Assembly (NCBI GenBank): GCA_903944895.1
Contig: CAJATL010000175.1
Coordinates: 1 to 56,327, forward strand
Direction: 5' to 3'
Length of the DNA: 56,327 bases
From: an uncultured Bacteroidota bacterium
GTDB lineage: Bacteria > Bacteroidota > Bacteroidia > Bacteroidales > 4484-276
Below are positions 1 to 56,327 of the stretch, piece after piece. A model generated the notes under the pieces. It searched no databases. It was not told the DNA's origin and saw only the letters and a program-made list of their open reading frames with translations. Made by a program: the position numbers and the translations under genes. The stretch's first letter is position 1, and each line of letters starts with the position of its first letter.

Positions 1-3000
1 GTGCGCATGCCTCAATAGCCAACGACTGTTTTACCTGCCATAATGGTAATTACAACAGCACCCCAAATACCTGTTTTGCCTGCCACACCGATGATTATAA
101 CCAGACCACCGATCCTAATCACGCATCAGCACAATTCCCGACAGCTTGCGAAGACTGCCATTCACAGACTGCCTGGGAGCCTGCAACCTTTAACCATGAC
201 GGTCAATATTTCCCGATATATTCCGGTGAACACCAGGGAGAATGGGATGCTTGCTCGGATTGCCACACGAATCCTTCAAATTACGCTATCTTTACCTGCA
301 CCACCACCTGCCATCCTCAAGGTGAAATGAACAATGAGCATAACGGCGTTTCAGGATATCAGTACAACAGTGCGGCGTGTTTTGCCTGCCATCCGACAGG
401 AAGTAGCGGCGGGGCCTTTAATCATAATTCATCAAGCTTTCCGTTAACCGGAGCACATATTACTGCTGAATGTGCTGAATGTCATAGCGCTGGTTATGCA
501 GGAACTCCAACCGAATGCCTGGCTTGTCATACTGATGATTTTACCCAGTCAACAAATCCAAACCATAATTCACTTGGTTTTCCTACAGATTGTGCAACCT
601 GCCATACCACAAACCCGGACTGGAAACCGGCTACTTTTACCATCCACAATCAATATTATGCGCTAACAGGAGCACATGCAGCCATTTCGACCGATTGTAA
701 TATTTGTCACGAAGGAAATTATAACAATACCTCAAACCAGTGTTCGGGTTGCCACATTAACAACTACAACCAGTCAACAAATCCAAATCATAGTGCACTT
801 GCAATTCCGACTACCTGCGAAACCTGCCACACCACAAACCCGGACTGGCAGCCGGCCACTTTTGGAATCCATAACCAGTATTACGTTTTGCAGGGTGCGC
901 ATGCCTCAATAGCCAACGACTGTTTTACCTGCCATAATGGTAATTACAACAGCACCCCAAATACCTGTTTTGCCTGCCACACCGATGATTATAACCAGAC
1001 CACCGATCCTAATCACGCATCAGCGCAATTCCCGACAGCTTGCGAAGATTGTCATTCACAGACTGCATGGGAACCTTCAACGTTTAATCACGACGGGCAA
1101 TATTTCCCGATATATTCCGGTGAACACCAAGGAGAATGGGATGCTTGCTCTGATTGTCACACTAATCCTTCAAACTACGCCATCTTTACCTGCACCACAA
1201 GTTGCCATCCCCAAGGTGAAATGAACAATGAGCATAGCGGCGTTTCAGGATATCAGTACAACAGTGCGGCTTGTTTTGCCTGCCATCCTACAGGAAGTAG
1301 CGGCGGGGCATTTAACCATAATTCATCAAGCTTTCCGCTGACCGGAGGACATATTACCATCGGATGTGCTGAATGTCATAGTAACGGTTATACAGGAACT
1401 CCCACCGAATGTCTGGCTTGTCATGATGATGATTTTAACCAGACAACAAATCCAAACCATAATGCGCTTGGTCTTCCTACCGACTGTACTACTTGTCATA
1501 CCACCAACCCGGACTGGAAACCGGCTACTTTTGGGATTCATAATCAATTTTACCCGCTTACCGGTGCTCATGCCACTGTTGCCAGTGATTGTTTTGCCTG
1601 TCATGCAGGAAATTATAATAATACCGCAAACCAGTGTTCGGGTTGTCACATCAGCAATTATAACCAATCAACTAACCCGAACCATAGTGCGCTGGCAATT
1701 CCAACAACCTGCGAAACCTGCCACACCACAAACCCTGACTGGCAGCCGGCCACTTTCGGAATCCATAACCAGTATTACGTTTTGCAAGGTGCTCATGCTT
1801 CGATAGCCAACGATTGTTTTACCTGCCATAACGGTAATTACAACAGCACGCCAAATACCTGTTTTGCCTGTCACACCGATGATTATAACCAGACTACTGA
1901 TCCTAATCATGCATCAGCACAATTCCCGACAGCTTGCGAAGATTGCCATTCACAGACTGCCTGGGAACCTTCAACGTTTAATCACGACGGGCAATATTTC
2001 CCGATATATTCCGGTGAACACCAGGGAGAATGGGATGCTTGCTCTGATTGCCACACGAATCCTTCAAATTACGCTATCTTTACCTGCACCACCACCTGCC
2101 ATCCTCAAGGTGAAATGAACAATGAGCATAACGGCGTTTCAGGATATCAGTACAACAGTGCGGCTTGTTTTGCCTGCCATCCTACAGGAAGTAGCGGCGG
2201 GGCTTTTAATCATAATTCATCAAGCTTTCCGTTAACCGGAGCACATATTACCGTCGAATGTGCCGAATGTCACAGTAACGGTTATACAGGAACTCCCACC
2301 GAATGTCTGGCTTGTCATGATGATGATTTTAACCAGACAACAAATCCAAACCATAATGCACTCGGTCTTCCTACCGATTGTATAACCTGCCATACCACAA
2401 ATCCCGACTGGAAACCGGCAACATTTACCATCCACAATCAATTTTATGCACTAACAGGTGCGCACGCAGCTATTTCGACCGATTGTAATATTTGTCACGA
2501 AGGAAATTATAACAATACGCCAAATCAGTGTTCGGGCTGCCATATCAACAACTACAACCAGTCAACAAATCCAAATCACAGTGCACTGGCAATTCCAAAC
2601 ACCTGCGAAACCTGCCATACCACAAACCCCGACTGGCAGCCGGCTACCTTTGGAATCCATAACCAGTATTACGTTTTACAGGGTGCGCATGCCTCGATAG
2701 CCAACGACTGTTTTACCTGCCATAACGGTAATTACAACAGCACCCCAAACACCTGTTTTGCCTGTCATTCGTCCGATTACAACCAGACTAATGATCCGCC
2801 TCATGCTTCGGCACAATTCCCGACAGCTTGCGAAGATTGTCACACTCAAAATGCCTGGGAGCCTTCAACCTTCAATCACGACCAGCAATATTTCCCGATT
2901 TACTCGGGTGAGCACGATGGTGAGTGGGATGCATGCTCGGATTGCCACACGAATCCTTCAAACTACGCCATCTTTACCTGCACCACTAGTTGCCATCCAC

Positions 3001-3098
3001 AAGGCGAAATGAACCAGGAGCACAACGATGTTTCCGGATATCAATATAATAGCGTTGCCTGTTTAAATTGTCATCCGGACGGGAATGGTGGCAAGCGA
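1..3098. repeat. Tandem 894-bp coding repeat (about 3.5 copies)
   Basis: The same junction, beginning with the codons for MNNEH or MNQEH, recurs at 327, 1221, 2115 and 3009, exactly 894 bases apart. Bases 1 to about 128 match 895 to about 1022 almost perfectly. The last unit is the most diverged. Such near-identity at DNA level suggests recent duplication or gene conversion. The window itself starts inside a copy, so the copy number could be larger or affected by assembly. Confidence 0.95.
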
Positions 3099-3116
3099 AT
3101 GTTAATACAAGATTAA
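3..3116 (+). CDS. Giant multiheme c-type cytochrome, 5' end missing
   Basis: The frame is open from the first bases of the window, so only the last 1,037 residues are visible; the first ATG, at 327, is internal. I count 38 CXXCH and 4 CXXXCH heme-binding motifs, 42 in all. The protein consists of a 298-residue unit present three times in full, with partial units at both ends. Each unit divides into four sub-repeats of about 75 residues, each with three heme motifs and three further histidines (in PNH, IHN/FNH and GAH/GEH contexts), which suits bis-histidine ligation. The chain ends 14 residues after the last CXXCH, with no membrane anchor or type IX sorting domain. Multiheme cytochromes of this kind are exported and carry electrons across the periplasm or outer surface. 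The outer-membrane barrel gene starts 7 bases downstream. The signal peptide and N-terminus lie outside the window. Confidence 0.93.
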   Translation, partial: AHASIANDCFTCHNGNYNSTPNTCFACHTDDYNQTTDPNHASAQFPTACEDCHSQTAWEPATFNHDGQYFPIYSGEHQGEWDACSDCHTNPSNYAIFTCTTTCHPQGEMNNEHNGVSGYQYNSAACFACHPTGSSGGAFNHNSSSFPLTGAHITAECAECHSAGYAGTPTECLACHTDDFTQSTNPNHNSLGFPTDCATCHTTNPDWKPATFTIHNQYYALTGAHAAISTDCNICHEGNYNNTSNQCSGCHINNYNQSTNPNHSALAIPTTCETCHTTNPDWQPATFGIHNQYYVLQGAHASIANDCFTCHNGNYNSTPNTCFACHTDDYNQTTDPNHASAQFPTACEDCHSQTAWEPSTFNHDGQYFPIYSGEHQGEWDACSDCHTNPSNYAIFTCTTSCHPQGEMNNEHSGVSGYQYNSAACFACHPTGSSGGAFNHNSSSFPLTGGHITIGCAECHSNGYTGTPTECLACHDDDFNQTTNPNHNALGLPTDCTTCHTTNPDWKPATFGIHNQFYPLTGAHATVASDCFACHAGNYNNTANQCSGCHISNYNQSTNPNHSALAIPTTCETCHTTNPDWQPATFGIHNQYYVLQGAHASIANDCFTCHNGNYNSTPNTCFACHTDDYNQTTDPNHASAQFPTACEDCHSQTAWEPSTFNHDGQYFPIYSGEHQGEWDACSDCHTNPSNYAIFTCTTTCHPQGEMNNEHNGVSGYQYNSAACFACHPTGSSGGAFNHNSSSFPLTGAHITVECAECHSNGYTGTPTECLACHDDDFNQTTNPNHNALGLPTDCITCHTTNPDWKPATFTIHNQFYALTGAHAAISTDCNICHEGNYNNTPNQCSGCHINNYNQSTNPNHSALAIPNTCETCHTTNPDWQPATFGIHNQYYVLQGAHASIANDCFTCHNGNYNSTPNTCFACHSSDYNQTNDPPHASAQFPTACEDCHTQNAWEPSTFNHDQQYFPIYSGEHDGEWDACSDCHTNPSNYAIFTCTTSCHPQGEMNQEHNDVSGYQYNSVACLNCHPDGNGGKRMLIQD

Positions 3117-3123
3117 ACCCATT

Positions 3124-4758
3124 ATGATGAGATACTTAATCGCAGTATTTGTTTTGGTTATTCTGGGGTCCGGCCTCAAAGCCCAAACCGTGGATGAACC
3201 TGTGGAAGGAAGCGTTTCCTTTGTCACCACACAGAATATTTATGTCAAGTTCAAAACCACCGAAAATATCGCTGTGGGCGATACCCTTTTTATGAGTCAG
3301 GATGGAAAGTTGATTCCTGCCCTCACGGTGATAAACTTGTCCTCTATTTCATGTGTTTGCAGCCCGGTTATAAACCAGACTTTTGCTGTTGCTGATAAGA
3401 TTTTAGCAAAGCCAAAACCAAAAATGATCGAAAAACCGATCGAAATAACAACACCAGCAACTGTTGCCATTCTGCCGCCAACCGCCGGAATAACGGATAG
3501 TATTTCTGACGATAAGGCTTCTCAAAAAACGCTTAAACAGAATATCAGCGGTAGGGCATCGGTTTCGGCTTATTCAAACTTTTCAAATACACCCGCCGAT
3601 CAATCGTTGAGAATGAGATATACCTTTTCGATGAATGCCCGAAACATCAACGACTCAAAATTCTCGGCAGAGACTTACATTTCGTTTGCGCATAAAAACG
3701 GCGAATGGGATGAAATTCAAAATAACATCAATAAAGGACTTAAGATTTACAGCCTGGCGTTTAAATACGACTTCGACCCAAACACCACCCTTTTGGTGGG
3801 AAGGAAAATTAATGCGAAAATTTCCAATGTCGGCGCTATTGATGGTGTACAGTTTGAAAAGAAATTCAAAGCTTTGTCGTTTGGCCTCTTTGCAGGAACA
3901 CGGCCCGATTACAGCGATTACAGTTTTAATGCAAAATTGCCCCAGTTTGGGGGTTATCTGGCACACGATTACAACACAAAAACCGGAAACATGCAAAATT
4001 CGGTGGCCATCGTTGAGCAGGAAAACAGCGGAAAAACCGATCGCAGGTTTGCCTATTTCCAACATTCGAACACGCTGGTGAAGAATTTATACTTTTTTGG
4101 CTCCATCGAATTCGACCTTTACAAAAAGGAGATGAACCAGGACAGCACTTTTAGCCAGGACAACGCTCCCAGGCTTTCGAATATGTATGTTTCGCTCAGG
4201 TATAAAATTAACAAGCAGTTGTCGTTGTCGCTTTCGTACAGTGCGAGGCAAAATGTGGTTTACTACGAAAGTTTTGCAACCAACATTATCGAGCGCCTGC
4301 TCGAAACTTCTACTTTATACGGCTATTCGGGTGGGATAAATTTCCGCCCCGCAAAAAATATTTCGGCCGGACTAAAAGCCGGTTACCGCAACCGCAAAGA
4401 AGATCCTTCGCCCTCGACGAATTATTATGGTTACGTTACTTTTAACCGCGTTCCTTTTATAAATGCTTCAGCAACACTTTCGGCAACCATTCTCGAAACC
4501 GGTTATTTGTCGGGTGGGATTTATAGCGCCGGCATTACCCGCGACATTATTCCGGGAAAATTGTCGGGAGGCCTAAACTATAAATATGTTGACTACAAAT
4601 TCACCACTTCCGAAACAAAGCTGGTTCAAAACATGGGCGAAATCAATCTAACCTGGAAAGTGTATAAAAAGCTTTATTGCTCGGTTAATTATGAAGGAAC
4701 TTTTGAAAAAGACAACAACTACAACCGGGTTTATTTTAATCTGACGCAAAGGTTTTGA
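3124..4758 (+). CDS. Outer-membrane beta-barrel protein, putative porin partner of the cytochrome
   Basis: This 544-residue protein has a clear signal peptide (residues 1 to about 21, ending GLKAQ), a small N-terminal domain to about residue 90, and a Lys/Pro/Thr-rich linker (about 93-130). A long region of alternating polar and aromatic strands follows, ending in a C-terminal Phe (NLTQRF), the usual signature of an outer-membrane barrel. It starts 7 bases after the cytochrome stop and must share its transcript. I do not recognise a named family. The pairing recalls porin-cytochrome conduits, where a barrel lets a multiheme cytochrome pass electrons through the outer membrane; that role is inference. 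It could instead be a general porin. Two cysteines in a short CVC motif near residue 77 lie in the N-terminal domain and are not a heme site. Confidence 0.82.
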
Positions 4759-4761
4759 AAA

Positions 4762-4830
4762 GGCAGTAGGCAGTGGGCAGTGGGCAGTGGGCAGTAAGCA
4801 GAAGGCAGTGGGCAGTGGGCAGTAGGCAGT
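4762..4830. repeat. Heptanucleotide microsatellite
   Basis: About ten imperfect copies of the 7-bp unit GGCAGTG/GGCAGTA directly follow the barrel gene. No coding role is apparent. Confidence 0.85.
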
Positions 4831-4863
4831 TGGGAACAAGTGGTAGAGGGGATGGTTAAGCGG

Positions 4864-5250
4864 GATTCCTAAATGGGGATGATAGTTTCTTAAATGCGGA
4901 CGTAAGTTTCCTAAGTGCGGATGAAAGTTTCCTGAATGCGGATGCAAGTTTCTTAAATGCAGATGAAAGTTTCCTGAATGCGGATGTTAGTTTCCTGAAT
5001 GCGGATGCAAGTTTCTTAAGTGCGGATATGAGTTTCCTGAATGAGGATATGAGTTTCCTGAATGAGGATATGAGTTTCCTGAATGAGGATATGAGTTTCC
5101 TGAATGAGGATGTGAGTTTCCTAAATGTGGTTGTGAGTTTCCTAAATGCGGATGTGAGTTTCCTAAATGCGAATGCTGTTTTCCTAAATGTGGATGTGAG
5201 TTTCCTAAATGTGGATGTGAATTTCCTAAGTGCGGACGTGAGTTTCCTTT
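4864..5250. repeat. 21-bp minisatellite, about 18 units
   Basis: Units of the form GTTTCCTGAATGCGGATGTGA repeat with a strict 21-bp period. Three consecutive units around 5040-5100 are identical, so the array is young or still changing. Because 21 is a multiple of three, long frames stay open on both strands (a SFLNEDM-type repeat on the plus strand, a PHLGNSH-type repeat on the minus strand). I regard these as by-products of the repeat and not as genes. Confidence 0.9.
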
Positions 5251-5268
5251 GTATTGTTGCCTCATCCT

Positions 5269-5426
5269 AAAGAGGCTGTCTCAAAATGAAATATTTAACC
5301 GCAGAGAACCGCAGAGTTGTATCGCAGAGAACCGCAAAGATTACTATTTCAACGTGTTGCCTTTGCGGTCCTTTGCGTCTTTCTTTGTGTTCTTTGCGTT
5401 TTAAAAACATTTGAGACAGCCTCTTT
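5269..5426. mobile_element. MITE-like element with 17-bp terminal inverted repeats
   Basis: AAAGAGGCTGTCTCAAA at 5269-5285 is matched by its exact reverse complement at 5410-5426. The 158-bp element has no gene. Its interior holds repeated CCGCAGAG/CCGCAAAG words and a second inverted pair (ACCGCAAAG with CTTTGCGGT), so the whole can fold into one long imperfect hairpin. No clear target-site duplication is visible. Termini of this kind occur on Bacteroidota insertion sequences, so it may be moved by a transposase encoded elsewhere. Confidence 0.75.
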
Positions 5427-5515
5427 TGACATGCGATTTCTTAATTGACTTTTACAATACAGAGAGTTTATACATAATTTATGATGTGTTTTTTTATGGG
5501 AAATGTTTTAAACGA

Positions 5516-6256
5516 TTAAGATCGGGTGAATTTTAGTCCGCTGATTTGCTTGTATTGGGGGGCTGTTGCTCCATATACGCTTTTGACGTATTTTTTGACG
5601 TCGGCGGCAACATCAACCAGACCGGTGCCGACGGTGTAAAGTGTTGCGTTGCGGGCAATACGGGCATTACTGAGGGGTGCAAGTCCGGTGATTGCTGCTG
5701 TGTTTTTGGTGCGTAAATCGGCGAGGAGTGTGGTGAGGGTGGTTACTTTGAGGTCGGTTTCGTTGGGTGCATAACCGGTTTGGGCGGTGAGGAGCTGGAT
5801 GAGTTTTTCGAAGTTTTCGATACGGTTGTCGTAACTCATTTGTGATGTTGAGTTACTTTTTTGTGATTCGTCCTCCGGTGTGGCGGGGTTGTCGGGGATT
5901 TCGGGGAGTTTTTCGCCGGCGCGTTTGCCTTGTATTTTGCGGGCGATTGTTTTTGCGTCTTCGACAACTTGTTTGGTTACGTTGCTTGAAGCGAGGGCGT
6001 TGATGATGCGCGTAACGAGTTTGCTGAGGGGGGCAAAGGCGATTTCGCGGGCATTTACAGCATTGTTGTACGGAGGCAATGCGGTGTTGACGGCGGTGAG
6101 CGATGTTTTTGCGCTTGCAAGCAAGGTGTTGAGGGCTGCAAGTTTGATGGTGGTTTTGCCTGGATTATAGGTTACTCCGTATCCTGTGCAAAACGAGATG
6201 AGGGCTTCAAAATTTGCGACATTTTTTGCGTGACCGGTTTCTGATGTTGATGACAT
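5516..6256 (-). CDS. Hypothetical alpha-helical protein with duplicated halves
   Basis: This 246-residue protein has no signal peptide or membrane segment. The N-terminal half (about 12-95) and the C-terminal half (about 148-236) resemble each other: both start with NFE-x-LI, continue with a TGYG/TGYA-x-N element and an L-x-x-L-x-x-LL-x-x helix, and then PL-x-x-(A/T/L)-R. The halves are joined by a charged linker near 110-145 (KLPEIPDNPATPEDESQKSN). This looks like an old internal duplication of a helical domain. I do not recognise a function. It stands alone, with a possible Bacteroidota promoter upstream on the minus strand and the MITE-like element beyond its 3' end. Confidence 0.75.
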   Translation of the reverse strand: MSSTSETGHAKNVANFEALISFCTGYGVTYNPGKTTIKLAALNTLLASAKTSLTAVNTALPPYNNAVNAREIAFAPLSKLVTRIINALASSNVTKQVVEDAKTIARKIQGKRAGEKLPEIPDNPATPEDESQKSNSTSQMSYDNRIENFEKLIQLLTAQTGYAPNETDLKVTTLTTLLADLRTKNTAAITGLAPLSNARIARNATLYTVGTGLVDVAADVKKYVKSVYGATAPQYKQISGLKFTRS

Positions 6257-6304
6257 AATTTTAAATTTTACAAATTACAAAACTCAAATTACAAATATCA
6301 GGAG

Positions 6305-6333
6305 CAAATGTAGGAATTTTTGGGAATTACAAA
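6305..6333 (-). promoter_or_regulatory. Possible promoter of the duplicated-domain gene
   Basis: On the minus strand TACATTTG (6312-6305) resembles the -7 element TAnnTTTG of Bacteroidota. A TTTG at 6333-6330 lies 17 bases upstream, slightly short of the usual 19-21. Confidence 0.4.
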
Positions 6334-6378
6334 AGATTTTGTATTAAACTGAGGCTATGACAAGTGGCGAATTGTTGG

Positions 6379-7455
6379 CTATTTTCCTGATTTCCTTCTG
6401 TTGTCTTCTTTGCATAACAATTGGCAATTTACCGCACTTGTTTTACCTCCTTCGTGCCAAGGGGTAATATGGTCGGCTTCCATACCGTATATTTCAAAAG
6501 GTTCATTACACACAGAACAAAATCCTTGTTGTCGTTCGTATGCTTCGCGTTTTTGATTATCGCTGAATGCACGAATGTTTAAACATTTCTCTTTACGTGT
6601 TAAAACATATTCGTAAATACCTTTTTTGTTCGTAACATCTTCGTCCTGCATTAATTTTGAAATTTCTTCTTCAAGTTTTTTATGGTCAAAACTTTTGCCT
6701 TTAAATTCGTTGTAAAGAAAACCCCATTGAATACCTTTCATCTCTTTTCGATACTTCGGAAATGTAGCTTTAACCCAATTTATGACACTTTGAAAATACA
6801 ACCAAAGTTCGTTTGCGTTAGGGTCGTGTTGATGATTTGACATATAGACTTCGATATTCCCTTTAGAAATCCAATCGATGACAGTTTCAAAATACTCCTG
6901 ACGATTTGCTGAACCGCTTAAATATTCATCTCCTATTTTAGGCCGATTATTTTTAGAGAAATAGCGTTTTGCATCGGAAACCCAGGAACCAGAATAAACA
7001 GCATTTCGCAGTTCCTGGTCGGTTAGTTTTTCGCCTGCGATGTTGATGGTTCTAAACCATTCCAAGCGTTCGCTGTCGGTACCACTGCATAAATACACCA
7101 TTAGTTTGTAATTGAGTATTTGCTCTTTTTCGTTGTTTTGAAGATTGTGAAAATATCTAAAAAAGTATGCAAAATCCCCTATGACGTATTGACAAATTGA
7201 AATGGTGCGTTGTTGACCATCAATGATTTCGAAACTACCATCATCACGAACCGCCCAATACATTACATTTAAAGGAAAATCTTTAGTAATTGTGGTAATT
7301 ACGGCATCTCTTTGTTTGTCTTTATAAATAAATTCACGTTGGTAAGGTGGGCGGATGTCTAATTTGCCACCAAAGCCAACAACTCCGTTTTCTTCGTTGT
7401 CCTGGTAGGCGTTAGTTAGGTCTCTGACAGTAATTTCTTTTAATTCTATATTCAT
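6379..7455 (-). CDS. DUF262 (ParB-like) and HNH endonuclease protein
   Basis: The 358-residue protein starts with a DUF262 domain, with YQREFIY at about 38-44 and the hallmark DGQQR at 79-83. It ends in an HNH nuclease: CSVC at 313-316, an ADH core at about 327-329, an Asn/Cys pair near 343, and a second cysteine that completes a zinc knuckle. DUF262 proteins such as GmrS use the DGQQR motif for nucleotide-dependent restriction; the HNH domain cuts DNA. The start ATG overlaps the stop of the upstream methylase (ATGA), so the two are co-translated. The best reading is the nuclease half of a restriction-modification pair. A type IV-like enzyme that attacks modified DNA is less likely beside a methylase. 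Confidence 0.85.
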   Translation of the reverse strand: MNIELKEITVRDLTNAYQDNEENGVVGFGGKLDIRPPYQREFIYKDKQRDAVITTITKDFPLNVMYWAVRDDGSFEIIDGQQRTISICQYVIGDFAYFFRYFHNLQNNEKEQILNYKLMVYLCSGTDSERLEWFRTINIAGEKLTDQELRNAVYSGSWVSDAKRYFSKNNRPKIGDEYLSGSANRQEYFETVIDWISKGNIEVYMSNHQHDPNANELWLYFQSVINWVKATFPKYRKEMKGIQWGFLYNEFKGKSFDHKKLEEEISKLMQDEDVTNKKGIYEYVLTRKEKCLNIRAFSDNQKREAYERQQGFCSVCNEPFEIYGMEADHITPWHEGGKTSAVNCQLLCKEDNRRKSGK

Positions 7456-8492
7456 AATTTTTTATTTTTAATTAAAAGTCTAGCGTATGTAGATTTGTAA
7501 TTATCGCCTATTTTTATTGCGCCACGTCTGTTTAAATCACCAGGATTTGGAACATCATTATTTGTATAAATTTTAGTTTTAAGGCCTGAGTCATTTTCCC
7601 TGTCAGTAATTCCAAGAATTTCAAACTGTTCAGGATTGTGCTTATCAAGAAAAGTGATTGGAACACCCATCGCACCCTTAAAGTCAATTGGAATTTCAGT
7701 AACCTTACTTACTTCAATTGCATCATAATTGTCATATTTGGGATACTTTTCAGGAGTATACGTTTTATATAAAATTAAATCCTCGTGACGTTTTGATAAA
7801 TCAAGGTTTGTAAACCAATACACGCTACCCATACTGAAATACTTTTGACTATTTTCTATTTTAATTCTTGTTTCTGTTTCAATATCATAATGGTCAGGAA
7901 CTTTAAACCATTTCGTTCCGCCATTATCTACACCTGTCCAAATTTTATTTTCTTTTACTAATTTGAAAATTTCTTTATAAGTTAAGTTGTTTTGGTTGCC
8001 AATGATTAGAAATTTTTTGTCGTATTCAATTAATTGGGCTACATATTCTCTGAATAATGAAAAAGGTGGATTGGTTACAACAATGTCGGCTTGTTTTAGT
8101 AGTTCAATTGATTCTTGAGATCGAAAATCACCATCTCCTTTTAATTGTTTAATTCCAATTTCTTCTGGGTTTGGAATATTGTCGCCGTTTTTATCTCCAT
8201 TATATTCTAAATAAATCGCTTTTTCAGATTTGTGGTCGCTAAACAAATCCATATTTTGATTTTTATAGCATGTAGCAATCAATTTTTTAAGCTCCAACTT
8301 CTCAAAGTTGAAAGAAAAATAATGAAAGAAATTACTGACACGTGGGTCATCACAATTGCAAAAAACGACTTTGTCTTTAAAATGGGTTTTGTAGTGTCTC
8401 AACTCTTTTTCAATGTCGGTGAGTTCGGTATAAAACTCATCGTTTTTTCCTGCTTTTGCTTTTGTTAGATTATTATTTAAAGATTTCGCCAT
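7452..8492 (-). CDS. EcoRI-family adenine-specific DNA methyltransferase
   Basis: The 346-residue protein is about the size of M.EcoRI and carries the family marks: an N-terminal NDEFYT (17-22), a VVFCNCDDPRVSNFF stretch (about 42-56), and the amino-methyltransferase motif NPPF at 141-144 inside VVTNPPFSLFREY. Such enzymes transfer a methyl group from S-adenosylmethionine to N6 of adenine. It is the first gene of a two-gene minus-strand operon, with a 4-base overlap with the DUF262-HNH nuclease. It would protect host sites from that nuclease. The target sequence cannot be read from the DNA; GAATTC is only the precedent of the family. Confidence 0.88.
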   Translation of the reverse strand: MAKSLNNNLTKAKAGKNDEFYTELTDIEKELRHYKTHFKDKVVFCNCDDPRVSNFFHYFSFNFEKLELKKLIATCYKNQNMDLFSDHKSEKAIYLEYNGDKNGDNIPNPEEIGIKQLKGDGDFRSQESIELLKQADIVVTNPPFSLFREYVAQLIEYDKKFLIIGNQNNLTYKEIFKLVKENKIWTGVDNGGTKWFKVPDHYDIETETRIKIENSQKYFSMGSVYWFTNLDLSKRHEDLILYKTYTPEKYPKYDNYDAIEVSKVTEIPIDFKGAMGVPITFLDKHNPEQFEILGITDRENDSGLKTKIYTNNDVPNPGDLNRRGAIKIGDNYKSTYARLLIKNKKL

Positions 8493-8573
8493 TTTTATTT
8501 CTATAATTTTTTAAGGCGTAAATTTACGATATTTAAGTTTACTTTGATTGTTGCAGGTTTTTTTTGCAAAAGG

Positions 8574-8662
8574 CTGTAACGTTCCTTGGATAGACGACGT
8601 GGCTTTGCGTTGTTGGAACTGTGCGGCGGGGCAAAGACATGATCGCTTAGGCCGTGTTACAG
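8574..8662. repeat. GC-rich 89-bp segment bounded by an inverted repeat
   Basis: CTGTAAC at 8574-8580 pairs with GTTACAG at 8656-8662. The segment between is much richer in G and C than its AT-rich surroundings and has no gene. It fills the gap between the methylase start and the small membrane protein. It resembles an integron attC site superficially, but the end boxes do not fit the RYYYAAC / GTTRRRY consensus. Nature unknown. Confidence 0.45.
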
Positions 8663-8667
8663 GCAGG

Positions 8668-9006
8668 CTATTTGATGTTTTTCCAGCTTATTATTGCTCC
8701 AACCATTATTGCAACGAACAAACCAATTGATATTTTATCAACTGAATTCATATAAAAAAAGCCAGGTATCAATGCTAATGAGGTTATCAGATACAAAAAT
8801 ACTGACCACTTCCGGAGATTCCATATTCCGATTGCTGAAATAGTATAGCTAATTGCAACTATCAGCACATAATAGAAGGGAATCTTCTTTTCTACTGAAC
8901 TGTCAAAAAGATGGAATACTTCTATCACTACAAAAAGAAGTATTAATGCGGATAGAACTCGCAAAATGATAGTTGATGTTTTAAGAGAAATATCCAATGT
9001 TTTCAT
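8668..9006 (-). CDS. Small four-helix membrane protein of unknown function
   Basis: I start at the ATG at 9006 (MKTLDISLK), not the ATG 14 codons upstream, because the first hydrophobic helix then begins close to the N-terminus. The 112-residue product has four predicted membrane helices at about 12-30, 43-60, 67-84 and 90-107, short charged loops, and a Lys-rich C-terminus (SWKNIK). I recognise no family. It stands alone between the restriction-modification operon and a long gene-free stretch. Confidence 0.6.
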   Translation of the reverse strand: MKTLDISLKTSTIILRVLSALILLFVVIEVFHLFDSSVEKKIPFYYVLIVAISYTISAIGIWNLRKWSVFLYLITSLALIPGFFYMNSVDKISIGLFVAIMVGAIISWKNIK

Positions 9007-9236
9007 AATTAAATTGTTAGAATGACTAATAAAGAGCTGATAATTCATGGTAATTTAATTCTTTTAAGCTTTATTAATATTTAGTATTCAGTTAAAAAAT
9101 CTTCTCCATGCTTGCCTGTAACTTGTAATTAGCAGAAAGTCGAATCAGTCTTCATCCTTTGTTAAGTTTGAAGTTTTGGTTTTCAAAATTAAACAAGTTT
9201 CTTAAAAAGCAAGGGGAAAAGTTGTTTTTTGGTTTT

Positions 9237-9268
9237 GGGGGGAATTATTTTGGGGCTGGGATTTGGGG
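9237..9268 (+). other. Possible G-quadruplex tract
   Basis: Four runs of G (six, four, three and four bases) lie within 32 bases, with spacers of 9, 2 and 4 bases. This pattern can fold into a G-quadruplex and is unusual in an AT-rich gap. Confidence 0.4.
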
Positions 9269-9582
9269 AGAAGTGTTTCGAAATATTCGACCATTTTATT
9301 GTAACATTGAATTTTGACCGTTTTATCCTTGCACCGAAAAATGGTCGCTTACAGCAGCAATGCTTAGCTGAAGCTTTGTCGAAAAAAATAAAAACGGCAG
9401 ACAACGGGTAAATTTTCCAGCAGAAATAAAAAACCGTATTAAAAACAGGATGTAAACACCCAAATAAATCAATCACAATGAATTTCTGGATCAGCCTTTA
9501 AAAACCACACAGAAACATCCTAACCGATTAAAACTTGATTGCAGACGCACGAGAGGTTCTGTTTAATACTGGCATAAATCAT

Positions 9583-9631
9583 AGCCACCGCCAGGGTTCA
9601 GGTAAATTTCCCGGAATCTGGGCAGCGGCTG
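9583..9631 (+). repeat. Dispersed 50-bp palindromic repeat, copy 1
   Basis: AGCCACCGCCAGGGTTCAGG begins the unit, and GCAGCGGCTG closes it as an imperfect reverse complement of the start. A second copy in the same orientation lies at 11329-11378. The two copies bracket the Panacea/toxin operon. Confidence 0.75.
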
Positions 9632-9877
9632 TGTTTAACTACAAATTGTGTGCAGATGCCCTTGTGTCGGGGTAAAGGAGTGTCGTTTGAAGTCCGCACA
9701 AACGCTGTTTAAGGAGATTTACATTAGAAGCGATGCCATTCCGGTTACACAAAAAGCCAGTGCGTTGGGAAAAATAAATTTGTGAAAAAAGGATGGTTGG
9801 ATTTTTCCCGGGTGTATTTTTTCATTTTCTAAGTAACCAATTTGTTAAAACCCCATTGTAAGTAATGTGAACATTAA

Positions 9878-9909
9878 TTTGTTTTAAATTGAAACAATAC
9901 TTACTTTTG
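9878..9909 (+). promoter_or_regulatory. Bacteroidota promoter of the panAT operon
   Basis: TTTG at 9878-9881, 20 bases, then TACTTTTG at 9902-9909, a full match to the TTTG / TAnnTTTG consensus. It lies 28 bases before the ATG of the antitoxin gene. Confidence 0.75.
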
Positions 9910-9937
9910 TCTTGTTGAATTGAAATAAGAAAATGCT

Positions 9938-10741
9938 ATGAATGTAAAACTCTCACAAAAACAAATTGGTCAGCGGATAACAGAGCTGCGCAAAATGAAG
10001 GGGTTGTCACAGGAAGATTTGGCGAAAAGTGTCACGATATCCCGACCGTCATTGGCTCAAATAGAGTTAGGTAACAGGGGTGTTAACGTTTTTGAATTGC
10101 AACGCTTGTCTTTTATCCTGGGTTTTTCGTTGGATGATTTTATGTCGGAAAGTTTTTCAGTGAGCCAGGATGTTGCAGCTAAAACCGAAGAACTGATAGT
10201 GAAAACTGATGAACGAATTTCTGTCCCAACGCTGCAAGTCGACAAGTTTATAAATGTGTTGCTCTACATTTTGGAAAGATGTGCTGGCAAACCCAATGTT
10301 GGAGAAACGGTGCTAAATAAATTGCTGTATTTTTCTGATTTCAATTACTATGAATTGTATGAGGAGCATTTAACTGGTGCAAAATACCGCAAGTTGCCTT
10401 ATGGTCCTGTTCCGCAAAATTTAGACACCATCATTGGTCAGATGATGGAAAATGGAATGATACAACGAATTAAAACAGCATATTACAGCATGATGCAAAC
10501 CCGTTACATCCCGCTGATAAAAGCCGATTTGACCGAATTGAAAGCAAGCGAAAAAGAAGTGATTGACAAAGTGATTGAACAATTATCTGATTGGTCGGCT
10601 GCGGCTATCAGCAACTATTCCCATAAGGACATGCCCTGGTTAGCTTCAAAAGATGGGGAAGAAATAAATTACGAATTAGTTTTTTACAGAGAAGCTCCTT
10701 TCTCGGTAAGAAACTATGGAGACGAACCTGAAGAACAATGA
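9938..10741 (+). CDS. panA: HTH-Panacea domain antitoxin
   Basis: The 267-residue protein has an N-terminal XRE-type helix-turn-helix (about 8-62, with the SQEDLAKSVTISRPSLAQIE stretch). A linker follows, then a Panacea (DUF4065/SocA-like) domain from about 103, marked by VLNKLLYFSDFNYYE and the GAKYRKLPYGPVPQNLD stretch. Panacea domains are known as promiscuous antitoxin modules that neutralise many unrelated toxins; the HTH part usually represses the operon. The gene overlaps the following toxin gene by four bases (ATGA), and a clear Bacteroidota promoter precedes it. The role as antitoxin is inferred from domain and position. Confidence 0.88.
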   Translation: MNVKLSQKQIGQRITELRKMKGLSQEDLAKSVTISRPSLAQIELGNRGVNVFELQRLSFILGFSLDDFMSESFSVSQDVAAKTEELIVKTDERISVPTLQVDKFINVLLYILERCAGKPNVGETVLNKLLYFSDFNYYELYEEHLTGAKYRKLPYGPVPQNLDTIIGQMMENGMIQRIKTAYYSMMQTRYIPLIKADLTELKASEKEVIDKVIEQLSDWSAAAISNYSHKDMPWLASKDGEEINYELVFYREAPFSVRNYGDEPEEQ

Positions 10742-11082
10742 TCTTTGAAGAACTAACCGAATTTGATAAGGATTTGAAAAACCTTTTAAAAAAATACCGG
10801 ACACTCAACGATGATCTGGATATAGTAAAACAAGTGTTGACTATTGTCCCTGAAGCAAGACCACCGTTTAGTTTTTGTATCGATAATTTGGGATTGGAAA
10901 CTTGTGTTATCAAAGTAAAAAAGATTGCCTGTAAAGCATTGAAAGGTCGTGGAGTAAATTCAGGGTTACGGTTGATTTATGCTTACTTTGAGAAGGAAGA
11001 GAAAATAATTTTTGTGGAACTATATCATAAGAACGATAAAGAGAATGAAGACAAGCAAAGAATTTTAAACAACTTTAAATAG
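10738..11082 (+). CDS. RelE/ParE-like toxin of the Panacea module
   Basis: The 114-residue basic protein has the RelE/ParE-type layout: an N-terminal helix pair (FDKDLKNLLKKYRTLNDDL), a central strand with CIDNLGLETCVIKVKKIACK, then SGLRLIYAYFEKEEKIIFVELYHKNDKENED, where the last strand and basic or aromatic residues would form the active face. Toxins of this fold cut mRNA at the ribosome or inhibit gyrase; which applies here cannot be told. It is co-translated with the antitoxin gene through a 4-base overlap. Confidence 0.8.
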   Translation: MIFEELTEFDKDLKNLLKKYRTLNDDLDIVKQVLTIVPEARPPFSFCIDNLGLETCVIKVKKIACKALKGRGVNSGLRLIYAYFEKEEKIIFVELYHKNDKENEDKQRILNNFK

Positions 11083-11267
11083 AATATATTAAACCAGATA
11101 AAACGAACTTTCAATGTATTCTAAGTTCTGACAAAATCAGTAAAGTGAAGACTCTTTTGGGTAAACACATTTCAAGAGGAGATGAAATAAAAGAAAAGTT
11201 AGAAAAATTCCAAAAACCAACCTTCAAAAAATCCGTCGAAACAACCCAAATAATCGAAACCCAATAG
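11079..11267 (+). pseudogene. Orphan coding remnant without a start codon
   Basis: From just before the toxin stop, in another frame, an open stretch of about 62 codons runs to a TAG at 11265-11267. Its product (YIKPDKTNFQ, then LGKHISRGDEIKEKLEKFQK) reads like the C-terminal end of a real protein but has no ATG, GTG or TTG near its beginning. It may be the remnant of an earlier third gene of the module. I recognise no family. Confidence 0.3.
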
Positions 11268-11328
11268 CAGCCATACGGAAAGTTCCCACAAAAAAACGGG
11301 GTAGGAAGCTCATCACCGGTTTAAATCG

Positions 11329-11378
11329 CAGCCACCGCCAGGGTTCAGGTAAGTTTCCCGGGATCCGGGCAGTGGCTG
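11329..11378 (+). repeat. Dispersed 50-bp palindromic repeat, copy 2
   Basis: Starts CAGCCACCGCCAGGGTTCAG and ends GGGCAGTGGCTG, with terminal CAGCCAC/GTGGCTG complementarity. It matches copy 1 at 9583-9631 with few differences and lies 1.75 kb from it in the same orientation. Confidence 0.78.
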
Positions 11379-11394
11379 AGAGTAATTCTTTTTG

Positions 11395-11619
11395 TTATTG
11401 GTTCGGTGTACTTTTGTCGTCGACGTATTCCAGAATGTCGCCAGGCTGACAGTTTAAGGCTTTACAAATTGCGTCGAGCGTGCTGAAACGGATTGCTTTT
11501 GCCTTACCGGTCTTTAAAATTGAAAGATTAGATAAAGTCAGTTCAACTCTTTCGGAAAGTTCATTCAGCGAAATTTTCCGTTTAGCCATCATCACGTCCA
11601 GGTTTACAATTATTGGCAT
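11395..11619 (-). CDS. Small XRE-type HTH regulator (YozG-like)
   Basis: The 74-residue protein is almost only a Cro/C1-type helix-turn-helix (MAKRKISLNELSERVELTLS, then LDAICKALNCQPGDILEY). This compact form, typically starting MPIIVNLDVMMAKRKIS, is the usual partner of DUF2975 membrane proteins such as Bacillus YoaS with YozG. It begins three bases after the stop of the membrane protein gene, in the same minus-strand operon. It probably represses its own operon through the palindrome near 12201. Confidence 0.88.
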   Translation of the reverse strand: MPIIVNLDVMMAKRKISLNELSERVELTLSNLSILKTGKAKAIRFSTLDAICKALNCQPGDILEYVDDKSTPNQ

Positions 11620-11622
11620 GGC

Positions 11623-12159
11623 TTAAACTGTTAAATCGTTTTCGTTTTGTAGTTCGATGCCTTTTTTGAATATCTGTGAAATCACAAATATAATGGCTGC
11701 CATCATCAGAAAAGCGGCTGTGTCGTTCCAGTATTTTTCGACATGGCTAACCTCGTACCCTGATTGAATGAGCATCTTTGTGTACTGATGTGCTACAATG
11801 CTTACAATGGCAATGGCAAATGCCTCAAAGCTTATTTTTTCGATCAGTTTGGCTATCTCAACATCGAAAGGTTTTACCAGATTTAATTTCATGAAGATTT
11901 TTACAACAAGATAAAATAAATAAGCTTTGAGTAAAGAAAGAACAACTACAAAACTTAACACCCCAATAAAATGAGCAAATTGATTTTCGTAGATCTCCGA
12001 AAGGTTTAACCCATTATAAATGTTGTGGGTAGCAATTGGTTTGAAAAGGGTTAACGCAAAATTGAAAATTAAGGCTCCTGCCTCAATGCATAATCCAACG
12101 AAAATTATCCAGGATACTACATTTAATGCTTTTAAAATAAAATCGTTTTTCTTTGTCAT
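11623..12159 (-). CDS. DUF2975 membrane protein
   Basis: The 178-residue protein has four predicted membrane helices at about 10-35, 65-90, 110-130 and 148-166. The loop between helices 2 and 3 contains the conserved-looking VKPFDVEIAKLIEKISFEAFAIAI stretch typical of DUF2975 proteins. Its function is unknown in the family, which is regularly encoded with a small HTH regulator, as here. The gene is the first of the two, behind a minus-strand promoter that overlaps an inverted repeat. Confidence 0.85.
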   Translation of the reverse strand: MTKKNDFILKALNVVSWIIFVGLCIEAGALIFNFALTLFKPIATHNIYNGLNLSEIYENQFAHFIGVLSFVVVLSLLKAYLFYLVVKIFMKLNLVKPFDVEIAKLIEKISFEAFAIAIVSIVAHQYTKMLIQSGYEVSHVEKYWNDTAAFLMMAAIIFVISQIFKKGIELQNENDLTV

Positions 12160-12184
12160 AACTTTTAAGATTTAAATTATGACG

Positions 12185-12217
12185 CAAAAATAATAAAAAA
12201 TTATTGATAAACAATAA
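12185..12217 (-). promoter_or_regulatory. Promoter and operator-like palindrome of the DUF2975 operon
   Basis: On the minus strand TATTTTTG (12192-12185) fits the -7 consensus. The inverted repeat TTATTG-ATAAA-CAATAA (12201-12217) sits just upstream of it, overlapping the expected -33 region. This is a good position for autorepression by the small HTH protein. Confidence 0.55.
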
Positions 12218-12337
12218 AAAAATGTCTTTTATCAAAATTTAACTTAATTTTCCTGAGATCGGGATAAAAGGTTTCAGCGATCCTTGTCGGTTGAAGGGCG
12301 TAAACGACCTGTAGGTTCACAGCTACTAAACACTATA

Positions 12338-12364
12338 CCCGGCGATGAAGCACCGGGCTATGGA
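12338..12364. repeat. Short GC-rich palindrome
   Basis: ACCCGG and CCGGGCT arms around GCGATGAAGCA form a hairpin in a gene-free stretch (12218-12444). It looks like one of the small palindromic repeats common in these genomes. I see nothing else there. Confidence 0.4.
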
Positions 12365-12444
12365 TTCTTTTCCAAAACAAGCATTGTTATTATTTCTTAG
12401 CCAGACGGCTATGGGGTTAAAGCCTGTTAAGTGTAAGCTGGCTT

Positions 12445-12906
12445 TTATTTGAGTTTCAGTCGTTTTAAAAACCGGTATTTCCATTTCAATTTGGTCAAAT
12501 CACCCATCAAAATTTCCGGATTTTCCTTGAGTAACTTTGAATAATACCAAAAGTCTTTGTCGGGATAGTTCTTATTTGAAACAGCGTCATAAACTTCCCG
12601 GTTTAAATCCAGGTTTTTAAGGTCGTATCTGTCAAAGGAGTAATAGCCGTAATCAATAGTTCTTTATTGTTTGTTCAAAATCTCCCTGATGTCAAACTTT
12701 GGTTTTAGGATCTCCAGTAATAAGCTGCCTTCGTAATTTAGTTTTATAATAATTTCATTTCCGACAAAGTCATTGTGAACTTCCCGGACATATTGATATT
12801 CCGGCAGTTTTACAAAACCATATTTTTCAATTAGAAAACCGAAGTACTTCATCACGTTGTTTGAAAGCATCTCACCGTCGTATTGATATATATAGGATGC
12901 CGTCAT
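12445..12906 (-). pseudogene. Hypothetical gene broken by one in-frame stop
   Basis: From the ATG at 12906 an 80-codon frame ends in TAA at 12664-12666. The same frame then stays open for 72 more codons and ends in TAA at 12445-12447. The downstream part (for example DYGYYSFDRYDLKNLDL and DKDFWYYSKLLKENPEIL) is as protein-like as the upstream part (IKLNYEGSLLLEILKPKFDI). The most likely original is one protein of about 153 residues inactivated by a nonsense change, reading CAA-TAA-AGA. I do not recognise the family; the small acidic or aromatic type recalls immunity proteins, which is only an impression. Confidence 0.65.
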
Positions 12907-13145
12907 TCTTAAACCATCAGCAGATGAAAAGCATAGCAGCAGAACCTTTATTTGATGGCCAGGTTGTGGTTATAATTCCGTAAAAACTTATCAATAGGAT
13001 CAGGTTTGTCTCACTTTTCATCATTAGTAAATCACGAAAATTTTGTTCAAAAGTAGCCAAATCACTTAACAAGCAAGGATAAATGAAAACATTTTTGTTT
13101 AGATGCAATTTTACTTGTCAACTTTATAATAGTTTTTGAGTAATG

Positions 13146-13179
13146 TTTGTCGGTTAAAACAAAATCAATCGTAATTTTG
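13146..13179 (+). promoter_or_regulatory. Promoter of the patatin operon
   Basis: TTTG at 13146-13149 and TAATTTTG at 13172-13179, 22 bases apart, lie 35 bases before the patatin ATG. Confidence 0.6.
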
Positions 13180-13214
13180 TTAATGGTAATTAATCACAAA
13201 CATAAAACCTGATA

Positions 13215-14486
13215 ATGATGAATGCAAAACAGTTTACCGAAAACCCGGGAGTTTTTCACCTCGTGAGCAATTTGCTCAAAGAAGGTTATGATAAGAAGGA
13301 ATATTCAGATGTGCTGGATGAAGCAGGCCACCAATATGTCGAATTGGTGATGGAAGGCGGAGGCGTGCTCGGCGTGGCGCTGATTGGCTACAACTACGTG
13401 CTGGAGCAGATGGGGCTGCGATTTTTTAGTGTGGCCGGTACTTCAGCAGGTTCGATAAATGCGCTGCTGCTGGCCGGAATGGGCGATGTTTCGAAGCCAA
13501 AAGCCGAAAAGCTCGTTGATGTCCTGGCCAACAAAAACCTGATGGAATTTGTTGACGGCGACAAGGATGTAAAAGACTTTGTAAATGCCCTTGTTAAAAA
13601 AGCTGGAATTGTAAAGATGATCCTCAAAGGCTCGCAGGTTATTGATAATTTGAAGAAGGATTTCGGCTTAAATCCGGGAAACGATTTTTTAAACTGGCTT
13701 ACCGAAATTTTGAAGAACAACAACATCAAAACTACTGCTGATCTCGAACGGCTTTTTGGGGTAGTACCTCCTGGACTGACCATCAGAAAAAAAGTCGATA
13801 ACACAATCAAAGGCCTTAAGCCACGGTTTTGTGTGATTGCTTCCGATCTCACCACCGAAACCAAAGTTCAGTTCCCGTTAATGGGTTCACTTTATTGGGA
13901 AAAACCGGAGGAAGTGCCACCTGCCTATTATGTGAGATCGTCGATGTCGGTGCCTTATTTTTTCCATCCTTTTGTTATAAAAAACCTGCCGCAGGGTGGA
14001 CCGGCCATGGAAAGATGGAAAACCCTTGTCAAATATGAAGGGCCGATACCCGAATCGGTATATTTTGTTGATGGTGGGGTGATGTCGAATTTCCCGATTG
14101 ATGTTTTTCACAATAAATCGGTGGTGCCGCGACTTCCAACTTTTGGGGTTAGGCTGGGCGTGAGCCGCAATGAACCCAATAAAATTTCATCGCCAATCAG
14201 TCTTTTTGGCGCCATGTTTAATTCGATCAGGCATTTGCACGACTACGACTTTATTTTGAAGAATCCGGATTATGAAATGCTTGTCGAAAAAATTGATATC
14301 GGCGACCACGACTGGCTTAACTTTGGGATTGATGATAAGTCAAAAATTGATCTTTTCCTCCGCGGCGCTCAGGCTGCCGACCGTTTCCTGCGAAGGTTTA
14401 ATTGGGAAAAATATAAAAATGTGAGGGAGTTGGTAAAGAGCCTTGAAATCGATTTGAAAGATGCCAAAAAAGAAGGGACGATCTGA
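13215..14486 (+). CDS. Patatin-like phospholipase
   Basis: The 423-residue protein has all patatin hallmarks: an oxyanion loop GGGVLG at 48-53, the nucleophile elbow GTSAGS at 75-80 with Ser77, and the DGG motif of the catalytic aspartate at 286-288. It would hydrolyse acyl chains of lipids by a Ser-Asp dyad. There is no signal peptide, so it acts in the cytosol or at the inner face of the membrane. A second ATG follows at once (MMNAKQ); either could start. It is followed after 24 bases by a membrane-protein gene in the same operon. In bacteria such patatins serve lipid turnover or act as membrane-degrading effectors of defence systems; no signal-sensing partner is visible here. Confidence 0.9.
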   Translation: MMNAKQFTENPGVFHLVSNLLKEGYDKKEYSDVLDEAGHQYVELVMEGGGVLGVALIGYNYVLEQMGLRFFSVAGTSAGSINALLLAGMGDVSKPKAEKLVDVLANKNLMEFVDGDKDVKDFVNALVKKAGIVKMILKGSQVIDNLKKDFGLNPGNDFLNWLTEILKNNNIKTTADLERLFGVVPPGLTIRKKVDNTIKGLKPRFCVIASDLTTETKVQFPLMGSLYWEKPEEVPPAYYVRSSMSVPYFFHPFVIKNLPQGGPAMERWKTLVKYEGPIPESVYFVDGGVMSNFPIDVFHNKSVVPRLPTFGVRLGVSRNEPNKISSPISLFGAMFNSIRHLHDYDFILKNPDYEMLVEKIDIGDHDWLNFGIDDKSKIDLFLRGAQAADRFLRRFNWEKYKNVRELVKSLEIDLKDAKKEGTI

Positions 14487-14510
14487 TGATCACCTCTAAA
14501 CCATGCAAAA

Positions 14511-15431
14511 ATGGAAAATGACAAAAAGCCAGATATAAAGGTCGGTTGGTTTAAAAGACACTGGCCATTCAGGCCACCTACCCGCTGGGCAAGGCTTAGC
14601 GGCTCGCTCAAAGCCTATAGTCTGGAAGTCGATCGCCGGATGAGTTTACCTGAAAGTCAGGGTAAGGAATGGGTTGTAAATCTAAAGAAAGCCTTGGTAC
14701 AATGTCAGAATCAATTGGACGACAATCGGATTGATGAAGCATGGAAGAGTTTTGATACAGCCCGGCGACTCGAAATATTCGGGATGGAAAAACTGGAATT
14801 GCAGCAGGTAGCCAAGGTTTTGAGGCAGGAGGCAACGAAATTAAATGAGTGGCGGATGAAAGCAATTTTCAGCATTATCGGCGACCCCGAACATCCGGTT
14901 AACGATGAAATGACTGCAGAAATGCTTTATGAGGCGACCCTTGTGCGGGATGAAGATTTTAACAACACCTATTACAAAAACAGGCTTACACGTAATCTCT
15001 TCATGCTTTTGTTTTCGTTGCTGATTCTTTGGAGTGGACTGATTATTCTCTATTTTTTCACGGCCTGTGATTGCATAAACAGCAAAACTTTTGTCAATTG
15101 TTCCGAAGGCGTTTTCCTGCTGGGAATATTGCTTTTTGGCCTGTTGGGCGCAACCTCCAGTTCAATTTTGATAATTCGTCAAAAATCCGGACAGACGCGC
15201 ATAACCGAAATCTCGAGTAATGCTTATGTTACTTTAAGCAGGATTTTTGTTGGCGCTGCATTTTCGATTTTTATTTTTATGATTTTGAAGTCGGAGATGG
15301 CAGCAAAAATCAATCTTTTCACCTTTGAGTTAAAAAGTCCGCTTGATTTTTTTGCCATCGCATTTGTTTCTGGCTTTGCCGAAAGGCTTGCCAAAAATGC
15401 CATAGAGGCGTTGGCTGGGAAGGAAAAATGA
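14511..15431 (+). CDS. Membrane protein of unknown function, patatin partner
   Basis: The 306-residue protein begins with a cytosolic, largely helical region of about 165 residues (HWPFRPPTRWARLSGSLK, then KEWVVNLKKALVQCQ and AWKSFDTARRLEIFGMEKLE). Hydrophobic helices follow at about 166-186, 202-224, 239-262 and possibly 276-290, the last before AERLAKNAIEAL. A short loop between helices 1 and 2 has three cysteines (ACDC and NCS). I do not recognise a family. The position 24 bases behind a patatin gene, with a shared terminator, suggests a functional pair at the membrane. Confidence 0.75.
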   Translation: MENDKKPDIKVGWFKRHWPFRPPTRWARLSGSLKAYSLEVDRRMSLPESQGKEWVVNLKKALVQCQNQLDDNRIDEAWKSFDTARRLEIFGMEKLELQQVAKVLRQEATKLNEWRMKAIFSIIGDPEHPVNDEMTAEMLYEATLVRDEDFNNTYYKNRLTRNLFMLLFSLLILWSGLIILYFFTACDCINSKTFVNCSEGVFLLGILLFGLLGATSSSILIIRQKSGQTRITEISSNAYVTLSRIFVGAAFSIFIFMILKSEMAAKINLFTFELKSPLDFFAIAFVSGFAERLAKNAIEALAGKEK

Positions 15432-15442
15432 AGATGAAAATG

Positions 15443-15483
15443 ATAACCCCGACAATCCTGCATCTGCGGGTTGTCGGGGTTAT
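15443..15483. terminator. Bidirectional terminator
   Basis: ATAACCCCGACAA (15443-15455) and its exact complement at 15471-15483 form a 13-bp stem between two convergent genes. Confidence 0.85.
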
Positions 15484-15488
15484 TAAAA

Positions 15489-16016
15489 CTAATCGGCATC
15501 AATTTTAAATGCATTAAAAATCATATCCGAAGCTACCTGTGAAGTGGCATTCCAGGTTGCGTCAAGGATATCCTTGTCAGTCCAGCCCAAATTTCTTAGA
15601 TTTTCCATGTCGTTAGCGGTTGTCGAATTTGAATCCCTGATCACTTTAACAACGAAACTAAGCATGGCTAATTCTTTTTCCTCAAGCGGAGCTTTGGAAG
15701 GATCGGCTTTGGTGGCTTCAATTTCTTCGGGGGTAACGCCGGCCTGCATCAGCATTCCGGTATTCATGTTTACACAATACTCGCATTTATAAGCAACCGA
15801 AGTGGTTAACCGGATAAATGCCTGTAATTTTTTACTTATTGTTTCGTGATTCCAATAATAGCCCAGCGCATTTGCCTGTCCCTGGAGCAATTCGGGGCTT
15901 GACGACCTGAGTAAAAATGCGTTGGGAACAAATCCCATCAAATCAATAAAGTTTTGATAAATGGCAGCAACTTTACCTGTTGCTTCTTCTGGTTTAACTG
16001 TTTTGATGATCGACAT
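15489..16016 (-). CDS. AhpD/carboxymuconolactone decarboxylase-like protein
   Basis: The 175-residue protein has the helical AhpD-like fold signature: an N-terminal IYQNFIDLMGFVPNAFLL stretch and the redox pair CEYC at 78-81. Family members reduce peroxides through this cysteine pair or act as decarboxylases. The usual pattern is CxxC-xxx-His; here the position of that histidine holds Asn85, so proton relay in peroxide reduction may be altered. It stands alone on the minus strand and ends at the shared terminator. Substrate unknown. Confidence 0.85.
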   Translation of the reverse strand: MSIIKTVKPEEATGKVAAIYQNFIDLMGFVPNAFLLRSSSPELLQGQANALGYYWNHETISKKLQAFIRLTTSVAYKCEYCVNMNTGMLMQAGVTPEEIEATKADPSKAPLEEKELAMLSFVVKVIRDSNSTTANDMENLRNLGWTDKDILDATWNATSQVASDMIFNAFKIDAD

Positions 16017-16577
16017 AATATTTATGTATTTGAATTATTAATGATCACAGTAAAATCGGGATTGACATGAATCATCGCTAAGAATACGTTGTTTAAAAGC
16101 AGTTTTTCATCATGTTCCTCATTTTACTATGGCTTTGAATTTGGCTGAATAAACATGAAACACGGTATTTTGTTGCTTTAAACTATAATTTCCATGCAAT
16201 TTAACATACCAAAAAAGTCTTGTTTTAACCATATGTTTTGAAAAGAGGTTGTATGTGATTAGTATGCATGCTTTGGGTTTTTGACCATGTTGTCAAAAAA
16301 TCTTTGGGCTGAAATTTTTGACGGTTGAGTTGGAATGTTTTGGCTTTGATTCATGAATGTCCGTTTTTTAAAGCAAAAATCTGATTTTAGATGTCAATTA
16401 TGTGAGATTAAAACAAAATGCTCCAGGTTGTGAAAATGCAGGTTTAATCACCTTTTTTTTTCTTTAAGTCCGCAGCATCAGATGCCGGGTTGTGATTTTG
16501 GGTTTTGTAATAACGTGTCGATACTATTTTCAAAGCAAAACACGTTAACCCCACTTAACAAGGATAATTCCTGGCAT
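16017..16577. other. Gene-free stretch
   Basis: AT-rich sequence upstream of the AhpD-like gene and the next plus-strand frame. I see no convincing gene, RNA or repeat in it. Confidence 0.5.
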
Positions 16578-17009
16578 ATGTTAAGAAAGAGCTTTCTGTT
16601 CGCGATAATACTTTATTTGGGAATAATCATCTTTCCCGAATCAAAGCCCGACTGCGTTTCGGAGATTTCTTTGGCCAGGTTTGAACTCGCTAAAGTTGAT
16701 CCTCCAAATTTTAGTTCCTTGTGTGTAAAAGGGGATTTTACCAACGACCAGATACCCGGTCAGCCTTCCCTGAGCATTAAGCACAATACAAATAACGCAA
16801 ACCCAAAGCCACCTTCTGACCAAACCACTTTAAAGGAAAAGCGCAACGGAAACCTGAACAGGTGTCCTGAATCTGCAATTTTTCCTTTTACGGCAATGTT
16901 TTTGGGGTATCGCCTTAATGAAATAACTTATTTTGCCCATTTAGCATTTGTTAAATATTCTTCCTGGTCAGGAAGCAGTATTCGGATACGCCCACCGCCG
17001 ATTTTATAG
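16578..17009 (+). CDS. Hypothetical protein with N-terminal membrane segment
   Basis: I start at the ATG at 16578 (MLRKSFLFAIILYLGIIIF) because it places a signal-like hydrophobic helix at the N-terminus; an ATG 32 codons upstream is possible. The 143-residue product continues with a low-complexity polar region rich in Asn, Lys and Pro and ends in SIRIRPPPIL. I recognise no domain. The frame could be chance, but the signal-like start and a small membrane peptide gene about 250 bases downstream favour a real gene. Confidence 0.4.
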   Translation: MLRKSFLFAIILYLGIIIFPESKPDCVSEISLARFELAKVDPPNFSSLCVKGDFTNDQIPGQPSLSIKHNTNNANPKPPSDQTTLKEKRNGNLNRCPESAIFPFTAMFLGYRLNEITYFAHLAFVKYSSWSGSSIRIRPPPIL

Positions 17010-17258
17010 AAATATTTCCTGGCACTTTTCCGCTTTTGCCTCTCCTTCGTGAGGTGCAGATGATTTTATCATGCAAATTCCGAAGGAACAAAGCCGCAAA
17101 CTTTGCATCATTCATTCTTATCTGAAAAGGATGGCAGGTTAATTTATTATCCTGCAATTTCGCAGATATTTGGACGAAGTAGAACACCATGTTAGCTTAT
17201 CTTTTAAAGCGGATTTTACATTTCTATAAATATTTATCCAGACTAAAAAATTAATACG

Positions 17259-17354
17259 ATGAAGAAAATTAAAATAGAAGGCGGATGGTTCATTTTCACC
17301 TTTTTCCTGGTTGTTATTGTTGGGATGATCCTGGTAAAGGTCATTTTCATGTAA
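17259..17354 (+). CDS. 31-residue single-helix membrane peptide
   Basis: An ATG at 17259 opens a 31-codon frame ending in TAA. The product is a short basic N-terminus (MKKIKIEGGW) followed by one hydrophobic helix (about 11-31, with FIFTFFLVVIVGMILV). The sharp basic-then-hydrophobic pattern and an AT-rich leader suggest a real small membrane protein. Function unknown. Confidence 0.45.
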   Translation: MKKIKIEGGWFIFTFFLVVIVGMILVKVIFM

Positions 17355-17881
17355 TCAGGTGCAATCCGAACTCATGCCGATCAAACAAATAGTTTAAACG
17401 GACGATTCACATATTGCCTGGTAAATCACCAGCGACAGTAATTCCTTCACGTTGTCCAATAAGAAACATATCGAAAAGCAACCAGGAATGATGAAGGAAA
17501 AGGTTGCCAATTAATTCTTTAAAGGTGAAGCCCATGTTAATCCAATATTTGAACAGGCAGCATCTTCACGGAAATCGCCCGGATTACTTTCGATAGATTT
17601 CGGGAGGAATCCGGGCCTTTTATGTGCTGTGATTTTTGCATTAAATGGCAAGTGACTTCAGTTATGATAGAAAAATACTTTATGGCGATCAATCGAATTC
17701 TTTGTCATCGGGTAAAAGATTTTTAAAGTCAAATTCTGTTGAAGATATCAAATTTTGGATTTGGAATGTTTTTCGGATTTGAACCCACACCTTTCGGAAT
17801 TGGAATCTCTCAGTAAAATTGATGATTTTTTTACCTGAGTTTTGAGGAAAGGGTTAACAATAGTGTTAACATTGAAATAAA
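17355..17881. other. Gene-free stretch before the integrated element
   Basis: About 0.5 kb in which I see no gene, RNA or clear repeat until the terminator hairpin beginning at 17882. Confidence 0.5.
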
Positions 17882-17909
17882 AAAAGGTTACAGTCAATTG
17901 TAACCTTTT
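17882..17909 (-). terminator. Terminator behind the tRNA remnant
   Basis: AAAAGGTTACA and TGTAACCTTTT form an 11-bp stem with a 6-base loop. It lies just beyond the 3' end of the tRNA remnant. A similar, less perfect hairpin (GGCTACA / TGTAACC) lies at 24258-24280 beyond the intact tRNA. Confidence 0.6.
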
Positions 17910-17967
17910 GATTTTCAGCGAGCGGTAAAAGGGATTCGAACCCTCGACCCTTAGCTTGGGAAGCTAA
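17898..17967. repeat. Left attachment site (attL)
   Basis: A 70-bp direct repeat, identical to 24271-24340 except for one base (C at 17949, A at 24322). It covers the 3' part of tRNA-Gly including the anticodon arm. The spacing gives an element of 6,373 bp. Confidence 0.9.
17921..17967 (-). pseudogene. tRNA-Gly 3' fragment left by integration
   Basis: The last 47 bases of the tRNA-Gly(CCC) gene, from the anticodon arm to the acceptor 3' side, without the 5' half. This is the chromosomal remnant displaced by the integrated element. Confidence 0.9.
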
Positions 17968-18059
17968 CAATTATACTAATATTGCCTAATATCGTTTAAG
18001 ATTAATTACTATTTAAAGCTATTGTTAACAACTAATTTACAGTATTTTACAAGTATTAA

Positions 18060-18089
18060 TTGATATTTACAAATATTGTATTACTTTTG
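18060..18089 (+). promoter_or_regulatory. Promoter of the integrase gene
   Basis: TTGA near 18060 and TACTTTTG at 18082-18089, about 18 bases apart, match the Bacteroidota pattern, with the -7 element complete. The downstream 25-bp repeat would overlap the transcript start, so integrase binding could repress the gene. Confidence 0.55.
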
Positions 18090-18104
18090 TTTTAATTCGT
18101 ATTC

Positions 18105-18129
18105 ACATTTAACATGACATTTAACACGG
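18105..18129 (+). repeat. 25-bp direct repeat, left copy (probable integrase arm site)
   Basis: A tandem of the word ACATTTAACA spaced by TG, ending ACGG. The identical 25 bases recur at 24223-24247, near the other end of the element and in the same orientation. Confidence 0.75.
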
Positions 18130-18135
18130 ATTTTT

Positions 18136-19419
18136 ATGAAGGCAAAAATTATTTTATGGTCAAGGGCAACCCTTAGTGGAGAATATTTATTAAAACTTCG
18201 ATTGAGTGAAGGTGACAATAACAAGTACCTTTTGACAGGGATAAGCATACCAAAATCAAAATGGGATTCTGATAAGCAACAATTAAAAGTACTTGCACCA
18301 CCACGAAAAAAAGATGTTAAAACTTTGCAGCTTTATCAGGATTATCTAAATTTAAAGAATACACTAAATTCTATTGTCGGAAAATATGAAGCAATGATTC
18401 AAAGCTTGGCGAAGGAAGGCAGATCAGTAACGATTGACCAACTTATTAGCATGGTGGAAAATCCTGTTAAAAAAACCACCGTTCACAGCTATTTTAAATT
18501 GTTAATTGACAACTTTAAGACAGCGCAAAAAATCGGACAGGCCACCGTTTACAAATCCACGTTGGACAGCTTAAAGAAGTTTCATAAATCAGATATGAAT
18601 TTTCATGATATTGACCTACCATTTTTGAGACGATATGAGACCCATTTACGCAAAAAGGGATTAAAAGATACTACCATATCACTTTATTTTAGAACGTTGC
18701 GAGCGGTGATTAATTCAGCTATTGGTGATCACTTCGCACGCAAAACAGATTACCCATTTGGGAAGAAATCGGATAACAGTACTTTCACAGTATCGAAGTT
18801 TGACGATAAGACCAGGAAGAGGGCGTTAACTATCGATCAGATAAAACAGATTGAAGCATTGACAGAAATCGAAGGCGAAGCGTTAACACCCGATCAGGCT
18901 ACAGCAAGAGAATATTTTATGTTTACTTACTATTGTGCTGGTATCAATTTTACCGATATTGCAAAATTACGTTGGACTGATTTTGATGGTACCCGGATTA
19001 CCTACATTAGAACCAAAACCCATGCAGAAATAAAAACTTACTTATTGCCATTTGCAAAAGAAATGATTTTGAAGCATCGTTTCGATTCAGGCATTGATCA
19101 GGAAAATTATATTTTTCCGATATTAAACAGACATATTCACATTACGCAACAACAAATTGAAAACCGGATTCATAAGAAATTAGGACAAATGAATGTAGCT
19201 TTAAAGCAAATTGCCAAAGCTTGTAATATTGCCGAAGAGGTAAGCGGGTATCATGCAAGACATAGTTTCATTACCCATGCAGCGCAATCCGGCAAAATAA
19301 CACCGTTTGACCTGCAAACAATGGTTGGACATACTGACATTAAAACTACCATGATTTACTACCAAGACAAAGATCAGGATTTAAAAGACGAATTAATGAA
19401 AAAAGTAATGGGATTTTAA
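18136..19419 (+). CDS. Tyrosine recombinase (integrase) of the element
   Basis: The 427-residue protein has an arm-binding N-terminal region, a SAM-like core-binding domain (about 112-200, YFKLLIDNFKTAQKIGQAT) and a C-terminal catalytic domain. Visible catalytic residues are Arg279 (AKLRW), the HARH box with Arg375, His399 (VGHTD) and the nucleophile Tyr408 or 409 (MIYYQ). It would cut and join the att sites in the tRNA gene. The gene lies 168 bases inside attL, as usual for tRNA-targeting elements, and has its own promoter and terminator. Full length for the Bacteroidota phage-integrase family, with no sign of decay. Confidence 0.95.
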   Translation: MKAKIILWSRATLSGEYLLKLRLSEGDNNKYLLTGISIPKSKWDSDKQQLKVLAPPRKKDVKTLQLYQDYLNLKNTLNSIVGKYEAMIQSLAKEGRSVTIDQLISMVENPVKKTTVHSYFKLLIDNFKTAQKIGQATVYKSTLDSLKKFHKSDMNFHDIDLPFLRRYETHLRKKGLKDTTISLYFRTLRAVINSAIGDHFARKTDYPFGKKSDNSTFTVSKFDDKTRKRALTIDQIKQIEALTEIEGEALTPDQATAREYFMFTYYCAGINFTDIAKLRWTDFDGTRITYIRTKTHAEIKTYLLPFAKEMILKHRFDSGIDQENYIFPILNRHIHITQQQIENRIHKKLGQMNVALKQIAKACNIAEEVSGYHARHSFITHAAQSGKITPFDLQTMVGHTDIKTTMIYYQDKDQDLKDELMKKVMGF

Positions 19420-19441
19420 AACCTACCTACCAAATTTTGAA

Positions 19442-19469
19442 GCCGTGAAACACATTCACGGCTTTTTTT
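19442..19469 (+). terminator. Terminator of the integrase gene
   Basis: GCCGTGAA and TTCACGGC pair around a 5-base loop and are followed by a T run. Confidence 0.88.
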
Positions 19470-19589
19470 ATGCCTGAAAACTAAAAAAGACTTTTTAACA
19501 ATCCATTGTTAATAACACACTATACATTTGATTATTAGGCGATTATAATCAAACCGGATGAAATGTCACAAAATATTAATTATGATGTA

Positions 19590-19619
19590 TTGACATTTAC
19601 TTAAAACGTTGTATCTTGC
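19590..19619 (+). promoter_or_regulatory. Promoter of the element operon
   Basis: TTG at 19590-19592 and TATCTTGC at 19612-19619, 19 bases apart, a near match to the Bacteroidota consensus. About 100 bases of leader follow before the first gene. Confidence 0.45.
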
Positions 19620-19718
19620 ACCGAGTTTGGTAATATAGTCCAAACAGATTTAACAAGGCTTTTTTGTTAACAAAATTTAAGAAATCAATACTTTAATCGT
19701 TAAAAAAATAAAAAAATC

Positions 19719-19913
19719 ATGAACACAGACTTCATCACTTTAGAAGAGTTTTGCCAAATGACAGGCTACAAAAAGAACACGGTTTACACCTATTTAAGAC
19801 GCAAGGACAAAGGGATACCCGCTTATCACTTTGGTAGGCTTATCCGGTTTAAACGGTCGGAAGTAATCGAGTATATTAATACCACAACTAAAAAAATTGA
19901 ATATGCAGCGTAA
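19719..19913 (+). CDS. Excisionase-family HTH protein
   Basis: The 64-residue protein is a single winged MerR/excisionase-type helix-turn-helix (ITLEEFCQMTGYKKNTVYTY, then GIPAYHFGRLIRFKRSEVIEY). Such proteins bend DNA and direct the integrase towards excision, or act as repressors. It is first in the element operon, and the next HTH gene overlaps its end. Confidence 0.85.
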   Translation: MNTDFITLEEFCQMTGYKKNTVYTYLRRKDKGIPAYHFGRLIRFKRSEVIEYINTTTKKIEYAA

Positions 19914-20094
19914 TGAATTTAAAACCCTCGGGGAAGCCGCGATGTTATCCGGTGTAACCTATGGAGAGTTGTACTATATGGTCAAAAACAAAAGGCTTGC
20001 AAGTACAAGGATTAAGGGCGTGACTTGCGTACACATGGCGCACGTCAAAAACCTGATGGAAGTTAAAAACAAACTAAAAATAAACATAGCATGA
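19903..20094 (+). CDS. Second small HTH protein
   Basis: I start at the ATG at 19903 (MQRNEFKTLGEAAML), not at the TTG two codons upstream. The 63-residue product has the same excisionase-like order: a GEAAMLSGVTYGELYYMVKN helix pair, then KRLASTRIKGVTCVHMAHV as a wing. It overlaps the preceding gene by 11 bases, and its end overlaps the next by 4 bases. Having two related HTH proteins in tandem suggests one excisionase and one regulator. Confidence 0.7.
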   Translation: MQRNEFKTLGEAAMLSGVTYGELYYMVKNKRLASTRIKGVTCVHMAHVKNLMEVKNKLKINIA

Positions 20095-20627
20095 ATAAAA
20101 ACACAAATGGAGACGCGGTAACGTCTCCAAATGGCTGTAACTTCTTACATAAAAAGTTTAATGCTCTTTTCGATGTCAAAGATAATACAGCCGATCAGAA
20201 AAAAAACAATTCTACACAAATTTTAACAAAATTGGATATTGCCGACAAATCCCGGAAACATCCTAACGTTAAATATTTGGCCCCGACAAAGTACACCGAA
20301 GCAACCGCCAATGGTTTGACGCGCATGGTGTGCGATTACATTAAATTTTCTGGAGGCATGGCAGAGCGTGTCAATTCGATGGGCATTTATGACGTAAAAT
20401 TGAAACGTTTCAGGCCTTCAGGCAGTCGCAAAGGTACAAGCGATATAAAAGCCTTATTTAATGGTAAAAGCCTATCTATTGAAGTTAAAATAGGTCGCGA
20501 CAAATTAAGCAACTACCAACGCGAATATGCAAACGACGTGATCAAATCAGGCGGTTTTTATTTCGTGGCTACCAACTTTGCAGACTTTCATCAATGGTTT
20601 GAAAATCTTAAAATTTGCCGGCCATGA
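20091..20627 (+). CDS. VRR-NUC-type PD-(D/E)XK nuclease
   Basis: The 178-residue protein has an N-terminal unstructured part (to about 65) and a C-terminal nuclease core. That core has a Glu/Asp-bearing helix (TRMVCDYIKFSGGMAERVN), GTSDI with Asp118, the EVK motif Glu131-Lys133, NYQREY, and the final GGFYFVATNF strand. This order is typical of VRR-NUC enzymes in phages and mobile elements, which cut branched or single-strand-containing DNA. The gene overlaps both neighbours by four bases, so it belongs to the replication block of the element. Confidence 0.85.
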   Translation: MNKNTNGDAVTSPNGCNFLHKKFNALFDVKDNTADQKKNNSTQILTKLDIADKSRKHPNVKYLAPTKYTEATANGLTRMVCDYIKFSGGMAERVNSMGIYDVKLKRFRPSGSRKGTSDIKALFNGKSLSIEVKIGRDKLSNYQREYANDVIKSGGFYFVATNFADFHQWFENLKICRP

Positions 20628-21538
20628 ATTATATTGAATTGATAAATGGTTTTTGGCGGTTGGATAAGGAAACACCATTTGCCCCGAGTGACACCCGGCT
20701 ATATTTTTACTTATTAGATACTTGTAATAAATTAGGTTGGAAAAATCCATTTGGACATTCAGATAGGCATTTAGCTTTTAATGTTGGTATGAATATTAAA
20801 ACCATACGCAAAGCTAAATTAAGGCTTTCTGATGCCGGATTGATAGAGTTAATATTACCGGACAAACCGAGTAATTCAATAGCAGGACAAACAAAATACA
20901 AACTTTTAACCGTGGTAAAAAATACCACAGTTGATAGTGAAGCCGTGGTAAATAATACCACGGAAGATGGTACAAACAATAAACAAAACTTTCTTTATCT
21001 TACAGATAAAGATAAAGAAAGGGAAACACATTTTTTTGGCTTCCAAAAATATGTTTCCGATAATCATAACGACCTTACCAAATTTAAGAAACCGTTAACA
21101 ATTGAACAATTTACAGCATTAAAAGAAACACATTCAACTGATGACATATTAAAGGCACTAAAAAAAATGGATAATATTGTTGACATTACAGAAAATTACA
21201 AATCAATGAATGAGTGCTTATTATTTCAATTAGAAAAAAAGAAACAACCCCGGAAGCGCACACCAAAGCCAAAGGATAAACCAGAAAACAAAACGAAACC
21301 CGTTAACGAAACCTATAAAAGAGAAATTGAAAGTCTAAAACAATATTTCGACAGTGTTACGCTTCCGGTAGCACCTTTTAAACTAAATGACTGTATCGAA
21401 ATAACCGACACAATAGGATTTATTGAGGGGTGTATTTTAACAATTTTTGATACTAACAATGAAGACGAAAGGTATGAAACATTAAACTACTTACGATTAT
21501 TGGCTCAATATGTAAAATCAACAATCATAAATTCATAG
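20624..21538 (+). CDS. Replication-initiation-like winged-helix protein
   Basis: I take the ATG at 20624, which overlaps the nuclease stop (ATGA). The 304-residue product begins with a helix-turn-helix region (YIELINGFWRLDKETPFAPS, then GHSDRHLAFNVGMNIKTIRK and RLSDAGLIEL) like that of phage replication protein O/DnaD-type initiators. A long low-complexity lysine-rich linker (about residues 204-230, KKKQPRKRTPKPKDKPENKT) and a helical C-terminus follow. It probably recruits host replication proteins to the element origin. No origin iterons are visible inside the gene. Confidence 0.65.
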   Translation: MNYIELINGFWRLDKETPFAPSDTRLYFYLLDTCNKLGWKNPFGHSDRHLAFNVGMNIKTIRKAKLRLSDAGLIELILPDKPSNSIAGQTKYKLLTVVKNTTVDSEAVVNNTTEDGTNNKQNFLYLTDKDKERETHFFGFQKYVSDNHNDLTKFKKPLTIEQFTALKETHSTDDILKALKKMDNIVDITENYKSMNECLLFQLEKKKQPRKRTPKPKDKPENKTKPVNETYKREIESLKQYFDSVTLPVAPFKLNDCIEITDTIGFIEGCILTIFDTNNEDERYETLNYLRLLAQYVKSTIINS

Positions 21539-21577
21539 TAAAAAACAATTTGGTATTAGTACAAAATTCTTTCAACA

Positions 21578-22645
21578 ATGGAAACGATAGAAATAAAAAA
21601 AACAAAGGACTTGGTAAAAAGGGCGAAGCAGTTAAAAGGCGAAATCCTTGAAAAGTATAGTTTTTACTATGATTGTAATAATTGCAAAACTGAACAATAC
21701 TTCGAAAGTGTAAAAATCAAAGGTTTGGAAATTACTGATAATTGCAAAAATTGCGGCCATGTTAATTTTTTGATAATGGAAGGTGGTCAATCAGGATACA
21801 AAACAAGAGAAAACACCTTAAAAATTTACAACGGCGTTCAGGCTATTTTTAACGAATATGGCGCACCGTTAACAGTAAGGCAGGTATTTTACCAGCTATC
21901 GAGCCGGGGGTTGGTTGACAAAACGGAAAACGGATACAGGCAGGCGCAAAACATATTAAAGGAAATGCGATTTAAAGGAATAATCCCTTTCAATTATTTT
22001 GCTGATAATACACGCTATCAAATAAAACCAGATAGTTATGATGGGTTGACAGGATTTTTAGATAGTATGCAGGATTTTTACCGTCGGGACTTTTGGAAAT
22101 CCCAAAACACCTATATTCAGATATGGGTTGAAAAGGATGCACTAAGATCAGTATTTGCACCCATTACACAAAAATATGATATTCCGCTGATGGTTGCGCG
22201 CGGTTACTCTTCATTAACTTTTCTTACTGAAGCAAGTGAAACAATCAGGTACTTTCAAAGAAAAGGGAAAACGGCCTATATTTATCAATTTGGCGATTAC
22301 GATCCATCCGGGGTTAATGCAGGCGAAACAATACAAGAAACTTTTGAAATACTTTGTCCCGGGGTTTATTACGAAAGGGCTGCATTATTGCCATGGCAAA
22401 TTGAAGCTTACAAACTACAAACAAGGCCAACAAAAGGAACCGATACCAGAATTAAAAGTTTTGGCACTGATGAAAGTTGTGAACTCGATGCGATGCCACC
22501 GGATGCACTCAGGCAGTTAATTACAAACTGCATTGAACAACATATTGACCCACAAGAATTGGAACGCCACAAAGCGACGGAATCAGTAGAAAGGGAATCG
22601 TTAAAGCATTTTAATGAAAATTACAAGAATAAATTTAGCAACTAA
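21578..22645 (+). CDS. Spo11/topoisomerase VI A-like protein with zinc finger
   Basis: The 355-residue protein has an N-terminal zinc-ribbon (Cys33, Cys36, Cys56, Cys59). A winged-helix follows with GAPLTVRQVFYQLSSRGLV, where Tyr105 sits where the DNA-cleaving tyrosine of the topoisomerase VI A/Spo11 family lies. Next comes a TOPRIM-like domain with Glu185 (WVEKDAL) and the acidic pair in GDYDPSG (Asp240, Asp242). Stand-alone A-type homologues without a B subunit are known from mobile elements (Mini-A type). No B-subunit ATPase gene is present here. A cleaving or nicking role in element replication or transfer is inferred. Confidence 0.78.
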   Translation: METIEIKKTKDLVKRAKQLKGEILEKYSFYYDCNNCKTEQYFESVKIKGLEITDNCKNCGHVNFLIMEGGQSGYKTRENTLKIYNGVQAIFNEYGAPLTVRQVFYQLSSRGLVDKTENGYRQAQNILKEMRFKGIIPFNYFADNTRYQIKPDSYDGLTGFLDSMQDFYRRDFWKSQNTYIQIWVEKDALRSVFAPITQKYDIPLMVARGYSSLTFLTEASETIRYFQRKGKTAYIYQFGDYDPSGVNAGETIQETFEILCPGVYYERAALLPWQIEAYKLQTRPTKGTDTRIKSFGTDESCELDAMPPDALRQLITNCIEQHIDPQELERHKATESVERESLKHFNENYKNKFSN

Positions 22646-22687
22646 TTATTAAAATCCTGTAAACAACAGATTAAAAACAGAAACAAA

Positions 22688-23005
22688 ATGAAATATCAAA
22701 AAGGACAATCAGGGAATCCGGCAGGAAGGAAGGCCGGAAAAGTTAATCGATCAACCGAACAACTTAGAAACATTTTTCAGGAATTTTTGGAAAATAACGT
22801 CACGAAATTACAAGAGGATTTCGATCAGCTTGAACCAAAAGACAGGTTAATGTTTATTGAAAAGGTAGCAAGGATGGTTATCCCACCTCCGTTGACATTG
22901 GAAGCCTTAAACGAGGCCGCGCTCGATGCGTTAATTGACAGGCTCAAAAACGATACAGGGCAACCGGCAGCAATTTATATCGATAAAGATGACGTAGATT
23001 TATAA
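22688..23005 (+). CDS. DUF5681-type protein
   Basis: The 105-residue protein opens with the signature KGQSGNPAGRKAGKVN and continues with helices (LRNIFQEFLENNVTKLQEDF and RLMFIEKVARMV). DUF5681 proteins are frequent in phages and integrative elements, often near terminase or mobilisation genes; their role is not known. Five bases separate it from the next gene. Confidence 0.8.
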   Translation: MKYQKGQSGNPAGRKAGKVNRSTEQLRNIFQEFLENNVTKLQEDFDQLEPKDRLMFIEKVARMVIPPPLTLEALNEAALDALIDRLKNDTGQPAAIYIDKDDVDL

Positions 23006-23009
23006 AATT

Positions 23010-23459
23010 ATGAATAAAGCTCAAAAAATAGCCATGATTCGGCAACTAATTTCCGGTGCGGACTTATCCGAAAGTAGATGTTATATTTTGGAAGTTGGCG
23101 AAGCTTTGCCACCGGATTACAGGCGCAACACTGACACCGTAATTTGGGTTACTGATGACAAAGGGGACGTTAAAAAGCCTACAGGTAAAAATGATATTCT
23201 TGTTCAGGTAACATCAAAAGAAACAGTTCAGGCCGTTAAAAAGTTGGGTGATTACTGCGACAATGTTAGTGACAATAAATTGACACAAACAAAACAGCCC
23301 GAACCAACCAACCAACAAACAGCCGAAAAAATTAAAAGCTGGTTGCCAATGGAAGCACCTGCACCGATTGAACCGGCAGCAATACCACCGGCAGCAATAC
23401 CAATGCAACCCCGAACGATCCCGAACCCCCGGGCAGGGTATCGCCGGACCCATATTTGA
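23010..23459 (+). CDS. Element protein of unknown function with Pro/Ala-rich tail
   Basis: The 149-residue protein has a small N-terminal domain (to about 80) with alternating strands and helices (YILEVGEALPPDYRRNTDTV). A disordered tail rich in Gln, Pro and Ala follows, with a near-repeat of EPAAIPPAAIP, ending in RAGYRRTHI. No family recognised. It lies in the element operon between two other accessory genes. Confidence 0.7.
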   Translation: MNKAQKIAMIRQLISGADLSESRCYILEVGEALPPDYRRNTDTVIWVTDDKGDVKKPTGKNDILVQVTSKETVQAVKKLGDYCDNVSDNKLTQTKQPEPTNQQTAEKIKSWLPMEAPAPIEPAAIPPAAIPMQPRTIPNPRAGYRRTHI

Positions 23460-23494
23460 AATTCATTTTTTAATCATTAAATATTTTACACATT

Positions 23495-24106
23495 ATGAAC
23501 AACGTAGTTTTTATTAATCAGTCAGAAATTGAACGGACAATAAAAGAGTTCAATAATCACATCGAAACATTCGAAAAGGTAAGATCCGAATTTAAAGACC
23601 TGCAGGTCGGGGACATTTCAACCCGTGAACAACTCCTGCAGTCGGTAGCAAACCCGGAAGCCTTTTTAATCCAAAGGTTAACGGAACGTATCGCAGCCGA
23701 TAACGGGCTTTCTTTTGCAGGTTTTAAGATGAGCCCCGCTAAATTGGTGGACTTATTAGACCTGCAGGAACGCGCGGAATTTATCAAAGCGGCAAATTTT
23801 GCAAAACCTTACATTTGGCCATTCGAAAAAATTGGCACCATCACCAACAAAGGCCGGATAGAACAGGATAAGAAACTTGTTGAGGACTTGATCCGGTCTT
23901 ACACCCTGTTAGCGATTACAGAACGTCAGAAGGTTGTACTGGAAGCGATGCGCACAATAAAGGAAGCAGCCGAAATACTCGACAATTCAAAGTATTTCAA
24001 CCATGATGAAATTTTACACCGCCCGTTAATTAATTTCATCCTGTCAGCGGGGCCGAAAAGTTACGCAGTGAACCATCAAACCTTCTCAGCGCTCGGCGGG
24101 CAATAG
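23495..24106 (+). CDS. Element protein of unknown function, helical
   Basis: The 203-residue protein is mostly helical, with an N-terminal coiled-coil-prone stretch (IERTIKEFNNHIETFEKVRS) and no membrane segment. It is the last gene of the element operon and is followed by a strong terminator. No family recognised; it may serve maintenance or cargo. Confidence 0.7.
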   Translation: MNNVVFINQSEIERTIKEFNNHIETFEKVRSEFKDLQVGDISTREQLLQSVANPEAFLIQRLTERIAADNGLSFAGFKMSPAKLVDLLDLQERAEFIKAANFAKPYIWPFEKIGTITNKGRIEQDKKLVEDLIRSYTLLAITERQKVVLEAMRTIKEAAEILDNSKYFNHDEILHRPLINFILSAGPKSYAVNHQTFSALGGQ

Positions 24107-24129
24107 TTTTTTATTTGTTTGAAGTGTTG

Positions 24130-24163
24130 ATCCCGTTCGATTAGTTTTGGACGGGATTTTTTA
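24130..24163 (+). terminator. Terminator of the element operon
   Basis: ATCCCGT and ACGGGAT pair around a 14-base loop and are followed by a T run. Confidence 0.82.
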
Positions 24164-24222
24164 TGTTTGATTAATCAGCTTTATTCAAAAAGAAGGCAAA
24201 AAACAACTTGCTTAATCCGTTT

Positions 24223-24247
24223 ACATTTAACATGACATTTAACACGG
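24223..24247 (+). repeat. 25-bp direct repeat, right copy (probable integrase arm site)
   Basis: Identical to 18105-18129. It lies 23 bases inside the right attachment site. Confidence 0.75.
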
Positions 24248-24270
24248 CAATAAAAAAAGGCTACATTGTT

Positions 24271-24340
24271 TTGTAACCTTTTGATTTTCAGCGAGCGGTA
24301 AAAGGGATTCGAACCCTCGACACTTAGCTTGGGAAGCTAA
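24271..24340. repeat. Right attachment site (attR)
   Basis: Matches 17898-17967 at 69 of 70 positions and forms the 3' part of the intact tRNA-Gly. Confidence 0.9.
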
Positions 24341-24366
24341 TGCTCTACCAACTGAGCTACTACCGC
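24294..24366 (-). tRNA. tRNA-Gly (anticodon CCC)
   Basis: A 73-base cloverleaf reads on the minus strand: acceptor GCGGTAG with TTACCGC, D arm AGCTCAGTTGGTAGAGC, anticodon stem TTAGC/GCTAA with loop TTCCCAA (anticodon CCC), and T arm GAGGGTTCGAATCCCTT. CCA is not encoded. Its 3' part belongs to the attachment site of the integrated element, so the gene is restored after insertion. Confidence 0.96.
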
Positions 24367-24425
24367 ATTAAGGCTGCAAAAATATAAAGTTTCCTTTTCC
24401 GAATGCCATTTTTTTGAAATTGTCA

Positions 24426-25991
24426 TCAATTCTTTTTCAGGAATTGCAACTCGGTAAAATCAAAATCGGGATTCGGGACATCAATTTTCATCTCTGATAC
24501 CTTACCCTTATCATCCAGAATAAAATTACAGGTGCCCGACGGCAACGAAGGGAATTCCTTAAAAGTGATTTCAAAAGTATTGTAATAAAGATGTTTGAGG
24601 GTTCCTGCCAGTTTTTTTGCCGGAATAAATTGTACCACCAGCGCTTCATTTTCCAGGCTAACTGTGGCATCGCCATATAATTCGCCACCATAAGTTCCGG
24701 TAAATCCGTCAAGTGGGAGGGAGGGTGTGGTGTTGGTGACCCGGTTTTTTTCGGCCTCAGCTTTGGCAAGTTTTTCGGCGGCTTCATTTTTCCTGATTCT
24801 CTCAAGGATCGTCTGGCTCCAGTCTTTCTGATCACCACCCAGAAAAGCATCTAAAATTTTGTAAACCAACGGATAATAAAGGCTCGAATTTTTGTTGGTG
24901 AGAATCACAAAACCGAGGTTTTCGTCCGGCACTACGCAACTGTACGAAATCATCCCATCGTAGCCGCCGCTGTGGCTCACAACTTTGCGGTCTTTATAAT
25001 TCATCACCTGCCAACCCAAAGCGTAAGCCTTAAAATACGTCGAAGGCCACATTTTCTGAGATGATTCACTTACGCCGAGTATCGTATTTGGTGACCACAT
25101 CTCACGACTTTGTTTTGCTGAAAAGATTGTGTCTTTTTCAAAAATCCCTTTATTAAGCTGGAGTTTCAGCCACTGGCTCATGTCGTCAACACATGAAATT
25201 ATCGACCCGGCAGGTCCGATATTATCCCAGTTGAGGTAATCGATCGGGATTACTTTTCCTTCAAAATCGGTATGTGGTGTGGCGATATTATCAAATTTTC
25301 CAAGATCGATGGTGCTGGTAATCGTGCGTTTCATGTGAAGCGGGGAAAAGAAATTCTCCTTCAGAAAATCATCCCAGCTCGTTCCGGTCACGGCCGGAAT
25401 AATTTCGCCGGCAGTTAAAAACATAATATTTGAGTAGCCGAATTGTTCCCTGAAACCATAGACCGGCTTCAGGAAGCGGGCGCGCCTGATCACCTCCTCG
25501 CGATTGTAATCTGTTCCGTACCAAACCAGATCTCCGCTGAAAGTCGCAAGTCCGCTGCGATGACACAAAAGGTCTCGGATAGTCATATTTTCGCTTACAT
25601 ACGGGTCGTAAAGTCTGAAATACGGAATATGTGCGGTCACTTTATCCTGCCACGAAATCTTACCTTCATCCACCAGAATTGCCAGTGCTGCTGCCGTAAA
25701 AGCTTTCGTATTCGACGCAATCGGAAACATCGTTTGTCCATTGACTTTACCGCCTTTTTCGATATCACGAACGCCAAAACCTTCCGAAAGAATGATTTCG
25801 CCGTCCTTCACAATGGCGATGGCAAGCCCGGGAACTTCCCAGTCGGCGCGGGCTTTTTCGAAATATTGTTTTAACGAATCGGTTTTTTCACGGATTTGTT
25901 TTTCCTGCGCCAGGATAGAAATTGGAAAAATGAAAATGGCCAGAAAAACGACAAACTGTTGCAAACTGCTTTTGGTGGTTTTACTTTTCAT
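24426..25991 (-). CDS. Secreted serine hydrolase (class C beta-lactamase fold)
   Basis: I start at the ATG at 25991 because it gives a classical signal peptide (KSKTTKSS, then FVVFLAIFIFPISILAQ); an ATG seven codons upstream is possible. The beta-lactamase/DD-peptidase core shows the S-x-x-K motif SNTK (about residues 93-96), the Y-x-N motif YSN (about 186-188) and an HSGG motif in place of KTG. The C-terminus (about 415-510) is a lipocalin-like DUF3471 domain. Members act on D-amino-acid peptides, esters or peptidoglycan; few are true beta-lactamases. It stands alone beside the tRNA. Confidence 0.9.
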   Translation of the reverse strand: MKSKTTKSSLQQFVVFLAIFIFPISILAQEKQIREKTDSLKQYFEKARADWEVPGLAIAIVKDGEIILSEGFGVRDIEKGGKVNGQTMFPIASNTKAFTAAALAILVDEGKISWQDKVTAHIPYFRLYDPYVSENMTIRDLLCHRSGLATFSGDLVWYGTDYNREEVIRRARFLKPVYGFREQFGYSNIMFLTAGEIIPAVTGTSWDDFLKENFFSPLHMKRTITSTIDLGKFDNIATPHTDFEGKVIPIDYLNWDNIGPAGSIISCVDDMSQWLKLQLNKGIFEKDTIFSAKQSREMWSPNTILGVSESSQKMWPSTYFKAYALGWQVMNYKDRKVVSHSGGYDGMISYSCVVPDENLGFVILTNKNSSLYYPLVYKILDAFLGGDQKDWSQTILERIRKNEAAEKLAKAEAEKNRVTNTTPSLPLDGFTGTYGGELYGDATVSLENEALVVQFIPAKKLAGTLKHLYYNTFEITFKEFPSLPSGTCNFILDDKGKVSEMKIDVPNPDFDFTELQFLKKN

Positions 25992-26073
25992 ATGATTTAA
26001 GAATTTTTGCATTTTAAATTTTTTTGTAGAAAATTTCGGATTATCCGTCAGTGATAATCCGCTAAATCATGTT

Positions 26074-26844
26074 CTATCCTTTTTTAGCTTTTAATTTTTG
26101 ATCGATTTGCTCCATCAGTTTTGTCATCATTTCACCGGCTTTTCCTTTGAGGTGAATGTCGGTGATGAAATGAGTATACCTCGAATTTTCAGGATTTACC
26201 TCGATGATGGTGGCCCTGGTGTTTTTTGCATGAATCGGAATCTGGTTAGCCGGGCTGACTTCTCCGGTTGAACCGATGATGATGAAAACATCTGCTTTTT
26301 CGGCCGCAACATGCGAGGCCTGGTATGCCTGCATCGGAATACCTTCGCCAAAAAAGATAAAATCAGGTTTGATCAGGCTGTTACAATGAACGCATTTTGG
26401 AGGTAAAACTTCCAGATTAATCTCAGCCAGCTCAAAATGACGCTTGCATTTGGTGCAAACCAGTTTATGTGAGTTGCCATGAAACTCATGAACAACGGTA
26501 TTTCCGGCTGCCTGGTGAAGATTGTCGATGTTTTGGGTAATCACACATTTCAGCAGACCCATTTTTTCGAGTTCGGCCAGAGCATCGTGTGCAGCATTTG
26601 GCCGGGCAGTTCCAAAGAAATCGTAGAAAATTTCCTTTATCACGTTCCAGGAAGCCAGCGGATACTGATGAAAATAGCCAAGGTCGAGAACCTGCGGATC
26701 GTATTTGCTCCAAAGCCCTTCGGCGCCGCGGAAAGGCGGGATACCACTTTCGACCGAAATGCCTGCGCCGGTAAATGCAACCAGGTGCTTTGCATGGATG
26801 ATTTTTTCTGCGGCCAGGATGATTTTTTTGTCAGAATTTTCCAT
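26074..26844 (-). CDS. Sir2-family NAD-dependent protein deacylase
   Basis: The 256-residue protein has the full sirtuin set: the NAD loop GAGISVESGIPPFRG (about 25-39), TQNIDNLHQ (about 103-111) followed by the catalytic His of the HEFHG stretch, and a zinc module with two CxxC pairs (CTKC and CVHC). There are further NAD contacts at GSTGEVSPANQ, where bacterial enzymes usually have GTS, and EVNPENS. It removes acyl groups from lysine using NAD. It is transcribed away from the EamA transporter gene. Confidence 0.93.
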   Translation of the reverse strand: MENSDKKIILAAEKIIHAKHLVAFTGAGISVESGIPPFRGAEGLWSKYDPQVLDLGYFHQYPLASWNVIKEIFYDFFGTARPNAAHDALAELEKMGLLKCVITQNIDNLHQAAGNTVVHEFHGNSHKLVCTKCKRHFELAEINLEVLPPKCVHCNSLIKPDFIFFGEGIPMQAYQASHVAAEKADVFIIIGSTGEVSPANQIPIHAKNTRATIIEVNPENSRYTHFITDIHLKGKAGEMMTKLMEQIDQKLKAKKG

Positions 26845-26879
26845 ATCAAAAGTTTTAAGACAAACTTTAAAACACGGAG

Positions 26880-26948
26880 CAAAGGTATCGAAAATGATAG
26901 TTACAGCCTTATTTTGTAAAGAATCGAATTAAAATTCAGCTATTTTTG
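26880..26948. promoter_or_regulatory. Divergent promoter region
   Basis: On the minus strand TACCTTTG (26887-26880) is a -7 element for the Sir2 gene. On the plus strand TTTG at 26913-26916 and TATTTTTG at 26941-26948 would serve the transporter gene. Confidence 0.5.
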
Positions 26949-26989
26949 CCATCTTAAGTTATGAAGTTACACAAATACAAATTTTTACA

Positions 26990-27937
26990 TTGAAACTCAA
27001 CCCGGTTTACACTTACATTCTGGTAATTCTCTCGATGGTTTTTTGGGGGATGAGTTTTGTGTGGTCGGCAATTGTGCTCAAATATTACGACCCGATTACC
27101 ACGGTTTTACTTCGACTTATCATTTCCTCGGCAATTCTTTTTACGGGTCTAAAAATCTTCAACCGGATTCAAAAACTCAACAAACAGGATTACAAATTAT
27201 TTTTCCTTTCGGCTTTGCTGAATCCGTTCCTCTATTTTTTGGGTGAAAATTATGGTTTGCAGCTTACTTCGCCAACTATCAGCTCCATCATTATTGCCAC
27301 AATTCCCCTGTTTACGCCCATCCTGGCATTTTTTGTTTTCGGCGAAAAACTCTCAAAACTCAACATTGCCGGGATTTTCATCTCCTTTGCAGGTGTCAGT
27401 TTTATGATGTTGAACAAGGATTTATCTTTCAGCGCCGATCCAAAAGGCGTATTGTGGCTTTCACTGGCGGTAATTGCCGCCGTAATTTATTCGGTTTTAC
27501 TCAAAAAACTGGCTTCCCGGTACGATGCTTTTATGATTATCGCCATGCAAAACGTGATCGGTGCTTTGTACTTTTTGCCATTTTTCCTCATTTTCGATGT
27601 TCAGCGATTTATTGCTGTCACGCCAAATGCCGAACTGATCAGCTCGTTATTGCTGCTTTCATTTTTCGCTTCTTCGCTGGCTTTCGTTTTTTTTACGATT
27701 TCATCGCGCGAAATCGGGATCAGCAAAACCAATCTTTTTACAAATCTCATCCCGGTTTTTACAACCATTTTTTCGTTTTTCATCTTAAGAGAAGATTTTG
27801 AAGCCCGCAAAATTATCGGAATGATTGTAGTGATTGGCGGCGTTCTTCTGTCGCAGATTACCGGAAAAGTAATGCTGGTGAGGTTTTATAAGTACGTTTT
27901 AATGAGGAAGAAAAATCACTCAGGTTTGGATGGCTAA
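26990..27937 (+). CDS. EamA/DMT-family transporter
   Basis: The 315-residue protein has ten hydrophobic helices in two EamA repeats (about 5-130 and 145-290). Hallmarks include FWGMSFVWS in helix 1, SAILFTGL, and GVLLSQITG near the end. The start is probably the TTG at 26990: the only in-frame ATG nearby, at 27035, would cut off half of the first helix. DMT transporters move small metabolites such as amino acids or nucleotide precursors; the substrate is unknown. It overlaps the next gene by eight bases. Confidence 0.88.
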   Translation: MKLNPVYTYILVILSMVFWGMSFVWSAIVLKYYDPITTVLLRLIISSAILFTGLKIFNRIQKLNKQDYKLFFLSALLNPFLYFLGENYGLQLTSPTISSIIIATIPLFTPILAFFVFGEKLSKLNIAGIFISFAGVSFMMLNKDLSFSADPKGVLWLSLAVIAAVIYSVLLKKLASRYDAFMIIAMQNVIGALYFLPFFLIFDVQRFIAVTPNAELISSLLLLSFFASSLAFVFFTISSREIGISKTNLFTNLIPVFTTIFSFFILREDFEARKIIGMIVVIGGVLLSQITGKVMLVRFYKYVLMRKKNHSGLDG

Positions 27938-29819
27938 ACTGAAATTAATTCCCCGGAAATTGAAGTCATTGCCCAAAATATCCGTCTTTCAGACAAAACC
28001 AGCTCACCACATTTGGTTTATCGGGTTGATTGTTTTGATAATTTCTTTTGGCGGACATTTTCGTCCAAATGGCACTGATTTCTGGAAAGACACCGTTGCC
28101 AGCGATGGCCGCGGATATTACGCCTATCTTCCTTCCATCGTTTTGCACGGCAGTTTTAATTTCGATCAGGTTCTTGATCGTGAAAAGCAAATTTATCCGG
28201 CGATGATGGCCGGAACATTTATCACCCAGGTGGAAGGCAAAAATGCAAACAAATACTTTGCAGGCGTTGCCCTTCTGATTTTGCCATTCTTTTTACCGGC
28301 CATATTTTTAAGTTTTCTGGCTGGTTTGCCGGTTGACGGCTACAACGCCATTTTCCAGGTGATGGTCAGCGTTGCAGGAATTTTTTACCTGATGGTCGGA
28401 CTCCTTTTTACCTTGCGCCTGCTCAAAAAGTTTAAAATTCCGGATGGTGTCGCAGTGTTTTCGCTTTGGGTAGTAACTTTTGGAACCAACCTGCTGATTT
28501 ATGCTGTAGATGCCCCGGCAATGTCGCACGTTTTTTCATTTGCCGTTGTTGCGGGATTTCTCCTGTTTTCAAAAGAATACTTCAGTTTTTATAAAGCCAG
28601 AGATGGGATTTTAGCCGCTTTAATGTTTGGATTAATTGTTTTGATAAGACCCGTAAACGGAATGGTGGTTTTGTTGATTCCTTTTGTGGCTGGTGATTTT
28701 AAGAGTTTTGCGCATGGCTTCCTGGTTTTTTTTGAACATTGGAAATACTGGCTTGGTGCTATTCTGGCTATTTTGCTTTTGGTGATGATTCAGCCGGTTT
28801 TATGGTTTGTTCAGACAGGTAATTGGCTGGTTTGGAGTTATCAGGGTGAAGGATTTAATTTTTTGAGCCCTGAAATTTCAAAGGTTCTGTTCAGCTATCA
28901 AAAAGGATTTTTTATTTACACACCTGTTGCTTTGGTCGCTATTACCGGGCTTTTTGGGTTTTACCGGAAAAGTAAATGGCAGTTTTTCTGGATCACTGGT
29001 TTTCTGATTACCCTGGTCTGGCTGGTGGCTTCATGGTGGAACTGGTATTACGGCGACAGCTTCGGGCAAAGGGTTTTTATCGATTTTTATGCGGTGCTGG
29101 CTCTGCTGCTGGCCACGTTAATAAACGTTTTCAGGAAAAAAATAATCAAAACTGGCCTTGTAACTTTACTTTTGATTTTGTGTTTCGTCAACCTGGTTCA
29201 AACCTGGCAATATTCGCACGGAATTATTCATGCTTACGCGATGAATAAAGCAAAGTACTGGCATGTGTTTTTAAAAACCAGCGACGATTACCTGAATTTG
29301 TTCAGTGGCCCTATTGATATTCCGCCTCACAAAACCGATCTTACAACGCCGGTCAGGATTTTTGAAAATGATTTTGAAAAAGATCAGGAAGGTTGGATTT
29401 CGAGTGGAAGAATAGCATATCCGGCAGCAAAAAGCGGTAATTTTGTATCCGAACTTGATCAAAACCAGCGATATAGTTCGGCTTTGTTGATTACCGGAGA
29501 TTCGTTGGTTGTTGGCCGGAAAGATTTGTACACCCGGGTTGAAGCCTTTGTTTTGGATAAAGATCGGTTGGCTTCGGCAAGCTCGAAACTGGTTGTTTCA
29601 CTTTCTGATCGGGTTGGAAAAAATTATTATCTCAATGCCTGGGATGTTAACGAGATGCCACCTTCAAAGCCTGATGAATGGCGAAGGGTTGAGTTTGGTT
29701 TTCAGCTTCCTGAAGTCCTGAATATCAACGATCAGATGAAAATTTATTTATGGCAGAAAGGAAACGGAACGCTGCTGGCTGATGATTTCAGAATTGCCAT
29801 TTTTGGCCGTAAACAGTAG
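27930..29819 (+). CDS. Polytopic membrane protein, glycosyltransferase-39-like
   Basis: The 629-residue protein has about 11 membrane helices to residue 440 and a soluble C-terminal domain (about 470-629) that is beta-rich and resembles a carbohydrate-binding jelly roll (FENDFEKDQEGWIS, SGNFVSELDQNQRYSS). The first outside loop has SDGRGYYAYLPSIVLHG, with acidic and aromatic residues as in GT-C glycosyltransferases. It may transfer a sugar from a lipid carrier in the periplasm, but no specific acceptor can be named. It is translated together with the transporter gene (8-base overlap). Confidence 0.65.
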   Translation: MAKLKLIPRKLKSLPKISVFQTKPAHHIWFIGLIVLIISFGGHFRPNGTDFWKDTVASDGRGYYAYLPSIVLHGSFNFDQVLDREKQIYPAMMAGTFITQVEGKNANKYFAGVALLILPFFLPAIFLSFLAGLPVDGYNAIFQVMVSVAGIFYLMVGLLFTLRLLKKFKIPDGVAVFSLWVVTFGTNLLIYAVDAPAMSHVFSFAVVAGFLLFSKEYFSFYKARDGILAALMFGLIVLIRPVNGMVVLLIPFVAGDFKSFAHGFLVFFEHWKYWLGAILAILLLVMIQPVLWFVQTGNWLVWSYQGEGFNFLSPEISKVLFSYQKGFFIYTPVALVAITGLFGFYRKSKWQFFWITGFLITLVWLVASWWNWYYGDSFGQRVFIDFYAVLALLLATLINVFRKKIIKTGLVTLLLILCFVNLVQTWQYSHGIIHAYAMNKAKYWHVFLKTSDDYLNLFSGPIDIPPHKTDLTTPVRIFENDFEKDQEGWISSGRIAYPAAKSGNFVSELDQNQRYSSALLITGDSLVVGRKDLYTRVEAFVLDKDRLASASSKLVVSLSDRVGKNYYLNAWDVNEMPPSKPDEWRRVEFGFQLPEVLNINDQMKIYLWQKGNGTLLADDFRIAIFGRKQ

Positions 29820-29898
29820 TTTTTATTTTTTGTCAGGGAGCATCTGAAATGGCATTTTTAAACATAAAAATGAGGCTAATTAATTGATGGTTAATCGG

Positions 29899-29931
29899 TT
29901 TGAGGCAAAATTATCAGACACATTATTTTTG
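29899..29931 (+). promoter_or_regulatory. Promoter of the glycogen operon
   Basis: TTTG at 29899-29902, 21 bases, TATTTTTG at 29924-29931: a full consensus match. The leader to the first gene is about 110 bases. Confidence 0.78.
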
Positions 29932-30043
29932 TGTTAATTATTATTAATTTGAAAACATCAATTTTATTATTGCTAAATTTGCCGATTGAAAAAAATCAGT
30001 AAAGATTAATTGTAACAAATTAATTTAAAAGTTATTAGATACG

Positions 30044-31999
30044 ATGGGATATATTAAATTCGACAAAAGCCAGCTTATTAATCTCGAATATTCATTACGC
30101 CGGGAACTTCTTCGGACCAACAGGGCAGGCGCTTTTTCCACTTCAACAATTGTAAACTGCAACACCAGGAAATATCACGGTTTGCTCATAGTGCCGCAAC
30201 CGCAATTTGGAAATGCACCACACATTCTTCTGTCATCATTGGATGAAACGGTAATTCAACGTGAAGCTGAATTTAACCTTGGGATTCACAAATACGAAAA
30301 CAATATTTATTCCCCCCGCGGACATAAATATATTATGGATTTCGAAAGTGAGCCTTTTCCAAAAATTACTTACCGTGTTGGCGGTGTTATCCTCGAAAAG
30401 GAGATGTTTTTCTCCTCCAACGAAGATATGATGATCTTTAAGTACACCCTGATCGACGCACATTCTCCAACAACTTTGAGGTTCAAACCGTTTCTGGCAT
30501 TCCGGAGCATTCATGCACTTTCAAAAGCAAATATCGACTGTAACAAAAAATACGAGCCGGTTACCAACGGAATAAAAATTGCCATGTACGAGGGCTATTC
30601 GCCGCTTTATATTCAGTTTTCGAAAGATGTTGAATACACCCATGTTCCCGACTGGTACTACAATCTGGAATATCCATACGAAAAAGAACGTGGCTACGAT
30701 TGCCTCGAGGATCTTTATGTTCCTGGCTTCTTCGATATACCAATCAAAAAAGGTGAGTCGATTATGTTAGTTGCCGGGACATCCGAAAGTAACCCTGCCC
30801 TTTTAAAGACTAAATTTACCGACGAAGTTAAAAAACGTATTCCGCGTAATAATTTCGAAAATTGCCTGCTTAATGCAGCACAACAATTTATTGTAAAGAA
30901 GGCCGATAAAACTCAGATAATCGCCGGTTATCCATGGTTTGGGCCTGTTGGCCGGGATACTTTTATCGGGATGCCTGGTTTGTTGCTTACTCAGGGTGAC
31001 GTTAAAACTTATGTTTCGGTGCTCGATTCGATGATCGCCGACATGAAAGGACCATTTTTCCCGAATGTCATCCTCGATAACCGCATCGAATACGACGCAG
31101 TGGATACTTCGCTATGGTTTTTTTATGCTTTGCAAAAATTAGCCGAATTTACTGGTGACAGCGCCAAAATCTGGAAAGATTATAAAAATGTCATCAAAAA
31201 CATCCTCGAATCCTATCGCGAAGGAACCTGGTACAACATTAAAATGGACGAAAACGGTCTTTTATTTGCCGGTGAAACAGGAAATGCGCTTACGTGGATG
31301 AACGCTATTATCGGTGACAAACCTGTTACCCCACGAATTGGTTTCCCTGTTGAGGTAAACGCACTCTGGTATAATGCAATCAAATTCAGCCTTGAACTGG
31401 CACGTAATGCTAAGGATTCTGCTTTTACAGGAAAATGGAAGGAATTGCCGGAGAAAATTGAAAAGTCATTTATCGAAAATTTCTGGGATGAAAAAAGAGG
31501 TTATTTAGCCGATTACACAAATGGCAATTTTAAAGATTGGTCGGTGAGGCCAAACCAGGTCTTTGCTATTTCGCTTCATTACTCCCCTCTGAGCCAGCTC
31601 CAGCAGAAACGAACGATGGACGTTATCGAGAAGGAATTACTCACACCACGTGGTTTGAGAACATTGGCCCCAAAAAACATCAGGTACAAAGGTGTTTACC
31701 GCGGTAATGTCGAAGAGCGGGATTTAGCTTATCACAACGGTTCGGTTTTACCATGGCTGTTTGGCGCTTTTGCTGAAGCCTATTTAAAAATTTACGGAAA
31801 AGGCGGGCTTTCGATCGTGACCAACCTTTACAAGAGTTTTGAAACCGAAATGCAGGAATATGGCATCGGGACAATTTCAGAACTTTTTGATGGCGACCCG
31901 CCACATTATCCATCCGGAGCCATTTCTCAGGCTACTGCTGTTGCTGAATTGATCAGGGTAAATGAGATGATTAAGAAATTTGACGGAGCAAAGAAATAA
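30044..31999 (+). CDS. Glycogen debranching enzyme (GH133, amylo-1,6-glucosidase)
   Basis: The 651-residue protein has the bacterial debranching-enzyme N-terminal domain (LLRTNRAGAFSTSTIVNCNT, RKYHGLLI) and a C-terminal (alpha/alpha)6 catalytic domain from about residue 275. The latter includes GYPWFGPVGRDTFIGMPGL, DTSLWFFYALQKL and ELFDGDPPHYPSGAISQATA. These residues form the GH133 active site that releases glucose from alpha-1,6 branch points. It is the first gene of a four-gene operon for alpha-glucan storage, followed after 25 bases by a glycosyltransferase. It acts in the cytosol; no signal peptide. Confidence 0.93.
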   Translation: MGYIKFDKSQLINLEYSLRRELLRTNRAGAFSTSTIVNCNTRKYHGLLIVPQPQFGNAPHILLSSLDETVIQREAEFNLGIHKYENNIYSPRGHKYIMDFESEPFPKITYRVGGVILEKEMFFSSNEDMMIFKYTLIDAHSPTTLRFKPFLAFRSIHALSKANIDCNKKYEPVTNGIKIAMYEGYSPLYIQFSKDVEYTHVPDWYYNLEYPYEKERGYDCLEDLYVPGFFDIPIKKGESIMLVAGTSESNPALLKTKFTDEVKKRIPRNNFENCLLNAAQQFIVKKADKTQIIAGYPWFGPVGRDTFIGMPGLLLTQGDVKTYVSVLDSMIADMKGPFFPNVILDNRIEYDAVDTSLWFFYALQKLAEFTGDSAKIWKDYKNVIKNILESYREGTWYNIKMDENGLLFAGETGNALTWMNAIIGDKPVTPRIGFPVEVNALWYNAIKFSLELARNAKDSAFTGKWKELPEKIEKSFIENFWDEKRGYLADYTNGNFKDWSVRPNQVFAISLHYSPLSQLQQKRTMDVIEKELLTPRGLRTLAPKNIRYKGVYRGNVEERDLAYHNGSVLPWLFGAFAEAYLKIYGKGGLSIVTNLYKSFETEMQEYGIGTISELFDGDPPHYPSGAISQATAVAELIRVNEMIKKFDGAKK

Positions 32000-32024
32000 T
32001 TATAAACTGAATAAGGAATTATAG

Positions 32025-33305
32025 ATGAAAGTATTGATGTTCGGCTGGGAGTTTCCGCCACATATCACAGGGGGTTTAGGGACTGCTTGCTATGGTCTTA
32101 CCAAAGGTTTGGCCAAGCAAAACGTAGATGTCATCTTCGTGGTTCCTAAGGCTTATGGCGATGAAGATCAGTCAGCAGTGAGGCTTGTAAATGCAAGCGA
32201 TTTGATTATTGACACCGCTGATACCGATTACCAGGAATTCTGGAAAAAAATTACCTACATGGAAATTGGCTCCAACCTGATTCCTTATGTTGGTCCTGAA
32301 GAATTTAAACGCTATGCCGAGGAAAATAAACTCGACGAAGTTACCCTCGACGAAAAAGTGTATCGTACAAAATTTACCTTTTCAGGGAAATATGGAAAGG
32401 ACCTGTTGGCAGAAGTTTCGAGGTATGCCCTGATTGGCGCCGGAGTAGCTCAAAAGTCAGATTTTGATATTATTCATGCTCACGACTGGTTGACGTATCC
32501 TGCCGGCATTGCCGCTAAAAAAGTTACCGGAAAACCGCTGGTGGTGCACATGCACGCTACCGAATTCGACCGCTCGGGCGAAAATGTAAACCAGGAAGTT
32601 TACGAAATCGAGAAAAAGGGTATGGAGGAAGCCGATCGCGTAATCACAGTAAGTAATTTTACCCGCGCTATCGTCATCGAAAAATACGGAATCAACCCTG
32701 ATAAGATTTTTACGGTTCACAACGCCGTCGATCCAAGCGATACCGAGGTTGGCGAATACCAGCGCCACGTTAAGGAAAAAGTAGTTACTTTCCTTGGCAG
32801 GCTTACCTTCCAGAAAGGCCCTGAATATTTTATCGAAGCTGCTGCGATGATTTTGAAGCGCGACAAAAACGTTCGCTTTGTCATGGCTGGCACCGGCGAT
32901 ATGATGAATAAAATGATAAAACGTGCTGCCCAGCTTCACATTTCATCAAACTTCCATTTCACCGGTTTCTTAAAAGGTAGTGATGTGGATAAGATGTTTG
33001 CCCTGAGTGATGTTTTTGTGATGCCATCGGTTTCTGAACCTTTTGGTATTGTGCCTTTGGAAGCCATGCGCTCTAATGTTCCGGTGGTAATCTCGAAACA
33101 ATCGGGCGTTTCCGAAATCCTGAAACACGCTCTAAAAGTTGACTTTTGGGATATCAACGGCCTTGCCGATGCGATCTGGGGCCTTCTGCACTACGATTCG
33201 TTGTATAAAATGTTCATCAAATACGGTAAAACCGAAGTTGACAACCTGAAATGGGATAACGCAGCTTTCAAGGTTACCGAAGTGTATAATTCGTTGTTTA
33301 AATAA
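32025..33305 (+). CDS. GT4-family glycosyltransferase of glycogen operon
   Basis: The 426-residue protein has a GT-B fold: an N-terminal domain beginning MKVLMFGWEFPPHITGGLGT (the nucleotide-sugar synthase-like glycine loop) and a C-terminal GT4 domain. The latter has TFLGRLTFQKGPEYFIEAAA, the donor-binding E-x7-E region SEPFGIVPLEAM, and ISKQSGVSEILKHAL. In this operon it most likely elongates an alpha-1,4-glucan from ADP- or UDP-glucose. It differs from the glycogen-synthase part of the fusion protein downstream, so the operon has two kinds of synthase-like enzyme. Confidence 0.88.
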   Translation: MKVLMFGWEFPPHITGGLGTACYGLTKGLAKQNVDVIFVVPKAYGDEDQSAVRLVNASDLIIDTADTDYQEFWKKITYMEIGSNLIPYVGPEEFKRYAEENKLDEVTLDEKVYRTKFTFSGKYGKDLLAEVSRYALIGAGVAQKSDFDIIHAHDWLTYPAGIAAKKVTGKPLVVHMHATEFDRSGENVNQEVYEIEKKGMEEADRVITVSNFTRAIVIEKYGINPDKIFTVHNAVDPSDTEVGEYQRHVKEKVVTFLGRLTFQKGPEYFIEAAAMILKRDKNVRFVMAGTGDMMNKMIKRAAQLHISSNFHFTGFLKGSDVDKMFALSDVFVMPSVSEPFGIVPLEAMRSNVPVVISKQSGVSEILKHALKVDFWDINGLADAIWGLLHYDSLYKMFIKYGKTEVDNLKWDNAAFKVTEVYNSLFK

Positions 33306-33340
33306 AATTTACTAACCGAAAATAATAAATCAAGATAAAG

Positions 33341-34918
33341 ATGAGGTCAATTTGCTTTTATTTCCAGGTTCATCAACCATTCAGGCTTAGAACTTACCGT
33401 TTTTTCGATATTGGCGAAAATCATTATTATTACAATGATTTCGAAAACAGCCATATTTTGCGCCGGATAGCTCAGCGCAGCTACCTGCCGATGAACGATT
33501 TGCTCCTAAAACTCATGAAAAAGCACGGTAAAGCTTTTAAAGTTACTTTTTCGATAACAGGAACTGCCCTTGAGCAATTTCAGGCTTACGCCCCCGAAGT
33601 TATCGAAAGCTTCCAAAGGCTCGCTGCTACAGGAAATGTGGAGTTTCTTGCCGAAACTTATGCACATTCGCTTGCATCGGTAAAGAGCAAAACTGAATTC
33701 AGGAAACAAGTCGAACTTCACAGCAAAAAAATTGAAGAACTCTTTGGCCAAAAGCCAACAGTTTTCAGAAATACGGAGTTGATTTATTCCGACGAAATTG
33801 GCGAAATGGTTTACGACCTCGGTTATAACACCATGCTCACCGAAGGTGCACGCCACATTTTAGGTTGGAAAAGCCCCAACTACATGTATTGCAACGCCCG
33901 CAATCCGAAATTAAAAGTTTTGCTGAAAAATTACAGGCTCAGCGACGATATCGCCTTCAGGTTTTCGCACCACGGATGGCCCGAATGGCCGCTTACCGCC
34001 GATAAATTTGTTGGCTGGCTTAACGATGTTGACGCCAAGGAAGAAGTTGTAAACCTATTTATGGATTATGAAACCTTCGGTGAACATCAATGGAAAGAAA
34101 CCGGCATTTTCGATTTTATGTCGGCATTGCCAGGCAAAGTTTTGAAGGATTCGCCATATAAATTTGCAACACCTTCTGAGCTTGGAAGCACCATGCAGCC
34201 GGTTTCAGCGATTCACGTGCAGCATCCGATTTCATGGGCCGACGAAGAACGCGATCTTACCGCCTGGATTGGCAATGAAATGCAGGACGAAGCCATCGAC
34301 AACCTTTATCAGCTTGAGGAAAAGGTCGCAAAATGCAGCGATCCTGAAATTCAGAAAGACTGGCACAATCTGCAAAACAGCGACCATTTTTACTACATGT
34401 GCACCAAATGGTTTTCTGACGGTGATGTGCATAAATATTTTAATCCGTATAATTCACCTTACGAGGCATTTATCAACTACATGAATGTGCTTTCCGATTT
34501 TATCATCCGTGTAAACCAGAATTGTGGAGCTGAGGGTGGTGAATATCACAAACTCATCGAAAAGACCGAAGAATTAGGCAAAGAAATCGAATCGGTTGCC
34601 CGGAATACATTTAAAAAGACTGCGGCTAAAGTAAAAGCCGTTTTCGAAGATGAGAAAGGAAAAACCTATACGTTTGATGAAATTAAAGACATGTCGAACG
34701 AAAGTTTGAAAAAGCTCGTCAAAGAGGTGGATATCGAAAACTGGGTTTACGCGCTCAAAGATGCCGGTGAAGAATTTACAGAAAAAATTGTTCCCAATTT
34801 CACTAAAAAGGCAGCAAAGGAATACGATAAGCTCAAAGAGGAAATAAAAATTCGTAAAACCGACATTGAGGCAAGTCGCAAAAGCATCAGTGAAAAAATT
34901 TCAAAATTATTTTCATAG
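33341..34918 (+). CDS. GH57-family alpha-glucan hydrolase or branching enzyme
   Basis: The 525-residue protein starts with the GH57 signature FYFQVHQPFRLR. It continues with an EFLAETYAHSLAS stretch, the nucleophile region FRNTELIYSDEIGEM and the acid region FMDYETFGEHQW. The catalytic part ends near residue 400. A C-terminal region of about 110 residues (SVARNTFKKTAAKVKAVFED to the end) is charged and coiled-coil-prone. GH57 members include alpha-amylases, 4-alpha-glucanotransferases and branching enzymes; this subgroup is usually called alpha-amylase. It likely shapes the glycogen made by the neighbouring synthases. Confidence 0.9.
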   Translation: MRSICFYFQVHQPFRLRTYRFFDIGENHYYYNDFENSHILRRIAQRSYLPMNDLLLKLMKKHGKAFKVTFSITGTALEQFQAYAPEVIESFQRLAATGNVEFLAETYAHSLASVKSKTEFRKQVELHSKKIEELFGQKPTVFRNTELIYSDEIGEMVYDLGYNTMLTEGARHILGWKSPNYMYCNARNPKLKVLLKNYRLSDDIAFRFSHHGWPEWPLTADKFVGWLNDVDAKEEVVNLFMDYETFGEHQWKETGIFDFMSALPGKVLKDSPYKFATPSELGSTMQPVSAIHVQHPISWADEERDLTAWIGNEMQDEAIDNLYQLEEKVAKCSDPEIQKDWHNLQNSDHFYYMCTKWFSDGDVHKYFNPYNSPYEAFINYMNVLSDFIIRVNQNCGAEGGEYHKLIEKTEELGKEIESVARNTFKKTAAKVKAVFEDEKGKTYTFDEIKDMSNESLKKLVKEVDIENWVYALKDAGEEFTEKIVPNFTKKAAKEYDKLKEEIKIRKTDIEASRKSISEKISKLFS

Positions 34919-34946
34919 ATGCTAATAATCAAATTATTATAAAAAG

Positions 34947-34977
34947 CCTAAGGCTATCTTATCAAGGTAGCCTTTTT
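34947..34977 (+). terminator. Terminator or attenuator inside the glycogen operon
   Basis: AAGGCTA and TAGCCTT form a stem followed by T residues, between the GH57 gene and the fusion gene. It may lower expression of the last gene. Confidence 0.6.
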
Positions 34978-35026
34978 CTGTTTTTAATGAGATAAGAAAA
35001 GTATATACTAATAATAACTACATTAA

Positions 35027-38000
35027 ATGTCAAAAATAGTACTAAACAAGCCGAATTATATTTTTGAAACAAGTTGGGAAATTTGCAACATGATCGGTGG
35101 AATTTATACCGTCATCTCTACCAAAGTTCCCCTGTTAAAAAGTGAATATGGTGATAATTATATCACTCTCGGGCCGGATGTGTGGAAAGAAACCCGCAGC
35201 AATCCTGATTTTATCGAGGATCGCAGCCTTTTTGCGGCCTGGCGTGAGAAAATGTCAAACGAAGGACTCCATTTCAGGATAGGCCGCTGGAATATCGAAA
35301 GCCAGCCTATCGCCATCCTGGTTGACTTTACTGCACTTTTTGCCGAGAAAGACAAGATTTTCTTTCACCTCTGGGAGAAATTTAAAGTCGATTCACTCAG
35401 CGGGCAGTGGGATTATATCGAACCAACCCTCTTTGGCATCGCCGTTGGCAAAGTTATCGAAAGCTTTTATGCGTTCTATCTTTCACCTTCCGATAAGGTG
35501 GTTGCGCATTTTCATGAATGGATGACCGGGACAGGCGTGCTTTACCTAAGTGAACATCTGCCGCAGGTTGCAACAGTTTTTACCACCCATGCCACCACCA
35601 TTGGCAGGGCAATCGCCGGAAATGGTTTGCCGCTTTACAGCAAGATCGACCTTTACAATGGTGAGGACATGGCGCGTCACTTCGGCGTAATTTCTAAATA
35701 TTCACTCGAGAAAAGCGCTGGAATATATGCAGATGCTTTTACAACCGTTAGTGCGATTACAGCCGTGGAAACCGAGAAATTGCTGAATAAAAAAGTTGAT
35801 TTTATTACGCCAAATGGTTTTTCGGCTTCGTTGATTTATGACAATGAAACGTTCGAAAAAAAGCGGATCGAATCGCGTAAAAACCTTCTTGGAGTTGCTG
35901 AGGCCATGTTCAGTCAACAAATCGATCCGGAGGCTTTTTTGGTTATCACCAGTGGCAGGTACGAATTTCGTAACAAAGGTATTAACCTTTTTATTGATGC
36001 CCTCGGCCGCATAAGCCGCGAAAATCCTACCCGGCAGATTATTGCCTTTCTTAAAATACCGGCAAATCACATCGGCCCAAGGCAGGAATTGATCGACCGG
36101 ATGAGCATGCCAAATTTTGAAAAGCCTACCTCAGATGAGTTTTTAACCCATGATTTGTACGACGTAAACCACGATGACATTCTCCGGAAAATCCGTGATA
36201 ACAACCTTCATAATCTGCCTTCCGATAAGGTAAAAATAATTTTTGTGCCAGCTTATCTCAATGGCAACGATGGAATATTTGAACAGACCTATTATGATCT
36301 TCTCCCGGGTTTTGATCTTACCGTTTTCCCATCCTATTATGAGCCATGGGGCTACACCCCGCTCGAAAGTATTGCTTTCAGGGTTCCCACAATAACCACT
36401 ACCCAGGCAGGTTTTGGCAGATGGGTGGATTCGGATTTTAAAGATAATCATCCAAGCGTTTATATTGCCAAAAGGCTTGACGATAACGATGGTGATGTAA
36501 TTTCAGAACTTGTTCTGGCCATCAGAAAATATGAAAATCATTCGTCCGCACAGGTTGTAAAAGTGCGTGAAGACGCTTATCGCATTGCCAGTGAGGCCGC
36601 GTGGCAAATATTTATTTCGCATTATCGCGAGGCTTATTCGTTTGCCCTCTCGAAAGTTGACGAAAGGATTGATACTTTTCCTGCAAGGTTTATTTTAGAG
36701 AAAAAAGTACAAATGGCCGAAGCGCCTGTGCAGGACATGCCTGTCTGGAAAAGGGTGGTGATCGAGCCGAGTATCCCCAAAAAGCTGAAAGGCCTGCAGG
36801 AACTTTCACGAAATCTTTGGTGGTCGTGGAATTTTAAAGCAACCGAACTTTTTAAATCGATAGATCCCGTAAAATGGGAGCAAACACAGCAGAATCCCAT
36901 CATGCTGCTCGATTCGCTCAATATTTACCAATGGCGGGCGCTGGAGAAAGATGCCAGTTTTATTGAGCGTTACAACGAGACTAACGATAAATTCCAAAAA
37001 TATATCGATGAAGGGAAAAACAAACCTTCGAGCCAGATCGCCTATTTTAGCATGGAATACGGACTTCATCAATCGCTGAAGATTTATTCGGGCGGATTGG
37101 GGATTTTGGCAGGCGACTACCTGAAAGAATGCAGTGATTCGAACGAAAATCTTGTGGCCATTGGCCTTGTTTACCGGTTTGGATATTTCCAGCAAAGCAT
37201 TTCGCTCTTCGGCGATCAGGTTGCTGATTATCAGCCCCAGAATTTTTCGCAACTGCCCATGGTAAAAGTCTTTGATGACGAAGGCGAGCAATTGAAAATC
37301 CGCATCGGTTTGCCGGGCCGGACATTATATGCCCGGGTGTGGCGCGCCGGCGTTGGCAGGATTCATCTTTATCTTTTGGATACCGATTTTGATGAAAATG
37401 CTGATGTCGATCGCAGGATAACCCACCAACTTTATGGGGGAGATTGGGAAAATCGCCTTAAACAGGAAATTTTGCTTGGCGTAGGCGGTATTCGTCTGAT
37501 TCATGCACTCGGCCTCAAGCCTGATATCTATCACAGCAACGAGGGACATTCGGCATTTATCGGTCTCGAAAGGCTGCGTTATCTGATCCAGGAACACAAA
37601 CTAAACTTCCACCAGGCTCACGAAGTTGTGCGTTCGTCAACACTTTTTACAACCCACACACCGGTTCCCGCAGGGCACGACGTTTTTAACGAAGATTTGC
37701 TTCGAACCTATTTCCCGCATTATCCCGAAAGGCTCAACATCACGTGGAATGAATTTATGAACCTCGGTAAATTTGTGGATAACGATCCTAACGAGAAGTT
37801 TTCGATGAGCGTGCTGGCTGCAAAAATGTCGCAGGAAATTAATGGTGTAAGCCGTATCCATGGCCGCGTTTCGCAGGAAATGTTTGCCCGTCTTTATGAG
37901 GGTTATTACCCTGAAGAAACGCAGATTGGCTATGTTACAAATGGCGTTCACCTGCCAACATGGGCTTCCAAACCCTGGAAACTCATGTATAAAAAAACGT

Positions 38001-39274
38001 TTGGTGAAGAGTACAAATGGAATCAACTGGATTTTGGGATGTGGAAAAAAATCCAGCATGTTGCCGATAAAGATATCTGGGAAACCCGCAAGGTGCTCAA
38101 AAAGGAGCTTATCGAATACGTGAAGGAACGGCTGAAAAACGAAATGACCCGTCGCCAGGAAAATCCTAAACTCGTTATTAACACCCTCGAAGCCATCAGT
38201 GAAGATGCGCTGATTATTGGGTTTGCCCGGCGTTTCGCTACCTATAAACGCGCCAAACTGTTGTTCTCAAATCTCGACAGGCTGGCAAGCATCCTCAACA
38301 TCACCGGAAAGCCGCTTTTGTTCCTGTATGCCGGAAAAGCCCATCCCAACGATGGTGCAGGTCAGGACCTGATTAAAAGGATTATGGAAATTTCGAGGTC
38401 GGAGCGGTTTATCGGTAAAGTGATTTTTATTGAGAATTACGACATGGATCTGGCGCACAAACTGATCCCCGGCGTCGATATCTGGCTTAATACTCCAACC
38501 CGTCCGCTCGAGGCTTCCGGTACAAGCGGCGAAAAAGCGGTGATGAACGGTGTTGTGAATTTATCGGTACTCGATGGCTGGTGGGCCGAAGGCTACAAAG
38601 AAAATGCTGGTTTTGCCATTCAGGAAGCCCGCACTTACGCCAACCAGCAATTCCAGGACGAACTCGATGCCGAGATCATCTACAACCTTTTTGAGGATGA
38701 GATTCTGCCTTTGTATTTCGAGAAAAACAGTGATGGCGTTTCAACGAAGTGGATTAAGTATATTAAGAATACCATTTCTGAAGTGGCTCCTCATTTTACG
38801 ATGAAAAGGATGCTCGAAGATTACAAGAAGCAATATTATAATAAGCTTATCGATCGCTCCAAAATGATGCAGAGCGACAATGCAAAGTTAGCTGGAGAAT
38901 ATGCTGCATGGAAATTGCACATGCGCGAAAAATGGCATGATATCAAGCTTGAGAAACTCATGGTGCCCGACTCGACACAAACACCGCTTACTCTCGAAGA
39001 TATTTTCTCAACAGAAGTAACCATTTTCACCAACGGGATTTCGGCCGAGCACATCGGCATGGAAATTCTCTTTGGGAAAAAGGAAGGCGGCCATGTGAGC
39101 AAGATTTCTTTCAGCAAGCAGATGCCTTTGGTTTCGGTTAATGGAAAAAGTGCCCGGTTTGCTGTTGAGATTCCTGCCTTCCAGGCCGGATCGTTCAATT
39201 ACGCTTTCAGGATTTATGCAAAACACGAACTAATCCCACACCGCCAGGATTTCTGCCTGGTGAAATGGGTATAG
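35027..39274 (+). CDS. Glycogen synthase-glucan phosphorylase fusion
   Basis: The 1,415-residue protein joins two enzymes. Residues 1 to about 565 are a GT3/GT5-like glycogen synthase (FETSWEICNMIGGIYTVIST, HFHEWMTGTGVL, then FPSYYEPWGYTPLESIAF). From about residue 582 (PKKLKGLQELSRNLWWSWN) the chain is a GT35 alpha-glucan phosphorylase of the short bacterial type, with SMEYGLHQSLKIYSGGLG, HSNEGHSAF, and the cofactor motif EASGTSGEKAVMNG, where Lys1170 would bind pyridoxal phosphate. A beta-rich tail of about 110 residues ends the protein. Synthase and phosphorylase work in opposite directions, so the fusion implies tight local control. Fusions of this kind are known in Bacteroidota. Confidence 0.92.
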   Translation: MSKIVLNKPNYIFETSWEICNMIGGIYTVISTKVPLLKSEYGDNYITLGPDVWKETRSNPDFIEDRSLFAAWREKMSNEGLHFRIGRWNIESQPIAILVDFTALFAEKDKIFFHLWEKFKVDSLSGQWDYIEPTLFGIAVGKVIESFYAFYLSPSDKVVAHFHEWMTGTGVLYLSEHLPQVATVFTTHATTIGRAIAGNGLPLYSKIDLYNGEDMARHFGVISKYSLEKSAGIYADAFTTVSAITAVETEKLLNKKVDFITPNGFSASLIYDNETFEKKRIESRKNLLGVAEAMFSQQIDPEAFLVITSGRYEFRNKGINLFIDALGRISRENPTRQIIAFLKIPANHIGPRQELIDRMSMPNFEKPTSDEFLTHDLYDVNHDDILRKIRDNNLHNLPSDKVKIIFVPAYLNGNDGIFEQTYYDLLPGFDLTVFPSYYEPWGYTPLESIAFRVPTITTTQAGFGRWVDSDFKDNHPSVYIAKRLDDNDGDVISELVLAIRKYENHSSAQVVKVREDAYRIASEAAWQIFISHYREAYSFALSKVDERIDTFPARFILEKKVQMAEAPVQDMPVWKRVVIEPSIPKKLKGLQELSRNLWWSWNFKATELFKSIDPVKWEQTQQNPIMLLDSLNIYQWRALEKDASFIERYNETNDKFQKYIDEGKNKPSSQIAYFSMEYGLHQSLKIYSGGLGILAGDYLKECSDSNENLVAIGLVYRFGYFQQSISLFGDQVADYQPQNFSQLPMVKVFDDEGEQLKIRIGLPGRTLYARVWRAGVGRIHLYLLDTDFDENADVDRRITHQLYGGDWENRLKQEILLGVGGIRLIHALGLKPDIYHSNEGHSAFIGLERLRYLIQEHKLNFHQAHEVVRSSTLFTTHTPVPAGHDVFNEDLLRTYFPHYPERLNITWNEFMNLGKFVDNDPNEKFSMSVLAAKMSQEINGVSRIHGRVSQEMFARLYEGYYPEETQIGYVTNGVHLPTWASKPWKLMYKKTFGEEYKWNQLDFGMWKKIQHVADKDIWETRKVLKKELIEYVKERLKNEMTRRQENPKLVINTLEAISEDALIIGFARRFATYKRAKLLFSNLDRLASILNITGKPLLFLYAGKAHPNDGAGQDLIKRIMEISRSERFIGKVIFIENYDMDLAHKLIPGVDIWLNTPTRPLEASGTSGEKAVMNGVVNLSVLDGWWAEGYKENAGFAIQEARTYANQQFQDELDAEIIYNLFEDEILPLYFEKNSDGVSTKWIKYIKNTISEVAPHFTMKRMLEDYKKQYYNKLIDRSKMMQSDNAKLAGEYAAWKLHMREKWHDIKLEKLMVPDSTQTPLTLEDIFSTEVTIFTNGISAEHIGMEILFGKKEGGHVSKISFSKQMPLVSVNGKSARFAVEIPAFQAGSFNYAFRIYAKHELIPHRQDFCLVKWV

Positions 39275-39326
39275 AGATTTGGGTTTCCCCGGAATTACGT
39301 TTTCCGGAATTACAACTCAATCAAAT

Positions 39327-39381
39327 CGAAAAAAGAGAAATCGAAACGGAAGCTTCCGGATTTGATTTCTCTTTTTTTTTG
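39327..39381 (+). terminator. Terminator of the glycogen operon
   Basis: AAAAAAGAGAAATC and GATTTCTCTTTTTT pair around an inner CGGAAGCTTCCG palindrome, followed by a T run. Confidence 0.85.
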
Positions 39382-39455
39382 TAAAAGCTGACTTCCTGAC
39401 TTCATCATCGCGGTGCGCTGCACCTTTGGAATCAAATCCTTGAAATTTTCCTACC

Positions 39456-39560
39456 AATATCCCGGTACGCTGCACCTAAAAGACTTACCACACCGTGGCG
39501 AAATATTGATAGAAGAGACCAGCAACCCATAAATGGAAAGGTGCAGCTCACCGGGATATT
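39456..39560. repeat. Inverted repeat of GC-rich 22-mers
   Basis: AATATCCCGGTACGCTGCAC (39456 on) is repeated in inverted form at 39539-39560 with two differences. A related fragment (CGGTGCGCTGCACC) begins near 39410. It looks like a dispersed non-coding repeat family; the gap 39382-39965 holds no gene. Confidence 0.6.
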
Positions 39561-39898
39561 CTTTAATATGAGGGTTTACATGGTTTTTCAGCAAGCGTTA
39601 TTTTGTTTCAGGCTTACAGCCTGAGGAATTTTTATTGGATTTTTATTCCTGGGACAACGCCCGGGCAAAAAACCAAACCGGATTTAGCATTCTGAAGGAC
39701 TGCAACATTCCGGCTTTAAAAATCCCTGAGAATAAACACTAAAACTTTCTTATTCCGATTACAATTGAAAATATCACGATTTTACATTTTTCGCGAGGTC
39801 AGGAAGTCTGAGCCTATTGAGATTTATTTTGTTGGCATTAATAAATCCAGTCAAAAAACTGTTGTTCTTGGGCTAAAGCCCGGTAACTGTCAGGTTTT

Positions 39899-39930
39899 CA
39901 ATTGCCCCGACCTTAAGCTCGGGGCAATTG
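39899..39930. repeat. Perfect 12-bp palindrome hairpin
   Basis: CAATTGCCCCGA and TCGGGGCAATTG enclose an 8-base loop. Short phrases around it (GGGCTAAAGCCCGG, CTTACAGCCTGAGG) look like other dispersed repeats. Confidence 0.6.
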
Positions 39931-39965
39931 ATGTCCGTATGAAATTTCATCGGATTTAAGCCAAT

Positions 39966-40006
39966 AAAAAAAATCGAACCCGGAACTACCAGATTCGATT
40001 TTTTTT
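39966..40006. terminator. Bidirectional terminator
   Basis: An A run with ATCGAA and TTCGAT with a T run pair between the convergent fusion gene and phosphoglucomutase gene. Confidence 0.8.
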
Positions 40007-40034
40007 CAAGCTTTCAGGCAATGAAACGCTTTTA

Positions 40035-41777
40035 CTATCTGAGTTTCATGTCTTTGATTATCGCTTCTATTTTTTCGTCGAGTTTTTTGTTAACGGCAAC
40101 ATATTCTTCCCTCGAATTTAGCTGATCTTTTACGCCAAAATAGAATTTAATTTTTGGCTCGGTTCCCGAAGGACGCATGCTTATTTTGCTACCATCGGCG
40201 GTAAAATATTGCAAAACATTCGATTTTGGAAGATCTATTTTTGTTTCTGTTTTATTGACAAGGTCGGTTTCTTTGCTGGTTTGATAATCTTTAACCAAAA
40301 CAACCTTCGACTTATTGATCGACTCAGGAGGATTGGATCTGAAATTCTCCATCATTTTCTGGATTTCTTCAGCACCGGCTTTGCCTTTTTTAGTTACCGA
40401 AATAAGGCTTTCCTTGTAAAATCCAAATTCCATGTAAATGTCTATCAAAATATCGAAGATGCTTTTACGCTGATTTGCGGCGTAGGCAGCAACTTCGGCA
40501 ATCATTGCGCAGGTTGTAACAGCATCTTTATCGCGGACAAAATCACCAATCATGAAGCCGTAGCTTTCTTCGCCACCACCAATAAAAGTCTTTTTTCCTT
40601 CATTTTGCCTGATTACGTCGGCAATCCATTTGAAGCCGGTTAAAACGTCGTAACATTCGACATCGAATTTTTTAGCAATATCTTTTATTAATTCGGTGGT
40701 TACGATGGTTTTTACGATGTATTCCTTGCCGGCCAGTTTTCCTTTTTTAAGCCAGAGGGTTAGCAGATAATAGGTGAGAACGGCGGCAGTCTGGTTACCG
40801 TTGAGCAAAATAAAGTTGTCGTTGTGATCTTTTACTGCAACGCCAACACGATCGGCATCAGGATCGGTTGCCATCACCAGATCGGCATCAACTTTACGGG
40901 CTTTGTCGAGCGCCATTTCCAGTGCTGCCGGTTCTTCCGGATTTGGTGAAATCAAAGTCGGGAAGTTACCATCGGTGATGTCCTGTTTGTAAACTCTGAA
41001 AACATTTTCGAAGCCAAGCCGCTCAAGGATTGCCGGAACAAGTTTTACGCCGGTTCCGTGCAGTGGGGTGTAAACGATTCTCAGATCGGCCTGGCGGAAG
41101 TTTGAACCCGGGGAAACGGATACTTTTTCGACTTCGTCGAGAAACAAATTGTCCATTTCCTCACCAAGCCTTGAAATATTTTTTTCGACACCTTTAAATT
41201 TTACGTCTTCAATTTTTATTTTTTCGACTTCGGTAATTACATTTTTATCGTGAGGAGGCACCATTTGAGCGCCATCGCTCCAATAGGCCTTGTAACCGTT
41301 GTATTCTTTGGGATTGTGTGAAGCAGTAATCATGACGCCTGTATGACATTTCAACTGGCGAATGGCAAAAGAGAGTTCCGGTGTCGGGCGAAGTTCGTCG
41401 AAAAGAAAAACCTTAAAGCCGTTAGCCGAAAAAACATCGGCAGTAATCTGGGCGAAATACTGACTCTTGTTGCGGCAATCGTAAGCGATAGCAGCGCGAA
41501 GTTCTTTTTCGGCCGGAAGCACTTTTTTAATGTAATTTGCCAGCCCCTGAGTGGCCATTCCAACGGTGTATTTGTTCATCCGGTTGGTTCCGGCTCCCAT
41601 GATTCCCCTCAAACCGCCGGTTCCAAACTCGAGGTCGCGGTAAAAACAATCGGTAAGTTCGTCGGGATTGGTTTCGATCATGTTACGCACGGCATCGCGG
41701 GTTTCGGCGTCGTAGGTTGATGAAAGCCATTTTTCGGCTTTCTCAAGAATCGTCTTTTCAATTTTTTCTTTTGACAT
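40035..41777 (-). CDS. Phosphoglucomutase/phosphomannomutase
   Basis: The 580-residue protein is a full alpha-D-phosphohexomutase with four domains: the active-site serine in TASHNPKEYNG (Ser153), the metal loop DPDADR (about 307-312), the sugar loop GGGEESYGF, and the phosphate loop RPSGTEPKIKFYF near the C-terminus. It interconverts glucose 1-phosphate and glucose 6-phosphate. It faces the glycogen operon, whose phosphorylase makes glucose 1-phosphate, so it links glycogen breakdown to glycolysis. It also feeds UDP-glucose synthesis for the nucleotide-sugar genes further on. Confidence 0.94.
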   Translation of the reverse strand: MSKEKIEKTILEKAEKWLSSTYDAETRDAVRNMIETNPDELTDCFYRDLEFGTGGLRGIMGAGTNRMNKYTVGMATQGLANYIKKVLPAEKELRAAIAYDCRNKSQYFAQITADVFSANGFKVFLFDELRPTPELSFAIRQLKCHTGVMITASHNPKEYNGYKAYWSDGAQMVPPHDKNVITEVEKIKIEDVKFKGVEKNISRLGEEMDNLFLDEVEKVSVSPGSNFRQADLRIVYTPLHGTGVKLVPAILERLGFENVFRVYKQDITDGNFPTLISPNPEEPAALEMALDKARKVDADLVMATDPDADRVGVAVKDHNDNFILLNGNQTAAVLTYYLLTLWLKKGKLAGKEYIVKTIVTTELIKDIAKKFDVECYDVLTGFKWIADVIRQNEGKKTFIGGGEESYGFMIGDFVRDKDAVTTCAMIAEVAAYAANQRKSIFDILIDIYMEFGFYKESLISVTKKGKAGAEEIQKMMENFRSNPPESINKSKVVLVKDYQTSKETDLVNKTETKIDLPKSNVLQYFTADGSKISMRPSGTEPKIKFYFGVKDQLNSREEYVAVNKKLDEKIEAIIKDMKLR

Positions 41778-42029
41778 AATATTTATAATTTATGATTTGT
41801 GATTTTTGATTTATGATTTTGTACACAAAGCACAGCCGCAGTGCATGTTTTTTGATCGTTGTATCAAAATCATTGTAAAAGTAGATATTTAACTTTCTCT
41901 ATCTGATAAAATGAATGATAAAATCTTTCAAGCAAAAGTAATTTTTTTCGATAACGAAATTCCAACGACAAAGCATTTAATGAATGATTTTTTTTAATTT
42001 TATCGCTTTTTAAGAATTAACCTCCATCT

Positions 42030-44549
42030 ATGGAAAACATTCATAATCCCGAAATTAGCCTGGCTTTTGATTTTGTTGAATACACCAACCGGAATATCTT
42101 TTTAACTGGAAATGCCGGCACCGGAAAAACCACTTTTTTGCACAACCTGCGGAAGAAGTCGCCCAAACGCATGATTGTGGTTGCTCCAACCGGTGTGGCG
42201 GCCATCAATGCCGGCGGGGTGACCATCCATTCATTTTTCCAGATGCCTTTTGGCCCACATATTCCACAGACCGCTACAGGCAGCGAATATCATGATGAAC
42301 AGGAAAAAAAGTCATCCGCCTACAGCGTCAAAAAATTTAGCCGCGATAAAATCCAGATAATGAAAAGCCTCGATTTGCTGGTGATCGATGAAATAAGCAT
42401 GGTCCGGGCCGACCTCCTTGATGGCATTGATGAGGTGCTCCGTAAATATCGCGATCGCTACAAACCTTTTGGTGGCGTGCAACTGCTCATGATTGGCGAC
42501 CTTCAGCAACTTGCGCCGGTAGCAAAGGAGGACGAATGGGATTTGCTGAAACAATATTACGAAACCGTTTTCTTTTTTAGCAGCAAAGCGCTTCAAATGA
42601 CCAATTATGTCACGATCGGCCTTAAACATATTTACCGGCAAAATGATGCAGTTTTTATCGGGATGCTCAACAAAATCCGCGACAACAGCCTGGATGAAGA
42701 AACGCTGGTTCAGTTAAATAAGCGCTACATCCCCGGTTTCGTGCTCAATTCGGGCGAAGGTTACATTATTCTTACCACCCATAATTACCAGGCTAAAGAG
42801 ATTAATGAATCGAAACTTAAAACGCTTAAATCGTCACCACGTACTTTTACGGCGAGTGTAACCGGTGATTTTCCGGAATATTCGTATCCCACCGATTTTG
42901 AACTTACCCTGAAAATCGGGGCACAGGTGATGTTTGTGAAAAACGACACTTCGCGCGAAAAGCTTTTCTTTAACGGGAAAATTGGTGTTATCGAAAGTTT
43001 TGATGATGATACCATTTACGTAAATTGCCCCGCCGACACCGAATCAATTCCTGTTGTAAGGCTCGAATGGGACAACACAAAATACACCATCGACGACGAA
43101 ACCAAAGAAATCAAGGAAAATGTTGCCGGCACGTTCAAACAATATCCGTTAAAACTGGCCTGGGCCATCACCATTCATAAAAGCCAGGGTTTGACTTTTG
43201 AGAAAGCCATCATCGATGCAAATGCCGCTTTTGCGCACGGGCAGGTTTATGTTGCATTGAGCCGCTGCAAAACCCTCGAAGGACTGGTTTTGAGTTCTCC
43301 GATTTCGTTTGGAAGCATTAAATACGATTCCAAAGTTGCACGATTCAGCAACGATGCCGAACAAAATAGGCCTGGCGAACAGATCCTGGCTGAATCGAAA
43401 AATGCCTATGAAAAAGATTTGCTCATCGAACTCTTTGATTTTATTCCGCTGCAGCGGAGGATAAATTACCTGCTTAAACTATTTACCGAACATTTTGCAA
43501 GTCTGCTCGATTCCGACCGAAATTTGATTGCAAATTTGAGCCTGGTTTTTAAAAATGAGTTGCTGGATGTGTCCGAAAAATTTCTTGCTCAGGTAAGGTA
43601 TTTATGCGCCCAGCCCGGAACTATCGAGGAAAATACTGCACTTCAGGAACGTGTAATCAAAGCCAGCACCTGGTTTGCGGATAAAACAAAAACCATCATT
43701 GCCGATGTAATCCAAAATTTGGTCATCGAAACCGACAATAAAACCATCCGGAAATCGGTAAATGATGCACTGGATTATTTGCGCCAGGACACCATGGTTA
43801 AACTGGCTTGTCTGAATGGCTGCAAATCAGGATTTGTCGTTAAAAATTATCTCGATGTAAGGGCGAAAGCGGCCATCGAAAAGGAAGAAACAAAGCATGC
43901 CTTTAAAAAGTCAGGCGAAAGTGCTCCGGCTCACATCCCACATCCCAAACTGTATTCGACACTGAAGGCCTGGCGTGAAAATATGGCAAACGAACAGGAG
44001 ATGGAATCTTACCTGATTCTGCCTCAAAAAACCATGATCGAACTGGTTACCTCTTTGCCAGCCACCAAATCGGAACTCAAGGAAATAAAAGGAATCGGGA
44101 AGAAAAAGCTGAAGCAGTTTGGGGATGAGATTCTGGAGATCATTGCGGCCTATCGCAAAGAAAATAACATTGAAAAGAAACCTGAAGCACCAAAAGTGCC
44201 GAAAGTGCCGAAAAAAAATGAGTCCGGCGCAACAGTCACACAACTGGCCAGTTTTGAACTTTTCAAATCAGGAAAAACCCTTGCCGAAGTTGCCGCAGCC
44301 CGTGTATTGAGTGTTTCAACCATCGAAGGTCACCTGGCGCATTTTGTTTTGACCGGTGAGTTGGATGTTAAAGATTTTGTTTCTTCTGAAAAAATAGCAC
44401 TGATTACCGAATATTTCCTTCAGGCCGAAAGTACTCAGTTTGGACCAGCAAAAACTATTTTAGGAGATGATGTTTCCTACGCCGAATTGCGTTTTGTTCA
44501 CAATTATCTGATTTTTAATGGCGAGTTAGCCTACACAAAGCAAAAATAA
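42030..44549 (+). CDS. PIF1-like helicase with HRDC and HTH domains
   Basis: The 839-residue protein begins with a superfamily 1 helicase core: Walker A GNAGTGKTTF at about 27-36, VAPTGVAAINAGG, Walker B VIDEISMV, and a late WAITIHKSQGLTFEKA plus VALSRCKTLEGL. This core resembles PIF1/RecD helicases that unwind 5'-3'. An HRDC-like domain (about 635-710, YSTLKAWRENMANEQEMESYLI and IKGIGKKKLKQFGDEIL) and a C-terminal HTH_40-type domain (about 735-839) follow. It likely works in DNA repair or replication restart. It stands alone. Confidence 0.9.
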   Translation: MENIHNPEISLAFDFVEYTNRNIFLTGNAGTGKTTFLHNLRKKSPKRMIVVAPTGVAAINAGGVTIHSFFQMPFGPHIPQTATGSEYHDEQEKKSSAYSVKKFSRDKIQIMKSLDLLVIDEISMVRADLLDGIDEVLRKYRDRYKPFGGVQLLMIGDLQQLAPVAKEDEWDLLKQYYETVFFFSSKALQMTNYVTIGLKHIYRQNDAVFIGMLNKIRDNSLDEETLVQLNKRYIPGFVLNSGEGYIILTTHNYQAKEINESKLKTLKSSPRTFTASVTGDFPEYSYPTDFELTLKIGAQVMFVKNDTSREKLFFNGKIGVIESFDDDTIYVNCPADTESIPVVRLEWDNTKYTIDDETKEIKENVAGTFKQYPLKLAWAITIHKSQGLTFEKAIIDANAAFAHGQVYVALSRCKTLEGLVLSSPISFGSIKYDSKVARFSNDAEQNRPGEQILAESKNAYEKDLLIELFDFIPLQRRINYLLKLFTEHFASLLDSDRNLIANLSLVFKNELLDVSEKFLAQVRYLCAQPGTIEENTALQERVIKASTWFADKTKTIIADVIQNLVIETDNKTIRKSVNDALDYLRQDTMVKLACLNGCKSGFVVKNYLDVRAKAAIEKEETKHAFKKSGESAPAHIPHPKLYSTLKAWRENMANEQEMESYLILPQKTMIELVTSLPATKSELKEIKGIGKKKLKQFGDEILEIIAAYRKENNIEKKPEAPKVPKVPKKNESGATVTQLASFELFKSGKTLAEVAAARVLSVSTIEGHLAHFVLTGELDVKDFVSSEKIALITEYFLQAESTQFGPAKTILGDDVSYAELRFVHNYLIFNGELAYTKQK

Positions 44550-44591
44550 GATTGGCTGGCTGGTTGGATTCTGATTTAAGAAAACTACTGA

Positions 44592-45338
44592 TTACTCAGG
44601 AAAAGGAACGGTGTTCAACTCATTTTTACTAAAATTAAACTGATAAACCAGGCCAATATTCGGATAAAGCGTATTTTCATAATAAATCCCGGTGCCTTCG
44701 ATGTAAAAGTTATAAATCTTTAATCCCAGCGATAAAACCGGAAAGGAAGGGCTGAATGACCTGCTATATTCCATATCTTCGTTTTTCCTGATCCAAAAAT
44801 TATTGAAACTGTACCGTGGCGTAAGGATTATATTAAAATGTGGTGTAACCCTCACCGACAACGGGATAAAAAAATCAGCATTAATGGCACCTTTTACTTC
44901 GGGGTTCATTGGCTCGGCGGAGCCAAAAATGCGTAATGAATCTTTTGCGATTACAAAACCAAGATCGCTGCCGATGGCTGCATTAAATTTTCTCCCCGCA
45001 TTAAAAAGGCTGTATTGAGCGCCGAGGCGTAAGCCAAATCCTCCAACCACGTAAGGCAAATGTATCGCAAACCTCAGATCTAACTGGTTATTAATTCCAT
45101 ACTGGCCACCACCGGCTAAAATAGGGACAGTCGAAATTTTACCCGACGAATAAATATCCCCGTTATCCGAAATTGAGTCAATTTCCGGTTTCTGTCCTGT
45201 TCCTCCGCCCGCGTAAACCTGAATATTCCCTTTGCCGGTTGGCGCAGGATTATTGACATATAAATTATTGGAAACAGTGCACGAAAAGAGAAGCGCGATC
45301 AAAACAACATTCAAAATACCCCGGATGAGATTTTTCAT
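44592..45338 (-). CDS. Outer-membrane lipoprotein with barrel-like strands
   Basis: The 248-residue protein has a lipoprotein signal (NVVLIALLFSC, with Cys20 as the acylation site). An extended Asn/Gly-rich part and then alternating strands with many aromatic residues follow (for example FGLRLGAQYSLF, HFNIILTPRYSFNNFW). The pattern suggests a lipid-anchored beta-barrel-like outer-membrane protein. Family not recognised. Confidence 0.75.
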   Translation of the reverse strand: MKNLIRGILNVVLIALLFSCTVSNNLYVNNPAPTGKGNIQVYAGGGTGQKPEIDSISDNGDIYSSGKISTVPILAGGGQYGINNQLDLRFAIHLPYVVGGFGLRLGAQYSLFNAGRKFNAAIGSDLGFVIAKDSLRIFGSAEPMNPEVKGAINADFFIPLSVRVTPHFNIILTPRYSFNNFWIRKNEDMEYSRSFSPSFPVLSLGLKIYNFYIEGTGIYYENTLYPNIGLVYQFNFSKNELNTVPFPE

Positions 45339-45501
45339 GACGTACTAAATTTTGTTGATTGACTGAACAAATTTAAATCATTTCCCATAAAAACCGATGT
45401 TAAATAATCATGCAAAAACCGCTGATTTAACAACAACTGAATGCGGTCAACCGGCGGTTTTTATTTACAATGAAGTGGATTTATCCCAAAAGTAGCTTAT
45501 T

Positions 45502-46365
45502 TCACTTTTCGATCCTGGCGATACATTCTTTCAGACTATCGCGCCAATAAGGGATTTCGAGATTAAATTCTTTTTTGATTTTGTCCTTGTTCATCACGCT
45601 GTAAAACGGGCGTTTGGCCGGAAGCGGGTAATCTTTGGTTTCGATGGGCAAAACTTTACAACTGATGCCGGCGATTTCGTGGATAGCTTTGGTGAAATCG
45701 TACCAGCTTGCAACACCTTCGTTGGAATAATGAAAAACTTCCGGAGTTTTGTATTCCTGCCACTTTGGGATGAGTTGAAGAATTGTTTTGGCCAGATCGC
45801 GTGCATAGGTTGGTGAGCCAATCTGATCGAACACAACTTTTAGCTGATCGCGTTCCCGTCCGTATTTGAGCATCGATTTTACAAAATTCCCGCCAAATTC
45901 TGAATAAAGCCAGGAGGTTCTGAGAATAACCGCTTTGCCGTTTTCCTGAAGGATCAGTTGTTCGCCCAATAATTTGGAGCGGGCGTAAGCGCCGTCCGGA
46001 GCTGTTGGATCATCTTCACAAATCGGTTGATGTGCTTTTCCACTAAAAACATAATCGGTCGAAACGTGAACGAGCAGTGCGTTGTACTTCAGCGCTGCCG
46101 CGGCAAGTATTCCGACAGCAGTTCCATTGATGAGGTCGGCAATGTCGGGCTCAGTTTCTGCTTTATCAACCGCAGTGTAGGCAGCGGCATTAATGATCAC
46201 ATCAATGGCGTGATGCGAAACAAAGTTGTTTACGGTTGTTTTTTTCGTAATGTCGAGTTCGGCAACATCCGTAAAGATAAAATGGTAATCAACAAAATCA
46301 GCGGATAGTTGTCTGATTTCGTTTCCCAACTGACCGTTACTTCCGGTAACTAAAATATTTAGCAT
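45502..46365 (-). CDS. rfbD: dTDP-4-dehydrorhamnose reductase
   Basis: The 287-residue protein has the RmlD features: the NAD(P) loop GSNGQLG (8-14), NAAAYTAVDKAE, STDYVFSG and the catalytic YARSK (Tyr-x3-Lys). It reduces dTDP-4-keto-L-rhamnose to dTDP-L-rhamnose for cell-surface glycans. RmlA, B and C are not in this window. The gene lies six bases behind the UDP-xylose synthase gene in a minus-strand cluster of nucleotide-sugar enzymes. Confidence 0.92.
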   Translation of the reverse strand: MLNILVTGSNGQLGNEIRQLSADFVDYHFIFTDVAELDITKKTTVNNFVSHHAIDVIINAAAYTAVDKAETEPDIADLINGTAVGILAAAALKYNALLVHVSTDYVFSGKAHQPICEDDPTAPDGAYARSKLLGEQLILQENGKAVILRTSWLYSEFGGNFVKSMLKYGRERDQLKVVFDQIGSPTYARDLAKTILQLIPKWQEYKTPEVFHYSNEGVASWYDFTKAIHEIAGISCKVLPIETKDYPLPAKRPFYSVMNKDKIKKEFNLEIPYWRDSLKECIARIEK

Positions 46366-46370
46366 AAAAA

Positions 46371-47318
46371 TCAGATATTGGTAAGATCGATGGATTTAAA
46401 ATAGTTGATGGTTTTCAGGAGGCCTTCGCGAAGCTGGATTTTTGGTTCCCAGTTCAGTTCTTTTTTTGCAAGGCTGATGTCGGGCTGACGCTGCATGGGG
46501 TCATCGGAGGGTAAAGGTTCGTAAACGATGCCGGATTTTGCGTTTGTAAGTTCAATGACCAGTTCAGCGAGCTCCTTAATGGTAAATTCGTTGGGATTTC
46601 CCACATTAACAGGTCCTGTAAAATCAGTTCTCGAATTCATCATTTTGATCATCCCATCAATCAGGTCGTCGCGGTAGCAAAAACTGCGGGTTTGCATGCC
46701 GTCGCCATAAAGTGTTATGTCGCGGCCTTTGAGTGCCTGTACAATAAAATTTGAGACTACCCTTCCATCGTTGGGATGCATACGTGGGCCGTAGGTATTG
46801 AAAATCCGCATGATTTTGATGTCCACATTATTCTGGCGATTATAATTAACAAACAGAGTCTCGGCACACCTTTTTCCTTCATCATAACAAGCTCTGATCC
46901 CGATTGGATTTACGTGTCCCCAATAACTTTCGGTCTGAGGGTGAATTTCGGGGTCGCCATAAACTTCGCTTGTGGAGGCTTGTAAAATGCGGGCATTGAT
47001 ACGTTTGGCCAGGCCAAGCATATTGATGGCTCCCATCACCGAGGTTTTGATGGTTTTGATGGCGTTGTATTGATAATGAATTGGAGATGCCGGGCAGGCA
47101 AGGTTGTAAATCTGATCGACCTCAATAAAAAAAGGCATGGTGATGTCGTGCCGCACCATTTCAAAATAGGGGTTGTCGAGCAGATGAACCACATTTTGCT
47201 TTTGTCCGGTAAAAAAATTATCAACACAAATTACTTCGTTGCCTTCATCTAAGAGCCTTTCGCATAGATGCGATCCCAAAAAGCCAGCGCCGCCGGTAAC
47301 CAAAATTTTCTTTCTCAT
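46371..47318 (-). CDS. uxs: UDP-glucuronate decarboxylase (UDP-xylose synthase)
   Basis: The 315-residue protein is a short-chain dehydrogenase with [12 protein letters not shown] (9-20), the UXS-typical [10 protein letters not shown] stretch, STSEVYGDP, the catalytic YDEGK and [10 protein letters not shown]. It oxidises and decarboxylates UDP-glucuronic acid to UDP-xylose. The preceding gene of the cluster makes its substrate. There is no N-terminal membrane segment, so it is cytosolic. Confidence 0.93.
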
Positions 47319-47410
47319 ATCGAAAGGTTGGATTATAAAAATGAAACTGCCTGATCAGGCAGGGCTTTTATCAAAAGCCAAACGAAATCAGGCAGATTAA
47401 AAAAATGAAT

Positions 47411-48745
47411 TTAACTTTTTTTGCGCGTTGTGTCAACGCCGATGCAGAAATAATCGAAACCTGAACCGGCCATTTCTTCGATATCATAAACATTACGGCC
47501 GTCAAAAATTACAGGTTTTTTGATCAGTTTTTTCACCACATTAAAGTTGGGGAACCTGAATTCAGGCCATTCGGTCACCATCATCAACGCATCAGCATCG
47601 ATGAGGGCTTCTTCTTTATCCTTTACAAATTCGACAGCATCACCAATTTTGCGTTTGGCTTCTTCCATAGCCACCGGGTCGTAAGCTTTAACTTTAACAC
47701 CGGCTGCAAGCAGTTTTTCGATGAGTACCAACGAAGGGGCTTCGCGCATGTCGTCGGTTTGAGGTTTAAACGAAAGCCCCCACATGGCAACGGTTTTGCC
47801 TTTTAAATCGCCATCATAATATTTGTATAATTTGTTGAAAAGTACCGATTTCTGGTCATCGTTAACTTCTTCGACCGCACGCAAAACCCTTAAATCGTAG
47901 CCATTTTGGCGGGCCGTGTGGATGATGGCTTTTACGTCTTTCGGGAAGCATGAGCCACCATAGCCGATGCCGGGATAGATGAATTTTTTGCCGATACGCG
48001 AATCGCTTCCGATGCCTTTGCGCACCATGTTTACATCCGCGCCCATGATTTCGCAAAGGTTGGCGATGTCGTTCATGAAGCTGATTTTGGTGGCAAGCAT
48101 CGAGTTGGCGGCATATTTGGTCATCTCAGCCGAGGGAACATCCATAAAAATAACCGGGTGGCCATTTAAGGTGAAAGGTTTGTAGAGCCTTTTCATAATA
48201 TTTTCAGCCTTTGCTGATTCCACGCCAACAACAATTCTGTCGGGTTTCAGGAAATCATCAACAGCGGCGCCTTCTTTGAGGAATTCCGGATTGGAGGCAA
48301 CGTCGAATTCAATTTTTGCGCCTCTTTTATCGAGTTCTTCCTGAATAGCGTTTCGTACTTTCGCTGCGGTTCCAACCGGAACAGTGCTTTTGGTAACCAT
48401 CAGAATATAATCGGTCATGTTGCGGCCAACCTGACGGGCAACGTCCAGAACATATTTAAGATCGGCACTGCCATCTTCGTCGGGGGGAGTGCCCACTGCC
48501 GAAAAAATTACTTCTGCTCCGTCGAGTGTCGATGCAAGATCAGTGGAGAAATTTAATCGTCCTTTTTCAACATTCCTGTGAACCATGTCTTCCAATCCTG
48601 GCTCATAAATGGGGATAACGCCTTTTTTTAGGCCTTCAATTTTTTTCTCATCAATGTCAACACATATTACATCAATGCCTACTTCCGAAAAACAAGTGCC
48701 TGTTACTAAGCCAACATAGCCTGTTCCAACGATTACTATTTTCAT
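47411..48745 (-). CDS. ugd: UDP-glucose 6-dehydrogenase
   Basis: The 444-residue protein has GTGYVGLVTG (7-16), TKSTVPVGT and the active-site Cys266 in GYGGSCFPKD. It oxidises UDP-glucose twice to UDP-glucuronic acid with NAD. It is first in the minus-strand order before the UDP-xylose synthase and RmlD genes, so the cluster supplies UDP-glucuronate, UDP-xylose and dTDP-rhamnose for exopolysaccharide or lipopolysaccharide. Confidence 0.95.
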   Translation of the reverse strand: MKIVIVGTGYVGLVTGTCFSEVGIDVICVDIDEKKIEGLKKGVIPIYEPGLEDMVHRNVEKGRLNFSTDLASTLDGAEVIFSAVGTPPDEDGSADLKYVLDVARQVGRNMTDYILMVTKSTVPVGTAAKVRNAIQEELDKRGAKIEFDVASNPEFLKEGAAVDDFLKPDRIVVGVESAKAENIMKRLYKPFTLNGHPVIFMDVPSAEMTKYAANSMLATKISFMNDIANLCEIMGADVNMVRKGIGSDSRIGKKFIYPGIGYGGSCFPKDVKAIIHTARQNGYDLRVLRAVEEVNDDQKSVLFNKLYKYYDGDLKGKTVAMWGLSFKPQTDDMREAPSLVLIEKLLAAGVKVKAYDPVAMEEAKRKIGDAVEFVKDKEEALIDADALMMVTEWPEFRFPNFNVVKKLIKKPVIFDGRNVYDIEEMAGSGFDYFCIGVDTTRKKS

Positions 48746-49167
48746 ATTTTTTTAATTTTGTTATGAGTAAATCTTAAAATTTTAGCAAAATTGTGAGTTT
48801 AAAATGAAGTGACCAAGTTACAGATATTTTAATTTGATGGATATTTTTTTTAAAAATATTGAATAATAATGCAAATTTGGAAGGGGTTTAAATAGTGTGG
48901 CTTCCTCAGGATAAAATTACCTGCCAAATTTCGTGGTTCCTTTAAATGATGATGTTTTGGATAACCTCCTGAATTTTAGAATTCCCTGAAAATACCCAAA
49001 AATGACCTTTAATTCCTTCCTGTTTTTTTTGGATTTCAGAGTTTTTATCAGATTTATTTTAACGGAAGGTAAACTCTTTAGCCTGAAATGAGTTAATGAC
49101 TTTGGAGCAAATAACTATTTTTGGCTGCAAAAAGCATTTAAAAACAGATTTTAATAAATGAAAAGAT
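48746..49167. other. Divergent intergenic region
   Basis: No gene visible. TATTTTTG at 49116-49123 could be a -7 element for the asparagine synthase gene, but no well-spaced -33 element is present. Confidence 0.4.
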
Positions 49168-50841
49168 ATGTGTGGATTTGTTGGAGTATTTGATTTAAAA
49201 GGAAAAGCAGAAGATTTACGGTCGCAGGTTTTAATCATGTCGAAAAGAATCCGTCATCGCGGGCCGGACTGGTCGGGGGTTTTTTCGTGTGACAAGGCGA
49301 TCCTTTCGCATGAACGATTATCCATCGTTGATCCTGAATCGGGCGGCCAACCTCTGTACAGCAAAGACAGGAAACTGGTTTTGGCTGTAAACGGTGAAAT
49401 TTACAACCATCAGGAAATCAGGAAAAGAATCGGAAATAATTATGAATTTATGACCGGGTCTGACTGCGAAGTCATTTTGGCACTTTATCGCGAAAAGGGA
49501 GCCGCTTTCCTGGAGGATCTTAACGGGATCTTCGCTTTTGCCCTTTACGACCAGGAAAAAGACGTTTATCTGATTGCCCGCGATCATATCGGAATCATCC
49601 CGATGTACCAGGGATGGGATAAGTCGGGAAATTTTTATGTTGCATCTGAACTAAAATCTTTGGAAGGATTTTGTAATAAGATTGAAGAATTTTTACCTGG
49701 AAAATATCTTTACAGCCCCGATGGCGAAGTTAAAACCTGGTACGAGCGCGACTGGCAATCGTTTGATGCTGTTAAAAACAATGGTTTCGATATCGCTGTT
49801 TTGCGGAAAGCATTGCAGGATGCGGTTCATCGTCAGCTCATGTCGGACGTCCCTTATGGCGTTTTGCTTTCCGGTGGACTTGATTCGTCGGTGATTTCGG
49901 CAATTGCCAAAAAATATGCAGCTTACCGCATCGAATCTCAGGATACCGAACAGGCCTATTGGCCTCAACTTCACTCGTTTGCCGTGGGTTTGACCGGTTC
50001 GCCAGACCTTGCTGCCGCCAAAAAAGTAGCCAGCCATATCGGTACTATCCATCACGAAATCCACTTTACGGTTCAGGAAGGTCTTGATGCACTGAATGAC
50101 GTAATTTATCACCTCGAAACTTATGATGTTACCACCATCAGGGCTTCAACACCCATGTATCTGCTTGCGCGTGTCATTAAATCGATGGGTGTAAAAATGG
50201 TTTTATCCGGCGAAGGTGCCGACGAAGTGTTCGGTGGTTACCTGTATTTTCACAAGGCACCTGATGCACGGGCTTTTCATGAAGAAACGGTACGAAAACT
50301 CAGCAAACTCCATTTGTACGATTGCTTGCGTGCCAATAAATCACTGGCTGCCTGGGGTGTCGAAGGACGGGTGCCTTTTTTGGATAAAGAATTCCTTGAT
50401 GTGGCCATGCGGATTAATCCTGAAGAAAAAATGGCAAAAAACGGACGAATGGAAAAATGGATTGTACGAAAAGCTTTTGAAGATTTATTACCTGAAAGCG
50501 TTGCCTGGCGGCAAAAAGAACAGTTTTCGGATGGTGTTGGCTACAACTGGATCGATTCACTCAAAATCATGGTATCCGAAAAAGTCACCGATGAGCAAAT
50601 GAATACGGCGAGGTTCAGGTTTCCGATCAATACACCGATGTCGAAAGAAGAATATTATTATCGTTCGATTTTTACCGATCATTTTCCTTCGGATTCGGCG
50701 GCAAGTTGTGTGCCTTCGGTGCCTTCGATTGCTTGTAGTTCGCCGGTTGCACTCGAGTGGGATGCCAGTTTCAAAAACAATGCCGACCCATCAGGACGAT
50801 CGGTTGGGAGCGTTCATGTGGAAGGGTATGATCAAAAATGA
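49168..50841 (+). CDS. asnB: Asparagine synthase (glutamine-hydrolysing)
   Basis: The 557-residue protein starts with the nucleophile Cys2 after the initiator Met (MCGFVGVFDL) in a class II glutaminase domain (RHRGPDWSG, NGEIYNHQEI). The synthetase domain has the ATP-binding loop SGGLDSS (235-241) and GEGADEVFGGYLYFHKAP. It makes asparagine from aspartate, glutamine and ATP. The length and C-terminal tail fit AsnB. It stands alone between the nucleotide-sugar genes and the toxin island. Confidence 0.95.
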   Translation: MCGFVGVFDLKGKAEDLRSQVLIMSKRIRHRGPDWSGVFSCDKAILSHERLSIVDPESGGQPLYSKDRKLVLAVNGEIYNHQEIRKRIGNNYEFMTGSDCEVILALYREKGAAFLEDLNGIFAFALYDQEKDVYLIARDHIGIIPMYQGWDKSGNFYVASELKSLEGFCNKIEEFLPGKYLYSPDGEVKTWYERDWQSFDAVKNNGFDIAVLRKALQDAVHRQLMSDVPYGVLLSGGLDSSVISAIAKKYAAYRIESQDTEQAYWPQLHSFAVGLTGSPDLAAAKKVASHIGTIHHEIHFTVQEGLDALNDVIYHLETYDVTTIRASTPMYLLARVIKSMGVKMVLSGEGADEVFGGYLYFHKAPDARAFHEETVRKLSKLHLYDCLRANKSLAAWGVEGRVPFLDKEFLDVAMRINPEEKMAKNGRMEKWIVRKAFEDLLPESVAWRQKEQFSDGVGYNWIDSLKIMVSEKVTDEQMNTARFRFPINTPMSKEEYYYRSIFTDHFPSDSAASCVPSVPSIACSSPVALEWDASFKNNADPSGRSVGSVHVEGYDQK

Positions 50842-50884
50842 CAAGAAATTGACTTTTTGAAACATCCTCCCTGAATCTCATGAA

Positions 50885-50910
50885 AGACTTTTCTGAAACT
50901 GTTTCCATTC
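50885..50910 (+). repeat. 26-bp direct repeat, left of hipBST
   Basis: AGACTTTTCTGAAACTGTTT starts the unit. It matches 52822-52847 in 25 of 26 bases. Weaker similarity continues some 45 bases beyond both copies. Confidence 0.7.
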
Positions 50911-51009
50911 AAAGTTGAATGATTCCGGATTTTCCTGTCCATATGGTGTAACCTTCTTAGTAGAAGCTATGCGGGAATTCGATAAAAGCATCGAAATAGA
51001 TTTTGCAAT

Positions 51010-51123
51010 AGTGCAATAAAATGCACATTTTGGTCATTTATAATAGACTACAATCTGAAATCTGTTTAATAGTGCTATTAAGAGCACATTTGTATTGTAT
51101 TTTGATTAAAACAATTATCTTTG
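51010..51123 (+). promoter_or_regulatory. hipB promoter with two operator half-site pairs
   Basis: The pattern GTGC-N8-GCAC occurs twice, at 51011-51026 and 51072-51087, in similar AT-rich surroundings (AATAGTGC before, ACATTTTG or ACATTTGT after). TATCTTTG at 51116-51123 is a -7 element. Paired operators of this shape suit a dimeric HipB-type repressor. Confidence 0.65.
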
Positions 51124-51142
51124 CGATTAAAAGAGCCACATA

Positions 51143-51361
51143 ATGCACAAAAATGATTTGATTCAGACAATCAAGGAAAGAAGACAGATGCTTAAAGTTA
51201 CCCAGGAAACACTGGCAGAACTCTCCGGAGTGGGGCTACGCACACTGAAACATTTTGAGAGCGGGAAAGGAAACCCGACACTACAAACTTTACAAAAACT
51301 GGCTGACGTGCTTGGTATGGAAATTTGCCTGCAAGTCAGGAAAATGGAGGCTCCTCAATGA
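51143..51361 (+). CDS. hipB: HipB-like repressor and antitoxin
   Basis: The 72-residue protein is an XRE-type helix-turn-helix (QTIKERRQMLKVTQETLAEL, then RTLKHFESGKGNPTLQTLQK) with a short C-terminal strand (EICLQVRKMEA), as in HipB, where that strand pairs in the dimer. It would bind the two GTGC-N8-GCAC sites upstream and repress the operon. It overlaps the next gene by four bases. Confidence 0.88.
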   Translation: MHKNDLIQTIKERRQMLKVTQETLAELSGVGLRTLKHFESGKGNPTLQTLQKLADVLGMEICLQVRKMEAPQ

Positions 51362-51690
51362 GACAAGCAAAAATATTCTTCAAAAAAGAAGCGGCCGGAA
51401 TACTCACACAACACGATGATGGTACTTTTACCTTCAGGTATGATGATTTTTGGATAGCCGATCAAAGTAAACCTGCCATCAGCCTCACCTTACCAAAGAC
51501 AGTCCGGGAGTATCATTCAACATACCTTTTTCCTTTTTTTTACAATATGCTGCCGGAGGGTTCAAATAAGCAGGTGGTCTGCAGGTTTATGCGTATTGAT
51601 GAAGATGATTACTTTGGGCTGCTGCTTGCCACTGCAAAAAACGACACTATTGGAGCTGTTACAGTAACAACAATTCAAGAACCGACATGA
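51358..51690 (+). CDS. hipS: HipS (HipA N-subdomain 1 homologue)
   Basis: I start at the ATG at 51358 that overlaps the hipB stop (ATGA). The 110-residue product is only the small N-terminal domain of HipA (FFKKEAAGILTQHDDGTFTF, ISLTLPKTVREY, LFPFFYNMLPEG). In tripartite HipBST systems this separate domain acts as the antitoxin, while the kinase lacks it. Its stop overlaps the next start by four bases. Confidence 0.85.
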   Translation: MRQAKIFFKKEAAGILTQHDDGTFTFRYDDFWIADQSKPAISLTLPKTVREYHSTYLFPFFYNMLPEGSNKQVVCRFMRIDEDDYFGLLLATAKNDTIGAVTVTTIQEPT

Positions 51691-52673
51691 GTTTACCTGA
51701 AATAAAATATTGCCCGGGTACTTTGGCCGCCGGTAATGATACCTATAGCAGAACCTGCCTGAATCGGATGTTTAATGGTAAAAAGGTAGATCATGTTTTG
51801 CCTTATGATTCACCAGGAACAAACGAAGCCAACGATAATTTGCTCTTGGAAAACCAAAAGCGCATTTCAATTTCAGGAGTGCAGGAAAAGTTTTCTGTTC
51901 TGCTGGAAAAAAACAGATTGCGATTGATTAATGAAGGAGAACAAGGAACCTTCATTTTGAAGCCAATACCTGATGCAGGTAAAAATTCCAATCAGATGCC
52001 AGCCAATGAACACCTGACAATGCAAATCGCCCGTCAGGTTTACGATATAGAAACGGCTGAAAATGCAATGATCTTTTTCAAGAATGGCGAACCGGCTTAT
52101 CTTACCAGGCGCTTCGATGTCAAGGATGAAGGTGGTAAATGGGCGACAGAGGATTTTGCATCTTTGGCAGGAAGAACACCGCAAACTCATGGAGCAAATT
52201 ACAAATACCTGGGTAATTATCTGGAATTATTCGAACTCATGAAAACGCATTTACCCGCCTATAAAACAGAAGCGCCAAAACTTTTTAAACTTCTTTTATT
52301 TAACTATCTGTTTTCAAATGGTGATGCTCATTTCAAAAACTTTTCGATACTGGAAACATCACTCGGTGATTTCAAATTGAGTCCGGCTTACGATCTTTTA
52401 AACAGCCGGATACATATTGAAGACTCAGACTTTGCCCTGGAGGATGGTCTCTTGCCAAAGAACATTGCCAAAGGAAAGGTCCCAGAGCAATTTCAGATAT
52501 TGGCAGAAAAGGCTGAAATAGGCGAAAAACAAGTTGATAAAATTTTTGAATCCATGCTTTCAAACCCCGAAAAGGTCACATCATTGATTGATTCATCTTT
52601 TTTAAATGAAAGCTCGAAACGCAATTATCTTCAGGCCTATCAAACCAGGTTAAAAAAACTGCAACGCACTTGA
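51687..52673 (+). CDS. hipT: HipT kinase toxin
   Basis: The 328-residue protein is a HipA-like Ser/Thr kinase without the N-subdomain 1. It shows the glycine-rich loop SISGVQEK with the SIS pair of serines (61 and 63) that is autophosphorylated in known HipT, the ATP-binding Lys92 (FILKP), the catalytic Asp213 in NGDAHFKN, and the metal-binding Asp236 in PAYDLL. Characterised HipT kinases phosphorylate an aminoacyl-tRNA synthetase (TrpS in E. coli O127) and stop growth. The first 35 residues resemble the zinc-ribbon-like leader of HipT, but most cysteines are missing. Confidence 0.9.
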   Translation: MSLPEIKYCPGTLAAGNDTYSRTCLNRMFNGKKVDHVLPYDSPGTNEANDNLLLENQKRISISGVQEKFSVLLEKNRLRLINEGEQGTFILKPIPDAGKNSNQMPANEHLTMQIARQVYDIETAENAMIFFKNGEPAYLTRRFDVKDEGGKWATEDFASLAGRTPQTHGANYKYLGNYLELFELMKTHLPAYKTEAPKLFKLLLFNYLFSNGDAHFKNFSILETSLGDFKLSPAYDLLNSRIHIEDSDFALEDGLLPKNIAKGKVPEQFQILAEKAEIGEKQVDKIFESMLSNPEKVTSLIDSSFLNESSKRNYLQAYQTRLKKLQRT

Positions 52674-52743
52674 GTATCCAACAATTATCGAAGAAATTCG
52701 ATCATAATAATTTCAGGATAACACCATAAAATAGATTTGATTA

Positions 52744-52761
52744 ATAAGGTTACAACCTTAT
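52744..52761 (+). terminator. Palindrome after hipT
   Basis: ATAAGGTT and AACCTTAT pair with a 2-base loop, followed by AAAAATTTG. A second hairpin (GAGCCA/TGGCTC, 52785-52808) has its T run on the minus strand. Either could end transcription; the first lacks a strong T run. Confidence 0.35.
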
Positions 52762-52821
52762 AAAAATTTGCGACCAAAAAAAATGAGCCACGTCCTTCTA
52801 CATGGCTCGAAATCTTAAGAG

Positions 52822-52847
52822 AGACTTTCCTGAAACTGTTTCCATTC
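52822..52847 (+). repeat. 26-bp direct repeat, right of hipBST
   Basis: Begins AGACTTTCCTGAAACTGTTT. The pair with 50885-50910 encloses the whole hipBST module including its operators. Confidence 0.7.
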
Positions 52848-53276
52848 GAAAGCAAGCAATTATTGAAACCCATTTTTAGTTTGTTCTGTGTAGCCTTCGA
52901 AATAAAGACCATTAAGAAACCACAGATAGAGAAATTATAAGTCAAGCCTTTAGGTCAGATATTTTAGCGCAGCGTTAAGAAATATCTGAATAAACCCAAC
53001 GGGTGAACTGGCAATTATTGATCAAGAAATAGAAATTCAATTGCCTGTTCGGGCTTTACTTATGATATTTGGCTGGCTGTACCTTTGTCATTAAAATTTA
53101 AGTAATAGTGCGGGTGGGATACAGAAAAAATCACGCGAACCCGATGTTTAAGGGATTTTCATCTTATCATTCCGAATTGTAGAGGATGAAAAATTATGAT
53201 CGCTTTTCTGTTCTACAATTCGATTTTACTCATCTATAAACAATTTGCCTGACTTTTACTTACTTCAAACAAACTG
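52848..53276. other. Gene-free stretch
   Basis: No gene visible between the hipBST module and the AbiE operators. Several short frames on the minus strand have no protein-like character. Confidence 0.5.
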
Positions 53277-53326
53277 TTTGCGCAAAAACACGAAGCTCAT
53301 AAATATATTTCGTATGTTTGTGCAAA
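53277..53326 (+). promoter_or_regulatory. Repeated palindromes and promoter of the AbiE operon
   Basis: TTTGCGCAAA at 53277-53286 is a perfect 10-bp palindrome, and TTTGTGCAAA at 53317-53326 is the same word with one change, 40 bases downstream. The second overlaps the -7 element TATGTTTG (53313-53320). This is a good layout for autorepression by the AbiEi protein. Confidence 0.55.
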
Positions 53327-53336
53327 TTATAAATAC

Positions 53337-53924
53337 ATGGGACATCAACTTTATGAATTGTTTGCCAAAAACAAAGGATATTTGACATCAAAACTTATCC
53401 ATCGGAATCGGTCGCTTTATTATCAATTAAAAGCAATGTTGGAAGCCGGTAAGGTGATACAAATAAAACGCGGATTATACCGTCATGTTGATTTTGCAGA
53501 AGAAGCCAATTGGGGTGAAGTGTGTAAGTCAGCTCCACAAGCTGTACTTTGCCTTTTCTCAGCCTGGCAGTTCTATGATCTAACAACGACAATTTCACCA
53601 TTCGTACACATTGCTATTCCTGTGCGGAAAAAACCTGTTTTATCAGACTTTCCACCGACAAAAATATATTTTTGGAGTGCTGATTATTATGAAATCGGGA
53701 AGGTTTCAACAACTTTTAATGAGGAAGAAATTTCAATTTACGACATCGAAAAATCGGTGTGTGATGCCATTCGTTACCGAAACAAAGTGGGAACAGACAT
53801 AACGTCCGAAGTGTTGAAGAATTACCTAAAAAGGACAGACCGAAATTTGGATAAACTGATGAAATATGCTGAACGAATGCGCATAGCGAATGTATTAAGC
53901 AACTACCTAACCATGATGCTATGA
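53337..53924 (+). CDS. abiEi: AbiEi-family antitoxin and regulator
   Basis: The 195-residue protein has an N-terminal winged-helix (about 1-50, KNKGYLTSKLI to KVIQIKRGLYRH) and a C-terminal antitoxin domain with SIYDIEKSVCDAIRYRNKVG, the core feature of AbiEi. AbiEi represses its own operon and counters the AbiEii nucleotidyltransferase without forming a stable complex (type IV). It overlaps the toxin gene by four bases. Confidence 0.9.
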   Translation: MGHQLYELFAKNKGYLTSKLIHRNRSLYYQLKAMLEAGKVIQIKRGLYRHVDFAEEANWGEVCKSAPQAVLCLFSAWQFYDLTTTISPFVHIAIPVRKKPVLSDFPPTKIYFWSADYYEIGKVSTTFNEEEISIYDIEKSVCDAIRYRNKVGTDITSEVLKNYLKRTDRNLDKLMKYAERMRIANVLSNYLTMML

Positions 53925-54778
53925 AAAACCGGGCAGTTTCGATAAGAGCAAGATTGCTTAACCTGGCAAAAAAAGAAGGAATTGATTTTCAACTAATCAT
54001 TATTCGATTCCTGCACGAACGCCTGTTGTATCGCCTTTCGGTTTCTGATTATTCGCAGCTACTGATTTTGAAAGGTGGAGCATTTATTTACGCCATTCAG
54101 GGGCTAAAAAGCCGTCCGACAATAGATGTCGACTTATTGGGAACACAGATGTCAAATGATATTGAGGTAATCTGCCAGGTCTTTAAACAAATCTGTGTCG
54201 TTGAGTCAGAAGATGAAGTAGCATTTAATCCGGAAAGCGTTGTTGGAGAATTGATAACCCAACAAGACAAATATGACGGAGTTCGACTTTTTATTGATGC
54301 GACTTTTCACACGGTTCGACAGCGCATACAAATTGATGTTGGTTTTGGAGATATTGTCATTCCGGTAGTTCAGGAATTAGAATATCCAATACTGTTGGAC
54401 GATATGCAAGTTCCGGTTATTCAGGCATATTCGATAGAGACAGTAATTGCAGAAAAGTTTCAGGCAATGATAGAATTATCGGTAGCCAATAGCCGAATGA
54501 AGGATTTTTATGATGTTTATAAATTGCTAACTGACAACGAATTTGGCAGTAACACACTGGAAGAAGCAATTCAAGCAATTTTTGCAAACAGAGGTACTTC
54601 ATACGCTGAGAATCATGCGCTGTTTACAGTTGAGTTTGCGACTAATCCGCAAAGAAAAAGAAGTTGGACAGCATTTTTGAACAAAATCAATAGAGACAGG
54701 GAACTCGCTTTCGAAGAAGTTATGCGATTAATAAGTGAAAAATTGTTGCCTTACTGGGTGAAAATGAGAGAAATATGA
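53921..54778 (+). CDS. abiEii: AbiEii nucleotidyltransferase toxin
   Basis: The 285-residue protein has the nucleotidyltransferase marks LILKGGAFIYAIQ (Gly52-Gly53) and RPTIDVDLL with the acidic pair Asp69 and Asp71. A conserved-looking IETVIAEKFQAM stretch follows, with the lysine after the second acidic cluster, and then MKDFYDVYKLL. Proteins of this family modify tRNA acceptor ends or other targets and cause abortive infection or growth arrest. All key residues appear intact. Confidence 0.92.
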   Translation: MKNRAVSIRARLLNLAKKEGIDFQLIIIRFLHERLLYRLSVSDYSQLLILKGGAFIYAIQGLKSRPTIDVDLLGTQMSNDIEVICQVFKQICVVESEDEVAFNPESVVGELITQQDKYDGVRLFIDATFHTVRQRIQIDVGFGDIVIPVVQELEYPILLDDMQVPVIQAYSIETVIAEKFQAMIELSVANSRMKDFYDVYKLLTDNEFGSNTLEEAIQAIFANRGTSYAENHALFTVEFATNPQRKRSWTAFLNKINRDRELAFEEVMRLISEKLLPYWVKMREI

Positions 54779-54814
54779 GACAATATCAATCCAAAAAATT
54801 TCAACAGTAAACAG

Positions 54815-56200
54815 ATGAACGAACTCCAAAAACAGCAAATCCAACACTTTAAATCTGTTTTCAAAGGCAGAGAAGATGTTTTTGCTGTGCGCTGGGAGAC
54901 TGGAAAGAAGAGTGGCTATATGCCAGCATACACTTATGACCCGTACCTGTATCGTGCTCATAAAATGCGAGGTGGTACTTTTCAAAACTATCCAGACAAA
55001 ATGTATCTGCCCTTTTCAGATAACGAAATTGGGAAACATCTTAATGGTGAGCAATTAATCGGAATTTATCCTTTGCTTACTGATAACACCTCCTGGTTTA
55101 TTGCTGCTGATTTTGATGACGATAATTGGTTGGAGGAATGTAAGGCCTTTTTGAGTGTTTGTCAAAAAAATGAAATTCCTGCCTATTTAGAACGCTCTCG
55201 GTCTGGGCACGGTGGCCATATTTGGATTTTCTTTGAACAACCATATCCTGCTATCCAAAGCCGAAAAATCATTCTTTCATTATTAGAATCGTCGGGCATT
55301 TTTTCAATATTTGATAAAAGTTCGAGCTTTGATAGATTGTTCCCAAATCAAGATTTCCTTTCAGGAAAAGGATTGAGAAATCTAATTGCGTTACCATTGT
55401 ACAAAAAAACTTTAGAACAAGGGAATAGCTGTTTTCTTGATGCAGATACTCTTCTGCCAGTTTTGGATCAATTCGAATTTCTGAAAACCATCAATCGAAT
55501 CACAGTTGCGAAGCTGGATGAACTTTATCAATCTACCTCAAATTCCGCCAATTTAGCTTTGAGTAATCCAATTTCAACAAAAGCAACACAATCTAATAAA
55601 CTCACAATCACCTTGAACAATGTGGTTAGAATCAATCGAAACGCTTTATCAACTTCATTGATAAACTTCCTAAAAGAGCAGTTGAATTTTGCAAACACTG
55701 AGTATTTTATCAAGAAAAAGGCTGGTAAAAACACCTTTGAAACTGAACGTTATTTTAAGTTTGTTGAGGAAACAGAGAATGAAGTTATTGTTCCGCGAGG
55801 TTTTATTGGTAAGTTGATAAGATTCTGCAACACTAACAATATCGATTACAGTTTCATTGATACAAGAATAAAGTTGAATAACATTGGTTTTCAATTTAAT
55901 GTACAACTTAGGGAACATCAGCAAAGTGCAATCGAAATTGCTTCTAAAAAGGATTTTGGAGTAATAGTAGCGCCCCCTGGTTCGGGAAAAACAATAGTTG
56001 GATTAAAAATAATTTCTGACAGAAGTCAACCAGCATTAATAATTGTTCACCGGAAACAATTGGTAGAACAATGGATTGAACGTATCGAAACATTTTTGGG
56101 GATTCCTAAACATGAGATCGGAAAAATAGGACAAGGTAAAAATAAAATTGGCAACAAAATTACTATTGCAACAATACAAAGTTTATTTCTACTTTACTAA
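54815..56200 (+). CDS. TOTE-type archaeo-eukaryotic primase-helicase, truncated
   Basis: The protein has an archaeo-eukaryotic primase domain as in TOTE conflict systems: acidic DFDDD at 99-103 and the sxH-type SRSGHGGHIWIFF at 128-140. From about residue 365 an SF2 helicase begins (REHQQSAIE, Walker A APPGSGKT at 386-393, IIVHRKQLVEQW, TIATIQSL). The frame ends eight codons after TIATI, before the DEAH box, so the motor is cut short at 461 residues where full proteins are much longer. The sequence after the stop shows a new promoter and gene start, so an insertion is likely. It lies 36 bases behind the AbiE toxin. Confidence 0.85.
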   Translation: MNELQKQQIQHFKSVFKGREDVFAVRWETGKKSGYMPAYTYDPYLYRAHKMRGGTFQNYPDKMYLPFSDNEIGKHLNGEQLIGIYPLLTDNTSWFIAADFDDDNWLEECKAFLSVCQKNEIPAYLERSRSGHGGHIWIFFEQPYPAIQSRKIILSLLESSGIFSIFDKSSSFDRLFPNQDFLSGKGLRNLIALPLYKKTLEQGNSCFLDADTLLPVLDQFEFLKTINRITVAKLDELYQSTSNSANLALSNPISTKATQSNKLTITLNNVVRINRNALSTSLINFLKEQLNFANTEYFIKKKAGKNTFETERYFKFVEETENEVIVPRGFIGKLIRFCNTNNIDYSFIDTRIKLNNIGFQFNVQLREHQQSAIEIASKKDFGVIVAPPGSGKTIVGLKIISDRSQPALIIVHRKQLVEQWIERIETFLGIPKHEIGKIGQGKNKIGNKITIATIQSLFLLY

Positions 56201-56220
56201 AATAGAAAGGAAAATAATTG

Positions 56221-56251
56221 TTGTATAAATGATTCATTATCAGTATATTTG
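56221..56251 (+). promoter_or_regulatory. Promoter at the right edge
   Basis: TTG at 56221-56223, 20 bases, TATATTTG at 56244-56251, followed 33 bases later by an ATG. Confidence 0.55.
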
Positions 56252-56284
56252 CACGAGTATTAACACTCTGGTCAATATTTGATA

Positions 56285-56327
56285 ATGAAGCAAAGACGAC
56301 CAGAGAAAAAAAAATTTGGTTTTAAAC
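56285..56327 (+). CDS. Start of an unknown gene, cut by the window end
   Basis: Fourteen codons (MKQRRPEKKKFGFK) follow a well-formed Bacteroidota promoter. The basic start would suit a DNA-binding or transposase protein, but this is too short to identify. It may belong to the element that interrupted the primase-helicase gene. Confidence 0.4.
   Translation, partial: MKQRRPEKKKFGFK

Follow-up and report, generated by a model that had tools for sequence, protein, structure and literature searches.

A giant repeat cytochrome of Bacteroidota: a probable electron wire whose length seems to evolve in three-heme steps

The closest known system to the one described here is PCC3, a predicted porin-cytochrome conduit of Proteobacteria with repeat-rich molecular wires, among them examples of 63 and 85 hemes (He et al. 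2017, PMC5566968). That study already predicted this architecture, with as many as 85 hemes, so that giant cytochromes made of such repeats are not new. The inner-membrane protein of PCC3 and PCC4 carries WX3HX13H on both TM3 and TM5 and SGXXG on TM4, motifs that have been likened to the helices that bind heme in ferric reductases and NADPH oxidases (PMC5566968). In Burkholderiales, 24- and 49-heme cytochromes occur with an OmbB-like porin, and the larger cytochrome varies between close relatives by insertion or deletion of CXXCH-containing domains (PMC7399161). For Bacteroidota, excerpts of two reports mention cytochromes with more than 100 heme motifs in activated sludge (PMC11495043) and novel PCCs of Bacteroidetes in a humic bog (PMC6344600). 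In the literature searched, we found no paper describing the Bacteroidota cluster presented below, its flavoprotein or the three-heme rule of its giant cytochrome.

The window, that is, the whole stretch of 56,327 nucleotides analysed, is an entire contig (C175) of a 7.17-Mb, 424-contig assembly of an uncultured member of the Bacteroidales, and the reading frame at its left end is open (Table 1). Recounting the heme motifs of this frame gave the 42 that a preliminary description had reported in 1,037 residues, comprising 38 CXXCH and four CX3CH; the 38 are far above the roughly 0.5 CXXCH expected by chance from the cysteine and histidine content. The period is exactly 298 aa (894 nt) with 12 hemes, again as described earlier, and the frame contains three full units plus 143 residues. 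Each unit does consist of four three-heme sub-repeats, but these are not all of 75 residues as had been stated, the second having 73 (75+73+75+75 aa). The heme-to-heme spacing follows a 15-25-35 cycle, with one 15-27-31 module in each 12-heme unit. The three histidines per sub-repeat beyond those of CXXCH, also noticed previously, proved to be a family trait, with exactly that number present in 237 of the 259 regular modules across the family, in which methionine is rare. The partial unit ends in the family's conserved C-terminal module (YSGEH.GEW...CX3CH...CHPDG), whose last heme motif starts 18 residues before the end of the protein. Pfam matches of the frame to DUF3960, Tsi3 and DnaJ_CXXCXGXG were taken as effects of its cysteine-rich composition.

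Table 1. Features of the cytochrome locus at the left end of the window
Feature	Position	Strand	Remark
Terminal 137 bases, identical to the end of contig C125	1..137	+	
Giant multiheme cytochrome, C-terminal 1037 aa, 42 heme motifs	3..3116	+	5' open at contig edge
12-heme unit 1	3..896	+	
Sub-modules of unit 1	3-227, 228-446, 447-671, 672-896	+	second holds CX3CH
12-heme unit 2	897..1790	+	
12-heme unit 3	1791..2684	+	
Partial unit 4 (two modules)	2685..3116	+	
Outer-membrane beta-barrel, 544 aa	3124..4758	+	N-terminal signal sequence, C-terminal Phe

Between full units the identity is 91-96% at the protein level and 89-92% at the DNA level; for the last partial unit it is about 82% and 78-79%, respectively. 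Pairwise comparison of the full units gave dS values of 0.36-0.58 and dN/dS of 0.05-0.09, the differences being mainly synonymous, and identity along the 12-heme unit was uneven, reaching 100% in some spots and falling to 73% in others. Since dS is this high, a fresh tandem duplication is ruled out, and we read the units as older copies that purifying selection has held similar, with local gene conversion among them being likely. The mostly synonymous and patchy nature of the differences also argues against a simple duplication introduced by assembly.

The N-terminal part of the gene lies on a second contig, C125, which ends inside the same repeat and carries 695 aa beginning MRNLSSLIVFLAISLNLFAQSPHG. 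The exact 137-mer shared by the two contigs was present, in the whole assembly, at these two ends only, and internal copies were 85-99% identical to it. Joining the contigs directly gave an in-frame protein of 1687 aa without internal stop and with 67 heme motifs, a minimum under this join, as more whole units could sit in the gap. The N-terminus has a Sec-type signal peptide, by which the cytochrome is predicted to be secreted; no lipobox, lipid anchor or other surface signal was found in its sequence. A genome of the same genus (G003) contains N- and C-terminal pieces of the cytochrome next to the same neighbour genes, each piece ending at a contig edge within the gene.

With the contigs joined, the operon is complete on both sides of the giant cytochrome. 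Upstream, on C125, are genes for a 273-aa membrane protein, a 448-aa flavoprotein and a 20-heme cytochrome. A motif search showed that the membrane protein contains WX3HX13H twice together with SGXXG, as do nearly all of its relatives. The flavoprotein has two 4Fe-4S motifs and a pyridine-nucleotide/FAD domain (PF13738, PF07992); in its family, two CX5CX3CP and GxGxxG were present in 59/59 members and GGGxSA in 56/59, a pattern to be expected of an NAD(P)H- or ferredoxin-linked point at which electrons enter on the cytoplasmic side. Downstream, the barrel gene begins 7 bases past the cytochrome gene. Beyond residue 139, its low-confidence model (pLDDT 53) had a succession of about 22 strands, and the best fold matches were to outer-membrane barrels, e.g. 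MOMP, AlgE and the OprD family. In Blast comparisons, gene content and gene order were the same at loci of relatives, including the barrel downstream of the giant cytochrome, except that in more distantly related members of the phylum the flavoprotein gene sits after the barrel. Of 63 loci, 49 had the membrane protein, the flavoprotein and the barrel together, the remainder being mainly interrupted by contig ends, and the barrel gene adjoined the giant cytochrome at nearly all loci.

Several other features were noted in this genome. Just past the barrel gene, at 4761-5248, is a 7-base array (AGGCAGT, 10 copies) followed by a 21-base array of 18 copies (TTCCTAAATGCGGATGATAGT), across part of which both strands are open. 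Further along the window are a GmrSD_N/HNH protein beside an EcoRI-type adenine methyltransferase (PF13651, E 7e-138) at 6379-8492 on the minus strand, probably a restriction-modification pair; a tyrosine recombinase with phage integrase domains at 18136-19419 on the plus strand, possibly part of a mobile element; and glycogen genes at 30044-39274 on the plus strand, encoding a debranching enzyme and a single chain of 1415 aa with glycogen synthase and phosphorylase domains. More cytochrome c7-like matches occur elsewhere in the assembly (L132-L135), several on contig C335 and others, including a 928-aa frame, on contig C356.

The Bacteroidota locus closely resembles PCC3 in its described motifs, heme counts and gene order. 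Specifically, both have an inner-membrane protein of about 300 aa in which WX3HX13H is present twice and SGXXG once; a predicted periplasmic cytochrome, with 21-27 hemes (about 21) in PCC3 and 20, rarely 23, in Bacteroidota; a variable, repeat-rich larger cytochrome, with 10-85 hemes in PCC3 and 10-70 in Bacteroidota; and an adjoining outer-membrane barrel, which for Bacteroidota is assigned from gene order and the low-confidence model. The order of membrane protein, periplasmic cytochrome, extracellular cytochrome and porin is that of Slit_1446-1449 (Gallionellaceae survey, PMC10734462). However, the Bacteroidota form differs in having the conserved Fe4S/FAD/NAD(P) flavoprotein and the three-heme step, and its barrel is of about 540 aa, whereas PCC3 porins have up to 42 predicted strands. 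The Burkholderiales system likewise has two dense large cytochromes ahead of a porin, but belongs to another phylum, and a three-heme rule is unreported there (PMC7399161). The giant secreted multiheme cytochromes and PCC-like clusters described in the excerpts on activated sludge and the humic bog are similar by that description and come from the same phylum (PMC11495043, PMC6344600); the excerpts state numbers and say nothing of modules or of the anatomy of the clusters.

The GSU1996-type cytochromes of Geobacter are alike in that a single chain of theirs has 12 hemes, distributed over four three-heme domains; nevertheless, GSU1996 is periplasmic and its domains each contain one His-Met heme (PMC10138318), in contrast to the three extra histidines per module here. 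Membership in this GSU1996/c7 nanowire family was rejected, as the best genome-wide scores against TIGR04257 were 26.7, 23 and 22.8 bits (cut-off 40), the cytochrome frame itself had no match to this profile at E 0.01, and the ligand pattern differs. The order of heme spacings in c7 also differs from the 15-25-35 order of the giant-cytochrome modules. Similarly, the MtrA/DmsE decaheme family was rejected on TIGR03508 scores of 35, 27.7 and 52.3 bits (cut-off 192.2). The filaments of OmcS, OmcE and OmcZ are also long heme chains proposed to lie outside the cell, but they are polymers of small cytochromes, whereas the giant cytochrome is one covalent chain, and a PDB sequence search gave no match to these or any other cytochrome filament. 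With one unit and the family profile as queries, no useful solved relative was found in the PDB (best cytochrome, E 0.36). An AlphaFold2 model of the last 441 residues, built from a nine-row alignment, had a pLDDT of 40 and was discarded.

Members of the giant-cytochrome family share a common plan, in which an N-terminal cap (spacing about 36-16-16-34) is followed by a variable number of 15-25-33/35 modules and, in nearly all members, by a 15-26/29 module and a short tail. Giant cytochromes of the phylum have 13-70 hemes, with small forms of 10, and the number of hemes was 1 mod 3 in 50 of 53 complete frames, six frames cut by contig ends having been left out. Two of the three exceptions, at loci L064 and L120, look frame-shifted and the third, at L067, is a short second copy. 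Such second giant-type cytochromes, mostly shorter than the first and near it, were seen at L059, L067, L068, L069 and L119 (13, 12, 19, 16 and 19 motifs, respectively). The duplicated block varies by lineage, being one module (73 aa), two (143-151 aa), three (224 aa) or four (295-298 aa), and congeners were found to be 6 or 12 hemes apart (31/43, 31/37, 28/34 and 40/46, the pair 28/34 having been assigned by gene position and not by cap signature). Since the size differences among relatives are almost always whole numbers of three-heme blocks, this probable electron wire seems to change its length stepwise in evolution. The 20-heme cytochrome, by comparison, hardly varies: of 49 cases, 45 had 20 motifs and four had 23. 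A periplasmic span of fixed width together with a free outer end would give this combination of a constant partner and a variable giant cytochrome, and the contrast is our main argument for placing the latter outside the cell; its surface location is suggested by this length variation together with the adjoining barrel. The earlier proposal of a covalent, extendable heme wire thus gains on extendability, relatives differing by whole modules, and on context, the protein being predicted to be secreted and its gene belonging to one set with those of a 20-heme cytochrome, a barrel and a b-type-like membrane protein; a wire role is likely.

Using the cytochrome frame as query with strict thresholds, we obtained matches in 4/12 genomes of the family and 23/295 of the order, both counts including the genome under study, and the membrane protein, used as query on 395 genomes drawn from the phylum, had matches in 40. 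The set is carried, for example, by Bacteroidales bacterium HKST-UBA07, with 70 hemes, and in full by the cultured Emticicia oligotrophica DSM 17448 on plasmid pEMTOL02, with 40 hemes. The latter set (L102, 8821-20619) is preceded by a ccsA-type cytochrome biogenesis gene. Emticicia is aerobic, which does not speak for anaerobic metal respiration in this organism. Proteobacterial plasmids (L103-L106 and L110) contain a smaller set, often adjoining metal-resistance or hydrogenase genes, that consists of a 2Fe-2S protein, a membrane protein and a cytochrome of about 255 aa, the membrane protein being 22-27% identical to the 273-aa protein where matched.

We consider it probable, though well short of certain, that the window contains the last part of the variable cytochrome in a PCC3-type trans-envelope electron conduit of Bacteroidota. 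In such a conduit, the heme motifs would carry attached hemes, and electrons would be conducted along a path of five steps. The Fe4S/FAD/NAD(P) protein on the cytoplasmic side would accept electrons of NAD(P)H or ferredoxin and pass them to the membrane protein, whose two WX3HX13H motifs would hold two b-type hemes, much as in the membrane part of ferric reductases and NADPH oxidases; the 20-heme cytochrome would carry them across the periplasm; passage through the outer membrane would be by the 544-aa barrel together with the giant cytochrome's cap; and the tandem three-heme modules would form an external single-chain wire to minerals, humics or other cells. The number of modules would set the length of the wire, and recombination would alter it in whole three-heme steps.

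Energetics are our only reason for preferring outward flow. The same conduit might run inward, with electrons from Fe(II) or another external donor entering at the giant cytochrome, as proposed for PCC3 of iron oxidisers, and we regard this as unlikely but the most serious alternative. Fe(II) oxidation is the role put forward for PCC3 (He et al. 2017), whose expression has been studied in Sideroxydans, and the cultured E. oligotrophica holds the full set; the conserved NAD(P)/Fe4S flavoprotein, however, would ease outward flow energetically, the reduction of NAD(P) from Fe(II) is uphill, and sequence cannot tell direction. It is more doubtful still that the giant cytochrome is a periplasmic electron store, in which more modules would mean more charge. 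Such a capacitor has been proposed for the periplasmic twelve-heme cytochromes of the GSU1996 type (PMC10138318) and is speculated upon for giant Bacteroidota cytochromes in the activated-sludge excerpt (PMC11495043), and it would suit a protein with a signal peptide and no surface anchor. A store in the periplasm is nonetheless difficult to reconcile with the barrel gene adjoining at nearly all loci and with variation in the giant cytochrome beside a 20-heme partner of fixed size, and about 67 hemes at ~1 nm each, if extended, would be too long for the periplasm. We give very little credence to an assembly artefact, i.e. a wrong copy number or repeats collapsed or expanded by assembly: the contig does stop within the repeat, so that the assembly cannot fix the copy number between C125 and C175, but the existence of the repeats is hardly in doubt, with copies 8-11% apart in DNA, mainly synonymously, and uninterrupted single frames of 55, 58, 61 and 70 hemes in other assemblies. 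A detoxifying or terminal reductase (e.g. of selenite or tellurite) in place of a general conduit is just as improbable, as the match of the 20-heme cytochrome to ExtN/ExtO in NCBIfam is weak (about 30 bits, cut-off 200) and no conserved catalytic subunit was seen in the neighbourhood among the loci viewed.

Beyond the outward conduit that we prefer, we tentatively suggest a more specific proposal, in which the number of modules is a fast-changing, recombination-driven setting for how long an extracellular wire made of one molecule is. The alleles of close relatives, and perhaps also those within one population of cells, would then be one or more complete three-heme blocks apart, the cap and terminal module would stay constant, and an NAD(P)H-fed, split module resembling ferric reductase would feed the wire directly.

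If the conduit is real, the family would offer a natural series of 10 to 70 hemes with the same cap and tail, in which conduction could be compared with chain length, and E. oligotrophica would be a cultured carrier for testing conduction. Bacteroidota are usually viewed as fermenters and polymer degraders; a sizeable part of the phylum would then have a dedicated electron conduit, with the length of its outer wire under a simple rule.
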